Of a stretch of DNA of 64,000 nt, positions 1 through 64,000 are shown piece after piece. Source of the DNA: Ideonella sp. WA131b. GTDB taxonomy: Bacteria > Pseudomonadota > Gammaproteobacteria > Burkholderiales > Burkholderiaceae_C. Where the stretch lies: positions 1,674,001-1,738,000 of the forward strand of contig JAGTJW010000001.1 in NCBI GenBank assembly GCA_023657425.1. Reading direction: 5' to 3'. Below the pieces are notes generated by a model, which saw nothing but the letters and a program-made list of their open reading frames with translations, had not been told where the DNA came from and ran no database searches. Position 1 is the stretch's first letter; each line of letters opens with the position of its first letter. The position numbers and the translations under genes were made by a program.

Positions 1-845
1 ATGAGCTGCCCGGCCAGCGCCGGCGGCAGCCGCTGGCTGGCCTCGTTCCAGCACAGCGTGCCCAGCCAGCTGGCGAACAGGCCAATGGCCAGCATCAGCC
101 CGATGAACTCCCACACCCGCGGGCCGAAGGGCATCTGCAGCCCGCCGCCCCCGAAGGCGGCGTCGAAGGCCCACAGCAGCGCATAGCCCACCGCCGCCAG
201 CGGCAGCGTCGCCAGGCCCTGCGCCGTGGCCCAGGCGCTGGGCGAGCGGTCGGCGTGGGTGCGCAGCCAGTCGGCGTTGCGGATGGGGTACCAGGTCCAG
301 CAGGCGACGGCACCCACCGCCAGCAAGGCGCCCAGGCCGTAGCGCACCAGGTCGACATCGCCCAGGGCCTGCAGCCGCGCCAGCTCGGCCTGGTTGACGA
401 AGCCGATGCCGCCCGCGATGAGCGCCAGCGACGGCGCCAGCCGCGCCCAGGGCAGCCGGCCGTCGCGCGCGCGCACGGCCGCGCCGCTGCGCAGGTTGGA
501 GACGATGGCGATGATCACCGGCAGCGTGCCGATGAGCATGATCGGCAGCGGGCCGCCGGCCATCTGGATGGCCGCCGCGAGGCACAGGTAGTACAGCAGG
601 TTGCCGACGGCGGAGAGCTTGAGCGCCTCCAGCCAGTCCGCGCGCGACAGCTGGCGCAGCGCGACGCGCGCCAGCCAGGCCAGCGGCAGCGCGATGAGCC
701 CGAAGGCCAGATAGCGGCCCACCACCAGCAGTGCCGGCGGGTACTCGGCCAGCAGCGTGGGCGCGATGAACACCAGGCCCCACATCAGGCCGGCGGCGAG
801 GGCGAACAGCGTGCCCGGGATGAGGGAGTGGTGGGAGGCTTGCAT
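1..845 (-). CDS. EamA/DMT-family transporter, 3' end cut by window edge
   Basis: Reading the minus strand from an ATG at 845 gives an uninterrupted hydrophobic protein of at least 281 residues that runs off the left edge without a stop. It starts [20 protein letters not shown] and alternates membrane helices with short polar turns, as expected for the ten-helix drug/metabolite transporter superfamily. The segment [16 protein letters not shown] near the truncated end resembles the second EamA repeat. It would sit in the inner membrane and probably export a small metabolite; the substrate cannot be read from sequence. It is divergent from glpK, with 134 bp between them. Confidence 0.8.
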
Positions 846-979
846 GCAGGGCGCTGGTCCTGCGACACGAGGCGGTCGACACCGGGCCAGTGCGGGCTGG
901 CGCCATTCTCACACCGGCCCACAATGCACGGCAGCAACCCGCGCGCCGTGGCCTGACCGCGCCGGACAGGAGTTTACCG

Positions 980-2464
<1,485 letters not shown>

Positions 2465-2476
2465 GCGCGGGCGTGC

Positions 2477-2827
2477 TTACTTGACGGCGAAATCCGACAG
2501 CTGCTTGCCCGCGGCCAGCGCGTCGCGCAGCCATTGCGGACGCTTGCCACGGCCCACCCAGCTGTTGCCCTGGCCGTCGGTGAACTTGGCGGCGGCCTGT
2601 GTCTTGGGCGCGGCGGCCTTGCGCCTCTTGCGCTTGAACGGGGCGGCCTTGGCGCCTTCGGGCTTGGCCTTGCCCGTGAGACCCAGGTCGGCGGCGCTCA
2701 GGTTGTAGAACTGGACCGCCTCGCGGATGCGCGTGATGACACCGTCGATTTCGGTGCGGCGCGCCTTTTCGGCTTCGGCTTCCAGGGCCTTGATCTGCTT
2801 GACGATCTGGGCGTAACTTTTTGTCAT
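2477..2827 (-). CDS. H-NS-family nucleoid-associated protein
   Basis: A 116-residue DNA-binding protein starting MTKSYAQIVKQIKAL. Residues about 1-50 form a charged, heptad-like helical region suited to oligomerisation, followed by a Lys/Ala/Pro-rich linker. The C-terminal domain contains the H-NS-type core WVGRGKRPQWLRDAL, whose GRGKRP hook enters the minor groove of AT-rich DNA. Such proteins silence horizontally acquired AT-rich genes; the lower-GC export cassette around 31-33 kb is the kind of target expected, though that link is inference. The frame stays open upstream to 2968, but the internal ATG gives the normal family length. Its upstream region has two perfect dyads (2856-2883 and 2985-3006). 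Confidence 0.9.
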   Translation of the reverse strand: MTKSYAQIVKQIKALEAEAEKARRTEIDGVITRIREAVQFYNLSAADLGLTGKAKPEGAKAAPFKRKRRKAAAPKTQAAAKFTDGQGNSWVGRGKRPQWLRDALAAGKQLSDFAVK

Positions 2828-2855
2828 GGGTTGCTCTTGGTTGAAACTCCCTGGA

Positions 2856-2883
2856 CTGCCGGCGAATGCGAACTCGCCGGCAG
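2856..2883 (-). promoter_or_regulatory. Perfect 10-bp inverted repeat in the 5' region of the H-NS gene
   Basis: Arms ctgccggcga (2856-2865) and tcgccggcag (2874-2883) are exact reverse complements separated by 8 nt. The dyad lies 29-56 nt before the H-NS start codon, so if transcribed it would form a GC-rich hairpin in the leader. It may be an operator or an RNA structure; nothing here decides between them. Confidence 0.45.
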
Positions 2884-2984
2884 CGGCCATTTCTGCATGG
2901 TTACGAAACACCTGGCCGAACACCGGATATCCCGACACCGCCTCTGCGGGCGGCGCGAACCATAACACAGCCCGTCAATGGCGA

Positions 2985-3006
2985 CGCATTACGCAGGCGT
3001 AATGCG
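2985..3006. promoter_or_regulatory. 22-bp palindrome, candidate operator upstream of the H-NS gene
   Basis: cgcattacgc (2985-2994) and gcgtaatgcg (2997-3006) are perfect inverted arms around AG. The site is about 160 bp upstream of the H-NS start codon and contains AT-rich half-sites (ATTAC/GTAAT) that stand out in this GC-rich sequence. Two-nucleotide spacing and full symmetry suit a dimeric regulator binding site. The cognate protein is unknown. Confidence 0.45.
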
Positions 3007-3032
3007 ACCGAAATGGCACATTCGAAAAACAG

Positions 3033-3055
3033 CTTGTCCTGAGCTTGCCGAAAGG
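3033..3055. repeat. Degenerate half-copy of the interspersed palindromic repeat
   Basis: cttgtcctgagcttgccgaa resembles one arm of the repeat found at 37383-37446 and inside uvrA (core gctgagcctgtcgaag), with several substitutions and no partner arm nearby. It lies in the gene-poor stretch 2828-3291 together with the two H-NS dyads and a decayed coding fragment. Confidence 0.5.
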
Positions 3056-3114
3056 CTCTCTGCCCGATCGGCTTCTTCACAGACGCCAGGCGCGATCCTT
3101 ATCCTCACAGGCTC

Positions 3115-3270
3115 TCACGCGCCGCCGCTGTGGCGCAGCGCGTCGAACTCGCCCATCAGCTCCACTTCGGCCGGCACGACGCCGGCATCCTTGAAGATCG
3201 CCATGCCCAGGCCAACTCGGCCGGCGTTTCGTCGTGGCATTCGCCCAGGTCGAGCGGCAGCCCCAGCTTC
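3115..3270 (-). pseudogene. Frameshifted C-terminal coding fragment, family not recognised
   Basis: On the minus strand the stretch 3216 to 3115 reads VGLGMAIFKDAGVVPAEVEL, then MGEFDALRHSGGA and a stop. Just upstream a different frame reads KLGLPLDLGECHDETPAE. Inserting one base near 3217 would join them as one continuous protein-like segment, so this looks like the 3' remnant of a gene broken by a one-base deletion. No start codon or upstream continuation was found before the stop of the TPR gene. I do not recognise the family. The evidence is compositional only, so chance is possible. Confidence 0.3.
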
Positions 3271-3291
3271 GGGCGAAGTCTCTACAGACTC

Positions 3292-4647
3292 TCAGGCCCG
3301 GACCTCGCGAGGCAGCGCCAGCCGCGCCGTCCAGTGGCGCGACAGGGGCGATGCCGGCTTGGCCATCGTGCGCTCGTTCAGCAGCGCGCGGCCCAGGCTG
3401 CGCCGCCCGCCCTCGGCAGCGGCGGCCAGCAGCGTCAGGTCGATCAGGTCGCGCTGCGCATGGCTGCCGCCCAAGCGTGCCGCCTGCCCGCGCACCGGGG
3501 TGATGAGGTCGACCGCACCGTTGGCGTCTCCGTGGGCCAGGGCCAGCAGGCCGCGCATCAGCGGCAGGCCCACCTCGCGCGCCATGGCATGGTTGTCGCG
3601 CCCGGCATCCACGGCCTGCAGGGCCCGCTCGGCGCAGCGCGCCAGCCAGGCCTCGGCACGCGGCACCTCGCCGGCCAGCAGCAGCGCCAGCACGCGGTGC
3701 ACGTCGTTGAAGGCGTAGTGCCCGGCCTCGTCGTCAGCCTGCGTCCAGCCGTCGGCCAGAGAACGGCCGTGGGCACTCACGTCCTCGCCCAGCAGGTGCA
3801 GACGCCACAGCAGCGAGGCGGCGTCGATGCGGTTGAGCGTGATCTGCAGCGCCTCGCCGCTGAGGTGCTTGTCTACCACCCGCAGGGCACCGGCGAGGTC
3901 CATCGCCTCCAGACGGAACAGCGCCTTGTGCCACCACAGGTGGCCGGCCAGTCCGTTGCCCTCGGCCCAGTGCGGCTGCTGCTGGCGCAGCCAGGCGGCG
4001 CCATCCTCGAAGCGGCCCTGCATCTCCATCACGTGCGTCACCGCGTGCACGGCCCAGGGCACACCGGGGTCGATCGCCAGCGCGCGGCGGCCGGCCTCCT
4101 CGGCCTGCGGGTACAGGTTGCTCTCCTCCAGCCCGAAGGCCCACAGCGCCAGCACCGCCGGGAACAGTGGGTCGGCCTCGTCCCACTCGGGCAGTGCGCG
4201 CGCCGGGCGCTGGCGCAGCGACTGCGCGTCGCCGCGGTAGAAGTCCCACAGCTGCGCCCACTGCAGCGCCAGCGCATCGCGCGGGTGCTCCACGAGCACG
4301 GCGTCCCACAGGCGCAGGGCGTCGCGCCAGCGGCCCTCGAGCACGCGCTGCACGGCCTCGAGGTGGCTGCGCTCGCGCGGCGTGGCGTCGCGGGTCAGCG
4401 CACGGGCGAGCGACAGATGCGCGTCGGCCTGGGCCCGCAGCGCCGGCTCGGTCAGGCTGAGCAGGAAGCCGGCCTTCATCAGGTGTGGCAAGGTCCAGCC
4501 GGGGTCGGCGGCCATCGCGGCGTCGAGCTCGGCCAGCGGCGGCGCGTCGAACACCATCATCAGCCGCAGTGCACGCTCGGCCGCATCGCGAGCGGCGGCG
4601 CTGGCGCTGCTGCAAGGGTTGCCACGGACGTCCGGATGGGCCATCAC
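3292..4647 (-). CDS. TTC38-like tetratricopeptide repeat protein
   Basis: A 451-residue, helix-rich, soluble protein with no signal peptide. Recurrent alanine-rich helical pairs and the segment PWAVHAVTHVMEMQGR resemble the tetratricopeptide-38 family, which is widespread in bacteria without a defined biochemical role. A second, similarly spaced block is LARALTRDATPRERSHLEAV. ATGs at 4647 and 4644 are both possible starts; downstream sequence fixes neither. It is transcribed in the same direction as the dienelactone hydrolase gene, whose end is only 42 bp upstream, so co-transcription is plausible. Confidence 0.75.
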   Translation of the reverse strand: MMAHPDVRGNPCSSASAAARDAAERALRLMMVFDAPPLAELDAAMAADPGWTLPHLMKAGFLLSLTEPALRAQADAHLSLARALTRDATPRERSHLEAVQRVLEGRWRDALRLWDAVLVEHPRDALALQWAQLWDFYRGDAQSLRQRPARALPEWDEADPLFPAVLALWAFGLEESNLYPQAEEAGRRALAIDPGVPWAVHAVTHVMEMQGRFEDGAAWLRQQQPHWAEGNGLAGHLWWHKALFRLEAMDLAGALRVVDKHLSGEALQITLNRIDAASLLWRLHLLGEDVSAHGRSLADGWTQADDEAGHYAFNDVHRVLALLLAGEVPRAEAWLARCAERALQAVDAGRDNHAMAREVGLPLMRGLLALAHGDANGAVDLITPVRGQAARLGGSHAQRDLIDLTLLAAAAEGGRRSLGRALLNERTMAKPASPLSRHWTARLALPREVRA

Positions 4648-4689
4648 CCTTGAATGTAGCGTGACGCTGAGACGCGGCCGACTCGACTC

Positions 4690-5397
4690 TCAGCGCAGGT
4701 GCCGCGCCAGGAAGGCCTCGGTGCGCTGCCAGGCCAGGGCGGCCGCCGCGGCGTCGTAGCCCAGCGCCGGCAGCGTCTCGTGGCCCGGGGTCTGCGTCTC
4801 GTTGGCGAAGGCGTGCTTGCAGTCGTAGCGGTGGAACTCGAGCGTGCAGCCGGCCGCACGGAGCTTCGCTTCCAGCGCGTCGACGTCGGCGATCTTGAAG
4901 AATGCGTCGTGCACCGCCCAGTGGCCGAGCATCGGCGCGGTGATCGCCGCGGCGTCCACGAACGCCAGCGGCGGCAGCCCGTACCAGGGCACCGCGGCGT
5001 CGAGCTCGCGCACGTGCACGGCGGCCAGGATGGTGAGCGCGCCACCCATGCAGAAGCCGGTGACGCCGACCTTGGCCGAGCCGCCGGCCTTGAGGAACTG
5101 CACCGCACCGCGCACGTCCTGCCCGGCGGCATCGCCGAAGTCCAGGGCGCTCATCAGGTGGTGCGCCTCCTCGGCCGCGACCGTGCTCTTGCCGCGGTAC
5201 AGGTCGGGCACCAGCGCGCGGTAGCCGGCGGCGGCCAGGCGGTCGGCAACGCCGCGGATCTGGTCGTTCAGGCCCCACCACTCCTGGATCACGACGAGGC
5301 CCGGCGCCCGGGCCGCCACCGCCGCATCGGCCGGATCGGCCAGATAGCCCTGCAGCGCCTGGCCGTCGGGGCGCTTGAAGCTGACGGTGTGTCCCAT
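4690..5397 (-). CDS. Dienelactone hydrolase family protein
   Basis: A 235-residue cytoplasmic alpha/beta hydrolase of normal family length. The dienelactone hydrolase triad is readable: nucleophile Cys116 in GFCMGG, Asp164 in the AVHDAFF region, and His195 in CKHAF. Glu39 in VIQEWWGLN matches the conserved Glu that orders the nucleophile. Classical members open dienelactones in chlorocatechol degradation, but no such pathway is nearby and most homologues have unknown substrates. The start MGHTVSFKRPDGQ matches the family, although the frame is open to 6357 across the amidase gene. It lies 28 bp downstream of the amidase gene. Confidence 0.88.
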   Translation of the reverse strand: MGHTVSFKRPDGQALQGYLADPADAAVAARAPGLVVIQEWWGLNDQIRGVADRLAAAGYRALVPDLYRGKSTVAAEEAHHLMSALDFGDAAGQDVRGAVQFLKAGGSAKVGVTGFCMGGALTILAAVHVRELDAAVPWYGLPPLAFVDAAAITAPMLGHWAVHDAFFKIADVDALEAKLRAAGCTLEFHRYDCKHAFANETQTPGHETLPALGYDAAAAALAWQRTEAFLARHLR

Positions 5398-5425
5398 GCT
5401 CGTCTCCGGTGGTTGATGAAGGCGT

Positions 5426-6826
5426 TCAGGCGGGCGGCTGCGGCCACGGCGGCAGCGGCCCCCGCAGCTGCTCGAAGGCGCGCGCCAGCCGCAGCACGCC
5501 CGTGTCGTTGTGGCGCGCCCCCGCGAACTGCACGCCGCAGGGCACGCCGCCGGCCAGCAGCCCGGTGGGCACGGCCACGGCCGGCTGCTCGCTGGCGTTG
5601 TACGGCAAGGTGAAGCCGATGTGGGCCATGGCGCGCGCCGGGTCGTTGCTGGGCATCGGCCACTCGGCCGGGAAGCCGCCGTTCGGCGCCACCGGCGACA
5701 GCACGTAGTCGAAGCGGGCGCAGGCCGCCACCGCGGCATCGCGCAGGCGACCGAACTGGCTGTAGCCGTGGAACGCCGTGGCAGCGTCGAAGCCGTCGGC
5801 CGGCGCCACCCAGGCCCGGATGAACGGCAGCACGCGCTCGCGCCGGCCCGGGGGCAGTGCCGCCAGGTCGAGCGCCGAGCGCAGCTGCCAGAAGCGCTCG
5901 ATGCCTTCGGCCATCTCGGCGCTGGTGAAGGGCGGCAAGGGTTCGACCACGGCGCCGGCCTCACGCAGCCGCGCCACGGCGTCGTCGAGCGCCGCGGCCA
6001 CGGCGGCGTCGACCGCCAGGCCCCAACCGGCATCGCGCAGCAGGCCGATGCGCAGTCCGCGAACGAAGCCGGCGCTGGTGCCGGCCACCTCGAGCCACGG
6101 CATCTCGGCGTAGGGCAGGCGCGTCGCATCGCGGTCGTCGGGTCGCGCGAGCACGGCCATGGCCGCGGCCACGTCGGCCACGTTGCGCGCCAGCGGGCCG
6201 GCCACGCGGCCCAGGTAGGGCGGGTGGATGGGCACGCGGCCATTGCTGGGCTTGAAGCCCACCACGCCACACCACGCGGCAGGCAGGCGGATGGAGCCAC
6301 CGATGTCGGTGCCGATGTGCAGCGGCCCGTAACCCGCGGCGGCGGCGGCGCCGGCACCAGCGCTGCTGCCGCCCGGGTTGAGGCCGCGGTTCCAGGGATT
6401 GCGCGTGAGCGCGTGGAAGCTCGACAGCCCGGAGCTGAGCATGCCGAAGTCGGGCATCGTGGTCTTGCCCAACAGCACGGCGCCGGCCTCGCGCAGGCGC
6501 GCTGCGGGGGGTGCGTCAGCCGGCGCAGGCTGCAGCTCGCTGGCCGCGGTGCCCAGCGGCACCGGCGTGCCGGCGGTGGCGATGTTCTCCTTGATCGTCA
6601 CCGGCACGCCGTCCAGCGGCGACAGCGGCTGGCCGCGGCGCCAGCGGGCCTCGGAGGCCTGCGCCTGGGCCAGCGCCTCGTCGGCATTCACCGCCCACAG
6701 CGCGGCGATGTGCGGCTCCCAGCGCGCCACCTGCGCCTGCACGTGGCGCAGCTGCTCCACCGGCGAACGCTCGCCGCGGGCGTAGGCCCGCGCCAGCGTG
6801 GCGGTGTCGTCGGCGGGCCCGGCCAT
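5426..6826 (-). CDS. Amidase-signature family hydrolase
   Basis: A 466-residue cytoplasmic amidase of the Ser-cisSer-Lys class. Lys79 is in VTIKENIA, the Gly/Ser loop GGSSAG is at about 152-157 with the cis-Ser at 154, and the nucleophile is Ser178 in GTDIGGSIRLPA. The NPWN and GFKPSNGRVP segments are also typical. Substrates in this family range from amides to ureides and indoleacetamide, so only the reaction class can be given. The gene precedes the dienelactone-hydrolase-like gene on the same strand, so the two hydrolases could act on one compound. The order is conserved in appearance only. Confidence 0.88.
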   Translation of the reverse strand: MAGPADDTATLARAYARGERSPVEQLRHVQAQVARWEPHIAALWAVNADEALAQAQASEARWRRGQPLSPLDGVPVTIKENIATAGTPVPLGTAASELQPAPADAPPAARLREAGAVLLGKTTMPDFGMLSSGLSSFHALTRNPWNRGLNPGGSSAGAGAAAAAGYGPLHIGTDIGGSIRLPAAWCGVVGFKPSNGRVPIHPPYLGRVAGPLARNVADVAAAMAVLARPDDRDATRLPYAEMPWLEVAGTSAGFVRGLRIGLLRDAGWGLAVDAAVAAALDDAVARLREAGAVVEPLPPFTSAEMAEGIERFWQLRSALDLAALPPGRRERVLPFIRAWVAPADGFDAATAFHGYSQFGRLRDAAVAACARFDYVLSPVAPNGGFPAEWPMPSNDPARAMAHIGFTLPYNASEQPAVAVPTGLLAGGVPCGVQFAGARHNDTGVLRLARAFEQLRGPLPPWPQPPA

Positions 6827-6955
6827 CGGCGGCCTCGGGGCTCAGTGGGGCCGCGCCACGGCGGCGTCACCCTGCCGCCGCGCACCGGGCGGCGAGCCGG
6901 CCCCTGCGCTGCGGCGGATCGTGGCCCTGCTCATGCGTCCGCCTGGTTGTTCGGT

Positions 6956-8476
6956 TCAGGCGCGGGTCGGGGGCGGGGCCCAGTTCAGCGCCGCCAGGTC
7001 ATTGGCGAAGACCGGGCTCGAGGTCCACAGCCCGCGCAGCCCGCGCCGGCCCACCGACACCTGGGCCGGGTTCCAGATGAAGGCGTTGACGGCGTCTTCG
7101 GCCAGCTGGCGCTGGATGTCGCGCCACAGGCGGCCCTTCTCGCGCAGGTTCCTCGTCGCTGCCAGCGTGGCCACCAGGCCGCGGAAACGCGGGCTGTCGT
7201 AGCCGAAGTAGTAGTTCGGGTCGGCGTAGGCCGTGGCGTAGTCCAGCGGCTCGACGTGGTTGATGATGGTCAGGTCGAAGTTGCCCTTGAACGGGCCCGA
7301 CAGCCACTGCGCCCACTCGACGTTCTCGATCTTGGCGTTGATGCCCACCTTGGCCAGCTGCGCCGCGATGATCTCGCCACCCTTGCGTGCGTAGCTCGGG
7401 GGCGGCAGCGTCAGCGTCAGGTTCAGCGGCGTCGTGACGCCGGCTTCGCGCAGCAGCGCGCGGGCGCGTTCGGGGTTGTGCGGGTACAGGCCGGTGAGGT
7501 CGACGTAGCCCAGGTCGGTGGGCGCGAAGTGGCTGCCGATCGGCGAGCCCAGGCCCTCTTGCGCACCGTCGATGAAGGCCTTGCGGTCGATGGCGTGCGT
7601 GATGGCGCGGCGCACGCGCACGTCCGACAGCGGCGCCTTGCGGTTGTTGATGGCCAGGATGCCCTTGCCCGCGGTGCTGCCGATCACGACCTCGAAGCGC
7701 CGGTCGGCCTGGAACTGCTTGAGCGCCGACAGCGCCGCGAAGCGCGGGATGGCGTCGACGTCGCCGGCCAGCAGCGCCGCCACCTGGGCCGCCGGGTCGC
7801 TGATGAAGCGGAAGGTGGCGCGCTTCATGCGCACCCGGGCGGCGTCGCGGTACCCGGGCCAGGCCGAGAGCACGATGCTGTTGCCCCGGTTCCAGCTGTC
7901 CAGCACATAGGGGCCGGTGCCGATGGGCCGCGTGGCGGCCTGTGCGGCGCTGTCCGGGTGCAGGATGACGGCGGTGTTCTCGCCGAGCCGGAATGGCAGC
8001 ATGGCCTCGGGCTGGTTGAGCACCAGGATCACCGTGTGCGCGTCCTGCACGACGACGCTGGAGATGTTGTCGAACACCGCCTTCTTGGCCCTGTTCGTGC
8101 TGGTGGGCGCGCGGGCGCGGTCGAAGCTGAACTTGACAGCGCTGGCGTCGAAGGGCTTGCCGTCGGAGAAGCTCACGCCCTTGCGCAGGATGAAGGTGTA
8201 GGCCTTGCCGTCGACGCCCTGGATCCAGCTCTCGGCCAGGAGCGGCAAGACGGCACCGTCTGGCGCGATCTTCGTCAGGCCCTCGAGGACGTTCAGGTGC
8301 ACGACCTCGCCGATGGCCGCGGCCGGGGCGGTGGTGGGGTCCAGGCCGGGGCTGGGCTCCAGCGTCATGCCAAGCACGATGCGGTCGCGTGCCCCCTGGG
8401 CGGCGGCCTCGGGCAGGGCGGCGGCCAGCGGCGTGCCGGCGAGTAGGGTGTTGAAGGTGCGGCGGTCCAGGCTCAT
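6956..8476 (-). CDS. ABC transporter substrate-binding protein, family 5 (peptide/opine/nickel type)
   Basis: A 506-residue periplasmic solute-binding protein. The N-terminus SLDRRTFNTLLAGTPLAAAL carries a twin-arginine-like signal followed by a short Ala-rich segment. Family-5 landmarks follow in order: LNVLEGLTKIAPDG near residue 61, AESWIQG, FILRKGVSFSDGKPFDA near 95, GTGPYVLDSW near 187, and VRRAITHAIDRKAFIDGA near 288. Permease and ATPase genes are absent, so it is an orphan receptor that may use a transporter encoded elsewhere. It is transcribed away from the hydrolase gene at 8579. Confidence 0.9.
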   Translation of the reverse strand: MSLDRRTFNTLLAGTPLAAALPEAAAQGARDRIVLGMTLEPSPGLDPTTAPAAAIGEVVHLNVLEGLTKIAPDGAVLPLLAESWIQGVDGKAYTFILRKGVSFSDGKPFDASAVKFSFDRARAPTSTNRAKKAVFDNISSVVVQDAHTVILVLNQPEAMLPFRLGENTAVILHPDSAAQAATRPIGTGPYVLDSWNRGNSIVLSAWPGYRDAARVRMKRATFRFISDPAAQVAALLAGDVDAIPRFAALSALKQFQADRRFEVVIGSTAGKGILAINNRKAPLSDVRVRRAITHAIDRKAFIDGAQEGLGSPIGSHFAPTDLGYVDLTGLYPHNPERARALLREAGVTTPLNLTLTLPPPSYARKGGEIIAAQLAKVGINAKIENVEWAQWLSGPFKGNFDLTIINHVEPLDYATAYADPNYYFGYDSPRFRGLVATLAATRNLREKGRLWRDIQRQLAEDAVNAFIWNPAQVSVGRRGLRGLWTSSPVFANDLAALNWAPPPTRA

Positions 8477-8566
8477 GGCGCGGGCTCTCCTGACGAAGGC
8501 GGCTGTGGCGGAAACGCCGCGATTGTGGCGCCAAGCCCGCTGCGCCGGCAGCCCATAGACCGTTCC

Positions 8567-8572
8567 TAGAAT
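8567..8572 (+). promoter_or_regulatory. Candidate -10 box directly before the hydrolase start
   Basis: TAGAAT ends 6 nt before the ATG at 8579. Transcription from this box would begin at or next to the start codon, implying a leaderless or nearly leaderless mRNA. No convincing -35 hexamer is visible and no Shine-Dalgarno sequence precedes the ATG. Confidence 0.3.
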
Positions 8573-8578
8573 GCTGTG

Positions 8579-9544
8579 ATGACGTGGCTGCTGCGCCTCC
8601 TGGGCGTGCTGATCCTGCTGACGGTGCTGGCGCTGTCGTGGCTGCGCATGCCCGACCGCCCGGTCGAGACGCTGGTGGCGCGCTGGGCCCCGGCGCCTTC
8701 GGACTTCGTCGAGCTTGGCGGCCAGCTTGTGCACGTGCGCGACGAGGGCCCCCGCGACGATCCTTTGCCCATCGTGCTGGTGCACGGCACCGGCGCCAGC
8801 CTGCACACCTGGGAGGGTTGGGCGAAGGTGCTCGTGCGCCAGGGGCGCCGCGTCATCAGTTTCGACCTGCCGGCCTTCGGGCTGACCGGGCCGTTCACCG
8901 GCCGCTGGGCCGGCCAGCCCTACCACGGCGACGTCTATGCCCGCTTCACGCTGGCGCTGCTCGACGCACTCAAGGTGCCGCGTTTCGTGATCGGCGGCAA
9001 CTCGCTGGGCGGCGAGGTCGCCTGGCGCACCGCGCACGCCGCGCCCGAGCGCGTGGCCGCGCTGGTGCTGGTGGATGCCGCAGGCCCGGCCTTCGTGCCG
9101 GAGTCGGTGCCGCTGGGTTTCCGCGTCGCCCGCACGCCGGTGCTGCGCACGCTGACGGAGTGGACGCTGCCGCGCGAGCTGGTGGCCGAGAGCGTGCGCA
9201 ACGTCTACGGCGACCCAGAGCGCGTGACGCTTGCGCTGGTGGACCGTTATTTCGAGCTGACGCTGCGCGAAGGCAACCGCGCCGCGCTGGTGCAGCGCCT
9301 GGCGCTGATGACCAGCGGCGAGCACGCCGAACGCATCGCCGCGCTGCGCCAGCCCACGCTCATCCTCTGGGGCGGGCGCGACCGGCTGATCCCTCCCAGC
9401 GTGGGCCGCGAGTTCCAGCGCCTCATTTCCGGCAGCCGGCTCGTCGAGTTCCCCGAGCTTGGCCACGTGCCGCAAGAGGAAGATCCGGCCTGCAGCGTGG
9501 CGCCTGTGCTGGCCTTCCTGAGCTCGCTGGGGCCGCCCCGTTAA
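8579..9544 (+). CDS. Membrane-anchored alpha/beta hydrolase
   Basis: A 321-residue hydrolase with an N-terminal hydrophobic anchor (residues 2-22), so the catalytic domain is probably periplasmic. The oxyanion-hole region is VLVHGTGAS (about 67-75). The triad is readable as Ser142 in GGNSLGGE, Asp268 in WGGRDRLIP and His296 in LGHVPQEE. The substrate is unknown; esterase, lactonase or epoxide-hydrolase-like activity cannot be told apart. A GTG at 8576 is an alternative start one codon upstream. The gene runs in the same direction as the Bug receptor, 50 bp downstream. Confidence 0.85.
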   Translation: MTWLLRLLGVLILLTVLALSWLRMPDRPVETLVARWAPAPSDFVELGGQLVHVRDEGPRDDPLPIVLVHGTGASLHTWEGWAKVLVRQGRRVISFDLPAFGLTGPFTGRWAGQPYHGDVYARFTLALLDALKVPRFVIGGNSLGGEVAWRTAHAAPERVAALVLVDAAGPAFVPESVPLGFRVARTPVLRTLTEWTLPRELVAESVRNVYGDPERVTLALVDRYFELTLREGNRAALVQRLALMTSGEHAERIAALRQPTLILWGGRDRLIPPSVGREFQRLISGSRLVEFPELGHVPQEEDPACSVAPVLAFLSSLGPPR

Positions 9545-9594
9545 CCGGCCTTCCCGAGCGCTGCCGTTCCTTCACCAGCCACCTGGAGTCCGCC

Positions 9595-10572
9595 ATGAAC
9601 CGACTGTCTCGCCGCCATGTCGTCATCGCCGCTGCCGCGGCCGCCACCCTGGGCATGCCCGCTCGGGCGCGCGCCCAGGGCCGCAGCCTGCGCATCCTGG
9701 TCGGTTTTCCGGCGGGAGGCGGCACCGATGCCATTGCCCGGCTGCTGGGTGAGGCGCTGAAGGCCGAGCTGGGCGCCACCGTCGTGGTCGAGAACCGGGC
9801 CGGCGCGGGTGGGCAACTGGCGGCGCAGGCGCTGAAGGCCGCCGCGCCCGATGGCAACACGGTCTTCGTCTCGCACGACCACACGATCTCGATCCTGCCG
9901 CTGGTGTCGAAGTCGCCCGGTTTCGACCCGGCCCGCGACTTCGTGCCGATGGGGGGCTTCGCGAGCTTCGTCAACGCCTTCGCGGTGTCGCCGGGCACGC
10001 CGGCCCGCACGATGGACGAGTACGTGGCCTGGGTGCGCGGTCCGGGTGCCGGCAAGGGCAGCGTGGGCGTACCGGCGCCCGCCTCGACGCCGGAGTTCCT
10101 CGTCAAGGTGCTGGGCGAGCGCTACAAGCTCGACCTCGTGCCTGTGCCCTACCGCGGCAGTGCGCCGATGATGGGCGACATGCTAGGCAACCAGATCGCT
10201 GCCGGCGTGGGCTCGGTGCCCGACTTCATCGAGAACCACCGCGCCGGCCGGCTGCGCGTGCTGGCGGTGCTGGGCCGCGCGCGCCAGGCCGCCCTGCCCG
10301 ACGTGCCCTCGTTCGGCGAGATGGGCCTGGCCGGCTTCGACGATCTGCCCTACTACGGATTCTGGGCCCCTGCGGGCACGCCGGCTGCCGCGGTGGACGG
10401 CTTCGCCCAGGCGCTGGCGCGCGCCGCCAACCGGCCCGAGGTGCGCGAGCGCCTGGGCCAGCTGGGCCTGACGGTGGACATGATGAGCCCGTCGCAGCTG
10501 GCCGTCCGCGAGCAGGCCTACACCCGCAACTGGGCGGAGATCATCCGCCGTTCGGGCTTCCAGCCCCAGTGA
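9595..10572 (+). CDS. Tripartite tricarboxylate transporter (Bug) substrate-binding protein
   Basis: A 325-residue periplasmic receptor of the TctC/Bug family, which is strongly expanded in Burkholderiales. The Arg-Arg N-terminus and Ala-rich segment ending ARAQ form a signal peptide (about residues 1-28). Family motifs are VGFPAGGGTDAIAR, VVVENRAGAGGQLAAQ and VPYRGSAPMMGDML. Most Bug receptors are orphans lacking TctA/TctB, and none is encoded here. The ligand is likely a carboxylate but is not predictable. CTGGAG lies 8 bp before the ATG. Confidence 0.92.
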   Translation: MNRLSRRHVVIAAAAAATLGMPARARAQGRSLRILVGFPAGGGTDAIARLLGEALKAELGATVVVENRAGAGGQLAAQALKAAAPDGNTVFVSHDHTISILPLVSKSPGFDPARDFVPMGGFASFVNAFAVSPGTPARTMDEYVAWVRGPGAGKGSVGVPAPASTPEFLVKVLGERYKLDLVPVPYRGSAPMMGDMLGNQIAAGVGSVPDFIENHRAGRLRVLAVLGRARQAALPDVPSFGEMGLAGFDDLPYYGFWAPAGTPAAAVDGFAQALARAANRPEVRERLGQLGLTVDMMSPSQLAVREQAYTRNWAEIIRRSGFQPQ

Positions 10573-10601
10573 GCGTCTCCGGGGTCGGGCGGGGCGCTGA
10601 C

Positions 10602-10607
10602 TACACT
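10602..10607 (+). promoter_or_regulatory. Candidate -10 box for trkA
   Basis: TACACT ends 8 nt before the trkA ATG, which would place the transcript start within one or two nucleotides of the start codon. No ribosome-binding site precedes the ATG, in line with a leaderless message. No matching -35 hexamer was found. Confidence 0.3.
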
Positions 10608-10615
10608 CGCGCGCC

Positions 10616-12052
10616 ATGAAGATCCTGATCCTGGGTGCCGGCCGCGTGGGTGAAAGCGTGGCCGAGAGCCTGGTGTCCGAGAAGAACGACATCACCATCG
10701 TCGACAGCGACCCGGCGCGCCTGCAGGCGCTGCAGGGCCGACTGGATCTTCGCGGCGTGGTCGGCAACGGCATCCAGCCGAGCGTGCTGCAGGAGGCCGG
10801 CGCCGAAGACACCGACCTGCTGATCGCCTGCGCCCCGCTGGACGAGACCAACCTCGTGGCCTGCAAAGTGGCCAAGCAGTGCTTCAACGTGCCCACCGCC
10901 ATCGCGCGCGTGCGCAGTCCCGAGTTCGTGGACGGCGGCGAGCTGATGCAGCGCGACGGCTTTGCGGTCGACCACCTGCTGTGCCCGGAGCAGACCGTCA
11001 CGGCCTACATCCGCAAGCTCGTCGAGTACCCCGAGGCGCTGCAGGTGCTGGAGTTCGCGCACGGCCTGGTCAGCCTGATCGCGGTGCGCGCGGTGGCCGG
11101 CGGGCCGCTGGTGCAGCACAGCCTGGCCGAGATCCCGGCGCTGGTGCCGGACGTGGACATGCGCATCGTCGCCATCTACCGCCAGGACACGGTGCTGCCG
11201 GTGCTCGACGGCGCCACGCGCATCGAGCCCGGCGACGAGGTCTTCGTGCTCGCCGCGACCGAACGCATCGGCACCGTGCTGGGCGCGCTGCGACACCGCG
11301 CCGAGCCCGTGAAGCGCATGATGATCGCCGGCGGCGGCAAGGTGGGCCTGCGGCTGGCGCGACAGGTTGAGGGCCAGTGCCAGCTCAAGCTGATCGAGCC
11401 CAATGCCGGGCGCTGCCAGTACCTGAGCACGCAGCTCGCCGCAGGCACTCTGGTGCTGCACGGCGACGCCACCGACGAAGACCTGCTCGGCGACGAGAAC
11501 GTGCAGGACATGGACCTCTTCATCGGCCTGACGGGCGACGACGAGGACAACATCATGTCCTGCCTGCTGGCCAAGCGGCTGGGCGCCCGGCGCGTGCTGG
11601 CCGTCATCAACCGCCGCGCCTATGCCGACCTCGTGCAGGGCACCACCATCGACATCGCCATCAGCCCCAGCCACACCGTCATCGGCGAGCTGCTGGCCTA
11701 CGTGCGGCGCGGCGACGTCGAGGCCGTGCACAGCCTGCGCCGGGGTGCGGCCGAGGCCCTGGAGGCCATCGTGCGCGGCGACCGAAAGACCTGCCGCTTC
11801 GCCGGCCGCCGCATCGAGGAGGTGCCGCTGCCCAAGGGCGCGCAGGTGGGCGCCATCGTGCGCGGGCTGCACCGGGCCGACGGCTCCCGCATCGAAATGA
11901 CCGTCGGCGGCGAGGCCAAGCCGCAGGTCATCATCGCCCACCACGACACGGTGGTGATGCCCAACGACCACGTGATCATCTTCGTGCCGCGCAAGCGCAT
12001 GGTGCGTGAGGTCGAGAAGCTGTTCCAGGTCAGCGCCACCTTCCTGTTCTGA
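10616..12052 (+). CDS. trkA: Trk system potassium uptake regulatory subunit TrkA
   Basis: A 478-residue peripheral inner-membrane protein that binds NAD(H)/nucleotides and gates the TrkH potassium channel. It has the duplicated architecture of TrkA: a Rossmann fold starting MKILILGAGRVGESVAESL, a TrkA-C domain around 140-220, a second Rossmann fold at MMIAGGGKVGLRLAR (about 238), and a second TrkA-C domain at the C-terminus. Length is close to the 458 residues of the E. coli protein. trkH follows after 75 bp that are filled by a GC-rich repeat, so the two genes very probably form one functional unit. Confidence 0.94.
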   Translation: MKILILGAGRVGESVAESLVSEKNDITIVDSDPARLQALQGRLDLRGVVGNGIQPSVLQEAGAEDTDLLIACAPLDETNLVACKVAKQCFNVPTAIARVRSPEFVDGGELMQRDGFAVDHLLCPEQTVTAYIRKLVEYPEALQVLEFAHGLVSLIAVRAVAGGPLVQHSLAEIPALVPDVDMRIVAIYRQDTVLPVLDGATRIEPGDEVFVLAATERIGTVLGALRHRAEPVKRMMIAGGGKVGLRLARQVEGQCQLKLIEPNAGRCQYLSTQLAAGTLVLHGDATDEDLLGDENVQDMDLFIGLTGDDEDNIMSCLLAKRLGARRVLAVINRRAYADLVQGTTIDIAISPSHTVIGELLAYVRRGDVEAVHSLRRGAAEALEAIVRGDRKTCRFAGRRIEEVPLPKGAQVGAIVRGLHRADGSRIEMTVGGEAKPQVIIAHHDTVVMPNDHVIIFVPRKRMVREVEKLFQVSATFLF

Positions 12053-12054
12053 TG

Positions 12055-12124
12055 CCCCCAGGCTCGCTTTCGCTCGCAGCGCCCCGAGGGGGCGCACAGC
12101 GGCTTCGGACGGTCGGGCGCCGCT
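12055..12124 (+). repeat. GC-rich interspersed repeat in the trkA-trkH spacer
   Basis: The element opens with cccccaggct, continues with ccccgagggggc (12082-12093) and ends in an agcggc...gccgct dyad. The same modules in the same order and spacing occur in reverse orientation between groES and groEL (60722-60819). Both copies occupy spacers inside operons, so they are probably transcribed and could fold. No coding content is seen. Confidence 0.6.
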
Positions 12125-12127
12125 GAG

Positions 12128-13582
12128 ATGGGCATGCTCGCCGTTCTGGCCCTCATCGGCCGCATCGTCGCGCTGTTCGCGCTGATGATGCTGGTGCCGC
12201 TCGGCTTTGCCTGGGTTCAGGCCGACGGCATGCTGGGCACCTTCGCCCTGTCGATGGCGATCACCTTCCTGCTCGGCGCGGGCCTGGCGCTGGCCCTGCG
12301 GCGCCAGCGCCGCGAACTGCAGCCGCGCGACGGCTTCCTGCTGGTCACGCTCACGTGGCTGCTGATGCCGGCGTTCGGGGCGCTGCCGCTGCTGCTGGGC
12401 ATTCCGGGGCTGAGCTTCACCGACGCCTACTTCGAGGCCATGAGCGGCCTGACCACCACGGGCGCCACGGTGCTGACGGGGCTGGAGCGGCTGCCGGTGT
12501 CGCTGAACGTCTGGCGCTGCTTCATGGTGCTGATCGGCGGCCTGGGCATCATCGTGCTGGTGGTGGCCATCCTGCCGCTGCTGGGCGTGGGCGCGTCGCA
12601 GCTGTACCGCAGCGAGGCCGCCGGCCCCATGAAGGATCAGAAGCTCACACCGCGCATGGCCGAGACGGCACGCGGGCTGTGGATCGTCTACTTCGCCATC
12701 TCCATCGCCTGCATGCTGGCGTTCCGGGCGGCCGGGATGTCGTGGAGCGACGCCTTCATGCACATGTGCAGCACCATGGGGCTGGGGGGCTTCGCCGCCT
12801 ACGACACCAGCTTCGCGGCCTTCGAGTCGCCGCTGATCGAGGCCGTGGCGGTGTTCTTCATGTTGGTGGCCGGGGTGAATTTCGCGCTGTACTTCCTGGT
12901 CTGGAAGCGGCGCTCACTGGCCGTGCTGGTGTTCGACACCGAGGTGCGGCTCTACGTGGGCCTGATCATCGCTTCGGTGCTCGGCGTGGCGGGATACCTG
13001 TGGTTCACGGGCACCTACCCGGGCTTCGGCGCATCGTTGCGGCACGCCGCATTCAACGTCGTGTCCATCGCCTCGACCACGGGGTTCGCGTCGGTCGACT
13101 ACGCGCAGTGGCCCATCTTCGCGCCGGTGTTCATGCTGTTCCTGTGCAGCTTTGCCACCTGCGCCGGCAGCACCGGCGGCGGCATCAAGCTGGTGCGCGC
13201 GATCCTGCTGCTGAAGACGGCGCAGCGCGAGCTCACGCGGATCGTGCACCCGCGGGCCGTGGTGCCGGTGACGCTGGCCGGCGCAGTGGTGCCGCCGGCG
13301 GTGATGTACTCGGTGCTGGCCTTCATGTTGATCTATGGCTTCGTGATGATGCTGGTGACCCTGCTGCTGCTGCTTTCGGGCCTGGACCCCGTGACCGCCG
13401 CCTCCGCTGCCATCGCCTGCATCAACAACACGGGGCCGGGACTCGGGCAGGTGGGGCCTGCGGGCAACTACCAGGGACTCACCGACTTCCAGACCTGGGT
13501 GTGCACCTTCGCGATGCTGCTCGGGCGGCTGGAGCTGCTGAGCGTGCTGGTGCTGTTCACGCCGCAGTTCTGGCGACGGTGA
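12128..13582 (+). CDS. trkH: Trk system potassium channel subunit TrkH
   Basis: A 484-residue polytopic inner-membrane protein that forms the K+-conducting pore of the Trk system. Four pore-loop regions are expected; visible ones include MSGLTTTGATVLTGLE (about residue 105), MGLGGFAAYD (about 218) and STTGFASVDYAQWP (about 318), each carrying the Gly that replaces the K+-channel signature. Hydrophobic helices fill the rest of the chain and the length matches SKT-family proteins (E. coli TrkH has 483). It lies downstream of trkA, whose product binds its cytoplasmic face. Confidence 0.94.
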   Translation: MGMLAVLALIGRIVALFALMMLVPLGFAWVQADGMLGTFALSMAITFLLGAGLALALRRQRRELQPRDGFLLVTLTWLLMPAFGALPLLLGIPGLSFTDAYFEAMSGLTTTGATVLTGLERLPVSLNVWRCFMVLIGGLGIIVLVVAILPLLGVGASQLYRSEAAGPMKDQKLTPRMAETARGLWIVYFAISIACMLAFRAAGMSWSDAFMHMCSTMGLGGFAAYDTSFAAFESPLIEAVAVFFMLVAGVNFALYFLVWKRRSLAVLVFDTEVRLYVGLIIASVLGVAGYLWFTGTYPGFGASLRHAAFNVVSIASTTGFASVDYAQWPIFAPVFMLFLCSFATCAGSTGGGIKLVRAILLLKTAQRELTRIVHPRAVVPVTLAGAVVPPAVMYSVLAFMLIYGFVMMLVTLLLLLSGLDPVTAASAAIACINNTGPGLGQVGPAGNYQGLTDFQTWVCTFAMLLGRLELLSVLVLFTPQFWRR

Positions 13583-13686
13583 GGGCGCACCGGCCGCAGC
13601 TGGTCGAGGGTGGTTTCGATCACCGTGGGCCCGCACGCCGGCTTGCACAATGCGGGGACGATGCCCGTCCATCCCGAGGAGACCGC

Positions 13687-14673
13687 ATGACGCCACGAAA
13701 CGCCGCCCGCCGACATCTCCTGGCCGCCGTCGCGACCATCGCCTGCACCGGCGGCTGGCTTGCCGGCGCCGCCACCGCACAGCCGGCCTGGCCCAGCCAG
13801 CCGGTGAAGATCCTGGTGGGTTTCCCGGGCGGCAGCACGCCGGACATCTCGGCCCGGGCGCTGGCCGACGCACTGGCCAAGGCGTGGGGCCAGCCGGTGG
13901 TGGTGGAGAACCGCCCGGGTGCCGGTGGCAACCTGGCTGCCGACGCCGTGGCCAAGGCCACCGACGGGCACACGCTGGGCGTCGTCATCAACGGCAACCT
14001 GACGACCGCCAAGCCGCTGAACCCGCGCCTGCCCTTCGACCCGGACAAGGACTTCGCCGTGATCTCGCTGCTGGCGACCGCACCGCTGGTGCTGGTGACC
14101 CCGGCCGAGCAACCCCAGGGCACGGCTTGGCTGGCGGCCGCGCGCGCCGCGGGCGACAAGTGGAGCTACGGCTCGGTGGGCATCGGCTCGGTGGGCCACC
14201 TGGGCGGCGAGCTCGTCAACGGCGCCATCGGCGGCAGCGCCGTGCACGTGCCTTACAACGGCAACCCGGCGGTGCTCACGGCCCTGCTGGGCGGGCAGAT
14301 CCAGCTGGCGCTGGTGCCGCCGGGGCTGGCGCTGCCCCAGGTGCGGGCCGGCAAGCTGCACGCCATCGGCGTGACAGGCCCGAAGAGCGAACTCGCGCCG
14401 GGCGTGCCGGCCCTGGCCGACCTGGGCGTGCGGATGCCGCCGCTGGAGGTGTGGAACGCGCTCGTCGCGCCAGCCGGGATGCCACGCGCCGCGCTGGAGC
14501 GGCTGGCGCGCGACGTACCGGCGGTGATGAAGGAGGCCGAGACGCGCCAGCGCTTCCTGGCCGGCGGCTGGGAGCCCGTGGGCAGCGACGCCGCCGCAGC
14601 CGCGGTGCGCGTGCAGGCCGAGGCGCGGCTGCTCGGCGAGATCATCACGCGGCGCGGCATCAGGCTGGAGTGA
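13687..14673 (+). CDS. Tripartite tricarboxylate transporter (Bug) substrate-binding protein
   Basis: A 328-residue periplasmic receptor with a signal peptide ending about GAATAQ (residue 32). The Bug signatures are present: VKILVGFPGGSTPDISAR, VVVENRPGAGGNLAAD and VPYNGNPAVLTALLGG. GAGGAG lies upstream of the ATG. It is the first gene of a run leading through an HCCA-isomerase-like protein to liuB, with only 5 bp to the next gene. By position it may feed a carboxylate into this pathway, but its ligand is not known. Confidence 0.92.
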   Translation: MTPRNAARRHLLAAVATIACTGGWLAGAATAQPAWPSQPVKILVGFPGGSTPDISARALADALAKAWGQPVVVENRPGAGGNLAADAVAKATDGHTLGVVINGNLTTAKPLNPRLPFDPDKDFAVISLLATAPLVLVTPAEQPQGTAWLAAARAAGDKWSYGSVGIGSVGHLGGELVNGAIGGSAVHVPYNGNPAVLTALLGGQIQLALVPPGLALPQVRAGKLHAIGVTGPKSELAPGVPALADLGVRMPPLEVWNALVAPAGMPRAALERLARDVPAVMKEAETRQRFLAGGWEPVGSDAAAAAVRVQAEARLLGEIITRRGIRLE

Positions 14674-14678
14674 ACGCC

Positions 14679-15302
14679 ATGGCCACGCCCGCCCCCATCG
14701 ACTTCTGGTTCGACTTCTCGTCGCCCTACTCCTACGTCGCCTCGGAGTGGATCGACGCGCTGGCCGCTCGCCACGGCCGCACCGTGCGCCGCCATGCCAT
14801 CCTGCTGGGCGCCACCTTCCAGGCCGCGGAGCTGAAGTCGCCGGTGTCCTACCCGCTCAAGCGCGAGTACTCGCTGCACGACTTCGCACGGTCCGCCCGC
14901 TTCCACGGCGTGCCCTACATGCCGCCGCCGGTGTTCCCCATTCCCACGCAGAACGCCGCCCGCGTGTTCTGGTGGCTGGCCGCCACGCAGGGCGGCAGCG
15001 AGACTGGATCGGCGGCAGCGCGATGGGCGCGCGAGGGCCTGCGCGCTGTGTTCACGCGCGGTGTGGCGCTGCACGAGGCGGCGGCCCTGAAGGCCTACGC
15101 CGCCGAACAGGCCCTGGACGCCGATGCCGCCGAAGCCGTCTGGAACGATCCCGCCTGGAAGGCGCGCCTGAAGCAGGCCAATGACGAAGCGGTGGCCAGC
15201 GGCATCTTCGGCGCGCCCTTCTTCCGCATCGACGGCGAACCCTTCTGGGGCAACGACCGGCTGCCACAGATGGAGCGCTGGCTCGCCCACGGGCCGTTCT
15301 GA
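14679..15302 (+). CDS. 2-hydroxychromene-2-carboxylate isomerase-like protein (DsbA fold)
   Basis: A 207-residue cytoplasmic protein of the kappa-class GST/DsbA-fold isomerase family. The N-terminus IDFWFDFSSPYSYVASEW matches the family's FDFxSPYSY signature, with the Ser that takes the place of the thioredoxin CxxC. GIFGAPFFRIDGEPFWGNDRL near the C-terminus is the second hallmark. Characterised members isomerise hydroxychromene carboxylates in naphthalene degradation with glutathione, but many are of unknown function. It starts 5 bp after the receptor gene and lies upstream of liuB. Confidence 0.88.
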   Translation: MATPAPIDFWFDFSSPYSYVASEWIDALAARHGRTVRRHAILLGATFQAAELKSPVSYPLKREYSLHDFARSARFHGVPYMPPPVFPIPTQNAARVFWWLAATQGGSETGSAAARWAREGLRAVFTRGVALHEAAALKAYAAEQALDADAAEAVWNDPAWKARLKQANDEAVASGIFGAPFFRIDGEPFWGNDRLPQMERWLAHGPF

Positions 15303-15416
15303 TCCGACCCGCATGGGGTGCTGTGTACCATGGGTGCGCCCGACGTTGACGCCAGCGTCGACGGACCACGAAAGCCCGCCTGCACAGCCAAGCCGGTGCC
15401 GGCCCGAGGAGACACG

Positions 15417-17027
15417 ATGCCGGCGCTGACCAGCCAGATCAACCCCCGCTCCGACAGCTACAAGGCCAGCGCCGAGTGGATGGGCGGCCTCGTCGACGAT
15501 CTCAACCGCCAGCTCGCACGCACCGCGCTGGGCGGCGGCGAGGCTGCGCGGGCCAAACACCTGGCGCGCGGCAAGCTGCTGCCGCGCGACCGCGTGGAAG
15601 GCCTGCTCGACCCCGACACGCCCTTCCTCGAACTCGCGCCGCTGGCGGCCCACGGCCTGTATGACGACGCGGCGCCCGGCGCGGGCGTGATCGCCGGCAT
15701 CGGCCGCGTCCAGGGCGTGGAGTGCGTGATCGTCTGCAACGACGCCACCGTCAAGGGCGGCACCTACTATCCGATGACGGTGAAGAAGCACCTGCGGGCG
15801 CAGGAGGTGGCGCGCGAGAACCGCCTGCCCTGCATCTACCTGGTGGACTCGGGCGGCGCCAACCTGCCCAACCAGGACGAGGTCTTCCCCGACCGCGAGC
15901 ACTTCGGCCGGATCTTCTACAACCAGGCGCAGATGAGCGCCCAGGGCATCCCGCAGGTGGCGGTGGTCATGGGCTCGTGCACGGCGGGCGGCGCCTACGT
16001 GCCGGCCATGAGCGACGAGACCATCATCGTGCGCAACCAGGGCACCATCTTCCTGGGCGGCCCGCCGCTGGTGAAGGCTGCCATCGGCGAGGTGGTGAGC
16101 GCCGAAGACCTGGGCGGTGGCGACGTGCACACGCGCCTGTCCGGCGTGGCCGACCACCTCGCCGATAACGACCACCACGCGCTGGCCATCGCGCGCAACG
16201 TGGTGGCCAACCTCAACTGGCGCAAGCCCGGGCAGTTGAAGCTGCTGCCGCCACGCCCGCCCAAGGCAGACCCCACCGAGCTGCACGGCGTGATCCCCGT
16301 GGACCCGCGCAAGCCCTTCGACGTGCGCGAGATCATCGCCCGCATCGTCGATGGCAGCGAGTTCGACGAGTTCAAGGCGCGCTATGGGCAAACGCTGGTG
16401 TGCGGCTACGCGCACATCGAGGGCATGCCGGTGGGCATCGTCGCCAACAACGGCGTGCTGTTCAGTGAGAGCGCCATGAAGGGCGCGCACTTCATCGAGC
16501 TCTGCTGCCAGCGCAAGGTGCCGCTGGTGTTCTTGCAGAACATCACCGGCTTCATGGTCGGCCGCAAGCACGAGGCCGAAGGCATCGCCAAGCATGGCGC
16601 CAAGATGGTGACGGCGGTGGCCACCGCCACCGTCCCGAAATTCACGGTGATCATCGGCGGCAGCTTCGGCGCCGGCAACTACGGCATGTGCGGCCGCGCC
16701 TACTCACCCCGCTTCCTCTGGATGTGGCCCAACGCGCGCATCAGCGTCATGGGCGGCGAGCAGGCGGCCAGCGTGCTGGCCACCGTCAAGCGCGACGGCA
16801 TCGAGGCCAAGGGAGGCGACTGGAGCGCCGACGACGAGGCCGCGTTCAGGAAGCCCATCCTCGAGCAGTTCGAGCGCCAGGCCCACCCCTACTACGCCAG
16901 CGCCCGGCTGTGGGACGACGGTGTCATCGACCCCGTCGACACGCGCCGCGTGCTGGCGCTGGGCCTGAGCGCCAGCCTGAACGCGCCCATCCCCGAGCGG
17001 CCGCAGTTCGGTGTGTTTCGCATGTAG
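15417..17027 (+). CDS. liuB: Methylcrotonyl-CoA carboxylase, carboxyltransferase (beta) subunit
   Basis: Transfers CO2 from biotin to 3-methylcrotonyl-CoA, giving 3-methylglutaconyl-CoA in leucine/isovalerate degradation; works with the biotin subunit at 18605. The product has 536 residues, the usual length. The N-terminal carboxyltransferase lobe contains [15 protein letters not shown] and [20 protein letters not shown]; the C-terminal lobe has [33 protein letters not shown] and a [10 protein letters not shown] oxyanion loop. Assignment to methylcrotonyl- rather than propionyl-CoA rests on these segments and on liuC, liuD and liuE downstream. A toxin-antitoxin pair separates it from liuC. 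Confidence 0.92.
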
Positions 17028-17032
17028 TGTAT

Positions 17033-17064
17033 GATGTGTGCACTTCGCATTCATCACACACATC
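17033..17064. promoter_or_regulatory. Inverted repeat and -10-like box upstream of vapB, candidate autoregulatory operator
   Basis: gatgtgtg (17033-17040) and cacacatc (17057-17064) are perfect 8-bp inverted arms 16 nt apart. They end 14 nt before the vapB start codon. A TATGAT hexamer (17030-17035) overlaps the left arm and could be a -10 box; no good -35 is visible. Type II antitoxins commonly bind such dyads to repress their own operon, and this site begins only 6 nt after the liuB stop. Confidence 0.5.
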
Positions 17065-17078
17065 GAGTCTCACGCACC

Positions 17079-17351
17079 ATGCGCACCAACATCGACATCG
17101 ACGACGAGCTGATGGCCCAGGCCATGGCCGCCGGGCCGTACACGACCAAGAAAGACGCGGTCGAGGCCGGACTGAAGCTGCTGGCGCGCCAGGCGGCCTA
17201 CCGCGAGATCCTCAAGTGGCGCGGCAAGCTCAAGTGGGAAGGCGACGAGTCCATCGACTGGACGCAGCCGGCCGACGAGCCTGCAGCGGCAACGGCGGTG
17301 CAGGAGCCTGCGCCGGCCGACTTCGGAAAGCCCGGCCGTGCTCGTCGTTGA
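17079..17351 (+). CDS. vapB: VapB-type antitoxin
   Basis: A 90-residue protein whose N-terminus MRTNIDIDDELMAQAMAAG has the beta-strand and helix of a ribbon-helix-helix DNA-binding domain, as in DUF2191/VapB antitoxins. The acidic, Trp-containing C-terminal part (DESIDWTQPADEP) would thread into the toxin and mask its active site. The reading frame overlaps the downstream PIN-domain gene by 14 nt, the usual coupled arrangement. The pair sits between liuB and liuC in the same orientation. Confidence 0.82.
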   Translation: MRTNIDIDDELMAQAMAAGPYTTKKDAVEAGLKLLARQAAYREILKWRGKLKWEGDESIDWTQPADEPAAATAVQEPAPADFGKPGRARR

Positions 17352-17739
17352 TTCCAGCGTCTGGATCGACTTCTTCAACGACGCCGATCACCCGGCGGTC
17401 GGGTTGCTGTCGTTGATGCTGGACCGTGGCGAGGTGCGCATCGTCGTGCCTGACCTGGTGCTCTACGAGGTGCTGCGTGGATTCCGGCATGAAGCCGACT
17501 ACCGGGCCGCCAAGCGGATGATGGAAAGCCTGCACGTCGAGGACACCGCCAGCGCGGCGCTGGCGCTGGCCGCCGCCGGCCACGACCGCAGCCTGCGCGC
17601 CCAGGGCATCAGCGTGCGCAGCAGCATCGACGTGCTGGTGGCCGCCTTCTGCATCGAGCACGACTACGCGCTGCTGCACCGCGACCGCGACTATGTGGCC
17701 TTCGAGCAGCTGCGCGGCCTGCGGGGCTGGCGCCACTGA
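17338..17739 (+). CDS. vapC: VapC-type PIN-domain ribonuclease toxin
   Basis: A 133-residue endoribonuclease of the PIN family. Four acidic metal-binding positions are visible in order: Asp5 in VVDSSVWIDF, the Glu in LYEVLRG, the Asp in SSIDVLVAAFC, and the Asp pair in HRDRDYVAF. VapC toxins cleave tRNA or rRNA and are blocked by the cognate VapB. GTG at 17338 is chosen because LVVDSSVWIDFF begins the PIN fold there and no ATG is available. The stop is 3 bp before liuC, so downstream catabolic genes may depend on read-through from this module. Confidence 0.85.
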   Translation: MLVVDSSVWIDFFNDADHPAVGLLSLMLDRGEVRIVVPDLVLYEVLRGFRHEADYRAAKRMMESLHVEDTASAALALAAAGHDRSLRAQGISVRSSIDVLVAAFCIEHDYALLHRDRDYVAFEQLRGLRGWRH

Positions 17740-17742
17740 ACC

Positions 17743-18525
17743 ATGAGCACCCTCGAGATCCTGCGCCCGCGGCCCTGGGTCGCCGAGGTCTGGCTCAACC
17801 GGCCCGAGGTGCGCAACGCCTTCAACGACAGCGTCATTGCCGAGCTGACGGCCACGTTCCGCGCACTCGGCGCCGATGCCAGCCTGCGCGCCATCGTGCT
17901 GGGCGGCCGCGGCAAGGCCTTCTGCGCCGGGGCCGATCTCTCCTGGATGGCGCGCATGGCCGGCTACAGCTGGGGCGAGAACCGCGCCGACGCCGCCGCG
18001 CTGGCCGAGATGCTGCACACGATCTGGGCCTGCCCGCTGCCGGTGCTGGGCCGCGTGCACGGCGACTGTTATGCCGGCGGCGTGGGCCTGGCCGCGGTGT
18101 GCGACGTGCTCGTGGCCGCCGACACGGTGAGCTTCTGCCTCAGCGAGGCGCGGCTGGGCCTGCTGCCGGCCACCATCGGCCCCTACGTGGCGCGCGCCTT
18201 GGGCGAGCAGGCCTCGCGGCGCTACTTCACCACCGCCGAGCGCTTCGACGCGCAGCGCGCCGCCGCGCTGGGGTTCGTGCACGAGTGCGTGCCGCCAGAG
18301 CAGCTGGACGCCACCTGTGCCGGCATCGTCGACGCCTGGGTGGCCAACGGCCCTGCGGCCGTGCAGGCCTGCAAGCGGCTGGTGCAGGACGTGGCGGGCC
18401 GGCCGATGGACGCCGAACTGCGCGCCGAGACCGCGCGCCGGATCGCCGACATCCGCGCGAGCGACGAGGGCCGCGAGGGCGTCGCAGCCTTCCTGGCCAA
18501 GCGCGATCCGGCCTGGCGGGCGTGA
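17743..18525 (+). CDS. liuC: Methylglutaconyl-CoA hydratase (enoyl-CoA hydratase family)
   Basis: A 260-residue crotonase-fold enzyme, assigned to hydration of 3-methylglutaconyl-CoA to HMG-CoA because it lies between the two methylcrotonyl-CoA carboxylase subunits and HMG-CoA lyase. The CoA-binding/oxyanion segment is GKAFCAGADLSWM (about residues 57-69). The second oxyanion segment is HGDCYAGGVGLAAVCD, followed by FCLSEARLGLLPATIGPYV. On sequence alone it could be another enoyl-CoA hydratase. The ATG is 3 bp after vapC, so translation may be coupled. Confidence 0.85.
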   Translation: MSTLEILRPRPWVAEVWLNRPEVRNAFNDSVIAELTATFRALGADASLRAIVLGGRGKAFCAGADLSWMARMAGYSWGENRADAAALAEMLHTIWACPLPVLGRVHGDCYAGGVGLAAVCDVLVAADTVSFCLSEARLGLLPATIGPYVARALGEQASRRYFTTAERFDAQRAAALGFVHECVPPEQLDATCAGIVDAWVANGPAAVQACKRLVQDVAGRPMDAELRAETARRIADIRASDEGREGVAAFLAKRDPAWRA

Positions 18526-18604
18526 AGCCGGCCTTGACCATGCCGATCGCGCCTGTCCTCTCCGATCCCTGCTTGCGCAGGCGATCTCACCGCGGGAGCC
18601 CGAG

Positions 18605-20617
18605 ATGTTCCAGAAGATCCTGATTGCCAACCGTGGTGAGATCGCCTGCCGCGTGGCCGCCACGGCGCGCAGGCTGGGGGTGCGGACGGTGGCCGTGTAC
18701 GCCGATGCCGACGCCGACGCGGCCCACGTGCGGGCTTGCGACGAGGCCGTGCACGTGGGCGGCAGCGCGCCGCGCGAGAGCTACCTCGTCATCGAGCGCA
18801 TCCTGGCCGCGGCCCGGGCCACGGGCGCGCAGGCCATCCACCCCGGCTATGGCTTCCTGAGCGAGAACGAAGCCTTCGCCCAGGCCTGTTCCGAGGCCGG
18901 CATCGCCTTCATCGGCCCGCCGGCCAGCGCCATCGCGGCCATGGGCAGCAAGAGCGCGGCCAAGGCCTTGATGGAACAGGCCGGCGTGCCCCTGGTGCCC
19001 GGCTACCACGGTGCCGACAACGACCCGGCGCTGCTCGCGCGAGAGGCCGGGCGCATCGGCTATCCGGTGCTCATCAAGGCCAGCGCGGGCGGCGGCGGCA
19101 AGGGCATGCGCCGCGTCGACCGGCCAGAGGACTTCGCGGCCGCCCTGGCCAGCTGCCAGCGCGAGGCGGCGGCCAGCTTCGGCAGCGACCACGTGCTGGT
19201 GGAGCGTTACGTCACGCGCCCTCGGCACATCGAGATCCAGGTCTTTGCCGACGCACACGGCCACACCGTGCACCTGAACGAGCGCGACTGTTCGGTGCAG
19301 CGCCGCCACCAGAAGGTGCTGGAGGAGTCGCCCGCGCCGGGGCTGAGCGCCGATCGCCGTGCCGAGATGGGCGCCGCCGCCGTGGCGGCGGCCCGGGCCG
19401 TGGGCTACGTGGGCGCGGGCACGGTGGAGTTCATCGCGGAGCCGGAGGGCGACGGCGACATCCGCTTCTACTTCATGGAGATGAACACGCGGCTGCAGGT
19501 CGAGCACCCGGTCACCGAGGCCGTCACGGGCCTCGATCTCGTGGAGTGGCAGCTGCGTGTGGCCAGCGGCGAGCCGTTGCCGCTGCGCCAGGAGCAGATC
19601 GCCCTGCGCGGCCACGCCATCGAGGCCCGCATCTGCGCCGAGAACCCCGACGCCGGCTTCCTGCCCGCCACCGGCACGCTGCACGTGGCGCGCTGGCCGG
19701 CGCACGTGAGCTTCGAGCGATCAGGCGCGCTGCCGCGCGTGGACAGCGGCGTGCGCGAGGGCGATGCCATCAGCCCGCACTACGACTCGATGATCGCCAA
19801 GCTCATCGTGTGGGGGGAAGACCGCCACCAGGCGCTGGCCCGCCTGGCCGACGCGCTGGCGCAGACGCACATCGTGGGTCTGGCCACCAACGTGGCCTTC
19901 CTGCAGCGCGTGGTGGCCAGCCGCGCCTTCGCCACGGCCGACCTCGACACCGCCCTCATCGAGCGCGAGCGGCCGGCGCTGTTCGAGGGGGCGGTGCTCG
20001 ACGCCGCCTGGGCCGCTGCTGGCGTGGCCGCGTGGCAGCTGGCTGCCGAAGCCGCACTCGAAGACGAAGACCCCTGGAGCCGCCGCGACGGCTGGCGGCT
20101 GGCCGGCGGCGCGCGCCGACGCATCGTGCTGCTGCGCGGCGAGCAGCCGCTCGACGCGGTGCTTGAGCGGCGCCACGACGGCCGCGCCGTGCTGGAGCTG
20201 GGCGCCGAGCGCCATGCCTTCACGAGCCGCGCGCTGGGGGACGGCCGCTTCGACGTCACGCTCGCCGGCACCCGCGCGACGCTGGCCGTCTACCGCGTGG
20301 GCGAGCGCTACGCCGTCTACGCCCCCACGCGGCCCGGCGGCAGCGCGCTGCTGCTGGCCCACGACCCGCTGCGGCACGCCGCCGACGGCGCCCGCGAGGG
20401 CGGCCGACTGGCCGCGCCGATGCCGGGCAAGGTGATCGCCTTGCTGGTGAAGGCCGGCGATCCCGTCGCCCAGGGCCAGGCGGTGGCGGTGATGGAGGCG
20501 ATGAAGATGGAGCACACGCTCGCCGCCCCGCACGACGGCCGCGTGGCCGAGCTGCTGTACGCCGTGGGCGATCAGGTGGCCGAGGGTGCCGAACTGCTGC
20601 GGCTGGATCCGGGCTGA
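18605..20617 (+). CDS. liuD: Methylcrotonyl-CoA carboxylase, biotin-containing (alpha) subunit
   Basis: ATP-dependent carboxylation of its own biotin, then hand-over to the LiuB carboxyltransferase. The product has 670 residues with the standard order: biotin carboxylase N-domain (MFQKILIANRGEIACRV), ATP-grasp with the glycine-rich KASAGGGGKGMR, RDCSVQRRHQKVLEESPAP and MEMNTRLQVEHPVTE, a C-terminal biotin carboxylase domain, a linker, and a biotinyl domain with VMEAMKMEH whose Lys634 is the biotinylation site. The frame is open upstream to 18317 inside liuC, but the ATG at 18605 matches all homologues I know. Confidence 0.93.
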   Translation: MFQKILIANRGEIACRVAATARRLGVRTVAVYADADADAAHVRACDEAVHVGGSAPRESYLVIERILAAARATGAQAIHPGYGFLSENEAFAQACSEAGIAFIGPPASAIAAMGSKSAAKALMEQAGVPLVPGYHGADNDPALLAREAGRIGYPVLIKASAGGGGKGMRRVDRPEDFAAALASCQREAAASFGSDHVLVERYVTRPRHIEIQVFADAHGHTVHLNERDCSVQRRHQKVLEESPAPGLSADRRAEMGAAAVAAARAVGYVGAGTVEFIAEPEGDGDIRFYFMEMNTRLQVEHPVTEAVTGLDLVEWQLRVASGEPLPLRQEQIALRGHAIEARICAENPDAGFLPATGTLHVARWPAHVSFERSGALPRVDSGVREGDAISPHYDSMIAKLIVWGEDRHQALARLADALAQTHIVGLATNVAFLQRVVASRAFATADLDTALIERERPALFEGAVLDAAWAAAGVAAWQLAAEAALEDEDPWSRRDGWRLAGGARRRIVLLRGEQPLDAVLERRHDGRAVLELGAERHAFTSRALGDGRFDVTLAGTRATLAVYRVGERYAVYAPTRPGGSALLLAHDPLRHAADGAREGGRLAAPMPGKVIALLVKAGDPVAQGQAVAVMEAMKMEHTLAAPHDGRVAELLYAVGDQVAEGAELLRLDPG

Positions 20618-20694
20618 ACCCCGCCACCCGGAGCGTTAGCCCCGTTACAGTTGCAACCCGTTCGCAAGCCAGCCCCGAATCCGGAGCCATCCCC

Positions 20695-21654
20695 ATGCTG
20701 CCCACCCGCGTGACCCTGTGCGACGTCGGCCCGCGCGACGGCCTGCAGAACGAGGCCCGCCCCGTGGCTGCCGCGGCCAAGATCGGCCTGGTGCAGCGCT
20801 TGCAGGCCGCCGGCCTGCGCGAGATCGAGGTCACCAGCTTCGTGAGCCCGAAGTGGGTGCCGCAGATGGCCGACAACACCGAGGTGCTGATGGGCCTGTC
20901 CCGGCCCGCGGGCGTGCGCTACGCCGTGCTGACCCCCAACCTGAAGGGCCTGGAAGGCGCGCTGGCACTGCCGGCCGCCTACCGGCCGGACGAGGTGGTG
21001 GTGTTCGGCGCCGCCAGCGAGGCCTTCAGCCAGCGCAACATCAACTGCAGCATCGACGAAAGCCTGGCGCGCTTCGCCCCCGTGGTGGCCGCCGCACATG
21101 ACGCGGGCCTGAAGGTGCGGGCCGCGCTGTCCTGCGCGCTGGGCTGCCCCTACCAGGGCGCGGTGAGCGCCGATGAGGTCGAGCGCGTGGTCGTCGGCTT
21201 CAAGGCCATCGGCGCGGACCACATCGGCATCGCCGACACCATCGGCGTGGGCACGCCGCGCGCCGTGCAGGCCGCCATGGAACGGGCGCTGAAGCACTAC
21301 CCGCTGGCAGAGGTGAGCGGGCACTTCCACGACACCTACGGCCAGGCGCTGGCCAATGTCCTGGCCTGCCTGCAGATGGGCGTGCACACCTTCGACGCCA
21401 GCGTGGCCGGCCTGGGCGGCTGCCCGTATGCCAAGGGCGCCACCGGCAACGTGGCGACGGAAGACCTGCTGTTCATGCTCGACGGCATGGGCATCGAGAC
21501 CGGCGTGGACCTCAACGCACTGGTGGATGCGGGCGCGTGGATCAGCGGCGTGCTCGGCCGGCCCCCGGCCTCGCGCGTGGCGCGGGCGCTGCTGGCCAAG
21601 CGCGGCGTGGCTGCGGCGCCGGGAGCCCACGTGCTGCAGGATCCCGCGCCGTGA
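20695..21654 (+). CDS. liuE: Hydroxymethylglutaryl-CoA lyase
   Basis: Cleaves HMG-CoA to acetoacetate and acetyl-CoA, the last step of leucine degradation. The 319-residue product is a DRE-TIM-type lyase beginning VTLCDVGPRDGLQNE, whose Asp and Arg bind metal and substrate. The catalytic cysteine is in the signature AGLGGCPYAKGATGNVATED, and the metal-binding HFHDTYGQALANV precedes it. The stop codon overlaps the GTG start of the DUF1289 gene. A weak -10-like TTACAG is present at about 20644, so an internal promoter is possible. Confidence 0.94.
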   Translation: MLPTRVTLCDVGPRDGLQNEARPVAAAAKIGLVQRLQAAGLREIEVTSFVSPKWVPQMADNTEVLMGLSRPAGVRYAVLTPNLKGLEGALALPAAYRPDEVVVFGAASEAFSQRNINCSIDESLARFAPVVAAAHDAGLKVRAALSCALGCPYQGAVSADEVERVVVGFKAIGADHIGIADTIGVGTPRAVQAAMERALKHYPLAEVSGHFHDTYGQALANVLACLQMGVHTFDASVAGLGGCPYAKGATGNVATEDLLFMLDGMGIETGVDLNALVDAGAWISGVLGRPPASRVARALLAKRGVAAAPGAHVLQDPAP

Positions 21655-21851
21655 TCAGCGCCCCGGTGCCCAGCCCCTGTGTCAACGTGTGCCGCATGAA
21701 CGAGGCCACCGGCCTGTGCGAGGGCTGCCAGCGCACGATCGACGAGATCGCCTGCTGGACCCTGTTCGACGACACCGAGAAGCGCGAGATCTGGCGGCTG
21801 CTCCCCAAGCGCCGCGCCGCCCAGGGTGGTGAACCGCCGGCCGCGGCATGA
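21651..21851 (+). CDS. Small DUF1289 cysteine-motif protein
   Basis: A 66-residue protein with four conserved cysteines: CVNVCRMNEATGLCEGCQR followed by TIDEIACWTLFDDTEKREIW. This is the DUF1289 pattern, often described as a putative Fe-S or zinc-binding protein of unknown role. The GTG start at 21651 overlaps the liuE stop and gives the typical short N-terminus before the first Cys; an upstream ATG at 21537 would add an unlikely arginine-rich extension. Its stop overlaps the next gene in an ATGA, so all three genes are translationally linked. Confidence 0.8.
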   Translation: MISAPVPSPCVNVCRMNEATGLCEGCQRTIDEIACWTLFDDTEKREIWRLLPKRRAAQGGEPPAAA

Positions 21852-22483
21852 AGCGCATCGTCTTCCATATCGACCCCGTCTCGCCCTTCGTGCACCTGGC
21901 GTTCATGCGCCTGCCCGAGGCTCTGGCCGGCTGCAGCGTCGAAGTCGAGATCCGGCCGGTGCTCTTTGCGGGCCTGCTCAAGGCGCTGGGCAACAAGGGG
22001 CCGGCCGAGATCGAGCCCAAACGGCAGTGGACCTTCCGTCACGTGGCCTGGCTGGCGCAGCAGCACGGCATCCGGCTCGACGTACCGGCGCAGCACCCCT
22101 TCAACCCGCTGCCGCTGCTGCGCTTGCTGCTGGCCGCCGGAGCCAACCGCCACCACACCGGGCTCGTGCTGCGCCACGTCTGGGAAGGCGGGCACGACGC
22201 CACCGACCCGGCCCGCCTGGCCGTGCTGCGCGAGGCCCTGGCCCCGCAAGGCCTGCCGCGCGATCCCGACGGCGAGGCCGTGAAGGCCGAACTGCGCGCG
22301 AACACCGACGCCGCGCTGGCCGCGGGCGTCTTCGGCGTGCCCAGCTTCGAGCTCGACGGCCGCGTCTTCTGGGGCCTGGACGCTCTGCCCATGCTGCGCG
22401 AGGCCGTCCTGGATGGTGCGTGGTTCGACGGCCCGGCCTGGGCTGCGGCCGGCACGCCGCGCCTCGGCGTCCAGCGCGGCTGA
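21848..22483 (+). CDS. DsbA-fold isomerase (2-hydroxychromene-2-carboxylate isomerase family)
   Basis: A 211-residue protein of the same fold as the one at 14679 but diverged. The N-terminus VFHIDPVSPFVHLAFMRLP keeps the D-x-x-SP active-site pattern, and GVFGVPSFELDGRVFWGLDALPML is the C-terminal hallmark with the cis-Pro region. The catalytic Ser and glutathione-binding geometry are inferred from family knowledge. It overlaps the DUF1289 gene by ATGA and is the last gene of the liu run. Its substrate is unknown. Confidence 0.82.
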   Translation: MKRIVFHIDPVSPFVHLAFMRLPEALAGCSVEVEIRPVLFAGLLKALGNKGPAEIEPKRQWTFRHVAWLAQQHGIRLDVPAQHPFNPLPLLRLLLAAGANRHHTGLVLRHVWEGGHDATDPARLAVLREALAPQGLPRDPDGEAVKAELRANTDAALAAGVFGVPSFELDGRVFWGLDALPMLREAVLDGAWFDGPAWAAAGTPRLGVQRG

Positions 22484-22634
22484 CGCGCTGCCTGTCAGCG
22501 CCGCTTGTAAGCCTGGCATCAGCGCTGCGTCAGCGGGCGTTGGTTCCACGTCAGAGCCGGGTCAGAGCCCATGCGCAAAGTGGGGCCACTCGCCGCCGGT
22601 CGGTGGCGATGCCCTTCACCCAGGAGACAACACC

Positions 22635-22973
22635 ATGGAGACGACCCTCGCGCAGCGCATCGCCGCGCACCCGTCGTACCGCGAACTGAAGGCCCGTCGC
22701 AGCAGCTTCGGCTGGTGGCTGACGGGCGCGATGATGGTCGTGTACTACGGCTTCATCCTGCTCGTGGCCTTCGACAAGCCCTTGCTGGCCAGCCGGCTCG
22801 GCGAGGGGGTGATGACGCTGGGCATGCCCATCGGGCTGGGCGTCATCGTCTTCACGGTTCTCATTACCGCGCTGTACGTGCGCCGCGCCAACAGCGAGTT
22901 CGACCGCCTGTCCGACGAGGTCCAGCAGGCGATGAGCACGCCCGCGCAAGGCCCGAAGGGCGGTGCCCGATGA
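22635..22973 (+). CDS. DUF485 membrane protein (YjcH-like)
   Basis: A 112-residue inner-membrane protein with two predicted transmembrane helices (about 27-50 and 60-82) and the DUF485 N-terminal pattern [19 protein letters not shown]. Such proteins are almost always encoded immediately before actP, as here, and are thought to assist acetate uptake without a demonstrated activity. AGGAG lies 7 bp before the ATG. The stop overlaps the actP start in an ATGA. The 151 bp upstream carry a short direct duplication of gtcagagcc (22551 onward), possibly regulatory. Confidence 0.88.
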
Positions 22974-24682
22974 GCCCCAGGAAACTCCTCATCGGCCTGA
23001 CGCTGGCCGCCGCAGCGGGCATCGTGCTCGCCGCCGGGGCCGATCTCGGCCAGGCCCAGAAACAGGCCACCAACTGGACGGCCATCGGCATGTTCGGTGT
23101 CTTCGTGGCCTTCACGCTGTGGATCACCAAGTGGGCCGCCGCCAAGACCAAGAGCGCCGCCGACTTCTACACCGCAGGCGGCGGCATCACCGGCTTCCAG
23201 AACGGCCTGGCGATTGCCGGCGACTACATGAGCGCGGCGTCCTTCCTGGGCATCAGCGCGGCGGTGATGGCCAGCGGCTTCGACGGGCTGATCTTCTCGA
23301 TCGGCTTCCTGGTGGGCTGGCCGGTGGTCACCTTCTTGCTGGCCGAGCGGCTGCGCAACCTGGGCAAGTTCACCTTTGCCGACGTGGCGGCCTTCCGCTT
23401 CCAGCAGACGCCGGTGCGCATGTTCGCGGCCAGCGGCACGCTGGTGGTGGTGGCCTTCTACCTGATCGCGCAGATGGTGGGCGCGGGCCAGCTGATCAAG
23501 CTGCTGTTCGGGCTGGAGTACTGGGTGGCGGTGGTCATCGTCGGCGGCCTGATGATGGTGTACGTGCTCTTCGGCGGCATGACGGCCACCACCTGGGTGC
23601 AGATCATCAAGGCCATCATGCTGCTGGGTGGCGCCACCTTCATGGCGGTGATGGTGATGGCGCAGTTTGGCTTCAGCCCCGAGGCCCTGTTCGCCAAGGC
23701 GGTGGAGATCAAGACCGGCATCGCCGCCAGCGCCGGCAAGAGCCCCGAGGAGGCCGCCAAGGCCGGCTTCAGCATCATGGGGCCGGGCGGCTTCGTGAAG
23801 GATCCGATCAGTGCCATCAGCTTCGGCATGGCGCTGATGTTCGGCACCGCCGGCCTGCCGCACATCCTGATGCGCTTCTTCACCGTGCCCAACGCCAAGG
23901 AAGCGCGCAAGTCGGTGCTGTGGGCCACCACGTGGATCGGTTACTTCTACATCCTCACCTTCATCATCGGCTTCGGCGCCATCACCTTCGTGCTCACGAA
24001 CCCCTCGTTCCTCGATGCCAAGGGTGCGCTGCTCGGCGGCAACAACATGGCCGCCATCCACCTGGCCAACGCGGTGGGCGGCAACGTGTTCCTGGGCTTC
24101 ATCAGCGCGGTGGCCTTTGCCACCATCCTCGCGGTGGTGGCCGGCCTTACGCTCAGCGGCGCCTCGGCGGTGAGCCACGACCTCTACGCCACCGTCATCA
24201 AGAACGGCAAGGCCGACCCGAAGGCCGAGCTGCGCGTCTCGAAGATCACGACCATCTGCCTGGGGCTGATCGCCGTGCTGCTGGGCATCGCCTTCGAGAA
24301 GCAGAACATCGCCTTCATGGTGAGCCTGGCCTTCGCGATCGCGGCCTCGGCCAACTTCCCGGTGCTCCTGATGAGCGTGCTGTGGAAGGGCTGCACCACC
24401 AAGGGCGCGGTGATCGGCGGCTTCCTGGGCCTCGTCAGTTCGGTGGCGCTGACCATCGTCTCGCCCGCGGTCTGGGAAGCCACGCTCGGCAACCCCAAGG
24501 GCAGCGCCTGGTTCCCGTACGCCAGCCCGGCCCTGTTCAGCATGACCATCGGCTTTGTCGGCATCTGGCTGTTCAGCGTGCTCGATGGCAGCAAGCGCGC
24601 GCAGGAAGACAAGGCCGGCTTCCTGGCGCAGCAGGTGCGTTCGGAGACGGGCATCGGCGCCTCGGGAGCCTCGGGTCACTGA
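22970..24682 (+). CDS. actP: Cation/acetate symporter ActP
   Basis: Sodium:solute symporter family permease for acetate and related short monocarboxylates, in the inner membrane. The 570-residue product has a cleavable-looking N-terminal hydrophobic segment and about 13 helices. Landmarks include [23 protein letters not shown], the helix [30 protein letters not shown], and [24 protein letters not shown], all typical of ActP rather than of proline or pantothenate symporters. It overlaps the DUF485 gene by 4 nt and is followed by a hairpin terminator, so the two form a compact transcription unit. Confidence 0.93.
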
Positions 24683-24800
24683 GGCGGGACGTGAGGGTCC
24701 GGAAGGGCCCGAACGCCAGCCGAAGGACCGCCGTCGACTTCACGGCGGCGGGCATGAGCGCGATCTGACACCGGGCTGATCCCGGTCAGCCTTTCCCGCG

Positions 24801-24829
24801 GGGCCGCAAGCGACAGTTTGCGGCCCTTT
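24801..24829 (+). terminator. Hairpin terminator after actP
   Basis: gggccgcaa (24801-24809) and ttgcggccc (24818-24826) form a perfect 9-bp stem with an 8-nt loop, followed by TTTGCCTTGTGCCC, a short T-rich tail. It lies 118 bp after actP and 37 bp before the next start codon, so it may attenuate rather than fully block read-through. Confidence 0.65.
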
Positions 24830-24863
24830 GCCTTGTGCCCTTCATTCTTCGACGACGAGCCCC

Positions 24864-26294
24864 ATGCACACCGCCGACCCGCAGCGGGAACTGCTGACCC
24901 TGGCCACGGCGCGTGTGCGCGACGCCTTTCTGCGCAAGCCACACTACGTGGATGGCGCGTCCGACCTCGTGAGCGTGTGCCGCGATCTCTCGCAACGCGG
25001 CCTGACGCAGGCGCTGGTGCGCGACCGCGCGGCCGACGGCGCCGAACGCATCGGCATCTTCACCACGACGGACCTTCGCGACGCGCTGCTGCACCCGTGC
25101 CCGCCGCAGCAGCTGTCGGTGCGCGAGGTGGCGCGCTTCGGGCTCGTGTCGGTGCCGGCCGAGGCCGACCTCTTCGAGGCGCTGTGGCTCATGGTCAAGC
25201 ACCGTGTGCACCGGCTCGTCGTCACCGGGGCCGACGGCGCGGTGGTGGGTGTGTTGGGTCAGCTCGACCTGGTGAGCCTGGTGGCCAATCACTCGCACAT
25301 GGCGGCGCTGCAGATCGACGAGGCCAACACGCTGGCCGAGCTGCGCGGGGCCGCGCGCCGCATCGACGCCCTGGTGGCGCTGCTGCACGGCGGCGGCGTG
25401 CGCATGGAGCGCATCGCCTCGGTGGTGAGCGAGTTGAACGGCCGGCTGCTGGCGCGGCTGTGGCAGCTGCTGGCGCCGCCGGAGCTGCTGGCCCAGAGCT
25501 GCCTGCTCGTGCTGGGCAGCGAGGGCCGCGGCGAGCAGATCCTCAAGACCGACCAAGACAACGCGCTCATCCTCGCCGACGGGCTGGCCCTGCCCGAGGC
25601 CGAGCTGGCCGCGGTGGCGCGCCGCGTGAGCGACGCACTCCAGCAGCTGGGCTGGCCGCCCTGCCCGGGCGACGTGATGATCACCAACCCGCTGTGGCGG
25701 CAGCCGCTGGCGGGCTGGCTCCGCACGCTCCAGGGCTGGGTGCGGGGCGATGCCGGCCCCGACGGGCCCATGCACCTGGCGATGTTCGCCGACGCCGCCG
25801 CCGTGGCCGGCGACGCGGCCCTGTTGCGGGCCGCTCGCGCGCCGCTCGTGCCGCTGGTGCAAGGCCACGACACCTGGCTGGCGCGCTTTGCCGCAGCCGC
25901 CGACCAGTTCGCCGAGCCGGGGAACTGGCTCACCCGGCTCACCCAGCGCGCCGCCGACGAGCCCATCGACCTGAAGAAGCTCGGCACCTTCCCCATCGTG
26001 CACGGCGCGCGCGCGCTGGCGCTGCAGGCCGGCATCGCCGAGACGGGCACCGCGGCGCGCCTGGCGGCACTGGCCGCGAACGGGGGGCTGGATGCCGCCT
26101 TCGCGCGCGACCTCACCGACGCGCTGCACCACTTCATGGCCCTGCGTCTGGCGCGTGGCCTGGCCGGCGAGACGGGCCCGGTGCTGCCGGCGCAGCTGCC
26201 CACGCTGGACCGCGAGGCCCTGCACGACGCGCTGGCCATCGTGCGGCGCTTCCGCGCCCACCTGCGCCAGCACTTCCACTTCGATGCGCTGTAG
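24864..26294 (+). CDS. CBS-domain protein with DUF294 nucleotidyltransferase-like domain
   Basis: A 476-residue cytoplasmic protein. Residues about 20-145 hold two CBS motifs (GIFTTTDLRDALL and VLGQLDLVSLVANH). Residues about 150-300 hold a DUF294 nucleotidyltransferase-like domain with GSEGRGEQILKTDQDNALI at 218-236, whose GS and DxD-like acidic pair match the fold of GlnD-type transferases. A DUF294 C-terminal helical domain follows. The cyclic-nucleotide-binding domain often found at the N-terminus is absent. These proteins commonly sit beside actP and are suspected signalling components. ATG at 24864 is preferred to 24828 because it begins the conserved region. Confidence 0.85.
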   Translation: MHTADPQRELLTLATARVRDAFLRKPHYVDGASDLVSVCRDLSQRGLTQALVRDRAADGAERIGIFTTTDLRDALLHPCPPQQLSVREVARFGLVSVPAEADLFEALWLMVKHRVHRLVVTGADGAVVGVLGQLDLVSLVANHSHMAALQIDEANTLAELRGAARRIDALVALLHGGGVRMERIASVVSELNGRLLARLWQLLAPPELLAQSCLLVLGSEGRGEQILKTDQDNALILADGLALPEAELAAVARRVSDALQQLGWPPCPGDVMITNPLWRQPLAGWLRTLQGWVRGDAGPDGPMHLAMFADAAAVAGDAALLRAARAPLVPLVQGHDTWLARFAAAADQFAEPGNWLTRLTQRAADEPIDLKKLGTFPIVHGARALALQAGIAETGTAARLAALAANGGLDAAFARDLTDALHHFMALRLARGLAGETGPVLPAQLPTLDREALHDALAIVRRFRAHLRQHFHFDAL

Positions 26295-26415
26295 CCCGCC
26301 CGTTGAAAAGGGGCCTGGCGCACGCCTGGCCGGCCAGGCCGGGTTGGGCGAGGGCGCCCGCAGCCGACGACCCGGCCACGGGCACGACCACGGCCACGAC
26401 GATGGAGACGACCCC

Positions 26416-26787
26416 ATGACGACGCACACCGTGCTCATCGCGGATGACGAGCCCAGCATGCTCGTCACGCTGGAGTTCCTGATGCAGCGCGAGGGCTACC
26501 ACGTGCTGCTGGCGCGCGACGGCGATGAGGCGCTGGCGCAACTGCGCGCGCACCGGCCCGACTTCGTGCTGCTGGACGTGATGATGCCGGGCAAGACCGG
26601 CTTCGAGGTCTGCCAGGCGGTGCGCGCCGACGAGGCACTGGCCCGCACCAAGGTGCTGCTGCTGAGCGCCAAGGGCCGCGACATCGACATCGCCCAGGGG
26701 CTGGGCGTGGGCGCCGACGCCTACATGACCAAGCCGTTCTCCACGCGCGAGCTGGCGGCCCGGGTGCGCGGGCTGCTGGTGCCATGA
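26416..26787 (+). CDS. Single-domain response regulator
   Basis: A 123-residue CheY-like receiver with no output domain. The acidic pocket is Asp10/Asp11 in IADDEPS, the phosphoacceptor is Asp54 in VLLDVMMPG, the switch Ser is in LLLSAKG and Lys106 is in MTKPFS. It would pass or receive phosphate through protein contacts rather than bind DNA. Its stop overlaps the ATG of the sensor-exonuclease gene by 4 nt, so the two are translated together. The partner lacks a recognisable phospho-His, which makes the signalling route unclear. Confidence 0.9.
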   Translation: MTTHTVLIADDEPSMLVTLEFLMQREGYHVLLARDGDEALAQLRAHRPDFVLLDVMMPGKTGFEVCQAVRADEALARTKVLLLSAKGRDIDIAQGLGVGADAYMTKPFSTRELAARVRGLLVP

Positions 26788-28976
26788 AGCCGGCCTCGGA
26801 CCGTGCGGCGCTGGTGGCCGCTGTTGCGCCGGCCGCGCTGCTGGCCGCAGCGCTGGGCGGCACCGGCGCGCTGTTGGCGGCCACCTTGGCATCGGACGAA
26901 CGCGCCATGGCCTGGTCGTGGCTGGAGCCGCGGCTGGCGCTGGTTCTGATGCTGTGGCTGGTGGCGTCCATCGCCCTGGGCGCAGGGGCCCGTGCGCTGT
27001 GGCTGCGCCACGGCGCCTCAGCCGGGCGCCTGGCCGAGACCCTGCAGGTGCTGCGCCTGGCGCCGGCTGGCCGGCGGCTCGGGCTCGACGGCCAGCCGCG
27101 CGGCACACGCGCGCTGGCCGAGACCGTCAACGCCTTGCTGGCCGAGCGCGAGGCGCTGCTCGGCACCATCGACCGCCGCGTGGCCGAGGCCGCGGAGGGC
27201 ATCGCGCAGGAGCGCAACCGCCTGGCGGCGCTGATGGCCGAGCTGACGCAGAGCGTGGTGGTGTGCAACCTCGACGGTCGCGTGCTGCTGTTCAACGCCC
27301 GCGCGCGGCTGCAGTTCGGCGCGCTGGCCCAGGCGCGGGCTGACGGCGTGACCCACGGCCCGATCGGCGGTGCCGAGCCGCTGGCGCTGGGCCGCAGCAT
27401 CCATGCCGTGCTCGACCGCCGGCTCGTCGCGCACGCGCTGGAGTCTGTGCAGCAGCGGCTGGCATGCGGCGCTGCACACGCGTCGGCCACCTTTGTGACG
27501 GGCACCCGCGGGGGCCCGCTGCTGCGCGTCCAGCTGGCGCCGGTGCGTTCGCCCGGCGGCGAAGCCCGGGCGCTGGACGGCTACGTGCTGATGCTCGACA
27601 ACGTCACCCACGACCTCGGCGAGGAGCTCGCGCGCGACCGCGCGCTGCACCGCCTGGCCGAAAGCCAACGTGCGGCCCTGGGCACCCTGCGCGCGGCCGT
27701 GGAGCTGCTCGACGAACCCGGCCTGGCGCCGCCCGTGCGCGAACGTTTCTTCGCCATCGTGCGCGACGAGATCGGCACCCTGACGCGCCAGTTGGACGAC
27801 GCCGCCGCTGCGGGGCTGCAGGCGCAGAAGACGCGCTGGCCGCTGGAGGTGATGCTGGGGGCCGACTTCGTGGCCACGGCTGCGCGCAGGCTCCAGGCCG
27901 GCGGTGGCCCGCGTGTGGCCAGCGGCGAGGTCGACCCGGCGCTGTGGCTGCGCGTGGACAGCTACTCGCTGCTGCAGGCCCTGGCCCACCTGGCTGGCCG
28001 TCTGGCCGGTGACTACGGGGTGGCCTGGCTGGCGCTGCGCCTGCAGCCCACGGCCACGCCGGGCGATGGCAAGGCCTGGCTCGATCTCGTGTGGCCGGCT
28101 CAGCCCATGAGCACCGAGACCGTGACGGCCTGGGAGGCCGAGCCCATCGTGGCCGACGGCGAGCCCACCGGGCTGAGCGTGCGCGACGTGCTCGAGCGCC
28201 ACGGCGGCACGCTGTGGTTCGAGCGCGCCCGCGCCCGCCAGGAGTGCTTCTTCCGCCTGCTGCTGCCGCAAGCCGCCGGCGCGGTCGCCCCGCTGGCGGT
28301 GGCGCTGCCCGACAGCCGGCCCGAGTTCTACGACTTCGAGCTCTTCGGCCGCGGCGGCGATGCCGGTGGCGGCCCCGACCGGCCGCTGGCCGAGCTGGTC
28401 TACACCGTGTTCGACACCGAGACCACCGGCCTGGACCCGGCCGGCGGCGACGAAATCATCCAGATCGGTGCCACGCGCGTGGTGGCGGGCAAGGTGCGGC
28501 GCGAGTCGGTGTTCGAGCAGCTGGTGGACCCGCAGCGCAGCGTGCCCGAGGCCGGCATCGCCATCCACGGCATCCGGCCCGGGCAGCTGGCCGGCCAGCC
28601 GACCATCGCCGCGGTGCTGCCGGCCTTTGCCGACTTTGCCGCCGACACCGTGCTGGTGGCGCACAACGCCGCCTTCGACCTGCGCTTCCTGCAGCTCAAG
28701 GAGGCGTCCACCGGCGTGCGCTTCGGGCAGCCGGTGCTCGACACGCTGCTGCTGTCGGCCGTGCTGCACCCCGGGCAGGAGAGCCACCGCCTGGAGGCCA
28801 TCGCCGAGCGGCTGGGCGTGCCGCTGCTGGGCCGCCACACGGCTTTGGGCGACGCCATCGTCACCGCCGAGGTCTTCGTCAAGATGCTGCCGCTGCTGCG
28901 CGAGCGCGGCCTCGTCACACTGGGCCAGGTGCTGGAGGCCAGCCGCGCCACCTGGCAGGCGCGCGTGCGGTACTGA
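26784..28976 (+). CDS. Membrane sensor-like protein fused to a DnaQ-type 3'-5' exonuclease
   Basis: A 730-residue fusion. Residues about 10-35 and 50-72 are membrane helices; 75-145 resemble a HAMP/linker helix; about 145-275 are PAS-like (MAELTQSVVVCNLDGRVLLFNA). Residues 283-345 stand where a histidine-kinase dimerisation helix would be, but no phospho-His is visible in ESQRAALGTLRAA. The 350-496 part ends like an HATPase domain (LSVRDVLERHGGTLWF) without recognisable N and G boxes. Residues about 538-715 are an intact DEDDh exonuclease: Asp544/Glu546 in FDTETTGL, Asp632 in AHNAAFDLRF, and His685/Asp690 in GRHTALGDA. It closes the actP cluster. Confidence 0.85.
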   Translation: MKPASDRAALVAAVAPAALLAAALGGTGALLAATLASDERAMAWSWLEPRLALVLMLWLVASIALGAGARALWLRHGASAGRLAETLQVLRLAPAGRRLGLDGQPRGTRALAETVNALLAEREALLGTIDRRVAEAAEGIAQERNRLAALMAELTQSVVVCNLDGRVLLFNARARLQFGALAQARADGVTHGPIGGAEPLALGRSIHAVLDRRLVAHALESVQQRLACGAAHASATFVTGTRGGPLLRVQLAPVRSPGGEARALDGYVLMLDNVTHDLGEELARDRALHRLAESQRAALGTLRAAVELLDEPGLAPPVRERFFAIVRDEIGTLTRQLDDAAAAGLQAQKTRWPLEVMLGADFVATAARRLQAGGGPRVASGEVDPALWLRVDSYSLLQALAHLAGRLAGDYGVAWLALRLQPTATPGDGKAWLDLVWPAQPMSTETVTAWEAEPIVADGEPTGLSVRDVLERHGGTLWFERARARQECFFRLLLPQAAGAVAPLAVALPDSRPEFYDFELFGRGGDAGGGPDRPLAELVYTVFDTETTGLDPAGGDEIIQIGATRVVAGKVRRESVFEQLVDPQRSVPEAGIAIHGIRPGQLAGQPTIAAVLPAFADFAADTVLVAHNAAFDLRFLQLKEASTGVRFGQPVLDTLLLSAVLHPGQESHRLEAIAERLGVPLLGRHTALGDAIVTAEVFVKMLPLLRERGLVTLGQVLEASRATWQARVRY

Positions 28977-28984
28977 GCGTGTGC

Positions 28985-29158
28985 TCAGCCGCGCGGCGCC
29001 GCGGAAACGGCCGCCACGGGTGCGGCGGCCTTGGCAGCCAGCTCCAGCGCTTGCGCCTCGTGGCGCGCCAGACCGTCGACGAAGCCCAGGATCGCCAGCG
29101 TCACGAGTGCGGCGCAGGCCAGAGCGGGGGTGTTGATCGTGGCAGGGCGGTGGAACAT
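28985..29158 (-). CDS. Small single-helix membrane protein
   Basis: A 57-residue protein starting MFHRPATINTPALACAAL, with one hydrophobic helix (about residues 10-27) and an Ala-rich tail. The longer open frame extends to 29749, but the ATG at 29158 is preceded by AAGGAGAT at ideal spacing, which strongly supports translation. No family is recognised. It is convergent with the sensor-exonuclease gene, only 8 bp from its stop. A perfect 20-bp palindrome (29178-29197) lies directly upstream. Confidence 0.6.
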   Translation of the reverse strand: MFHRPATINTPALACAALVTLAILGFVDGLARHEAQALELAAKAAAPVAAVSAAPRG

Positions 29159-29177
29159 GGCGATCTCCTTCGGGAGG

Positions 29178-29197
29178 GGTTCCCGACCTCGGGAACC
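29178..29197 (-). promoter_or_regulatory. Perfect palindrome before the small membrane protein gene
   Basis: ggttcccga (29178-29186) and tcgggaacc (29189-29197) are exact inverted arms around CC, ending 20 nt before the start codon of the 57-residue protein. A TACAGT hexamer on the same strand (29208-29213) could be its -10 box, which would place the dyad just inside the transcript as an operator or leader hairpin. Confidence 0.5.
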
Positions 29198-29552
29198 GAT
29201 GGATCGCACTGTAGGCAGCGGCCCCGTGCCGCACCACGGCGATGCGACGGGCTGCAGTTGCGCCGCGGTGAAGCGCGGCGTCGATTGATGGACGGTGCGT
29301 AGACGCCGGTCCCAGGCTTGCGGTGGCGCCCACTGCGGCAAGCCCGCCTTGGGGCCGGCTGCCGCCTCACAAGCGGCTTCTGGGAACCGTGCCCAAGCAC
29401 GGAGGGCGTGCGTCCGTTCTGGCGGGGCCACCATAGGACGAGGGTTAGTCCTCTCCCCCCCCCCCCCAAGTAACCCGTCAATGATCTGGCGTGTGGACTC
29501 GCGCAGAGTCCCCTTCAAGAGTGCAACAAGGATTCTGCTGAAGTAGACGCCC
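29198..29552. other. Gene-free structured stretch upstream of the export cassette
   Basis: No credible coding sequence was found. The stretch contains an imperfect hairpin with ggcttgc (29315-29321) against gcaagcc (29338-29344) inside gccgg/ccggc outer arms, a short gccgc/gcggc dyad near 29361-29377, and the C13 tract at 29455-29467. The promoter of the HlyD-led cassette should lie here, but no clear -35/-10 pair is visible. Confidence 0.5.
29455..29467 (+). repeat. Homopolymeric C13 tract
   Basis: Thirteen consecutive C residues lie 85 bp before the HlyD start codon. Tracts of this length are prone to slipped-strand length change, and in a promoter spacer this could give phase-variable expression. 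It is also a place where sequencing or assembly may miscount. Confidence 0.85.
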
Positions 29553-30908
29553 ATGGCCACAGCGCTGTTCCGCCAGGAAGTTCTGGAAGGGCAGAAGGCC
29601 CAGTGGCTGGGTGCCATCCGCATTGCGCGGCCTCCCAGCTTTGCCTGGGTCACGGGCATCAGCATCGTGCTGGCGCTGGCCTTGCTGGCGTTTTCCGTGT
29701 GGGGCCAAGTCACGCGCAAGGCGCGCTTGGGTGGCCTGCTGGTGCCCACCGGCGGCTTGGTTCAGGTGGTGGCGCCGCAGGCCGGCACCGTGGCCGACTG
29801 GATGGTGGCCGAAGGCGACAGCGTCATCGCGGGCCAGACGCTGGCCCGCATCAGCTTGGAGCGCCACACCGCCAACGGTGAAGCGCATGCGCTCTCCAGG
29901 ATCGCCATGGAGCAGCGGCGAAGCAGCCTTGAAGCGGAGTTGCGCGTCGTCGATCAGCAAACCCGCCAGCGGCATGACGCCTTGTCAGACCGCATCCGCA
30001 GCCTGGCGACCGAAGAGCGACAGGCGCAGGACAATCTGGAGACATCGGCGCAGCGGGTTCAACTGGCCCAGCAGAACCTGCGGCGTTACCAGGAGCTGGC
30101 GTCCAGCGGCTTTGTGTCGGCGCTTCAAGCCCAAGAGCGGCACGAGGAACTGTTGGACCTGCTGGCCCGCCAGAGCGCGGCGCAGCGGCAGGTGCAGGCT
30201 TTGCAGCGTGATCAGCAGAGCTTGGTGGCCGAGCAGGCCCAGAACGCCAGCAGCGGCCAGAGCAGCCGCCAGCAGGTGCAACGGGCCCTGGCGAGCCTGG
30301 ACCAGGAGGCGATAGAGGCCGATGCGCGTCAAGCCGTGCTGCTCAAGGCCAGCAAGGCCGGCCGGGTGTCTGCGGTGGCGGTGCAGCGGGGTCACACCGT
30401 GCAACCCGGCCAGCCGGTGATGAGCCTGGTGACGCAGGTGCAACCAGCAGCCACCGCGCCGACCCACGACTCGGCGCCCGCGGACGGCGCCCTCGAGGCC
30501 CATCTGTTTGCGCCGACCCGCACCGCGGGCTTCGTGCGCCCCGGCCAGCCAGTCTGGCTGCGCTACGCCGCCTATCCCTACCAGAAGTTCGGCATGGCGC
30601 GCGGCGAGGTGCTGCAGGTCAGCGAATCCCCGCTCAACGCGCAGGAGTTACCACCTGGCCTGGCGCAGGGTGTGATCAGCCTTGCCGGCACCCAAGAACC
30701 CTTGCGCCGCATCACCGTGAGGCTGGATCAACAGTTCATCGAGGCTTACGGCGAACGCATCGCGCTCACAGCCGGCGCGTCGCTGGAAGCGGATGTGGTG
30801 CAGGAGAAGCGCTCGGTATGGGAGTGGCTGTTTGAACCGCTGCTGGCGGCCAGACAGCACTTGAAGGTTCTGTCGGATCACCCTGAGAAGCTCGGCACGA
30901 ATGGGTGA
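29553..30908 (+). CDS. HlyD-family periplasmic adaptor of a peptide exporter
   Basis: A 451-residue membrane-fusion protein linking an inner-membrane ABC exporter to an outer-membrane TolC-like channel. It has a short cytoplasmic N-terminus, one helix at about 31-50 (VTGISIVLALALLAFSVWG), a biotinyl-lipoyl-like half (GTVADWMVAEGDSVIAGQTLARI), a long coiled-coil of Gln/Arg/Leu heptads (about 110-275), the second lipoyl half (GRVSAVAVQRGHTVQPGQPVMSL), and a C-terminal beta domain. The layout matches CvaA/MchE adaptors of double-glycine bacteriocins. The C39 ABC transporter at 32894 is the obvious partner; no TolC gene is in the window. Confidence 0.88.
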   Translation: MATALFRQEVLEGQKAQWLGAIRIARPPSFAWVTGISIVLALALLAFSVWGQVTRKARLGGLLVPTGGLVQVVAPQAGTVADWMVAEGDSVIAGQTLARISLERHTANGEAHALSRIAMEQRRSSLEAELRVVDQQTRQRHDALSDRIRSLATEERQAQDNLETSAQRVQLAQQNLRRYQELASSGFVSALQAQERHEELLDLLARQSAAQRQVQALQRDQQSLVAEQAQNASSGQSSRQQVQRALASLDQEAIEADARQAVLLKASKAGRVSAVAVQRGHTVQPGQPVMSLVTQVQPAATAPTHDSAPADGALEAHLFAPTRTAGFVRPGQPVWLRYAAYPYQKFGMARGEVLQVSESPLNAQELPPGLAQGVISLAGTQEPLRRITVRLDQQFIEAYGERIALTAGASLEADVVQEKRSVWEWLFEPLLAARQHLKVLSDHPEKLGTNG

Positions 30909-30967
30909 GCTGGGGGGTGGGGCAGAGGCGGGCCGGCGCTGTCCGGCGGATCAATCAGGAGACTTGA

Positions 30968-31297
30968 ATGAAACTGATCTCAACCGAACTACTCGCCCTT
31001 GTCGCTGGCGGAGACGCTGCCGTTACACGACCTCCCGGAACAAACTCTTGGGGGGAGAAGCTCCCAGAGCTCGTTGATGCTGTTTGCACCCACATCGAAA
31101 TCGGCCCACTGAACAAGTCGTGGTGCATAAACAGCAACGGAACAAAGACCGAGACGCTGTGCACAGGGGCTAACAAGGGCGTTAAGGGCGTTGGGGGCGC
31201 TGGGGTAGGCGTTTGCTCGTCTGTGACGACACCGTTAGGAGCTTCTAACTCCCAATTTGGAGGCCCCTCCTCGTTGGTACGGCAAGATTCCTTCTGA
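30968..31297 (+). CDS. Double-glycine leader peptide, putative exported bacteriocin-like precursor
   Basis: A 109-residue protein starting MKLISTELLALVAGG, matching the double-glycine leader pattern (E-L-x-x-V-x-G-G at 7-15) recognised by C39 peptidase exporters. Cleavage after Gly15 would release a 94-residue core with exactly four cysteines (40, 53, 65, 83), enough for two disulfides, and a Gly/Val-rich stretch GVKGVGGAGVGVC. No database family is recognised. AGGAGA lies 5 bp before the ATG. It sits between its likely adaptor and exporter genes. Bacteriocin, signalling peptide or other effector are all possible; no obvious immunity gene is next to it. Confidence 0.7.
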   Translation: MKLISTELLALVAGGDAAVTRPPGTNSWGEKLPELVDAVCTHIEIGPLNKSWCINSNGTKTETLCTGANKGVKGVGGAGVGVCSSVTTPLGASNSQFGGPSSLVRQDSF

Positions 31298-31324
31298 GGA
31301 GGAGGTTTGTAGCGTAGATGGCAG

Positions 31325-31357
31325 GCGACGGACCGCTAAGCCATAGCGGCCCGTCGC
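31325..31357 (+). terminator. Strong hairpin after the double-glycine peptide gene
   Basis: cgacgg-a-ccgcta (31326-31338) pairs with tagcgg-c-ccgtcg (31344-31356) around a 5-nt loop, with one A:C mismatch; g31325/c31357 extend the stem. It lies 28 nt after the peptide stop. The downstream sequence is GAAAGAGATAATG, without a T-tract, so it may stabilise the mRNA 3' end or cause partial termination rather than act as a classical terminator. Confidence 0.5.
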
Positions 31358-31490
31358 GAAAGAGATAATGGGCTCTCCTGAAATTTGTGTGGGTAGCCTG
31401 GGGGCCGACCGAGTCCCGAAGACGTCGCCTGTATGGACATCCCCCACCCCCAACCCGCCCCCGAGGGCGGGAAGGTCCTCGCCGCCGGAC

Positions 31491-31535
31491 GGGCTCGGGA
31501 GCCAGGCGCCGCAAGGCTTTGCCTGGCCCGAGCCC
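31491..31535 (+). repeat. Long inverted repeat (hairpin 1) upstream of the HExxH protein gene
   Basis: gggctcggg (31491-31499) plus ccaggc (31502-31507) pair with gcctgg (31521-31526) plus cccgagccc (31527-31535): a 15-bp stem with a 2-nt bulge and a 13-nt loop. It is far more GC-rich than the genes on either side, which suggests a separate origin, and it is followed after 14 nt by a second, larger hairpin. Confidence 0.6.
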
Positions 31536-31549
31536 TGGAGCGTAGAGGC

Positions 31550-31612
31550 GGATTCGGGCGCGTCAAGGGTCCGCTGCGCCGGGCTTCGCCCGCCCTTGAC
31601 CCACCCGAATCC
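31550..31612 (+). repeat. Long inverted repeat (hairpin 2) upstream of the HExxH protein gene
   Basis: ggattcggg (31550-31558) and gtcaaggg (31562-31569) pair with cccttgac (31593-31600) and cccgaatcc (31604-31612), giving 17 bp of perfect arms with a 3x3 internal loop; the apical part can fold further (gggc ttc gccc). It ends 58 nt before the ATG at 31671. It could be an RNA regulatory structure or a mobile palindromic element. Confidence 0.6.
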
Positions 31613-31670
31613 AACCACTCGAGATTCAAGAGAGGCAGATAATGCCGTTCTCGTGAACTTCGGAGCCATA

Positions 31671-32696
31671 ATGCGTCAGTGCGCAAAGACCATCGCAGCT
31701 TCAGTCACAATGGCGCTTGTGGTTTCCGCCGCGACGCTAGGTTCCAGAAACCTGCAAGCGGAACAGCGGAAAGACTCGATGCCGAGGGTCGGCCAAACGG
31801 TTGAGTCGGTGGTGCGTCCAAGTATTGATTCCGTAAGTTGTTCGCAATTCAATTCGAGGCTGATGGCAAAATCTCCTGCTAAAGGCGCTGTCAATCCAGC
31901 CGTAGCAGAGGAATTCTTGATCTATCTTCGACAAGTCGGCGCAGACATGGGTGCGCAGATTGTTGAGGTTGCGCCGCGCGAATTTGCTTGGTGGCTTCAT
32001 GTATTGGGGCCGGTGAGCGCGCTGACCGTAACAATGGCGATTCATGAGACATCGCATGATGTTGATCAATACCTCCGAATCTGCGGAGATGGAACAGCGA
32101 GGTATCGTATCGGCGTAGATCTCTTTGCGTCTGGAATCAGACGGGGAGAGTCCCCGACGATTGCGTCATCGCTAACCCAAGGCAACAGCAGGGCTCTGCA
32201 TTTGATGACCGAGATTCGGCGCAGAAAGTATGTTTTCGAAGCCGCCTCTGGCAACGACATAACTTCTTTGTTTGGAGAATTGACTGCGTATCTCGGTGAA
32301 GCCGATACAGAAATTGCTCTCTATCGCAGGCATCTTTCCGGGGAGCGAATGATGGCGCCCGGTGTTACTGCCATTAACGGAGGGCTGTCTGGTCTTATTG
32401 ACATGACCGTACTCATGAAGGTATATCTTCAGGCTCTTCAGCGGGATGATCCGGCCGCCTTTGAAAGAGTCTTTCTAAAGACCAATGTGTCATGCTTGAT
32501 TTCAAGAGCACACGCCGACTCACGGGACTTGGTGAATAGAGCAGTTGAGCTTGACATCCAGCGACGTCTTGGGTTCGATATAGGACTCTCGCGATTGGCG
32601 GCGTTGCGCTTTGCGGAACTGGTAGAGGTTGGCTCAAGAGGAGGCGGGATCTATGCTGACATTAAGCGGCGGGCAGCAGTTTCCAAGACCTGTTAG
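31671..32696 (+). CDS. Putative secreted HExxH zinc metallopeptidase-like protein, family unknown
   Basis: A 341-residue protein from the ATG at 31671; the open frame extends to 31368 but the upstream part crosses two hairpins. The N-terminus MRQCAKTIAASVTMALVVSA is signal-peptide-like, with possible cleavage near residue 30. Residues 125-129 read HETSH, the HExxH zinc-binding motif, inside a hydrophobic helix (ALTVTMAIHETSHDVDQYLR). Glu203 in FGELTAYLGEAD lies in a plausible place for a third ligand, as in gluzincins. Cysteines at 57, 137, 275 and 341 may form disulfides. Visibly lower GC than the surroundings suggests transfer. Role in processing, activity or protection of the peptide is inference. 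Confidence 0.6.
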   Translation: MRQCAKTIAASVTMALVVSAATLGSRNLQAEQRKDSMPRVGQTVESVVRPSIDSVSCSQFNSRLMAKSPAKGAVNPAVAEEFLIYLRQVGADMGAQIVEVAPREFAWWLHVLGPVSALTVTMAIHETSHDVDQYLRICGDGTARYRIGVDLFASGIRRGESPTIASSLTQGNSRALHLMTEIRRRKYVFEAASGNDITSLFGELTAYLGEADTEIALYRRHLSGERMMAPGVTAINGGLSGLIDMTVLMKVYLQALQRDDPAAFERVFLKTNVSCLISRAHADSRDLVNRAVELDIQRRLGFDIGLSRLAALRFAELVEVGSRGGGIYADIKRRAAVSKTC

Positions 32697-32759
32697 CCTA
32701 AGTGATTGGTGCTCTAGGTCATGACGAAATCATTCTCATCGTGTGATTGAATTCGTTCA

Positions 32760-32897
32760 ATGCCCTCATTCGCCGTATCAACCGGTCGTTGTGCGAGTGA
32801 GTGGGCGGCAACCTTCTTGGCTCAATCTTCCGTCGTTGCTGCGTCGTTGCCTTTGGTTGACCTGGGCGAACTTCCAGCGGCTTTGGACCTGCCATGA
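32760..32897 (+). CDS. Possible 45-residue ORF overlapping the exporter start
   Basis: ATG at 32760 opens a 45-codon frame beginning MPSFAVSTGRCASEW and ending in TGA at 32895-32897, so its stop and the exporter ATG (32894) form an ATGA overlap. The exporter has no visible Shine-Dalgarno sequence, so translational coupling would make sense of this ORF. It has no recognisable family, and its own ribosome-binding site is poor. It may be chance. Confidence 0.25.
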   Translation: MPSFAVSTGRCASEWAATFLAQSSVVAASLPLVDLGELPAALDLP

Positions 32898-35077
32898 AGG
32901 CCATCCTTCAGACCCAGGCCGCCGAGTGTGGCTTGGCCTGCCTGGCGATGGTGTGTGCACACCATGCCCAGCACATCGAATTGGCTGCGTTACGCAGGCA
33001 GCTGCCCATCAGCCATAAAGGGGCCACGCTGCGCCAGTTGATGCAAGGCGCCAGCCAGCTGGGCTTTTCGTCGCGCCCGCTGCGCTTGGAGATGGATGAG
33101 ATGTCGCAGCTCACCACGCCTGCCATCCTCCACTGGAACCTCAATCACTTCGTCGTCTTGGCCGGCTTCAAGCGCGGCAAGGCCGTGATCCTGGATCCTG
33201 CCATCGGTGAGCGTCGGCTGTCGCTGGCGGAGGTCTCGAAGCACTTCACCGGGGTTGCATTGGAGCTCACGCCCCATGTGGACTTCAAGCCTCAGCAGTC
33301 GCCGCCGCGCGTCAAGCTCTCGGCGCTCATCGGCAAGGTGCAGGGCATCAGGCGTTCGCTGCTTCAGATCTTTGCAGTCGCGCTCGTCCTGCAGCTCTTC
33401 GCCATCGCCGGCCCCCTGGCCAATCAGGCCGTCGTCGACGATGTGTTGACCTCGGGCGATCACGATCTGCTCACGGTCGTGGTGCTGGGCTTTGGCATCC
33501 TGATGGTGATTCAAACCGCCCTGGGCTTTGCGCGCAGTTGGATGGTGATGGTGCTGGGCCAGACGCTCTCGTTGCAGTGGATGGGCAACGTCTTCGCGCA
33601 CTTGATCCGCCTGCCGCTGCGCTACTTCGAACAACGGCATCTGGGCGACATCACCTCGCGCTTCGGTTCCGTCGGCGTCATCCAGCAGACGGTCACCACG
33701 GCGGTTGTCGAGGCGGTGCTGGACGGCCTGATGGCGGTGGCCGCCCTGATCATGATGTTGTTGTACGCCCCGGTGCTGGCCTCGGTCGTCATCACTGCGG
33801 TCTGTGCATATGGGCTTGTGCGCTGGGCTTCGTTCCGCCCCTTCCGCGATGCGGCCGCCGAGCACCTGGTCGTCTCGGCCAAAGAGAGCACGCACTTTCT
33901 CGAAACCCTACGTGGCATCCTGCCTCTCAAGTTGTTCGGCAGGGAAGAAGAGCGACGCGCCCTTTGGCAGAACCTCATCGTCGAGGTGCAGAACCGTGAT
34001 GTGCGCACCGCCAAGATGGGCATCGCCTTCTCCACGGCCAATGCCTTCATCTTTGGCATCGAGAACCTGGTGGTGCTGTGGCTGGGGGCCAAGCTGATCA
34101 TGGGCGCGCAGCAGTCGGGCGGCCTGCACGCGGCCGCGGCGGCCGATGCAGGTGCCAGCGCCTTCACGCTGGGCATGCTGATGGCTTTTCTCAGCTACAA
34201 GGGCCAGTTCACAGGGCGGGTGTCGGCGCTGATCGACTATGCCGTGCAGATCAAGATGCTGGGCCTGCACAGCGAGCGTCTGGCCGACATCGCCCTGGAG
34301 CCGCCCGAGCGGGACGAGGTGCCCTACAACGATCTGCAGCATCTTGAGCCGTCGCTGGAGCTGCGCCATGTGAGTTTTCGCTATGGCGAGGGCGAGCCCT
34401 GGATTCTGGAGAAGGCCAGCTTCAAGGTGGAGGCCGGCCAGAGCGTGGCCGTGATGGGCCCGAGTGGCGCTGGCAAGACCACCTTGCTCAAGATCGTGTT
34501 GGGCATTCTGGAGCCGCAAGAAGGAACGGTGCTTTACGGCGGCGTTCCGATGCACCAGCTGGGCATTGCCAACGTGCGCAGGCGCATCGGCACCGTGATG
34601 CAGGACGACGTGTTGTTGACCGGCAGCATCGCGGACAACATCAGCTTCTTCGATGTCGAGATGGACCACACGCGTGTGCAAGATTGCGCCAAGCTGGCCA
34701 ACGTGCACGCCGACATCATCCGCATGCCGATGGGTTATCACACGCTGATCGGAGACCTGGGTTCGGGTCTGAGCGGCGGCCAGAAGCAGCGCATCCTGCT
34801 GGCCCGTGCGCTCTACAAGGCGCCCCGCGTGCTGGCACTCGATGAGGCCACCAGCCACCTGGACGTCGCCAATGAGCAGGCCGTCACGGCTGCTCTGTCC
34901 ATGCTGACGCTCACCCGATTGATCATCTCGCACCGCCCCGAGACGATGGCTGGCGTACAGCGGGTTGTGCAGCTGACGGACGGCCAAGTGGGGGAGGTGA
35001 AGATTGGAAAGCCGGGTGATGGCATGCGGCCGGTCGAGACCGTGACGCAGCATGGGCGTGACGATCAGCCAGCTTGA
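32894..35077 (+). CDS. C39-peptidase-domain ABC exporter (bacteriocin/peptide type)
   Basis: A 727-residue inner-membrane ABC exporter that both cleaves double-glycine leaders and exports the core. The N-terminal C39 peptidase (about 1-125) shows catalytic Cys12 in QTQAAECGLACLAMV, His85 in LNHFVVLAG and Asp101 in VILDPA. Six transmembrane helices fill about 150-440. The nucleotide-binding domain has Walker A GPSGAGKT near 523, the signature LSGGQKQR near 626, Walker B RVLALDEATS and an H-loop ISHRPE. The family matches CvaB/MchF. The peptide at 30968 is the obvious substrate and the HlyD protein at 29553 the adaptor. Confidence 0.93.
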   Translation: MKAILQTQAAECGLACLAMVCAHHAQHIELAALRRQLPISHKGATLRQLMQGASQLGFSSRPLRLEMDEMSQLTTPAILHWNLNHFVVLAGFKRGKAVILDPAIGERRLSLAEVSKHFTGVALELTPHVDFKPQQSPPRVKLSALIGKVQGIRRSLLQIFAVALVLQLFAIAGPLANQAVVDDVLTSGDHDLLTVVVLGFGILMVIQTALGFARSWMVMVLGQTLSLQWMGNVFAHLIRLPLRYFEQRHLGDITSRFGSVGVIQQTVTTAVVEAVLDGLMAVAALIMMLLYAPVLASVVITAVCAYGLVRWASFRPFRDAAAEHLVVSAKESTHFLETLRGILPLKLFGREEERRALWQNLIVEVQNRDVRTAKMGIAFSTANAFIFGIENLVVLWLGAKLIMGAQQSGGLHAAAAADAGASAFTLGMLMAFLSYKGQFTGRVSALIDYAVQIKMLGLHSERLADIALEPPERDEVPYNDLQHLEPSLELRHVSFRYGEGEPWILEKASFKVEAGQSVAVMGPSGAGKTTLLKIVLGILEPQEGTVLYGGVPMHQLGIANVRRRIGTVMQDDVLLTGSIADNISFFDVEMDHTRVQDCAKLANVHADIIRMPMGYHTLIGDLGSGLSGGQKQRILLARALYKAPRVLALDEATSHLDVANEQAVTAALSMLTLTRLIISHRPETMAGVQRVVQLTDGQVGEVKIGKPGDGMRPVETVTQHGRDDQPA

Positions 35078-35197
35078 TGGCGTAGGCCCCCGAGTTGCGC
35101 TGTCGCGTTGCCCAACGATCCGGCCGGGGTTGACCGTCAGTGAAGGTCTTCTTCGCGCCGGTGGCGCGCGCAGTGTCGACTGTTGACCGACCTTGCG

Positions 35198-35377
35198 TTA
35201 GCTGTAGGGCGCGGTCGAGAGGTGGCTGTTGGCAGCGGTCCGAATGGCCTCAACGGCCTCGTAATCTCGCGTGGCATCTTCGGCAGTGTGGGCACGCTCC
35301 AGCAGGAAGTCGACCAGGCGATCCAGATCTGCGTACACCTCAGGGGTGAATTCGAACTTGAGTGTCACTTCCTCCAT
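35198..35377 (-). pseudogene. Truncated RelE/ParE-type toxin
   Basis: An ATG at 35377, overlapping the antitoxin's 3' end by 13 nt, begins MEEVTLKFEFTPEVYADLDR, then LVDFLLERAHTAEDATRDYE and ends after HLSTAPYS at TAA 35198. RelE/ParE toxins continue for another 35 or so residues with a segment like RK...LRELVIPFG...GYVALF. Downstream of the stop the same frame briefly reads RKVGQQSTLR and then loses similarity. A nonsense change (probably Tyr to stop) plus loss of the 3' end explains this, so the toxin is very likely inactive. Confidence 0.65.
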
Positions 35378-35637
35378 CGCTTGAACCGCGCTGCGCCCTT
35401 CGCTTCAAGCTTCGACAAGACGGCGTCCGAAGGGATGGACGTTCCGGTGCTCGCGTACTCTGCCAGTGTGGCGTCGCAGCGCGCAGTGAAGTCCGTTTGC
35501 GCGCGCTGGAGTTCGATGGCGCGGCGCACCGAAGCCTCCACGACCTCCGTGAGCGTTTCTCCGGGCAGGAGCACCGAGTCAAGACCATCACGCCACCCTG
35601 GCTCAACGCTGACTTCGGGAGTGACAGCGGTTTTCAT
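35365..35637 (-). CDS. Antitoxin of the decayed RelE/ParE pair (YlcI/YnfO-like)
   Basis: A 90-residue protein starting MKTAVTPEVSVEPGWRDGLD; a further ATG at 35661 would add eight residues. The central helix region ETLTEVVEASVRRAIELQRA and the following ARCDATLAEYASTGTSIPSDAVLSKL resemble short antitoxins annotated YlcI/YnfO, which probably bind DNA as dimers and neutralise the adjacent toxin. The downstream toxin overlaps by 13 nt but is truncated, so the antitoxin may persist as a solitary repressor. The assignment rests on arrangement and pattern, not on a strong motif. Confidence 0.6.
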   Translation of the reverse strand: MKTAVTPEVSVEPGWRDGLDSVLLPGETLTEVVEASVRRAIELQRAQTDFTARCDATLAEYASTGTSIPSDAVLSKLEAKGAARFKRWRK

Positions 35638-35792
35638 CGCATCAATGGTTTGCGCTTGCACTACAACTCAAGGAGAACGGGCCTTCCAGGCCCGCCCCGC
35701 AATGGCGATGCGGCGTGGGCCAAGACGCTGCGCAGATCTGTTGTCCGCTGCGGAGTCTGCACGGGGTCCCTGCCTGAGCCCTGCCCGCAGAT

Positions 35793-37352
35793 TCACGCCG
35801 CAAACAAGCCGCGATTCCGCTCGCGCAGCAGGTTCTTCTGCACCTTGCCCATGGCGTTGCGCGGCAACTCGCTCACCACCTCCACGAACTTGGGCACCTT
35901 GAAGCCGGCGATGCGCCCCTTGAGTGCACCGATCAGCGCCGCGGGCTCGGGCGCGGCGGTGCCCGGCCGGGCCACCACCACGGCGATCACGGCCTCGCCG
36001 AAATCGGGGTGCGGCACGCCCACCACGGCGCTCTCGGCCACGCCGGGCAAGGCGTTCAGGAAGCCCTCGATCTCGGCCGGGTAGACGTTGTAGCCGCCGG
36101 TGATGACCAGGTCCTTGCTGCGGCCGACGATGGTGCAGAAGCCGTCGGCCTCGAGCTTGCCGACGTCGCCGGTGCGGAACCAGCCGTCGGCGGTGAACTC
36201 TTCGGCCGTCTTCTCCGGCATGCGCCAGTAACCCTTGAAGACGCTGGGGCCCCGCACCTGCATGTGGCCCACCTCGCCCGGCGGCAGCACCGCGCCATCG
36301 TCGCCCACCACGCGCAGGCCCACGCCGGGCAGCGCCGGCCCCACCGTGCCGCCGCGGCGCGCGGCCTCGGGGCGGTAGGGGTTGCTGGTGAGCATGACGG
36401 TCTCGCTCATGCCGTAGCGCTCCAGGATGACGTGGCCGGTGCGCGCGCGCCAGGCCTGGAAGGTCTCCAGCAGCAGCGGTGCGGAGCCGCTGATGAACAG
36501 GCGCATGCCGCGGCAGGCCTCGGCCGTGAGGCCGGGTTCGGCGAGCAGCCGCACATAGAGCGTGGGCACGCCCATGAAGACGCTGGCCTCGGGCAGCCGC
36601 GCCACCACGGCCCGGGGGTCGAAGCGGTTGAGCCACAGCATCTTCGCGCCCGCCAGCAGCGCGCCGTGGCAGGCCACGAACAGGCCGTGCACGTGGAAGA
36701 TGGGCAGCGCGTGGATCAGCGTGTCGCGGCCCTGCGCGCCCCCGGTGCGCCAGGCCCAGGCGCGCTTCAGCACCTCGGCATTGCTGCGCAGGTTGCCGTG
36801 CGTGAGCATCGCGCCCTTGCTGCGCCCGGTGGTGCCGCTGGTGTACAGGATGGCCGCCAGGTCGTCGTCGCCGCGCAAGGCCGGCTCGTGCGTGTCGGCG
36901 TGCTGCGCGGCGCGCTGCAGCAGCGAGCCGCTGCGGTCGTCGCCGAGCGTGAACACGTGCCTCGTGCCGGCCCTGAACGCGATCTTGGCCAGCCATCCGA
37001 AGGCCTTGGGCGTGCAAACCACCAGTGCCGGCTCGGCGTTGCCGACGAAGTACCCGATCTCGGCCGCCTGGTAGGCGCTGTTCAGCGGCAGGAACACATG
37101 GCCGCTGCGCAGGACGGCCAGGTACAGGATGAGCGCCTCGACGCTCTTGTCGACCTGCACCGCCACGCGCGAGGCGGGCGGCAGGTCGAGCGAGTCGATG
37201 AGGTTGGCCATCATCGCGCTGGCGCGCTCGAGGTCGCGCCAGGTGTAGGCCAGGCCGTCCGACGACATGGCGGTGTCGGTCGTCTCGATGGCGATGGTGT
37301 CGAGATCGGCCGGAAAGCCGCCCCGCAGGGCGACGAAGAGGTTGGCGTTCAA
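35793..37352 (-). CDS. matB: Malonyl-CoA synthetase
   Basis: ATP-dependent ligation of malonate (or methylmalonate) to CoA through an acyl-adenylate, in the cytoplasm. A 519-residue ANL-superfamily enzyme with the P-loop YTSGTTGRSKGAML near residue 170, A5 motif YGMSETVM, A7/A8 motifs WFRTGDVGKLEADGF and GRSKDLVITGGYNVYP, and the C-terminal catalytic Lys in ELPRNAMGKVQKNLL. LPIFHVHGLFVA is characteristic of MatB. The nearby malonyl-CoA decarboxylase and GntR regulator support the assignment. It is the last gene of a minus-strand operon; a 64-bp palindromic repeat separates it from the receptor gene. Confidence 0.92.
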   Translation of the reverse strand: MNANLFVALRGGFPADLDTIAIETTDTAMSSDGLAYTWRDLERASAMMANLIDSLDLPPASRVAVQVDKSVEALILYLAVLRSGHVFLPLNSAYQAAEIGYFVGNAEPALVVCTPKAFGWLAKIAFRAGTRHVFTLGDDRSGSLLQRAAQHADTHEPALRGDDDLAAILYTSGTTGRSKGAMLTHGNLRSNAEVLKRAWAWRTGGAQGRDTLIHALPIFHVHGLFVACHGALLAGAKMLWLNRFDPRAVVARLPEASVFMGVPTLYVRLLAEPGLTAEACRGMRLFISGSAPLLLETFQAWRARTGHVILERYGMSETVMLTSNPYRPEAARRGGTVGPALPGVGLRVVGDDGAVLPPGEVGHMQVRGPSVFKGYWRMPEKTAEEFTADGWFRTGDVGKLEADGFCTIVGRSKDLVITGGYNVYPAEIEGFLNALPGVAESAVVGVPHPDFGEAVIAVVVARPGTAAPEPAALIGALKGRIAGFKVPKFVEVVSELPRNAMGKVQKNLLRERNRGLFAA

Positions 37353-37382
37353 GGCGGGTTACTCGCAGCTGGCAGACACCAC

Positions 37383-37446
37383 CGTTCGCGCTGAGCCTGT
37401 CGAAGCGCCCACTGCGCACCCGGCTTCGACAAGCTCAGCCCGAACG
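37383..37446. repeat. Intergenic copy of the interspersed palindromic repeat
   Basis: cgttcgcgctgagcctgtcg plus aag on the left and cttcgacaagctcagcccga plus acg on the right are near-perfect 23-nt inverted arms around an 18-nt centre. The element occupies the gap between the Bug receptor stop and the matB start. The same arms recur in uvrA (46201-46256, 46297-46352, 48035-48123), and a half-copy lies at 3033-3055. Confidence 0.85.
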
Positions 37447-37475
37447 GTGTGGATTCTCAAAGGGCAAGGGTGGGG

Positions 37476-38465
37476 TCAGTCCAGTTTCGCGCCACTGTTC
37501 TTCACCACCTCGGCCCAGCGCTTGACCTCGGCACTGACGAAGCGCCCCATGTCGGGGCCCCAGGTGTTGGGGATCTCGGTGCCCAGGCCCGTCCACGCGG
37601 CCTTGATCTCGTCGCTGGCGAAGGCCTTGCGCATCTCGGCCTGCATGCCGGCCACGGCCTCGGCCGGCGTGCCCTTGGGCGCCCAGATGGCGTACCAGGT
37701 GGCCACCTTGTAGGTGGGCACGCCGCCCTCGGTGGAGGTGGGCACCTCGGGGAAGCCCGGCGCGCGGCGCTCCGAAGCGACGGCGATGGCGCGGATGCGG
37801 CCGCCGCGGATGTGCGCCGCGCTCGAGCCCAGGCCGTCGAAGGCCAGGTCCACCTGGCCGGCGATCAGGTCTTGCAGCATCGGGCCGGCGCCGCGGTAGG
37901 GGATGTGCGTGATGAAGGTCTTGGTCTGCAGCTTGAACAGCTCGCCGGCCAGGTGGTGGCTGGTGCCGTTGCCGGCCGAGCCGTAGTTCAGCTTGCCGGG
38001 GTTCTTGCGGATGAACTCCAGCAGCTGCGGCAGCGTCGTGGCCTGCACCTTGCCCGGGTTGACGACGATGACCTGCGGCACGCTCGACACCAGCCCCACG
38101 GGGATGAAGTCGGTCTCGATGTTGTAGTCGAGCTTCGGGTACATGCTCGGCGCGATCGCGTGGTGCACCGCGCCCATGAAGAAGGTGTAGCCGTCGGGCG
38201 CGGCCTTGGCTGCGATGCCGGCGCCCAGCGTGCCGCCGGCGCCGCCCTTGTTGTCGATGAGGAACTGGCGGCCCGAGTTCTTGGTGATCGATGCGAAGAG
38301 GGGCCGCGCGAACGCGTCGGTGCCGCCGCCGGGCGGGAAGGGCACGATGATGTTCACCGGCTTGTTGGGCCAGGCGCCCTGGGCGCGGGCCAGGGACGGC
38401 AGGGCCACGCCGGCGGCGAGGCCGGCGGTGCCGAGGATCGCCTCGCGGCGGTTGAAGTGGGTCAT
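37476..38465 (-). CDS. Tripartite tricarboxylate transporter (Bug) receptor in the malonate operon
   Basis: A 329-residue periplasmic receptor with a signal peptide ending about LARAQ (residue 29). Bug motifs are VNIIVPFPPGGGTDAFAR, LIDNKGGAGGTLGAG and IPYRGAGPMLQDLIAGQVDLAFDG. It lies between matA and matB in the same orientation, so malonate or a relative is a reasonable ligand by context. The permease subunits are not nearby. In other organisms this position is often taken by a TRAP or other malonate transporter, so the receptor may be the uptake component here. Confidence 0.9.
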   Translation of the reverse strand: MTHFNRREAILGTAGLAAGVALPSLARAQGAWPNKPVNIIVPFPPGGGTDAFARPLFASITKNSGRQFLIDNKGGAGGTLGAGIAAKAAPDGYTFFMGAVHHAIAPSMYPKLDYNIETDFIPVGLVSSVPQVIVVNPGKVQATTLPQLLEFIRKNPGKLNYGSAGNGTSHHLAGELFKLQTKTFITHIPYRGAGPMLQDLIAGQVDLAFDGLGSSAAHIRGGRIRAIAVASERRAPGFPEVPTSTEGGVPTYKVATWYAIWAPKGTPAEAVAGMQAEMRKAFASDEIKAAWTGLGTEIPNTWGPDMGRFVSAEVKRWAEVVKNSGAKLD

Positions 38466-38503
38466 GGTGTGGTCTCCGGTCGTGTTGTTGTGGAAGGAAT
38501 CAA

Positions 38504-39811
38504 TCAGACGGGGCTGCCGACGGCACGCGAGCGTGCCACCTCGCCCTGGCGGAAGCGGGCATGGCTGGCCTCGACCTTGCCCAGGTCGTAAAGGTAGTTG
38601 ACCATCATGCCGAAGGACTGCTTCAAGCCCTTGCTGGCCATGTTGCCACGCGGGTTGAGCCGCTCCAGGCGCGCCCCGTTGTCAAGGTGGAAACGCGCCA
38701 CAGGGTCGCCGGCCGGCGTGGGCGACAGCAGCAGCAGGTAGGCACTGGCCAGCAGCGCCAGCGCGCCGCGGTCGTCGTCGTCCATCAGCGCATGAACGGC
38801 CGCGCCCTGCAGCGCGCCGAGGTCGCCGTTGCAGCGCTCGCGCAAGCGGGCACGGGCCGCGTTCAGCTCGGCGGCCGAGCCCTTCTTCAGCCCGGGCAGC
38901 GCGTCGAGCTCGGGCTCTGACAGCAGCCATTGCGCCAGCCCCGGAATCGGCGACAGCGTGCAGAAGGTCTTCAGCCGCGGCAGCTCGCGCTGCAGCTGCG
39001 TGGCCACCGTCTTGATGAGGAAGTTGCCGAGGCTCACGCCGCGCAGCCCCGGCTCGCAATTGCTGATGCTGTAGAAGGCCGCGACGCGGAAGCGGTCGGG
39101 CAGCAGCGGTGTGCTCAGCTTGTCGATCAGCGGCGTGATGGCGGCCGGCATCTCGGGCAGCAGCGCCACCTCCACGAAGATCAGCGGCTCGTTGGGCAGC
39201 TGTGGGTGGAAGAAGGCGAAGCAGCGGCGGTCGGGCTGCAGCCGGCGGCGCAGGTCGTCCCAGCCGTCGATGGCGTGCACGGCCTCGTGGTGGATGATCT
39301 TCTCGAGCAGCTGCGCCGGCGAGTTCCAGTCGACGCGCCGCATCTGCAGGAAGCCGGGGTTGAACCAGCTCGTCAGCAGGTGCAGCAGGTCGGCCTCGAT
39401 CACTTCGAGCTCCGGCCGCGCGCGCAGCCGCTTCAGCAGCGCGCGGCGCAGCCGCAGCACCGCGGCCGTGCCGCCGGGCGTGCGGTTCAAGCGGCGGAAC
39501 AGCTCCTGCCGCGCCGGCTCGGCGGCGCGCGTCAGCGCCAGCAGCGAGGACGCGTCGCGCTGCGCGGCGTAGGCCTCGGCCAACTGCAGCACCTGGGCCG
39601 GGTCTGGGCTCAGGTCCTTGGCGAGGTAGGTGAACAGGCCATCGAGCTCGTCGTCGTCCAGGCCGTCGAGCCGATCGATGAGGCCGGCGGCGATGGCCAT
39701 GCCGCCGAGCTCGCCTTTCTCGCCGAGCAGGCGCTTGCAGTCGGCCACCATGCGGCGCACGGCGCGTTCGCGGCGCTGGCGCAGCGCGACGGCGCGGATT
39801 TCATCGAGCAC
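38504..39811 (-). CDS. matA: Malonyl-CoA decarboxylase
   Basis: Decarboxylates malonyl-CoA to acetyl-CoA. The 435-residue product has the all-helical N-terminal domain (about 1-130) and a GNAT-like C-terminal catalytic domain. Visible family segments are LTSWFNPGFLQMRRVDWNSPA, IIHHEAVHAI, AAFYSISNCEPGLRGVSLG, FCTLSPIPGLAQWLL and, near the end, FHLDNGARLERLNPRGN, where the catalytic Ser and His of the family fall. Together with MatB it converts malonate to acetyl-CoA. Its start overlaps the end of matR by 11 nt, indicating co-translation. Confidence 0.93.
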   Translation of the reverse strand: MLDEIRAVALRQRRERAVRRMVADCKRLLGEKGELGGMAIAAGLIDRLDGLDDDELDGLFTYLAKDLSPDPAQVLQLAEAYAAQRDASSLLALTRAAEPARQELFRRLNRTPGGTAAVLRLRRALLKRLRARPELEVIEADLLHLLTSWFNPGFLQMRRVDWNSPAQLLEKIIHHEAVHAIDGWDDLRRRLQPDRRCFAFFHPQLPNEPLIFVEVALLPEMPAAITPLIDKLSTPLLPDRFRVAAFYSISNCEPGLRGVSLGNFLIKTVATQLQRELPRLKTFCTLSPIPGLAQWLLSEPELDALPGLKKGSAAELNAARARLRERCNGDLGALQGAAVHALMDDDDRGALALLASAYLLLLSPTPAGDPVARFHLDNGARLERLNPRGNMASKGLKQSFGMMVNYLYDLGKVEASHARFRQGEVARSRAVGSPV

Positions 39812-40526
39812 GGCCGGGCTCCTTTGGCTTGGGGCTGCGGGCCTGGGCGCGGCGCAGCTTCTTCAGCGCCGCGAGCTGCGCCATCAGGTGATCGTGCATG
39901 GCGCGTTCGGCGCGCGCGGCGTCGCGCTGCTCGAAGGCGTCCATCAGCACGCGGTGTTCGTTCAGCGAGGCCTCGATGCGCCCCGGCAGCGCGAGCTGCC
40001 GCCCGCGCATCAGCCGCACGAAGCGGCGCAGATCGCCCGTCACGCGGTCGAGCCAGCGGTTGCCAGCCAGTTGCTGCACGGCGCTGTGGAAGACATGGTT
40101 GACGCGGTAGTAGCCCTCCAGGCTGCCGGCGGCGGCGTGGCGCTCGAGCTCGTCGTGCAGGCGCCGCAGCTGGTGCACAGCCTCGTCGTCGGCGCGCTCG
40201 CAGGCCTCGAAGGCGCAGCGGCCCTCCAGCAGCGCCATCACCGGGAACAGCGCGTCGGCGTCGGCCTCGGTGATCTCGACGACACGGCAGCCGCGGTGCG
40301 GCACCAGCTCCACCAGGCCCTCGGCCGCCAGCACCTTGAGCGCCTCGCGCAGCGGCGTGCGGCTCACCTGCCAGCTGGCGGCGAGGGCCTTCTCGTCGAT
40401 CCAGTCGCCGCTGGCCAGGGCGCCGTCGAAGACCAGCGTGCGCAGCTGATCGGCCACGCTGTCGTGCAGCGAGGTGGCGCGCGGCGCGGGCGCGGCGCCG
40501 GCGCGCAGGGGGATCGGATCAGCCAT
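39801..40526 (-). CDS. matR: GntR-family (FadR subfamily) regulator, probable MatR
   Basis: A 241-residue transcription factor. The N-terminal winged helix (about 18-85) reads SLHDSVADQLRTLVFDGALASGDWI then SRTPLREALKVLAAEGLVEL; the C-terminal FCD domain (about 95-215) is helical with metal-site histidines such as YYRVNHVFHSAV and EHRVLMDAF. It heads the operon matR-matA-receptor-matB and by analogy with rhizobial MatR represses it until malonate is present. A palindromic gtaattac lies 18 bp upstream of its ATG as a candidate operator. The Arg/Lys-rich tail (RRAQARSPKPKEPGRAR) is unusual but could be an annotation-neutral extension. Confidence 0.85.
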   Translation of the reverse strand: MADPIPLRAGAAPAPRATSLHDSVADQLRTLVFDGALASGDWIDEKALAASWQVSRTPLREALKVLAAEGLVELVPHRGCRVVEITEADADALFPVMALLEGRCAFEACERADDEAVHQLRRLHDELERHAAAGSLEGYYRVNHVFHSAVQQLAGNRWLDRVTGDLRRFVRLMRGRQLALPGRIEASLNEHRVLMDAFEQRDAARAERAMHDHLMAQLAALKKLRRAQARSPKPKEPGRAR

Positions 40527-40543
40527 GGGCCGATCGTAGTTCT

Positions 40544-40551
40544 GTAATTAC
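40544..40551 (-). promoter_or_regulatory. Palindromic gtaattac, candidate MatR operator
   Basis: gtaattac is a perfect 8-bp palindrome within the AT-rich patch gacgtaattacagaac that lies 18-25 bp upstream of the matR start codon. GntR/FadR-type proteins bind short palindromes of this kind near their own promoters. No clear -35/-10 pair can be assigned. Confidence 0.45.
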
Positions 40552-40606
40552 GTCATCACAGCCGGGTTTGCCCGCGGGCGGGCGCCGGCACCGGCTGCCC
40601 GCCCCG

Positions 40607-41827
40607 TCAGCCGGACTTCGACACCACCGCGGCCAGCCGCGCCAGCCGCGGCGCCACCATCGGCACCGTCAGCATCGTGCTCGCCACGGCCATCAGCAAC
40701 AGCGCCGTGAAGGTGTCGGCGCTGATGATCTGGCGGTCGAGCAGGATGCTGGCGAAGATGATTTCGATCAGCCCCTTGGTCTGCAGCAGCCAGCCCACCG
40801 TGCGCGCCTCGCCCGGCGCCCAGCCCTGCAGCCGCCCGGCCAGTGCCACGCCCAGCAGCTTGCCGGACACCGAGGCCAGCACCAGCGCCGCCGTGACGGC
40901 GAACACCGCCACGCCGCCCACCCCCCACTCGGTGCGCAGGCCGGTGGACAGAAAGAACACCGGCATCATCACCAGCAGCACGTTGGCGCGCAGCGCGTCC
41001 AGTTGCGGCAGCGGGAACCATTCGCGCTCCAGCACCGCGCCGGCCAGGAACGCGCCGACCATGTAGTGCAGCCCGCACCAGTCGGCGCCCAGCGACACCA
41101 GCGCCAGCCAGGGCAGCATGAGGAACCAGCGGTCGCGTTCGGGCATCCGCACCAGCAGTTTTCGGAAGCCCCAGGCGGCGAGCGCAAACAGCACGATGAA
41201 GATCGCCTGGCGGCCCAGGCGCGTCCAGTCCAGCAGGATCACCGCCAGCACGGCCCAGATCAGGATGTCGTCCAGGCTGGCATAGCGCAGGATGCGCTGG
41301 CCCAGCGGCTGGCGCAGGATCTCCATCTTCTCCATCAGCAGGATCAGAATGGGCAGCGCCGTCACCGCGCAGCCCATGCCGATGCCGGCGACAAACTGCC
41401 AGGGCTCGGCCTTCGGGCCCATCCAGCCCGTGCCCGTGAAGGCCAGCAGGCCCATCGCCAGCAGCGAGCCGAAGAGCAGCGGCATCACCAGCGCGCAGCC
41501 GGCGGTGATGGCACTTTCGGTGCGGTGCTTCCAGGCCGACTTCAGGTCGAGCTCCAGCCCGGCGATGAACACGAACAGGCTGACGGCCCACCAGGCCAGG
41601 CCATTGAGGCTTTGCACGACGGCGGGCCTGAAGACGGCCGCGAACAGCTCGGGGAACGCCGCGCCGAAGAGGCCGGGTCCGAGCAGGATGCCGGTGACGA
41701 TCTGCACCACCACCAGCGGCGCCCAGTAGTCGGTGCGGCCCAGTCGCCAGATGGCGTAGGGCACGAAGAAGATGACCGCCATCGCGATCAGGAACAACTC
41801 GACGGTGGTCAGGGGCGGGCCGCTCAT
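40607..41827 (-). CDS. CPA2-type cation:proton antiporter
   Basis: A 406-residue inner-membrane protein of about 12 helices, starting MSGPPLTTVELFLIAMAVIF. Segments such as GILLGPGLFG, WAVSLFVFIAGLELDLKSAW, MGCAVTALPILILLMEKM, YASLDDILIWAVLAVILLDW and MMPVFFLSTGLRTEW match the Na+/H+ exchanger domain of the KefB/NapA group. There is no C-terminal TrkA-N domain, so it is a simple exchanger rather than a KefC-like channel. The open frame continues to 44335 across the next gene, but translation from 41827 gives the standard length. Exchanged cation unknown. It diverges from the oligomer hydrolase gene with 168 bp between. Confidence 0.87.
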   Translation of the reverse strand: MSGPPLTTVELFLIAMAVIFFVPYAIWRLGRTDYWAPLVVVQIVTGILLGPGLFGAAFPELFAAVFRPAVVQSLNGLAWWAVSLFVFIAGLELDLKSAWKHRTESAITAGCALVMPLLFGSLLAMGLLAFTGTGWMGPKAEPWQFVAGIGMGCAVTALPILILLMEKMEILRQPLGQRILRYASLDDILIWAVLAVILLDWTRLGRQAIFIVLFALAAWGFRKLLVRMPERDRWFLMLPWLALVSLGADWCGLHYMVGAFLAGAVLEREWFPLPQLDALRANVLLVMMPVFFLSTGLRTEWGVGGVAVFAVTAALVLASVSGKLLGVALAGRLQGWAPGEARTVGWLLQTKGLIEIIFASILLDRQIISADTFTALLLMAVASTMLTVPMVAPRLARLAAVVSKSG

Positions 41828-41995
41828 GCTGGGCGCGGATTGTGCCGGCCGATCCGCGACTCTCGCGCAGTCCTGCGCATTAGGGGTGTCCTGTGCCGCG
41901 GATGGGGCGACCGTGCCCACAATGCCGGCCAGCGGCACACCGACCTCGATGCCGGCTGTGCTGCCGTCCATGAACGAGATACAGGAGACACCCCC

Positions 41996-44104
41996 ATGAT
42001 CCACTCTCTCACCGGGGCCCGCACGGGCTTGGCCCTGGCCGCGTTGGCCGCGCTGGCCGCCTGCGGCAGTGACACCGAGGTCACCATCGGCAGCGGCGAC
42101 TACGCCGTCAACACCCGGCCCGCGTTCCTGGTGGGCGCCGTGCGCAGCGCCAGCTACGACGGCACGGCCGACGACCTGCTCACCGCCGGCCTCGGTCGCG
42201 CCGGCCTGGCCAGCGCCGTGGCGCCCACGCTGAGCGCCGCGCCCACCGCGGCCGAGCTGCGCAAGCTGGCTATCCACACCAACTACCGCGCCATCGTCGA
42301 CACCACCGCCGGCGGCGGCTTCGGCACGCTCTACGGCCCCAACATCATGGCCGATGGCACCGTGGGCACCGGCGACGGCAAGATCGCCGGCACCGAGCAC
42401 ATCGGCATCGGCCCCGGCGGCGTGACGATGATGGTGCAGGTGCCGTCCAGCTTCAGTGCCAGCGCACCCTGCATCGTGACGGCGGCGTCCTCGGGCTCGC
42501 GCGGCGTCTACGGCGCCATCGGCTCGGCCGGCGAGTGGGGCCTCAAGCGCGGCTGCGCCGTGGCCTACACCGACAAAGGCACGGGCAACGGCGTGCACGA
42601 CCTGCAGAACGACACCGTCAACCGCTACGACGGCACGCGTGCCACGGCAGCTGCCGCGGGCAGCGACAGCAACTTCACCGCGGCCCTGAGCGCGGCCGAG
42701 CTCACCGCCTTCAACGCCGCGACGCCCAACCGCTTTGCCGTCAAGCATGCGCACTCCGGCATCAACCCCGAGGCCGACTGGGGCACGTTCACGCTGCAGG
42801 CGGTGGAATTCGCGTTCTACGTGCTCAACCAGCAGTTCGGCGCGCCGCTGCCCGACGGCTCGCGCACCAAGCTCATCGTGCCGGGCAACACCATCGTCAT
42901 CGCCTCCAGCGTGAGCAACGGCGCCGGCGCCGCGCTGGCCGCCGCCGAAAACGACGGTCTCGGCCTGATCGACGGCGTGGCGGTGAGCGAGCCCAACATC
43001 CAGATGGCACCCGCGGCCGGCCTGAGCATCGAACGCGGCACGCTGCCGGCCTACACCGGTGGCAGCAAGCCGCTGTACGACTACTTCAGCTACGCCAACC
43101 TGCTGCAGCCCTGCGCCGCGCTGGCCACGGCAGCCACCGGCTCGCCCTTTGGCTACACCGGCGGCACGGCGTTTGTTGCCGGCAACCGCTGCGCCTCGCT
43201 GGCGGCCAATGGGCTGGTGACGGGCGCCACCACGCTGGAGCAGGCCAACGACGCGCTGGCCCGGCTGCGTGCCTACGGCTGGGAGCCCGAGTCCGACCTG
43301 CTGCACGCGAGCCACTACCTCTTCGCCAGCCCGGCGATTGCGGTGACCTACGCCAACGCGCACGGCCGCTTCCCCGTGCAGGACAACCTCTGCGGCTTCA
43401 GCTTCGGCGCGGTCGACGGCGCCGGCCTGCCCACGGCGGCTGCCCCTGCGGCCATCGCCGGCGTCTTTGGCACCGGCAACGGCGTGCCGCCCAGTGGCGC
43501 GCTGCAGCTGATCTGGAACAACGCCGTCGGCGGTGCACGCAACCACGGCGCCGCAGCCAGCCCCAGCACCGGTGCTCTGGACTTCGCCTTCGACGGCGCG
43601 CTGTGCCTGCGTAACCTGTGGGCTGGCGCCGGCGCGCAGGCTGACGCCGTGCGCGCCGGCGTGGTCGAAGTGCGGCGCAGCGCCAATCTGCGCGGCACGC
43701 CGACGATCATCGTGCACGGCCGCAACGACACACTCGTGCCGCCCAACTTCAGCTCGCGGCCCTACCTGCTGCGCAACGCGCAAGTGGAAGGCGCGGCCAG
43801 CCGCGTGCGTTACGTCGAGGTCACGAACGCGCAGCACTTCGACTCGTTCCTGCCGTTCCCGGGCTACGACACGCGCTTCATTCCCTTGCACGTGTACTTC
43901 AACCGCGCCATGGACGCGATGTGGGCGCACCTGAAGAACGGCGCCGCGCTGCCGCCCAGCCAGGTGGTGCGAACCACGCCGCGAGGCGGCACCCCGGGCG
44001 CGGCCACTGCCATCGCGGCGTCCAACGTGCCGGCCATCGCGGCCAACCCGCCGGCCGGCGACCGCATCACCATCGACGGCAGCACCCTGCGCATCCCGGA
44101 GTGA
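41996..44104 (+). CDS. 3-hydroxybutyrate-oligomer hydrolase, lipoprotein-type signal
   Basis: Hydrolyses oligomers of D-3-hydroxybutyrate, products of poly-3-hydroxybutyrate breakdown. A 702-residue protein with a lipobox (LAALAAC, Cys23) predicting a lipid-anchored envelope location. The family's lipase-box variant SVSNG is at 305-309 with Ser307 as nucleophile; SSGSRGVYGAIG near 165 and VHGRNDTLVPPNF then YVEVTNAQHFDSF near the C-terminus hold the Asp and His candidates. Intracellular and exported forms are both known; the lipobox argues for export here. AGGAG lies 8 bp before the ATG. The gene suggests growth on or remobilisation of PHB. Confidence 0.88.
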   Translation: MIHSLTGARTGLALAALAALAACGSDTEVTIGSGDYAVNTRPAFLVGAVRSASYDGTADDLLTAGLGRAGLASAVAPTLSAAPTAAELRKLAIHTNYRAIVDTTAGGGFGTLYGPNIMADGTVGTGDGKIAGTEHIGIGPGGVTMMVQVPSSFSASAPCIVTAASSGSRGVYGAIGSAGEWGLKRGCAVAYTDKGTGNGVHDLQNDTVNRYDGTRATAAAAGSDSNFTAALSAAELTAFNAATPNRFAVKHAHSGINPEADWGTFTLQAVEFAFYVLNQQFGAPLPDGSRTKLIVPGNTIVIASSVSNGAGAALAAAENDGLGLIDGVAVSEPNIQMAPAAGLSIERGTLPAYTGGSKPLYDYFSYANLLQPCAALATAATGSPFGYTGGTAFVAGNRCASLAANGLVTGATTLEQANDALARLRAYGWEPESDLLHASHYLFASPAIAVTYANAHGRFPVQDNLCGFSFGAVDGAGLPTAAAPAAIAGVFGTGNGVPPSGALQLIWNNAVGGARNHGAAASPSTGALDFAFDGALCLRNLWAGAGAQADAVRAGVVEVRRSANLRGTPTIIVHGRNDTLVPPNFSSRPYLLRNAQVEGAASRVRYVEVTNAQHFDSFLPFPGYDTRFIPLHVYFNRAMDAMWAHLKNGAALPPSQVVRTTPRGGTPGAATAIAASNVPAIAANPPAGDRITIDGSTLRIPE

Positions 44105-44108
44105 CCTC

Positions 44109-44567
44109 ATGACGACGCTCACGCTCAACGGCCGCGACACGACGCTGGCTGCCGACCCGTCGACCCCGCTGCTGTGGGTGCTGCGCGACGAGCTCGGCCT
44201 GACCGGCACCAAGTTCGGCTGCGGCCTGGCGCAGTGCGGCGCCTGCACGGTGCACATCGACGGCGCCCCGGTGCGCTCGTGCGTTACGCCGCTGGCGGCG
44301 GTGGCGGGCGCCCCGGTGGTCACGATCGAGGGCATCGGCAGCGACCGTGTCGGCGCCGCGGTGCAGGCGGCCTGGCTGAAGCACGACGTGGCGCAGTGTG
44401 GCTACTGCCAGAGCGGGCAGGTAATGGCCGCCACGGCGCTCCTCAGCCGCGCGAAGAAGCCCACCAACGCGCAGATCGACGAAGCCCTGGCCGGCAACCT
44501 GTGCCGCTGCGGCACCTACCAGCGCATCCGCGCCGCCATCCACGACGCCGCGGCGTCGCTGGCCTGA
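44109..44567 (+). CDS. [2Fe-2S] subunit of an isoquinoline-1-oxidoreductase-type molybdenum enzyme
   Basis: A 152-residue electron-transfer subunit of the xanthine oxidase family. The plant-type ferredoxin cluster ligands are Cys38, Cys43, Cys46 (FGCGLAQCGACTVH) and Cys58; the second cluster uses Cys97, Cys100 (QCGYCQSGQ), Cys132 and Cys134 (LCRCGTY). IorA-like proteins pair with a large molybdopterin subunit encoded directly downstream, but here only a collapsed remnant is present (44578-44856), so this subunit may be an orphan. It starts 4 bp after the oligomer-hydrolase stop. Confidence 0.9.
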   Translation: MTTLTLNGRDTTLAADPSTPLLWVLRDELGLTGTKFGCGLAQCGACTVHIDGAPVRSCVTPLAAVAGAPVVTIEGIGSDRVGAAVQAAWLKHDVAQCGYCQSGQVMAATALLSRAKKPTNAQIDEALAGNLCRCGTYQRIRAAIHDAAASLA

Positions 44568-44577
44568 GGGAGCCCGC

Positions 44578-44856
44578 CGTGATCGTCGACTGCCTCCACC
44601 AGCAGACCCGGGCCTGTGGCCCGCGGCCGGCCGCGCACAGGGTGCCGCCCGGCTCGGCAGCCAGCCGCACGAGCAGCCGCGCGACTTCGTGTTGATCGCG
44701 CGCGACGGCAGCGTCACCTTGCGGAGCAACTGCCTGGACATGGGCCAGGGCATCGAGACCGCGCCGGCCCTGGCGCCGCTGGCGCCGGCCTTCGCCAACG
44801 CCGTGGCGCCCCTGACGGGCCGCCGCCAGCGCGAGCTGCCTTTCCGCTGGGCCTGA
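44578..44856 (+). pseudogene. Remnant of the molybdopterin-binding large subunit (IorB-like), internally deleted
   Basis: One frame reads LGSQPHEQPRDFVLIARDGS, then VTLRSNCLDMGQGIETAPAL, which resembles the N-terminal part of IorB-like subunits (F-V-x-I-x-x-D-G-x-V-T followed by MGQG). It runs straight into APAFANAVAPLTGRRQRELP and a TGA at 44854, which resembles the extreme C-terminus of the same proteins. Some 600 or more residues of the normal chain are missing between these parts, and the N-terminal start is not preserved. This indicates one large internal deletion with both ends retained. Confidence 0.6.
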
Positions 44857-44949
44857 ACCCGCGCCGCTGACGCCGGGACGACGCGACCGTGCGTCCGCGC
44901 GGCGCGACCGCGTCCCTAGAATCCCCCGCCTTCAACTCTGAAGGCCTGC

Positions 44950-50916
<5,967 letters not shown>

Positions 50917-50932
50917 CGCGCCGGCCGCGGGC

Positions 50933-51160
50933 TCAGCGGCGGCGCTTCACCCACCAGGTGAACACGCCCGTCATGGCCATCAGCGGCCACAACAGCGAGC
51001 ACAGCAGCACCCACGGGAACATGCGCTGCATCGGATCGCGGTCATCGGCCGCCGAGCGTCGGGTATGGCCCTCGCTGAACAGGTGACGATGGGTGTGGGT
51101 GGCCAGGCCGAACAAGGACCCGAACACGACGAACAGCACGATGAACGTGGCGGCACCCAT
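50933..51160 (-). CDS. Small two-helix membrane protein
   Basis: A 75-residue protein starting MGAATFIVLFVVFGSLFGLA, with hydrophobic segments at about 4-20 and 47-66 and a basic tail WWVKRRR, so both ends probably face the cytoplasm. No family is recognised. The ATG at 51160 is chosen over 51223 because it starts directly at the first helix. It is convergent with uvrA, 16 bp from its stop. A TTGACA hexamer within the TGACA/TGTCA array upstream could drive it. Confidence 0.6.
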   Translation of the reverse strand: MGAATFIVLFVVFGSLFGLATHTHRHLFSEGHTRRSAADDRDPMQRMFPWVLLCSLLWPLMAMTGVFTWWVKRRR

Positions 51161-51227
51161 GGCGCGCTCCCGCAGTGTGAAGTGGACCTGCAGTCTGCCG
51201 CGTATCGGCCCGGCAATCAACAAGATC

Positions 51228-51258
51228 TGACATTCCAGAGTGTCAATTCAATCTGACA
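51228..51258. promoter_or_regulatory. TGACA-N8-TGTCA-N8-TGACA array
   Basis: Three 5-bp boxes, TGACA 51228-51232, TGTCA 51241-51245 and TGACA 51254-51258, are spaced exactly 13 bp apart and alternate in orientation, giving two overlapping dyads. On the minus strand the central box reads TTGACA and could be a -35 element for the small membrane protein gene. The right dyad overlaps the 3' end of msrQ. Confidence 0.45.
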
Positions 51259-51871
51259 CCCCAGCTCGCCAGCGCCACCACAGCCGCCACGCCAGCAGCG
51301 CCGCGATCACCGTCGCGTACACGGCCACCTCAGCGAAGTCGTTTTTCCCCGCGCGCATCCAGAAAAAGTGCAACAGCGCCAGCAGCGCCACCACGTAGAC
51401 CGCGCGGTGCAGCGCCTGCCAGCGCGTCGGGCCCAGGGCGCGGATGGCGCGGTTGAAGGACGTCAGCGCCAGCGGCAGCATCAGCAGCAGCGCGGCCGTG
51501 CCGACGAGGATGAAGTTGCGCTTGGCGATGTCGGGCAGGATCAGCGCGAGGTCCAGGCCCATGTCCAGCCAGGCGTAGCAGGCGGCGTGCAGGCAGCCGT
51601 AGAAGAAGGCGAACAGCCCCAGCATGCGCCGCAGCCGCGCCACCGCCGGCAGCGCGAGGGCCTGCCGCAACGGCGTGACGGCCAGCACCAGACACAGGAA
51701 GCGCAGCGTCCACTCGCCGGTGCCGCGGATCAGCGCTTCGGCCGGGTTGGCGCCCAGCGTGTTCGTCACGGCCCCGTGCAGCAGGGCCACGAAGGGCGCG
51801 AGCGACAGCGCGAAGACGCCCGGCTTGGCCCACGGGTGCAGCAGCAGCCGCTGCACACGCAAGGCCGCCAC
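51248..51871 (-). CDS. msrQ: Heme-binding membrane subunit of periplasmic methionine sulfoxide reductase
   Basis: A 207-residue inner-membrane cytochrome b-type protein of about six helices that passes quinol electrons to MsrP. Conserved features include the early RGTGEWTLRFL with PLR, FFYGCLHAACYAW and the late ALHRAVYVVALLALLHFFWM, whose histidines are candidate heme ligands. Length matches YedZ/MsrQ. The GTG start at 51871 lies 4 nt after the msrP stop, so the pair is translationally coupled. Confidence 0.93.
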   Translation of the reverse strand: MAALRVQRLLLHPWAKPGVFALSLAPFVALLHGAVTNTLGANPAEALIRGTGEWTLRFLCLVLAVTPLRQALALPAVARLRRMLGLFAFFYGCLHAACYAWLDMGLDLALILPDIAKRNFILVGTAALLLMLPLALTSFNRAIRALGPTRWQALHRAVYVVALLALLHFFWMRAGKNDFAEVAVYATVIAALLAWRLWWRWRAGVSD

Positions 51872-51875
51872 GGCG

Positions 51876-52847
<972 letters not shown>

Positions 52848-52898
52848 GGTGCCTGCTGGGAGCCGACCCAAGCCGATTCGTTCCCCGCCGAGTGGGAG

Positions 52899-54251
52899 TT
52901 ACAGCTCGCCGTAGGAGTGCAAGCCCGACAGGAACATGTTCACGCCCAGGAAGGCAAAGGTCGTGATCGCCAGGCCCACCAGCGCCCACCAGGCGCTCAC
53001 CGCGCCACGCAGGCCCTTCATCAGGCGCATGTGCAGCCAGGCGGCGTAGTTCAGCCACACGATCAGGGCCCAGGTTTCCTTGGGGTCCCAGCTCCAGTAG
53101 CCGCCCCAGGCCTCGGCCGCCCACAGCGCGCCCAGGATGGTGGCGATGGTGAAGAAGGCGAAGCCGATGGCGATGGCCTTGTACATCAGGTCGTCGAGCA
53201 CCTCGTACGACGGCAGCCGCGCCGCGATGCGGACGCGCAGCGTGAGGATGCCGGCCACGAGCAGCGCGCTGACCCCGAAGTACAGGGCCCAGTAGGTGGA
53301 AAGCGGGTCGACATTGCGGCGGAACACCAGGGGCTCGAAGCACAGCACCACGCCGAGCAGCCACAGCGGCGCCAGCTTCCACCAACGCCTCTCTTCGGCC
53401 TGCTGCTTGATCAGGTAGGCGAAGGCCACCATGGCCGCGATCGCGAAGGTGCCGTAGCCGACGAAGTTGGCCGGCACGTGCACCTTCATCCACCAGCTCT
53501 GCAGCGCCGGCACCAGCGGCTGGATGGCGTGGGCCTCGCGCACCAGCGTGTACCAGAGCAGGAAGCCGACCGCGGCGCTGACGATCAGCATCGCAAAGGC
53601 GCCCAGGGCGCGCGTGCGGTAGTGCTGCTCGTAGTACAGGTAGAACAGTGTCGTCATCCAGCAGAACATGACGAACACTTCGTAGAGGTTGCTCACCGGG
53701 ATGTGGCCGATGCCGGTGCCGATCTGGTGGCTCTCGTACCAGCGCACCAGCGAGCCGATCAGCGCCATCACCACCGCCGACCAGGCGAAGAGGCTGCCGA
53801 GCTTGAGTGCCGTGTTGTCATGGCCGTCGGCCGCCTTGCGCGCCAGCAGGCCGATCCAGTACATCACCGTGCTCAGCACGAACAACAGGCTCATCCACAG
53901 GATGGCGCTCTGGCTGGACAGGAAGTACTTGAGCAGGAAGACGTTCTCGCCGGCCGCGAGGTCGGCGCCGAAGTCGTCGGTCGTGCGCGCATACAGCGCG
54001 ATCGCGATCAGCACCGAGGCGCCCAAGCCCAGGCTCAACACGCGCAGCGGGCCCCAGAACCAGCCCAGGGCGATGAGGCTCGGCGCGCTCAGCGCGAGGA
54101 TCCAGGTCTCGTAGACGTCGAGACCGCCGCCGTAGCGTTGGAAGGCATAGCCCGCCCCTGCCACCACGAGAGCGGCGAAGATCCAGTCGAACGCCGAGCG
54201 CCGCGCCAGCGGGTTGGCACTGCGCCCCAGGATGAGCGTTGTCGTGTTCAT
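52899..54251 (-). CDS. ccsB: System II cytochrome c biogenesis protein CcsB (ResC/CcsA-type heme handling)
   Basis: A 450-residue inner-membrane protein that, with ResB, delivers and attaches heme to apocytochromes c on the periplasmic side. The heme-handling WWD motif is readable as WAAEAWGGYWSWDPKETWALIVWL, and conserved histidines occur in MKVHVPANFVGYG and WLHMRLMKGLRG. Around ten helices are expected. The naming of the two system II components differs between databases. The ATG at 54251 overlaps the resB stop by 4 nt. The open frame upstream to 54398 lies within resB. Confidence 0.93.
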   Translation of the reverse strand: MNTTTLILGRSANPLARRSAFDWIFAALVVAGAGYAFQRYGGGLDVYETWILALSAPSLIALGWFWGPLRVLSLGLGASVLIAIALYARTTDDFGADLAAGENVFLLKYFLSSQSAILWMSLLFVLSTVMYWIGLLARKAADGHDNTALKLGSLFAWSAVVMALIGSLVRWYESHQIGTGIGHIPVSNLYEVFVMFCWMTTLFYLYYEQHYRTRALGAFAMLIVSAAVGFLLWYTLVREAHAIQPLVPALQSWWMKVHVPANFVGYGTFAIAAMVAFAYLIKQQAEERRWWKLAPLWLLGVVLCFEPLVFRRNVDPLSTYWALYFGVSALLVAGILTLRVRIAARLPSYEVLDDLMYKAIAIGFAFFTIATILGALWAAEAWGGYWSWDPKETWALIVWLNYAAWLHMRLMKGLRGAVSAWWALVGLAITTFAFLGVNMFLSGLHSYGEL

Positions 54252-56395
54252 GCAGCGGTCTCCTTCAGCAGCGCCTTGTTCAGGCGCTCGAACTCGTGGT
54301 CGCCGTCGAGCGTGCGGCGGGTGCTCGACAGGGCGGTGGTGATGCGCGTGCGGGTGGTGTCGCCGGGCGCGGCCGGGTCGGGCTGCAGCCACACCCACAG
54401 GCGCCGGTCGCGCACGTAGAGCATCACGAAGACTCCGACGATCAGCAGCGCACAGCCGAGGTAGACCAGGTTCTTGCCCGGGGCGCGCGCCACCTGGAAC
54501 ACACTGGCCTGCACCTGCTTGAAGTCGGTAAGCTGGAAGATCATGGGCGCCGGGTAGAAGTAGCTGTCCGACAGCGAGGTGACGGCCAGCGTCATGTAGC
54601 GCTCGGCCTGCTCGCCGGGCAGCAGCGGCTTCAGGCCGGCCTGCTCGCGCGTGAGGTTCATCAGTTCGAACAGCGCGCCGTTCAGGATGCGCAGCATGAC
54701 CTCGCTGACGCGGAGCCGGTCGGCCTCGGGGACCGTGCTCTCCAGGAAGTCGGCCAGCGACTGCAGGCCGCTGACGCGCTGGCCGTGCGCCGCTGGCAGC
54801 TTGCCGGCCTCGGTGCCGGCGAAAAGGCCCAGCACGCGGCGCGTCGTGCCCAGCAGCTGCTCGGCGATCTCGGGCTGGTCGGCGGGCGCCGCCAGCGTCA
54901 CGTAGCGGCGGGCTGCACGCTCGCGCTGCGTCGGGTCGTCGAGCGCCGCGCGCAGGCGTCGCCAGCCCTCGAGGCTGCCCTGCTCGTCGGCCGGCACACG
55001 CAGGTATCGGAACTCGTCCTGCGGCGTCTCGCGCATGCCGAACAGAAACACGTTGGCGCCCTCCAGCATCACCGGCGACATGAAGTTCTGGAACTCGCGT
55101 GCCTGGCCAGCGGCGTCGCGCAGTCGGTAGGTGATGCTGGGGCCGATGTTGGTGAGGTCGCGCTTGGTGACCACCTTGTCACCCGCGCCCAGGCGCTGGT
55201 CGATCGAGTGCACGAGGTCGACGCGGCGGACGTCGGCGCCGGCCTGGTCGGCCGCCGAGGCCATCAGGTTCTCGACGTTGATGACACGCAGCGTGGCGAA
55301 CTCCAGTGTCTGCTTCTCCTCGCCCTTGGGTCCGGTGCTCACCAGCTGCGTGGCGCCTCCGATGGTGCCCTTGACCTCGAAGGGCTCGCCCGGTCCCAGC
55401 GGCAAGGCGCGCAGCGTGACGCTGGAGCCACCGTCGTCGAAACTGCTCTGGTAGATGGCAATGCCGCGGTGGAAAGCGGGCTTGTTGACTTCGACGCGGT
55501 GCTCGATCTTCTCGCCCGTCTGGCGGTCGTGCACGACGATCTCGCTGGCGAACAGCCGGGGCATGCCGGTGGGGTAGTACTCGACGATGAAGCGCTTGAG
55601 CTCGACCTCGAACGGCAGCTCCTGCAGCACCACGCCGCCGGGCATGCTCAGCACCGCGGTGCCGGCGCTCATGCCTTCGGGCACGAACAGGTTGCCGCGG
55701 AAGGTGGGGTTGCTCGCCGAGAGCCGGTGCTGCTCGGGCACGTCGGGGATCATGCCGCTTCCGGCGAAGACGCTCTTGCCCAGCAGCGCCATCGTGGCGC
55801 GCACCATCATGTCGCCGTCGAGCAGGCCGCCGATGCAGATCAGCACGATCGAGCTGTGGGCGGCCAGGTAGCCGATCTTGTTCGGCCGGCCCTTGCGCGC
55901 GGCGATCATCACGCCGTGGTCCCGCGTCTGCACCTTGGCGTGCCAGCCCTGCGCCGCCAGCAGGCGGCTGATGCGCGCCAGCGCCTGGGCGGGCGGCTCG
56001 GCCACCGCGGCCTGGCCCTTGTGGGCGAAGGCCACCAGGCTTTGCTCGCGCACGCCTTCCTTGTACTGCGACCAGTCGCTGACGATCTTGGGCAGGTTGC
56101 GCGCGATGCACAGGCTGGTGGACAGCACCAGGAAGGCCAGGATCAGCAGGAACCAGGGCGCGCTGTACACCGTCTGCAACTGCAGCGCGCCGAAGACCTC
56201 GGCCCAGAACGGCCCGAACTGATTGACGTAGTTGATGGCCGGCTCGTTCTGCTTGACCACCGTACCGATGACGCTGGCGATGCAGATGACCGACAGCAGG
56301 GTGATCGCGAAGCGCATCGAGGACAGCAACTCGACGGACTCGCGCAGGACGCGCGAGCCAAAACGGACCTCGACGCCGGACGTGGAAACAGCCAT
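54248..56395 (-). CDS. resB: System II cytochrome c biogenesis protein ResB
   Basis: A 715-residue membrane protein, partner of CcsB in heme export and ligation. It opens with a basic stretch and MRFAITLLSVICIASVIGTVVKQNEPAINYVNQFGPFW, the ResB hallmark; further helices lie at about 100-120 and 195-215, then a large periplasmic domain (to about 660) and a final helix LVYLGCALLIVGVFVMLYVRDRR. Start at 56395 is preferred to 56455 because it follows the conserved length. It is translationally coupled to ccsB (4-nt overlap). Confidence 0.93.
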   Translation of the reverse strand: MAVSTSGVEVRFGSRVLRESVELLSSMRFAITLLSVICIASVIGTVVKQNEPAINYVNQFGPFWAEVFGALQLQTVYSAPWFLLILAFLVLSTSLCIARNLPKIVSDWSQYKEGVREQSLVAFAHKGQAAVAEPPAQALARISRLLAAQGWHAKVQTRDHGVMIAARKGRPNKIGYLAAHSSIVLICIGGLLDGDMMVRATMALLGKSVFAGSGMIPDVPEQHRLSASNPTFRGNLFVPEGMSAGTAVLSMPGGVVLQELPFEVELKRFIVEYYPTGMPRLFASEIVVHDRQTGEKIEHRVEVNKPAFHRGIAIYQSSFDDGGSSVTLRALPLGPGEPFEVKGTIGGATQLVSTGPKGEEKQTLEFATLRVINVENLMASAADQAGADVRRVDLVHSIDQRLGAGDKVVTKRDLTNIGPSITYRLRDAAGQAREFQNFMSPVMLEGANVFLFGMRETPQDEFRYLRVPADEQGSLEGWRRLRAALDDPTQRERAARRYVTLAAPADQPEIAEQLLGTTRRVLGLFAGTEAGKLPAAHGQRVSGLQSLADFLESTVPEADRLRVSEVMLRILNGALFELMNLTREQAGLKPLLPGEQAERYMTLAVTSLSDSYFYPAPMIFQLTDFKQVQASVFQVARAPGKNLVYLGCALLIVGVFVMLYVRDRRLWVWLQPDPAAPGDTTRTRITTALSSTRRTLDGDHEFERLNKALLKETAA

Positions 56396-56436
56396 GCCCG
56401 GATTATGGGTGTCGGCTCTGCCGGCCAGGGCTGCAA

Positions 56437-56466
56437 AAACGCAAAGGGCCGGCACATGGCCGGCCC
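56437..56466 (-). terminator. Rho-independent terminator of the cytochrome c gene
   Basis: On the minus strand gggccgg and ccggccc (56446-56452 with 56460-56466) form a stem closed by a short loop and followed by TTTGCGTTTTT. It lies 22 nt after the cytochrome c stop and before the resB start, so resB needs its own promoter or read-through. Confidence 0.75.
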
Positions 56467-56488
56467 CGTGGGCAGCTGCAGGCCGGCG

Positions 56489-57127
56489 TCAGCGCAGGCC
56501 GGCGGCGAAATCGGACACGGCCTTGATCTCGCGTTCGTTCATCTTGCCGGCGATCGCCATCATCTGGGCATTGTTGGCCCGCTCGCCCAGACGGAAGGCG
56601 TTCATCTGGGCCTCGGTGTAGGCGACGTGCTGGCCGGCGATGCGCGGGAACTGCGCCGGAATGCCGCTGCCGGCTGGGCCATGGCAGCCGGCACAGGCCG
56701 GCACGCCCCTGGCCTTGATGCCGCCGCGCCAGATGGCCTCGCCCAACGCCACCGTCTCCTTGTTGCCGGCAAAGCCCTTGGGGGTGGGCTTGTTGGCATA
56801 GAAGGCGGCGATGTGCTTCATGTCCTCTGTCGACAGCGCGGCGGCCATGCCCTGCATGATGGCGTTGCGCCGCTTGCCGCTCTTGAACTCCTGCAGCTGC
56901 TTGGCGATGTACTCGGGATGCTGGCCCTGCAGGATGGGGTTGGCGGGCGAGCCGCGCGTGCCGTCGGCCGTGTGGCAGGCCAGGCAGGTGGCGGCCAGCT
57001 GCTGGCCGCGGGCGAGGTCGGCCTTGAATGCCGGCACCGGTGTGGCGGCCAGGGCCGCGGAGGACGCAAGCAGGGCGGCGGCCAGCAGGGCCGGTCGGCT
57101 CCGGGAGAGGGCGGTCAGCAGCTTCAT
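56489..57127 (-). CDS. Diheme cytochrome c4-type protein
   Basis: A 212-residue periplasmic electron carrier with a signal peptide ending about AALAA (residue 28) and two heme-binding motifs, CLACH at 48-52 and CAGCH at 145-149. Each domain has a Met in position to be an axial ligand (for example MQGMAAAL and QMMAIAGKM). Two similar halves of about 90 residues fit the c4 family, which donates to terminal oxidases. Encoded upstream of resB-ccsB, whose products mature it. Divergent from engB with an 80-bp shared promoter region. Confidence 0.9.
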   Translation of the reverse strand: MKLLTALSRSRPALLAAALLASSAALAATPVPAFKADLARGQQLAATCLACHTADGTRGSPANPILQGQHPEYIAKQLQEFKSGKRRNAIMQGMAAALSTEDMKHIAAFYANKPTPKGFAGNKETVALGEAIWRGGIKARGVPACAGCHGPAGSGIPAQFPRIAGQHVAYTEAQMNAFRLGERANNAQMMAIAGKMNEREIKAVSDFAAGLR

Positions 57128-57196
57128 GCAGGGGCTTTCGGGGGCGGGCTGTCCCGTGGCGTCACACGCCGCAGGCCGGACAAAACCCACGAATTT

Positions 57197-57202
57197 TACA
57201 AT
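57197..57202 (+). promoter_or_regulatory. Candidate -10 box for engB
   Basis: TACAAT, one mismatch from consensus, ends 5 nt before the engB ATG, so the message would start at about the ATG and be leaderless. The same AT-rich patch read on the other strand (TAAAAT) could serve the divergent cytochrome c gene. Confidence 0.4.
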
Positions 57203-57207
57203 GCGCC

Positions 57208-57978
57208 ATGACTCCACCCTTTCGCGCCACCCGCGTCGGCCCGTCGGCCGCGCCAAGCCCGCGTCATGCCGTCACGCCGGTGGCCTCGCCCGGGGCGCGT
57301 GCCGCGCTGGCCTGGCTGCATGGCGCCCGCTTCCTCACGACTGCGAGCCGGCTCGACCAGCTCCCGACCGACGAGCTGCGCGAGATCGCCTTCGTCGGCC
57401 GCAGCAACGCCGGCAAGAGCAGCGCCATCAACCGCCTGACGCAGCAAAAGCGGCTCGCATTCGCTTCGCGCACGCCCGGACGCACGCAGCACATCAACCT
57501 GTTCGACCTCGGTCCGCGCGACGCCGCCGAGGCGCGACTGGCCGACCTGCCCGGCTATGGCTATGCCGCGGTGGAGCGCGCGGCCAAGCTGCGCTGGCAG
57601 GAGGTGATGGCCCAGTACCTGGCGCTGCGCCGGCCGCTGCACGGCGTGGTGCTGCTGGCTGACTCGCGCCTGGGCCTGACCGATCTCGACCAGCGCCTGC
57701 TGGCCCTGGTGGCGCCGCGCGTGGCCATGGGCGAGGTGCGGCTGCTGGTGCTCTTGACCAAGGTCGACAAGCTCAACCGTTCCGAGGCGCAGCTGGCGCT
57801 GCGCGGGGCCACCGAGGCGCTGGCGTCTTTGGGAACCGAGTCCGCCGACGTCGGCGTGAGCACCTTCTCGGCGCTGTCCGGCCAGGGCGTGGCGGATGTC
57901 GCCGAGGCGCTGCGCGGCTGGATCGTGCCGCCCGCCACGCCCGCCGAGACCGCCACGTCGGCGGCCCCGGAGGCCTGA
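57208..57978 (+). CDS. engB: Ribosome biogenesis GTPase EngB (YihA/YsxC)
   Basis: Essential small GTPase needed for 50S subunit assembly. A 256-residue protein with P-loop GRSNAGKSSAIN near residue 66, switch/G2 SRTPGRTQHINLF, G3 DLPGYGYA near 114, and G4 TKVDKLNRSE near 185. The first 45 residues are a Pro/Ala-rich extension before the conserved domain, longer than in E. coli. The ATG at 57208 is used although the frame is open upstream, because conservation begins after it and a -10 box directly precedes it. It is followed after 2 bp by a hydrolase gene. Confidence 0.92.
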   Translation: MTPPFRATRVGPSAAPSPRHAVTPVASPGARAALAWLHGARFLTTASRLDQLPTDELREIAFVGRSNAGKSSAINRLTQQKRLAFASRTPGRTQHINLFDLGPRDAAEARLADLPGYGYAAVERAAKLRWQEVMAQYLALRRPLHGVVLLADSRLGLTDLDQRLLALVAPRVAMGEVRLLVLLTKVDKLNRSEAQLALRGATEALASLGTESADVGVSTFSALSGQGVADVAEALRGWIVPPATPAETATSAAPEA

Positions 57979-57980
57979 GG

Positions 57981-58886
57981 GTGCTGGCCGGCGTCCGCCT
58001 CGCCGAGGCCCACCTGCCCGGCGGCACGGTGCTGGCCTGTCGCAGCGCCGGCACGGGCCCGGTGCGCGCGCTGCTGCTGCATGGCTTCCCTGAGGCCGCC
58101 TTTGCCTGGGACGGCGTGCTGCAGCGCCTGGCGCCCCGCCATGCCGCGGTGGCGCCCAACCAGCGCGGCTACCCGGGCAGCTCGGCGCCGGCCGGCGACG
58201 CCGCCTACCGCGCGCGGCATTTGGTGGCCGACCTCGCGGCGCTGATCGAGCAGCTCGGCGCGCCGCTGCCGCTGCTGGTGGCGCACGACTGGGGCGGCGC
58301 CGTGGCCTGGAACCTGGCGGCGCAGCGGCCGGATCTGATCCGCCGGCTGCTCATCATCAATTCGCCGCATCCCGCCACCTTACTGCGCGAACTGCGGCAC
58401 GACCCCGAGCAGATCGCCGCCAGCGCCTACATGAACTTCCTGGTGCGCCCGGACGCCGCGGCGCTGCTGGCCGAAGGCGACTTCCGGCGGCTGTGGCCCT
58501 TCTTCGGTGACGCTGCCTGGCTCGACGCCGCGCAGCGCGAGCGCTACCGCGAGGCCTGGCGCAACGGCGGCCGCGGGCTCGACCCGATGCTGGCCTGGTA
58601 CCGCGCCTCGCCGCTGCGGCCAGCGCTGCCGGGCGACGCCAGGCTGGCGCAGATCGACCTGCCCGACGAAGCCGTGACCGTGCGCGTGCCCACCACCGTG
58701 CTGTGGGGCGAACGGGACGCGGCGCTCCGCCCGGGGCTGCTGCGCGGGCTGGAGCGCTGGGTTCCGCAGCTCGAACTGACGCGGGTGCCCGAGGGCTCGC
58801 ACTGGCTGGTGCACGAGCAGCCGGGCTTGGTGGCCGACACGGCCCAGGCACTCATCCAACAGGCCCTGGGGCAGACCGGGCCGTAG
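57981..58886 (+). CDS. Alpha/beta hydrolase, epoxide-hydrolase-like
   Basis: A 301-residue cytoplasmic hydrolase. Oxyanion motif HGFPE is at 34-38, and the nucleophile is Asp103 in AHDWGGAVAW, the pattern of epoxide hydrolases and haloalkane dehalogenases rather than of serine esterases. The later acid is in LWGERDAAL and the His in EGSHWLVHEQP. HGFPE plus Asp favours epoxide hydrolase. The GTG start at 57981 is 2 bp after the engB stop, suggesting translational coupling despite unrelated functions. Confidence 0.85.
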   Translation: MLAGVRLAEAHLPGGTVLACRSAGTGPVRALLLHGFPEAAFAWDGVLQRLAPRHAAVAPNQRGYPGSSAPAGDAAYRARHLVADLAALIEQLGAPLPLLVAHDWGGAVAWNLAAQRPDLIRRLLIINSPHPATLLRELRHDPEQIAASAYMNFLVRPDAAALLAEGDFRRLWPFFGDAAWLDAAQRERYREAWRNGGRGLDPMLAWYRASPLRPALPGDARLAQIDLPDEAVTVRVPTTVLWGERDAALRPGLLRGLERWVPQLELTRVPEGSHWLVHEQPGLVADTAQALIQQALGQTGP

Positions 58887-58955
58887 CGCGGGCGCAGAGG
58901 GCCCAGCGCCGGCTGGCCAAGCCGGCGCCTTGCGCGCGCTGGGCGCGGCCGGCAA

Positions 58956-58990
58956 CGAAAAAGGGCCCATGCCTTGCGACGCGGGCCCTT
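58956..58990 (-). terminator. Rho-independent terminator of groESL
   Basis: On the minus strand aagggccc and gggccctt (58961-58968 with 58983-58990) form an 8-bp stem with a 14-nt loop followed by TTTTTCG. It lies 60 nt after the groEL stop. The symmetrical A-rich side could also serve the plus-strand hydrolase gene. Confidence 0.8.
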
Positions 58991-59049
58991 GCGACAAGCT
59001 GCCGCGGGCGAGGATTCACCCCTCGCGCACGCAGGCGCTCACGTCTGAC

Positions 59050-60696
<1,647 letters not shown>

Positions 60697-60721
60697 TCAA
60701 TCTCCGATGTCTGTTGATTCA

Positions 60722-60819
60722 GCCAGGGGGCAGGCGCGGGGCCGGCTTCGCCGAGCCGCTGCCTGAGCCCCCTCGGGGGGTGCCGGATCGCGGCGACCGC
60801 CGCGACCGCAGCCTGGGGG
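60722..60819 (-). repeat. GC-rich interspersed repeat in the groES-groEL spacer
   Basis: Read on the minus strand it opens cccccaggct, continues with a hairpin-prone gcggtcgcggcggtcgccgc, then ccccccgagggggc and agcggctcgg. These modules match the plus-strand element at 12055-12124. It lengthens an intra-operon gap that is usually short, and it would be transcribed in the groESL mRNA. Confidence 0.65.
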
Positions 60820-60824
60820 CTCGA

Positions 60825-61115
60825 TTACTTCTCGACGACGGCGAAGAGGTCTTCTTCGCGCATCACCAGCAGTTCGTCGCCGTCGACCTTGACGGTCTGG
60901 CCGCTGTACTTGCCAAACAGCACGCGATCACCGACCTTGATGTTCAGGGTGACGAAGTCCCCCTTGTCGTTGCGCTTGCCAGGGCCGACGGCCAGCACCT
61001 CGCCCTGGTCGGGCTTCTCGGCGGCGTTGTCGGGGATCACGATGCCCGAGGCAGTCTTGGTTTCGTTCTCAAGACGCTTCACGATCACGCGGTCGTGCAA
61101 CGGACGCAGCTTCAT
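60825..61115 (-). CDS. groS: 10 kDa co-chaperonin GroES
   Basis: Heptameric lid of the GroEL chamber. A 96-residue protein starting [29 protein letters not shown], with the mobile loop (about 17-32) and the [13 protein letters not shown] C-terminus [10 protein letters not shown]. Standard length. It is the first gene of groESL; AAGGAG precedes the ATG. Upstream lie a sigma70-type promoter and a CIRCE element. Confidence 0.97.
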
Positions 61116-61222
61116 AGGATCTCCTTGGGTCTCAACAATGAACGCGGTTCTGAAAAGTCAGTACCCGCTGACAATGAGGAGCGGGGTCTGGGACCGGCAG
61201 GGTGCCGGGCCGCCTCCACTCG

Positions 61223-61249
61223 TTAGCACTCGGCTTTGGTGAGTGCTAG
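61223..61249 (-). promoter_or_regulatory. CIRCE element (HrcA operator)
   Basis: ttagcactc-N9-gagtgctag (61223-61231 and 61241-61249) matches the CIRCE consensus with one mismatch in the last position. It lies about 110 bp upstream of groES and next to its predicted transcription start, so HrcA should repress groESL until heat shock. Confidence 0.92.
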
Positions 61250-61256
61250 CAATCTG

Positions 61257-61284
61257 ATTATAGGGGGCGGCTTCAAGGGTTCAA
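61257..61284 (-). promoter_or_regulatory. Sigma70-type promoter of groESL
   Basis: On the minus strand TTGAAC (61279-61284) and a perfect TATAAT (61257-61262) are separated by 16 nt. Transcription would begin near 61250, at the edge of the CIRCE dyad, which gives a classical repressor-blocks-promoter layout. Confidence 0.7.
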
Positions 61285-61370
61285 GGGGGAGCTGCGCAAT
61301 CCCCGCCAGCGCGTCGGGGCCCTGGCTGATCCGGGTGGTCGGCGTCGACGCGGCCCGCTACCGTGCGCCC

Positions 61371-62243
61371 ATGTCGAGCCCGCGCCGCCCGAGGACCGAC
61401 CGCCGTGCCTGGATGGTGGAGGCCGCCGTGTGCTCCCTTGCCCCGTGGCTGGGGCCGGCGGCCCGCGCCCAGGCGCCGCTGCTGCCTCTCTTCGACGCCC
61501 ACCTGCACTACAGCCACGACGCCTGGCAGCGCATCCCGCCGCCGCAGGCCGTGGCGCTGCTGCGCGAGGCGGGGCTGAAGAAGGCGATGGTGTCCAGCAG
61601 CAGCGACGAGGGCACGCAGAAGCTGTATGCCCTGGCACCCGAGCTCGTGGTGCCGGTGCTCAGGCCCTACCGCAGCCGCGGCGAGATCGGCACCTGGGTG
61701 CACGACCGCTCCATCGTCGTCCACTTGCAGGAACGGCTGGCGAGGTACCGCTACGTCGGTCTGGGCGAGTACCACGTGTTCGGTGCGGATGCCGACCTGC
61801 CGGTGATGCGCAGCGTGGTGCAGCTGGCACGCGAACGCGGCCTGCTGCTGCACTCGCATTCCGATGCCGAGGCGGTGGAGCGGCAGTTCGGGCAGTGGCC
61901 CGAGGCCCGCATCCTTTGGGCGCACGCCGGCTTCGACGCGCCCGAGAACGTGGCCGCGGTGCTGCGCCGCCACCGTCGGCTGTGGGTGGACTTGGCCTTC
62001 CGCAGCGATCACGCCAGCGGCAGCACGGTCGAGCCCGGCTGGCGTGCCCTCTTCACCGAGTTCCCCGACCGCGTGCTGTTGGGCACCGACACCTTCACCC
62101 CCGAGCGCTGGTACTACGTGGGCGAGCACGCCCGCTGGTCGCGCCAGTGGCTGGCCACGCTGCCGGCCGACGTGGCCGAGCGCATCGCCTGGAAGAACGG
62201 CGAGGCGCTGCTGGCCGCGCTGCCGCCGCTGGGGGCGCGATGA
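61371..62243 (+). CDS. TIM-barrel amidohydrolase (amidohydrolase-2 type), exported
   Basis: A 290-residue protein with an N-terminal segment MSSPRRPRTDRRAWMVEAAV ending in ARAQ near residue 35, suggesting a signal peptide (possibly Tat) and periplasmic location. Metal-binding landmarks are FDAHLHYSH (HxH), LLLHSHSD, WAHAGFDAP and LLGTDTFTP (late Asp). The start at 61371 is chosen over 61236, which lies inside the CIRCE region. It overlaps the next gene by ATGA. With a FixH-like and a MauG-like protein it forms a small periplasmic operon of unknown substrate. Confidence 0.75.
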   Translation: MSSPRRPRTDRRAWMVEAAVCSLAPWLGPAARAQAPLLPLFDAHLHYSHDAWQRIPPPQAVALLREAGLKKAMVSSSSDEGTQKLYALAPELVVPVLRPYRSRGEIGTWVHDRSIVVHLQERLARYRYVGLGEYHVFGADADLPVMRSVVQLARERGLLLHSHSDAEAVERQFGQWPEARILWAHAGFDAPENVAAVLRRHRRLWVDLAFRSDHASGSTVEPGWRALFTEFPDRVLLGTDTFTPERWYYVGEHARWSRQWLATLPADVAERIAWKNGEALLAALPPLGAR

Positions 62244-62653
62244 AACGCGCAAGCCTGCTGGTCGCCGCCGTGCTGGCTGCGCAAGCCGCGCCGGCGCAGA
62301 CGCCCGCCGCGCTGGCGCCCGCCGAGTGCCCGGCGGTCGAACCCGGCGCGGCCGTCATCGATCAGCCCGGTCTGCGCGCCACCTGGCGGGCCGAGCCGGC
62401 GCCGGCCGTGTCGCGCCCGTTCAAGCTGCAGCTCACGCTGTGCCCGGCACGCGCCGAACTGCGGCGGGTGGACGCCACGATGCCCGAACACCGTCACGGC
62501 ATGAACTACCGCCCGCGGCTGCAGCCCGCCGGCCCGGGCGCCTGGACCGTCGACGGCCTGGTGTGGCACATGCCCGGCCGCTGGGAGCTGCTGCTCGTCG
62601 TCGTGCTCGACGGCCAAGAGCAGCGCCTGGTGCAGTCGATGGTGTTGCGCTGA
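62240..62653 (+). CDS. FixH/YtkA-like periplasmic protein
   Basis: A 137-residue exported protein with a signal peptide ending about APAQ (residue 20). The C-terminal part PEHRHGMNYRPRLQ followed by GPGAWTVDGLVWHMPGRWEL fits the beta-sandwich pattern of YtkA/FixH-like domains, with His and Met residues that could bind copper. No closer family is recognised. It is translationally coupled to the amidohydrolase (ATGA) and 5 bp from the MauG-like gene. Confidence 0.6.
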   Translation: MKRASLLVAAVLAAQAAPAQTPAALAPAECPAVEPGAAVIDQPGLRATWRAEPAPAVSRPFKLQLTLCPARAELRRVDATMPEHRHGMNYRPRLQPAGPGAWTVDGLVWHMPGRWELLLVVVLDGQEQRLVQSMVLR

Positions 62654-62658
62654 CTGGC

Positions 62659-63876
62659 ATGCACCGGGCCGCACTCGCCGGGCTGCTGGCCGGCTGGGCC
62701 CTGGGGGCGGCGGCCGCACCTGCGCTGTTGGATTTCACGACGGACGAACTCGCCCAGATCCGGTCGCACGGCCCCTGGCCGCCTCCGCCGGTGCATGACC
62801 CCGCCAACGCGCTCGAAGGCCGCCCCGGGGCGATCGCCTTCGGCCGCCGCCTGTTCCGCGACCGCCGCCTGTCCATCGACGGCCGCGTGGCCTGCGCCAG
62901 CTGCCACCGGCCGGCCAACGGCTTTACCGACCGCCGCCCCACCGCGGGTGCCCGCCGCGGCGAGGGCCCGCGCAACACGCCCACGCTGTGGGACGTGGCC
63001 CAGCAGCGCTGGTTTGGCTGGGGCGGCGCGACCGACTCGTTGTGGGCCGCGTCGATGGTGCCGATGCTGGCCACCGGCGAGATGGCGCACACCGTGCCGG
63101 CGCTGGCCGCGCGTGTGCGCGCCACGCCCGATCTCGCCGCCGGCTGGCAGCGCGCGCATGGCCTGGCGCAAGGCCGCACGATCCCGGCCGACGACGAGGC
63201 GGTGGTGGTGGGCCTGGCCAAGGCGCTGGCGGCCTGGCAGGCCACCATCGTCTCGCCGCGCACCCCCTTCGACGAGTTCCGCGACGCGCTGGCCCGCGGC
63301 GACCTGCGCGCTGCCGCCCGCTACCCGCAGGCCGCGCAGCGCGGCCTGCGCCTGTTCATCGGCGAGGCGCGCTGCAGCGTCTGCCACGCCGGGCCGCGCT
63401 TCTCCAACGACGAGTTTGCCGATGTCGGCGTGCCGTTCTTTGTGCCGGCGGCCCAGGGCGGTGGTGTCGACAGCGGCCGGCACGGTGGGCTGCGCGCGCT
63501 GCAGGAGGGCCGCCTCACGCGGCTGGGCCCGCACCACGACGCCGCCGCCGCCGCCGACCCGCGCGCGCTGCTCACGCGGCAGCTGAAGATGGAACCGCGG
63601 CACTTCGGCGAGTTCCGCGTGCCGGGCCTGCGCCAGCTGCTGCACACGGCGCCCTTCTGGCACGACGGCAGCGCAGCCACCTTGGGCGCCGTGGTGCGCC
63701 ATTACAGCCTGCTCGACGAAGACCGCCTTCACGCCGACGGCGAGCGCATTCTGTGGCGGCTGAACCTCACGCCGCGGCAGGCGGCCGACCTCGAGGCCTT
63801 CCTGCGCACGCTGAGCACGCCGCTGCCCACGCGCGCTCAGCGCACCACGGCCTCGCCTTCCACCCACACGCGCTGA
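62659..63876 (+). CDS. MauG/CcpA-type diheme cytochrome c peroxidase
   Basis: A 405-residue periplasmic diheme protein with signal peptide (about 1-20). Heme sites are CASCH at 79-83 and CSVCH at 239-243. RNTPTLWDV, GGATDSLWAASM, MEPRHFGEFRVPGLRQL and APFWHDGSAATLGAVVRHY match the MauG-like branch, which may oxidise proteins or peroxides. The frame is open far upstream, but the ATG at 62659 begins a signal peptide. The 3' end overlaps the convergent amidohydrolase gene by 40 bp. Confidence 0.88.
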   Translation: MHRAALAGLLAGWALGAAAAPALLDFTTDELAQIRSHGPWPPPPVHDPANALEGRPGAIAFGRRLFRDRRLSIDGRVACASCHRPANGFTDRRPTAGARRGEGPRNTPTLWDVAQQRWFGWGGATDSLWAASMVPMLATGEMAHTVPALAARVRATPDLAAGWQRAHGLAQGRTIPADDEAVVVGLAKALAAWQATIVSPRTPFDEFRDALARGDLRAAARYPQAAQRGLRLFIGEARCSVCHAGPRFSNDEFADVGVPFFVPAAQGGGVDSGRHGGLRALQEGRLTRLGPHHDAAAAADPRALLTRQLKMEPRHFGEFRVPGLRQLLHTAPFWHDGSAATLGAVVRHYSLLDEDRLHADGERILWRLNLTPRQAADLEAFLRTLSTPLPTRAQRTTASPSTHTR

Positions 63877-64000
63877 AGCGCGCCACTGGCGCCGTCCACC
63901 TGCACCACGTCGGCCCAGGCGCCGGGTGCCAACACGCCGCGGTCGGCCAGACCCAGGTGCTGCGCGGCCAGCGTGGCGGTGCGCCGCGAGGCCTCGGCCA
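63837..64000 (-). CDS. C-terminus of an amidohydrolase, 5' part beyond window
   Basis: The minus strand from the right edge reads AEASRRTATLAAQHLGLADR, then GVLAPGAWADVVQVDG and ends VWVEGEAVVR with TGA at 63837. L-G-L-x-D-R-G-x-L-x-P-G-x-x-A-D-V-V is the usual end of amidohydrolases such as NagA or PhnM. Which enzyme it is cannot be decided from 54 residues. It converges on the diheme peroxidase gene. Confidence 0.6.
   Translation of the reverse strand, partial: AEASRRTATLAAQHLGLADRGVLAPGAWADVVQVDGASGALQRVWVEGEAVVR

What the first reader, a model, noticed from the sequence alone, without database searches (positions are those of the whole stretch)
29553..35077. Compact export cassette for a novel double-glycine peptide, with a putative zinc peptidase built in
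Four same-strand genes: HlyD adaptor, 109-residue GG-leader peptide, signal-peptide HExxH protein, C39 ABC exporter. CvaAB-type export of leader-cleaved peptides is established. The peptide and the HExxH protein match no family I recognise, part of the region is lower in GC, and no immunity gene or TolC is adjacent. The combination of C39 exporter and a separate secreted metallopeptidase is the most likely undescribed system here.
Basis: partly seen in the sequence, partly recalled or inferred. Interest (0 to 1): 0.85.

Follow-up and report, generated by a model that had tools for sequence, protein, structure and literature searches.

The report
Peptide exporter with built-in peptidase guard
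Four neighbouring bacterial genes encode a small peptide with a predicted cut-here tag, a two-part pump predicted to trim and export it, and a protein bearing a zinc-peptidase motif that likely destroys the peptide if it comes back; in related bacteria the same gene position often holds other kinds of predicted peptidase.

Summary
The four genes are real and correctly placed: HlyD adaptor, 109-residue double-glycine peptide, 341-residue HExxH protein with a signal-like N-terminus, C39-ABC exporter with the three C39 catalytic residues. The HExxH protein matched no Pfam, NCBIfam, PHROG, PADLOC or PDB sequence; only two distant homologues were found. One, in a Rhodoferax MAG, lies in the identical four-gene order; the other is a lipoprotein with no exporter on the contig seen. 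HExxH and a downstream Glu are invariant in all three. In 28 related cassettes with a gap between HlyD and exporter, 16 hold a recognised or likely peptidase there: HExxH, TraB/PrgY, CPBP, rhomboid or ClpP-like (9 of 28 above a Pfam cut-off). CPBP and TraB genes are about 188- and 360-fold over-represented in these slots. Other slots hold small membrane proteins like microcin immunity proteins, and the CPBP-family protein of microcin S is a proven immunity protein. Best reading: the HExxH protein is a periplasmic, peptidase-type immunity factor of a class II microcin-like system. New variant of a known kind; the 'undescribed system' claim is partly supported.

The parts
29455..29467 (+). run of 13 C, 85 bp before the HlyD start; possibly slippery
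   Evidence: only run of 11 or more C/G in the window
29553..30908 (+). HlyD-type periplasmic adaptor (451 aa)
   Evidence: HlyD_3 9.7e-9; TIGR01843 7e-31, below its cut-off
30968..31297 (+). double-glycine peptide precursor, 109 aa; predicted mature part 94 residues with 4 Cys
30968..31012 (+). predicted GG leader MKLISTELLALVAGG
   Evidence: strict leader pattern
31325..31357 (+). hairpin 27 nt after the peptide stop codon (14-nt arms, 93% complementary); no T run
31491..31612 (+). two further inverted repeats (31491-31535, 31550-31612) between peptide and HExxH gene
   Evidence: fold z-scores -1.86 and -3.32
31671..32696 (+). HExxH protein, 341 aa, proposed start; ORF is open from 31368
   Evidence: no family
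31671..31760 (+). predicted Sec signal segment (30 residues, ends LQA|E)
   Evidence: hydropathy 2.13 from residue 8; cleavage site read by eye
32043..32057 (+). HETSH motif, residues 125-129
   Evidence: H125, E126, H129 invariant in the 3 aligned proteins
32277..32279 (+). Glu203 in ELTAY, candidate third metal ligand
   Evidence: invariant in the 3 aligned proteins; role inferred
32894..35077 (+). C39 peptidase-ABC exporter (727 aa)
   Evidence: best PDB sequence matches are bacteriocin-type C39 exporters (4ry2 and relatives)
32897..33277 (+). C39 domain; Cys12 (32927-32929), His85 (33146-33148), Asp101 (33194-33196)
   Evidence: aligned to the double-glycine protease domain 6mpz, E 4e-23; triad roles recalled

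Best explanation
This is a class II microcin-like cassette in which the C39 exporter and HlyD adaptor likely cut and export a predicted double-glycine peptide, and the HExxH protein, predicted to be periplasmic, likely protects the producer by cleaving that peptide when it re-enters. Shown by sequence: the four genes and their order, the GG-type leader, the C39 triad residues, an HExxH motif and a downstream Glu invariant among three distant relatives, the same four-gene order in a second genus, and the repeated use of this gene position for envelope-like proteins, many of them peptidases of unrelated families. Inferred: cleavage after Gly15, export through a TolC-type channel encoded elsewhere, location of the HExxH protein in the periplasm, zinc binding, proteolysis and immunity. 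The periplasmic site argues for immunity rather than maturation: type I systems form continuous conduits across both membranes (abstract line of PMC8277102 in the listing), so a periplasmic peptidase would meet the peptide only on its way back in.
For: Four-gene order conserved in a Rhodoferax MAG although the HExxH proteins are only 22% identical over the alignment, 25% in the matched part. C39 triad residues present. Slot survey: 54 exporter rows in hand; 38 at 54.5% identity or more (a line I drew afterwards, so as to include L091), 34 of them with HlyD in hand, 28 with a slot over 250 bp. Of the 28, nine hold a Pfam peptidase family above its cut-off: TraB in L042, L091, L095, L047; CPBP in L047, L054, L059, L099, L093; rhomboid in L057. 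ClpP-like proteins in L044, L045, L052, L054, L096 rest on weak NCBIfam/PHROG matches and shared motifs; L051 is a CPBP match below cut-off (E 0.0074). With the two HExxH loci: 16 of 28. Over 23 genomes, 5 of 55 CPBP matches and 4 of 23 TraB matches fall in slots; 0.027 and 0.011 expected. The TraB proteins are 18-26%, the CPBP proteins 16-32% identical to each other. All 30 partner proteins put through a crude hydropathy test have a hydrophobic N-terminus or membrane segment (for two I chose a later start, and L063 is outside the 28) against 53 of 110 ORFs outside the cassettes. Small membrane proteins take the same place in L043, L055 and L090. Precedents, seen as passages: McsI, SkkI/PlnI/PlnL (PMC8538875), PrgY/TraB (PMC7117660), MccF (PMC6795089).
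Against: No test of killing, immunity, zinc binding or proteolysis; no structure. Only two homologues of the HExxH protein; one (P0004) is a lipoprotein with no exporter on the 3.6-kb contig seen. The window peptide and the L096 peptide share a start (GGDAAxTRxPGxNSWGE) while the partners differ, HExxH against ClpP-like, so peptide and peptidase are not strictly paired. In Caulobacter, a CaaX protease next to the Cdz bacteriocin genes was not needed for killing (PMC5380434 passage). McsI itself was reported without predicted signal or transmembrane helix, so the precedent does not match on location. 12 of 28 slots have no accepted peptidase: L043, L055, L058, L060, L061, L078 (glycosyltransferase), L086, L087, L088, L090, L092 (SelO-like), L097. 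CPBP and TraB were tested because they had been seen in slots; the P values (1e-10, 6e-10) would still stand after multiplying by about 25000 Pfam families. Loci are related, so not fully independent. The hydropathy test is crude: about half of the control ORFs pass it.
Confidence: 0.5

Rival explanations
1. The HExxH protein is a maturation or activation peptidase that makes a second cut in the exported peptide, as an accessory processing step.
For: A peptidase-like gene sits beside the peptide in 16 of 28 slots; order with the peptide conserved in two genera.
Against: Predicted envelope site of the partners while type I export bypasses the periplasm; partner family differs between similar peptides; other slots hold small membrane proteins.
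Confidence: 0.17
2. The peptide is a signal, and the envelope peptidase shuts off self-sensing by removing the cell's own exported peptide, as PrgY/TraB is thought to do with the enterococcal pheromone.
For: TraB/PrgY-family partners in 4 of 28 slots; PrgY precedent (PMC7117660 passage).
Against: No receptor or regulator gene seen among the four ORFs of the cassette; peptide cores are long (94 residues here) and several in other slots are glycine-rich, as in bacteriocins such as Cdz.
Confidence: 0.13
3. The HExxH protein is a non-catalytic binder, or an unrelated passenger of a low-GC exchange cassette.
For: Slots are lower in GC than HlyD in 26 of 28 and than the exporter in 27 of 28; a lipoprotein relative without exporter on its contig exists; L078, L092 and L095 slots hold unrelated genes.
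Against: H, E, H and the downstream Glu are invariant at about 20% identity; order conserved in two genera; CPBP and TraB enrichment.
Confidence: 0.15
4. The HExxH protein is itself the released toxin and the peptide is its immunity or helper.
For: HExxH toxin domains are known in polymorphic toxins (PMC3482391 passages).
Against: The peptide, not the HExxH protein, carries the C39-type leader; the HExxH protein carries a Sec-type segment.
Confidence: 0.05

Closest known systems
Microcin S operon mcsS-mcsI-mcsA-mcsB (E. coli G3/10)
   Same: microcin gene, HlyD and C39-type exporter with a peptidase-family gene next to the peptide; McsI shown to give immunity (PMC3316575 passages)
   Different: McsI is a CAAX-family protein of 216 aa with no predicted signal; here a 341-aa HExxH protein with signal-like N-terminus and no CPBP match; the gene order differs
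Colicin V / class II microcin export (CvaA, CvaB, CvaC, Cvi)
   Same: C39-ABC exporter, HlyD adaptor, GG-leader peptide, TolC encoded elsewhere (recalled; component list in PMC9746304 passage)
   Different: no Cvi-like small membrane protein found here; an HExxH protein takes the place
Abi/CPBP immunity proteins SkkI, PlnI, PlnL of lactic acid bacteria
   Same: putative proteases suggested to degrade the cognate bacteriocin (PMC8538875 passage)
   Different: CPBP family; no Pfam CPBP match in the window's HExxH protein
PrgY/TraB pheromone shutdown proteins
   Same: envelope peptidase thought to remove the cell's own exported peptide (PMC7117660 passage); TraB-family proteins fill 4 of 28 related slots
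   Different: TraB family, signalling peptide, Gram-positive
Cdz two-peptide bacteriocin (Caulobacter)
   Same: type I exported glycine-zipper peptides; CaaX protease gene nearby (PMC5380434 passages)
   Different: immunity by small membrane protein CdzI; the CaaX gene was not needed for killing

Membership tests
Class II microcin / CvaAB-type export cassette | precursor with double-glycine leader | tested here: met
   MKLISTELLALVAGG fits the strict pattern
Class II microcin / CvaAB-type export cassette | C39-ABC exporter with Cys-His-Asp triad | tested here: met
   C12, H85, D101 aligned to 6mpz
Class II microcin / CvaAB-type export cassette | HlyD-type adaptor | tested here: met
   HlyD_3 above cut-off
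Class II microcin / CvaAB-type export cassette | TolC-type channel available | tested here: met
   13 OEP-domain matches elsewhere in the genome, none in the window; which one serves is unknown
Class II microcin / CvaAB-type export cassette | cognate immunity protein (known ones 51-216 aa, tend to be inner-membrane; PMC9746304 passage) | tested here: inconclusive
   no small membrane ORF among 27 ORFs of 25 aa or more in the slot; the HExxH protein is the candidate
Class II microcin / CvaAB-type export cassette | antibacterial activity | not testable with these tools
   needs experiment
Zincin (HExxH) metallopeptidase | HExxH in a conserved position | tested here: met
   invariant in the 3 aligned proteins
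Zincin (HExxH) metallopeptidase | third metal ligand downstream (Glu in gluzincins; recalled) | tested here: inconclusive
   Glu203 invariant, 74-76 residues after the second His; binding untested
Zincin (HExxH) metallopeptidase | zincin fold | not tested
CPBP/McsI immunity family | Pfam PF02517 match | tested here: not met
   no Pfam match for the HExxH protein
NHLP/NHLM bacteriocin export | TIGR03796 above cut-off | tested here: not met
   451.6 bits against cut-off 853.3

The most novel reading that the evidence does not exclude
The gene slot between HlyD and the C39 exporter in these Burkholderiales cassettes is a swappable immunity slot in which secreted or membrane peptidases of at least five unrelated families (HExxH, TraB/PrgY, ClpP-like, CPBP, rhomboid) have been recruited to destroy the producer's own peptide in its envelope; the window carries one of the two founding members of a previously unnamed periplasmic zinc-peptidase immunity family.
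Probability: 0.4. Interest if true: 0.78.

Novelty: new variant of a known kind. Interest (0 to 1): 0.6.

Why it matters
Known class II microcin immunity proteins are 51-216 aa and tend to be membrane proteins, and a published search pipeline keeps only candidates of 30-250 aa (PMC9746304 passages), so a 341-aa secreted peptidase would be missed. If right, 'immunity by proteolysis' would be a general solution reached several times over, immunity genes of many orphan GG peptides would become recognisable, and the peptide-peptidase pairs would give ready substrate-enzyme pairs. In the listings of ten literature searches, which cover open-licence PMC papers only and are not exhaustive, I saw no report of HExxH, ClpP-like or rhomboid partners in such cassettes; CaaX/CPBP neighbours are already described.

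Tried and rejected
Filing the HExxH protein under a known family: Pfam, NCBIfam, PADLOC, PHROGs and PDB by sequence and by profile gave nothing. L012 was a weak match inside a GGDEF/EAL protein and was dropped as spurious. An order-wide draw of 399 genomes gave no further HExxH homologue, nor did the plasmid collection for the HExxH protein or the peptide. Of 16 exporter rows below 54.5% identity, 13 have no slot (104 bp or less) and 3 do (L063, L065, L066); these 16 were left out of the counts. Exporters that I did not fetch (most of those listed at 55% or less) were not examined; that search scored at most two candidates per genome, so copies may be missed. Further exporter searches by genus added loci in two genera and none in three. 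The own-genus search did not complete; in the family draw, of five other genomes of the genus, four have a best exporter match of 51-52% and one has none at 1e-120. Structure prediction led nowhere. Promoter-like and terminator-like scans found nothing above chance. Not counted as peptidases: L060 (hydrolase-like by eye only; no PHROG match), L061 (CPBP-like by eye, no Pfam match), L097 (alpha/beta hydrolase matches below cut-off). In one search the row for L090 used wrong coordinates and is set aside.
Full report
Observation. The four ORFs lie on the + strand at 29553-30908, 30968-31297, 31671-32696 (ORF open from 31368) and 32894-35077. The first is a HlyD-type adaptor, the last a C39-ABC exporter whose best PDB sequence matches are bacteriocin-type C39 exporters (4ry2 and relatives); Cys12, His85 and Asp101 align with the double-glycine protease domain 6mpz. 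The peptide begins MKLISTELLALVAGG. The HExxH protein starts with a signal-like segment and carries HETSH at residues 125-129. The slot has 56% GC against 68% for HlyD and 64% for the exporter. The nearest large ORFs are an exonuclease-domain ORF upstream (26784-28976) and, on the other strand, an AMP-binding enzyme downstream (35793-37352). The genome (3.87 Mb, 3 contigs) has 13 OEP-domain matches, none in the window.

The two unknown proteins. The HExxH protein has no match in Pfam, NCBIfam, PADLOC, PHROGs or PDB sequences (two PHROG matches of E above 0.2 concern its Rhodoferax homologue). Among 5.8 billion proteins the single-sequence search found only itself at E up to 0.001, and a three-row profile added one, P0004, which is the full form of the L011 protein; that search only sees relatives sharing short exact words. 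In 399 genomes of the family, 4 had a match: the window itself, G027, G204 and a spurious one, L012 (judged). Of 399 genomes drawn from the order only the window matched. The genome-contig scan names the two: a Rhodoferax MAG (L083) and an uncultured-bacterium bin (L084). In the Rhodoferax MAG the order is HlyD, GG peptide (MREISELELGFVSGG), HETNH protein, C39 exporter, as in the window. In the other bin the domain is a lipoprotein by its N-terminus (MNHNTTAPRAAALLAMVALLVAC; lipobox read by eye) with no exporter on its 3.6-kb contig. Over 314 gap-free columns of the three-row alignment 36 are invariant, including H125, E126, H129 and E203; the Glu lies 74-76 residues after the second His. HExxH appears in 112 of 20000 shuffles of the window protein. 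The peptide has one 85% relative on a 1281-base contig (P0003), a weak relative in Rhodoferax (29%), and a relative in L096 that shares GGDAAxTRxPGxNSWGE.

The slot. Exporters with E up to 1e-120 occur in 134 of 399 family genomes (at most two candidates scored per genome). I fetched the 20 closest loci, 18 more of the list, chosen by me, and 15 from the remaining genomes of two genera; with the window that is 54 rows. At 54.5% identity or more there are 38, 34 of them with HlyD in hand, 28 with a slot over 250 bp and 6 with none. The line at 54.5% was drawn afterwards so as to include L091. Contents of the 28: HExxH (window, L046); TraB/PrgY (L042, L091, L095, L047); CPBP/Rce1 (L047, L054, L059, L099, L093; L051 below cut-off); rhomboid (L057); ClpP-like (L044, L045, L052, L054, L096); alpha/beta hydrolase below cut-off (L097); hydrolase-like by eye (L060); CPBP-like by eye (L061); an unnamed family (L058, L086, L087; alignment); small membrane proteins (L043; L055 with DUF6404; L090 by hydropathy); SelO-like (L092); peptide alone (L088); glycosyltransferase and others (L078). 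Peptidase-like in the sense counted: 16 of 28; above a Pfam cut-off: 9 of 28. The ClpP-like call rests on NCBIfam matches far below cut-off (L045 1.6e-4, L044 4.5e-4, L054 3.5e-3; none for L096 and L052), PHROG matches (protease: L045 3.5e-10, L054 9.5e-9, L096 6.2e-6, L052 4e-4; head maturation protease: L044 1.8e-4), a ClpP chain as best but insignificant PDB match of their profile (E 0.12), and a shared GGD...CxSACA...H pattern (alignment of four; L044 by eye).

Controls. In 23 slot-bearing genomes there are 55 CPBP matches, of which 5 lie in slots (G066, G098, G096, and two in G800; one of these, in L093, lies in the first of two tandem sub-slots); 0.027 were expected from slot length. Of 23 TraB matches 4 lie in slots (G066, G228, G787, G800); 0.011 were expected. 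The expectation uses rounded genome sizes and counts the slot of L078, whose genome was not among the 23, which makes it slightly too high. The families were chosen after seeing the slots; the P values (1e-10 and 6e-10) would withstand a factor of 25000. Leaders of a strict pattern, which I wrote after seeing the first leaders: 18 in 53 kb of slot against 9 in 655 kb outside or on the other strand; 18 of 28 slots hold one. In L044 the strict match is not the likely leader (MRDLTIFECGYVAGG is, by eye); in L055, L057, L093 and L096 a leader is plain by eye. Slot GC is lower than HlyD in 26 of 28 and than the exporter in 27 of 28. Partners of one family are very diverged (TraB 18-26%, ClpP-like 22-29%, CPBP 16-32% including L051 and L061, the latter with a faulty end). 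All 30 partner proteins tested pass a crude test for a hydrophobic N-terminus or membrane segment (starts of two chosen by me, one protein, L063, from outside the 28), against 53 of 110 ORFs of 200 aa or more outside the cassettes. In the window slot no small membrane ORF was found.

Reading. A position that is filled either by small membrane proteins, as in classical microcin immunity, or by envelope-like peptidases of unrelated families, next to a GG peptide, is best read as an immunity slot. Microcin S supplies the experimental precedent: McsI, a CAAX-family protein beside mcsS, protects a sensitive strain (PMC3316575), though it was reported without predicted signal or membrane helix. SkkI, PlnI and PlnL are suggested to degrade their bacteriocins (PMC8538875); PrgY is thought to degrade the cell's own pheromone (PMC7117660); MccF protects against microcin C (PMC6795089). 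Because type I systems form continuous conduits across both membranes (abstract line of PMC8277102, listing), a periplasmic peptidase would see the peptide on re-entry, not on exit. Against this, the CaaX gene near Caulobacter cdz was not needed for killing (PMC5380434), and the pairing of peptide type and partner is loose.

Papers. Seen as passages found by term: PMC3482391, PMC8538875, PMC7117660, PMC6795089, PMC9746304, PMC3316575, PMC2761928, PMC5380434. All others only as search listings. Ligand rules of zincins, the GG-leader consensus and the C39 triad are recalled, the triad also appearing in the PMC9746304 passage.

Verdict. The finding is real and well spotted; the combination is not a new kind of system but a new, likely proteolytic, variant of microcin immunity with a new HExxH family. 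Confidence 0.5 for immunity, higher for the export cassette itself.

Noticed in passing
window 29455-29467: A run of 13 C 85 bp before the HlyD start, the only run of 11 or more C/G in the window; could allow phase-variable expression.
   Followed up: partly
window 31325-31357, 31491-31535, 31550-31612: Three hairpins in the 373-base gap between peptide and HExxH gene; possibly set the ratio of peptide to partner.
   Followed up: partly
L093:3183-4910: An exporter copy that runs in frame into HlyD-like sequence between two tandem cassettes, looking like a deletion between neighbouring cassettes.
   Followed up: no
L095:4537-5361: HlyC-like acyltransferase (PF02794, 5.7e-9) in a slot beside a TraB protein and a GG peptide.
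   Followed up: no
L092 (reverse strand 5094-6587): SelO-like protein (PF02696, 5.6e-6) in an exporter slot.
   Followed up: no
L055, L093, L094: GG peptides rich in glycine-zipper-like repeats followed by DUF6404-type small membrane proteins (Pfam for L055 and L093; L094 by eye); resemble Cdz-type pairs.
   Followed up: no
L058, L086, L087: A protein family with signal-like N-terminus (LPRxExSG motif, no Pfam match) beside near-identical GG leaders such as MTELTQDEIDQVHGG, duplicated in L058.
   Followed up: partly
G800 (L093, L095, L097, L099): One genome carries four exporter copies of this clade with different partners: CPBP plus DUF6404, TraB, alpha/beta hydrolase, CPBP.
   Followed up: partly
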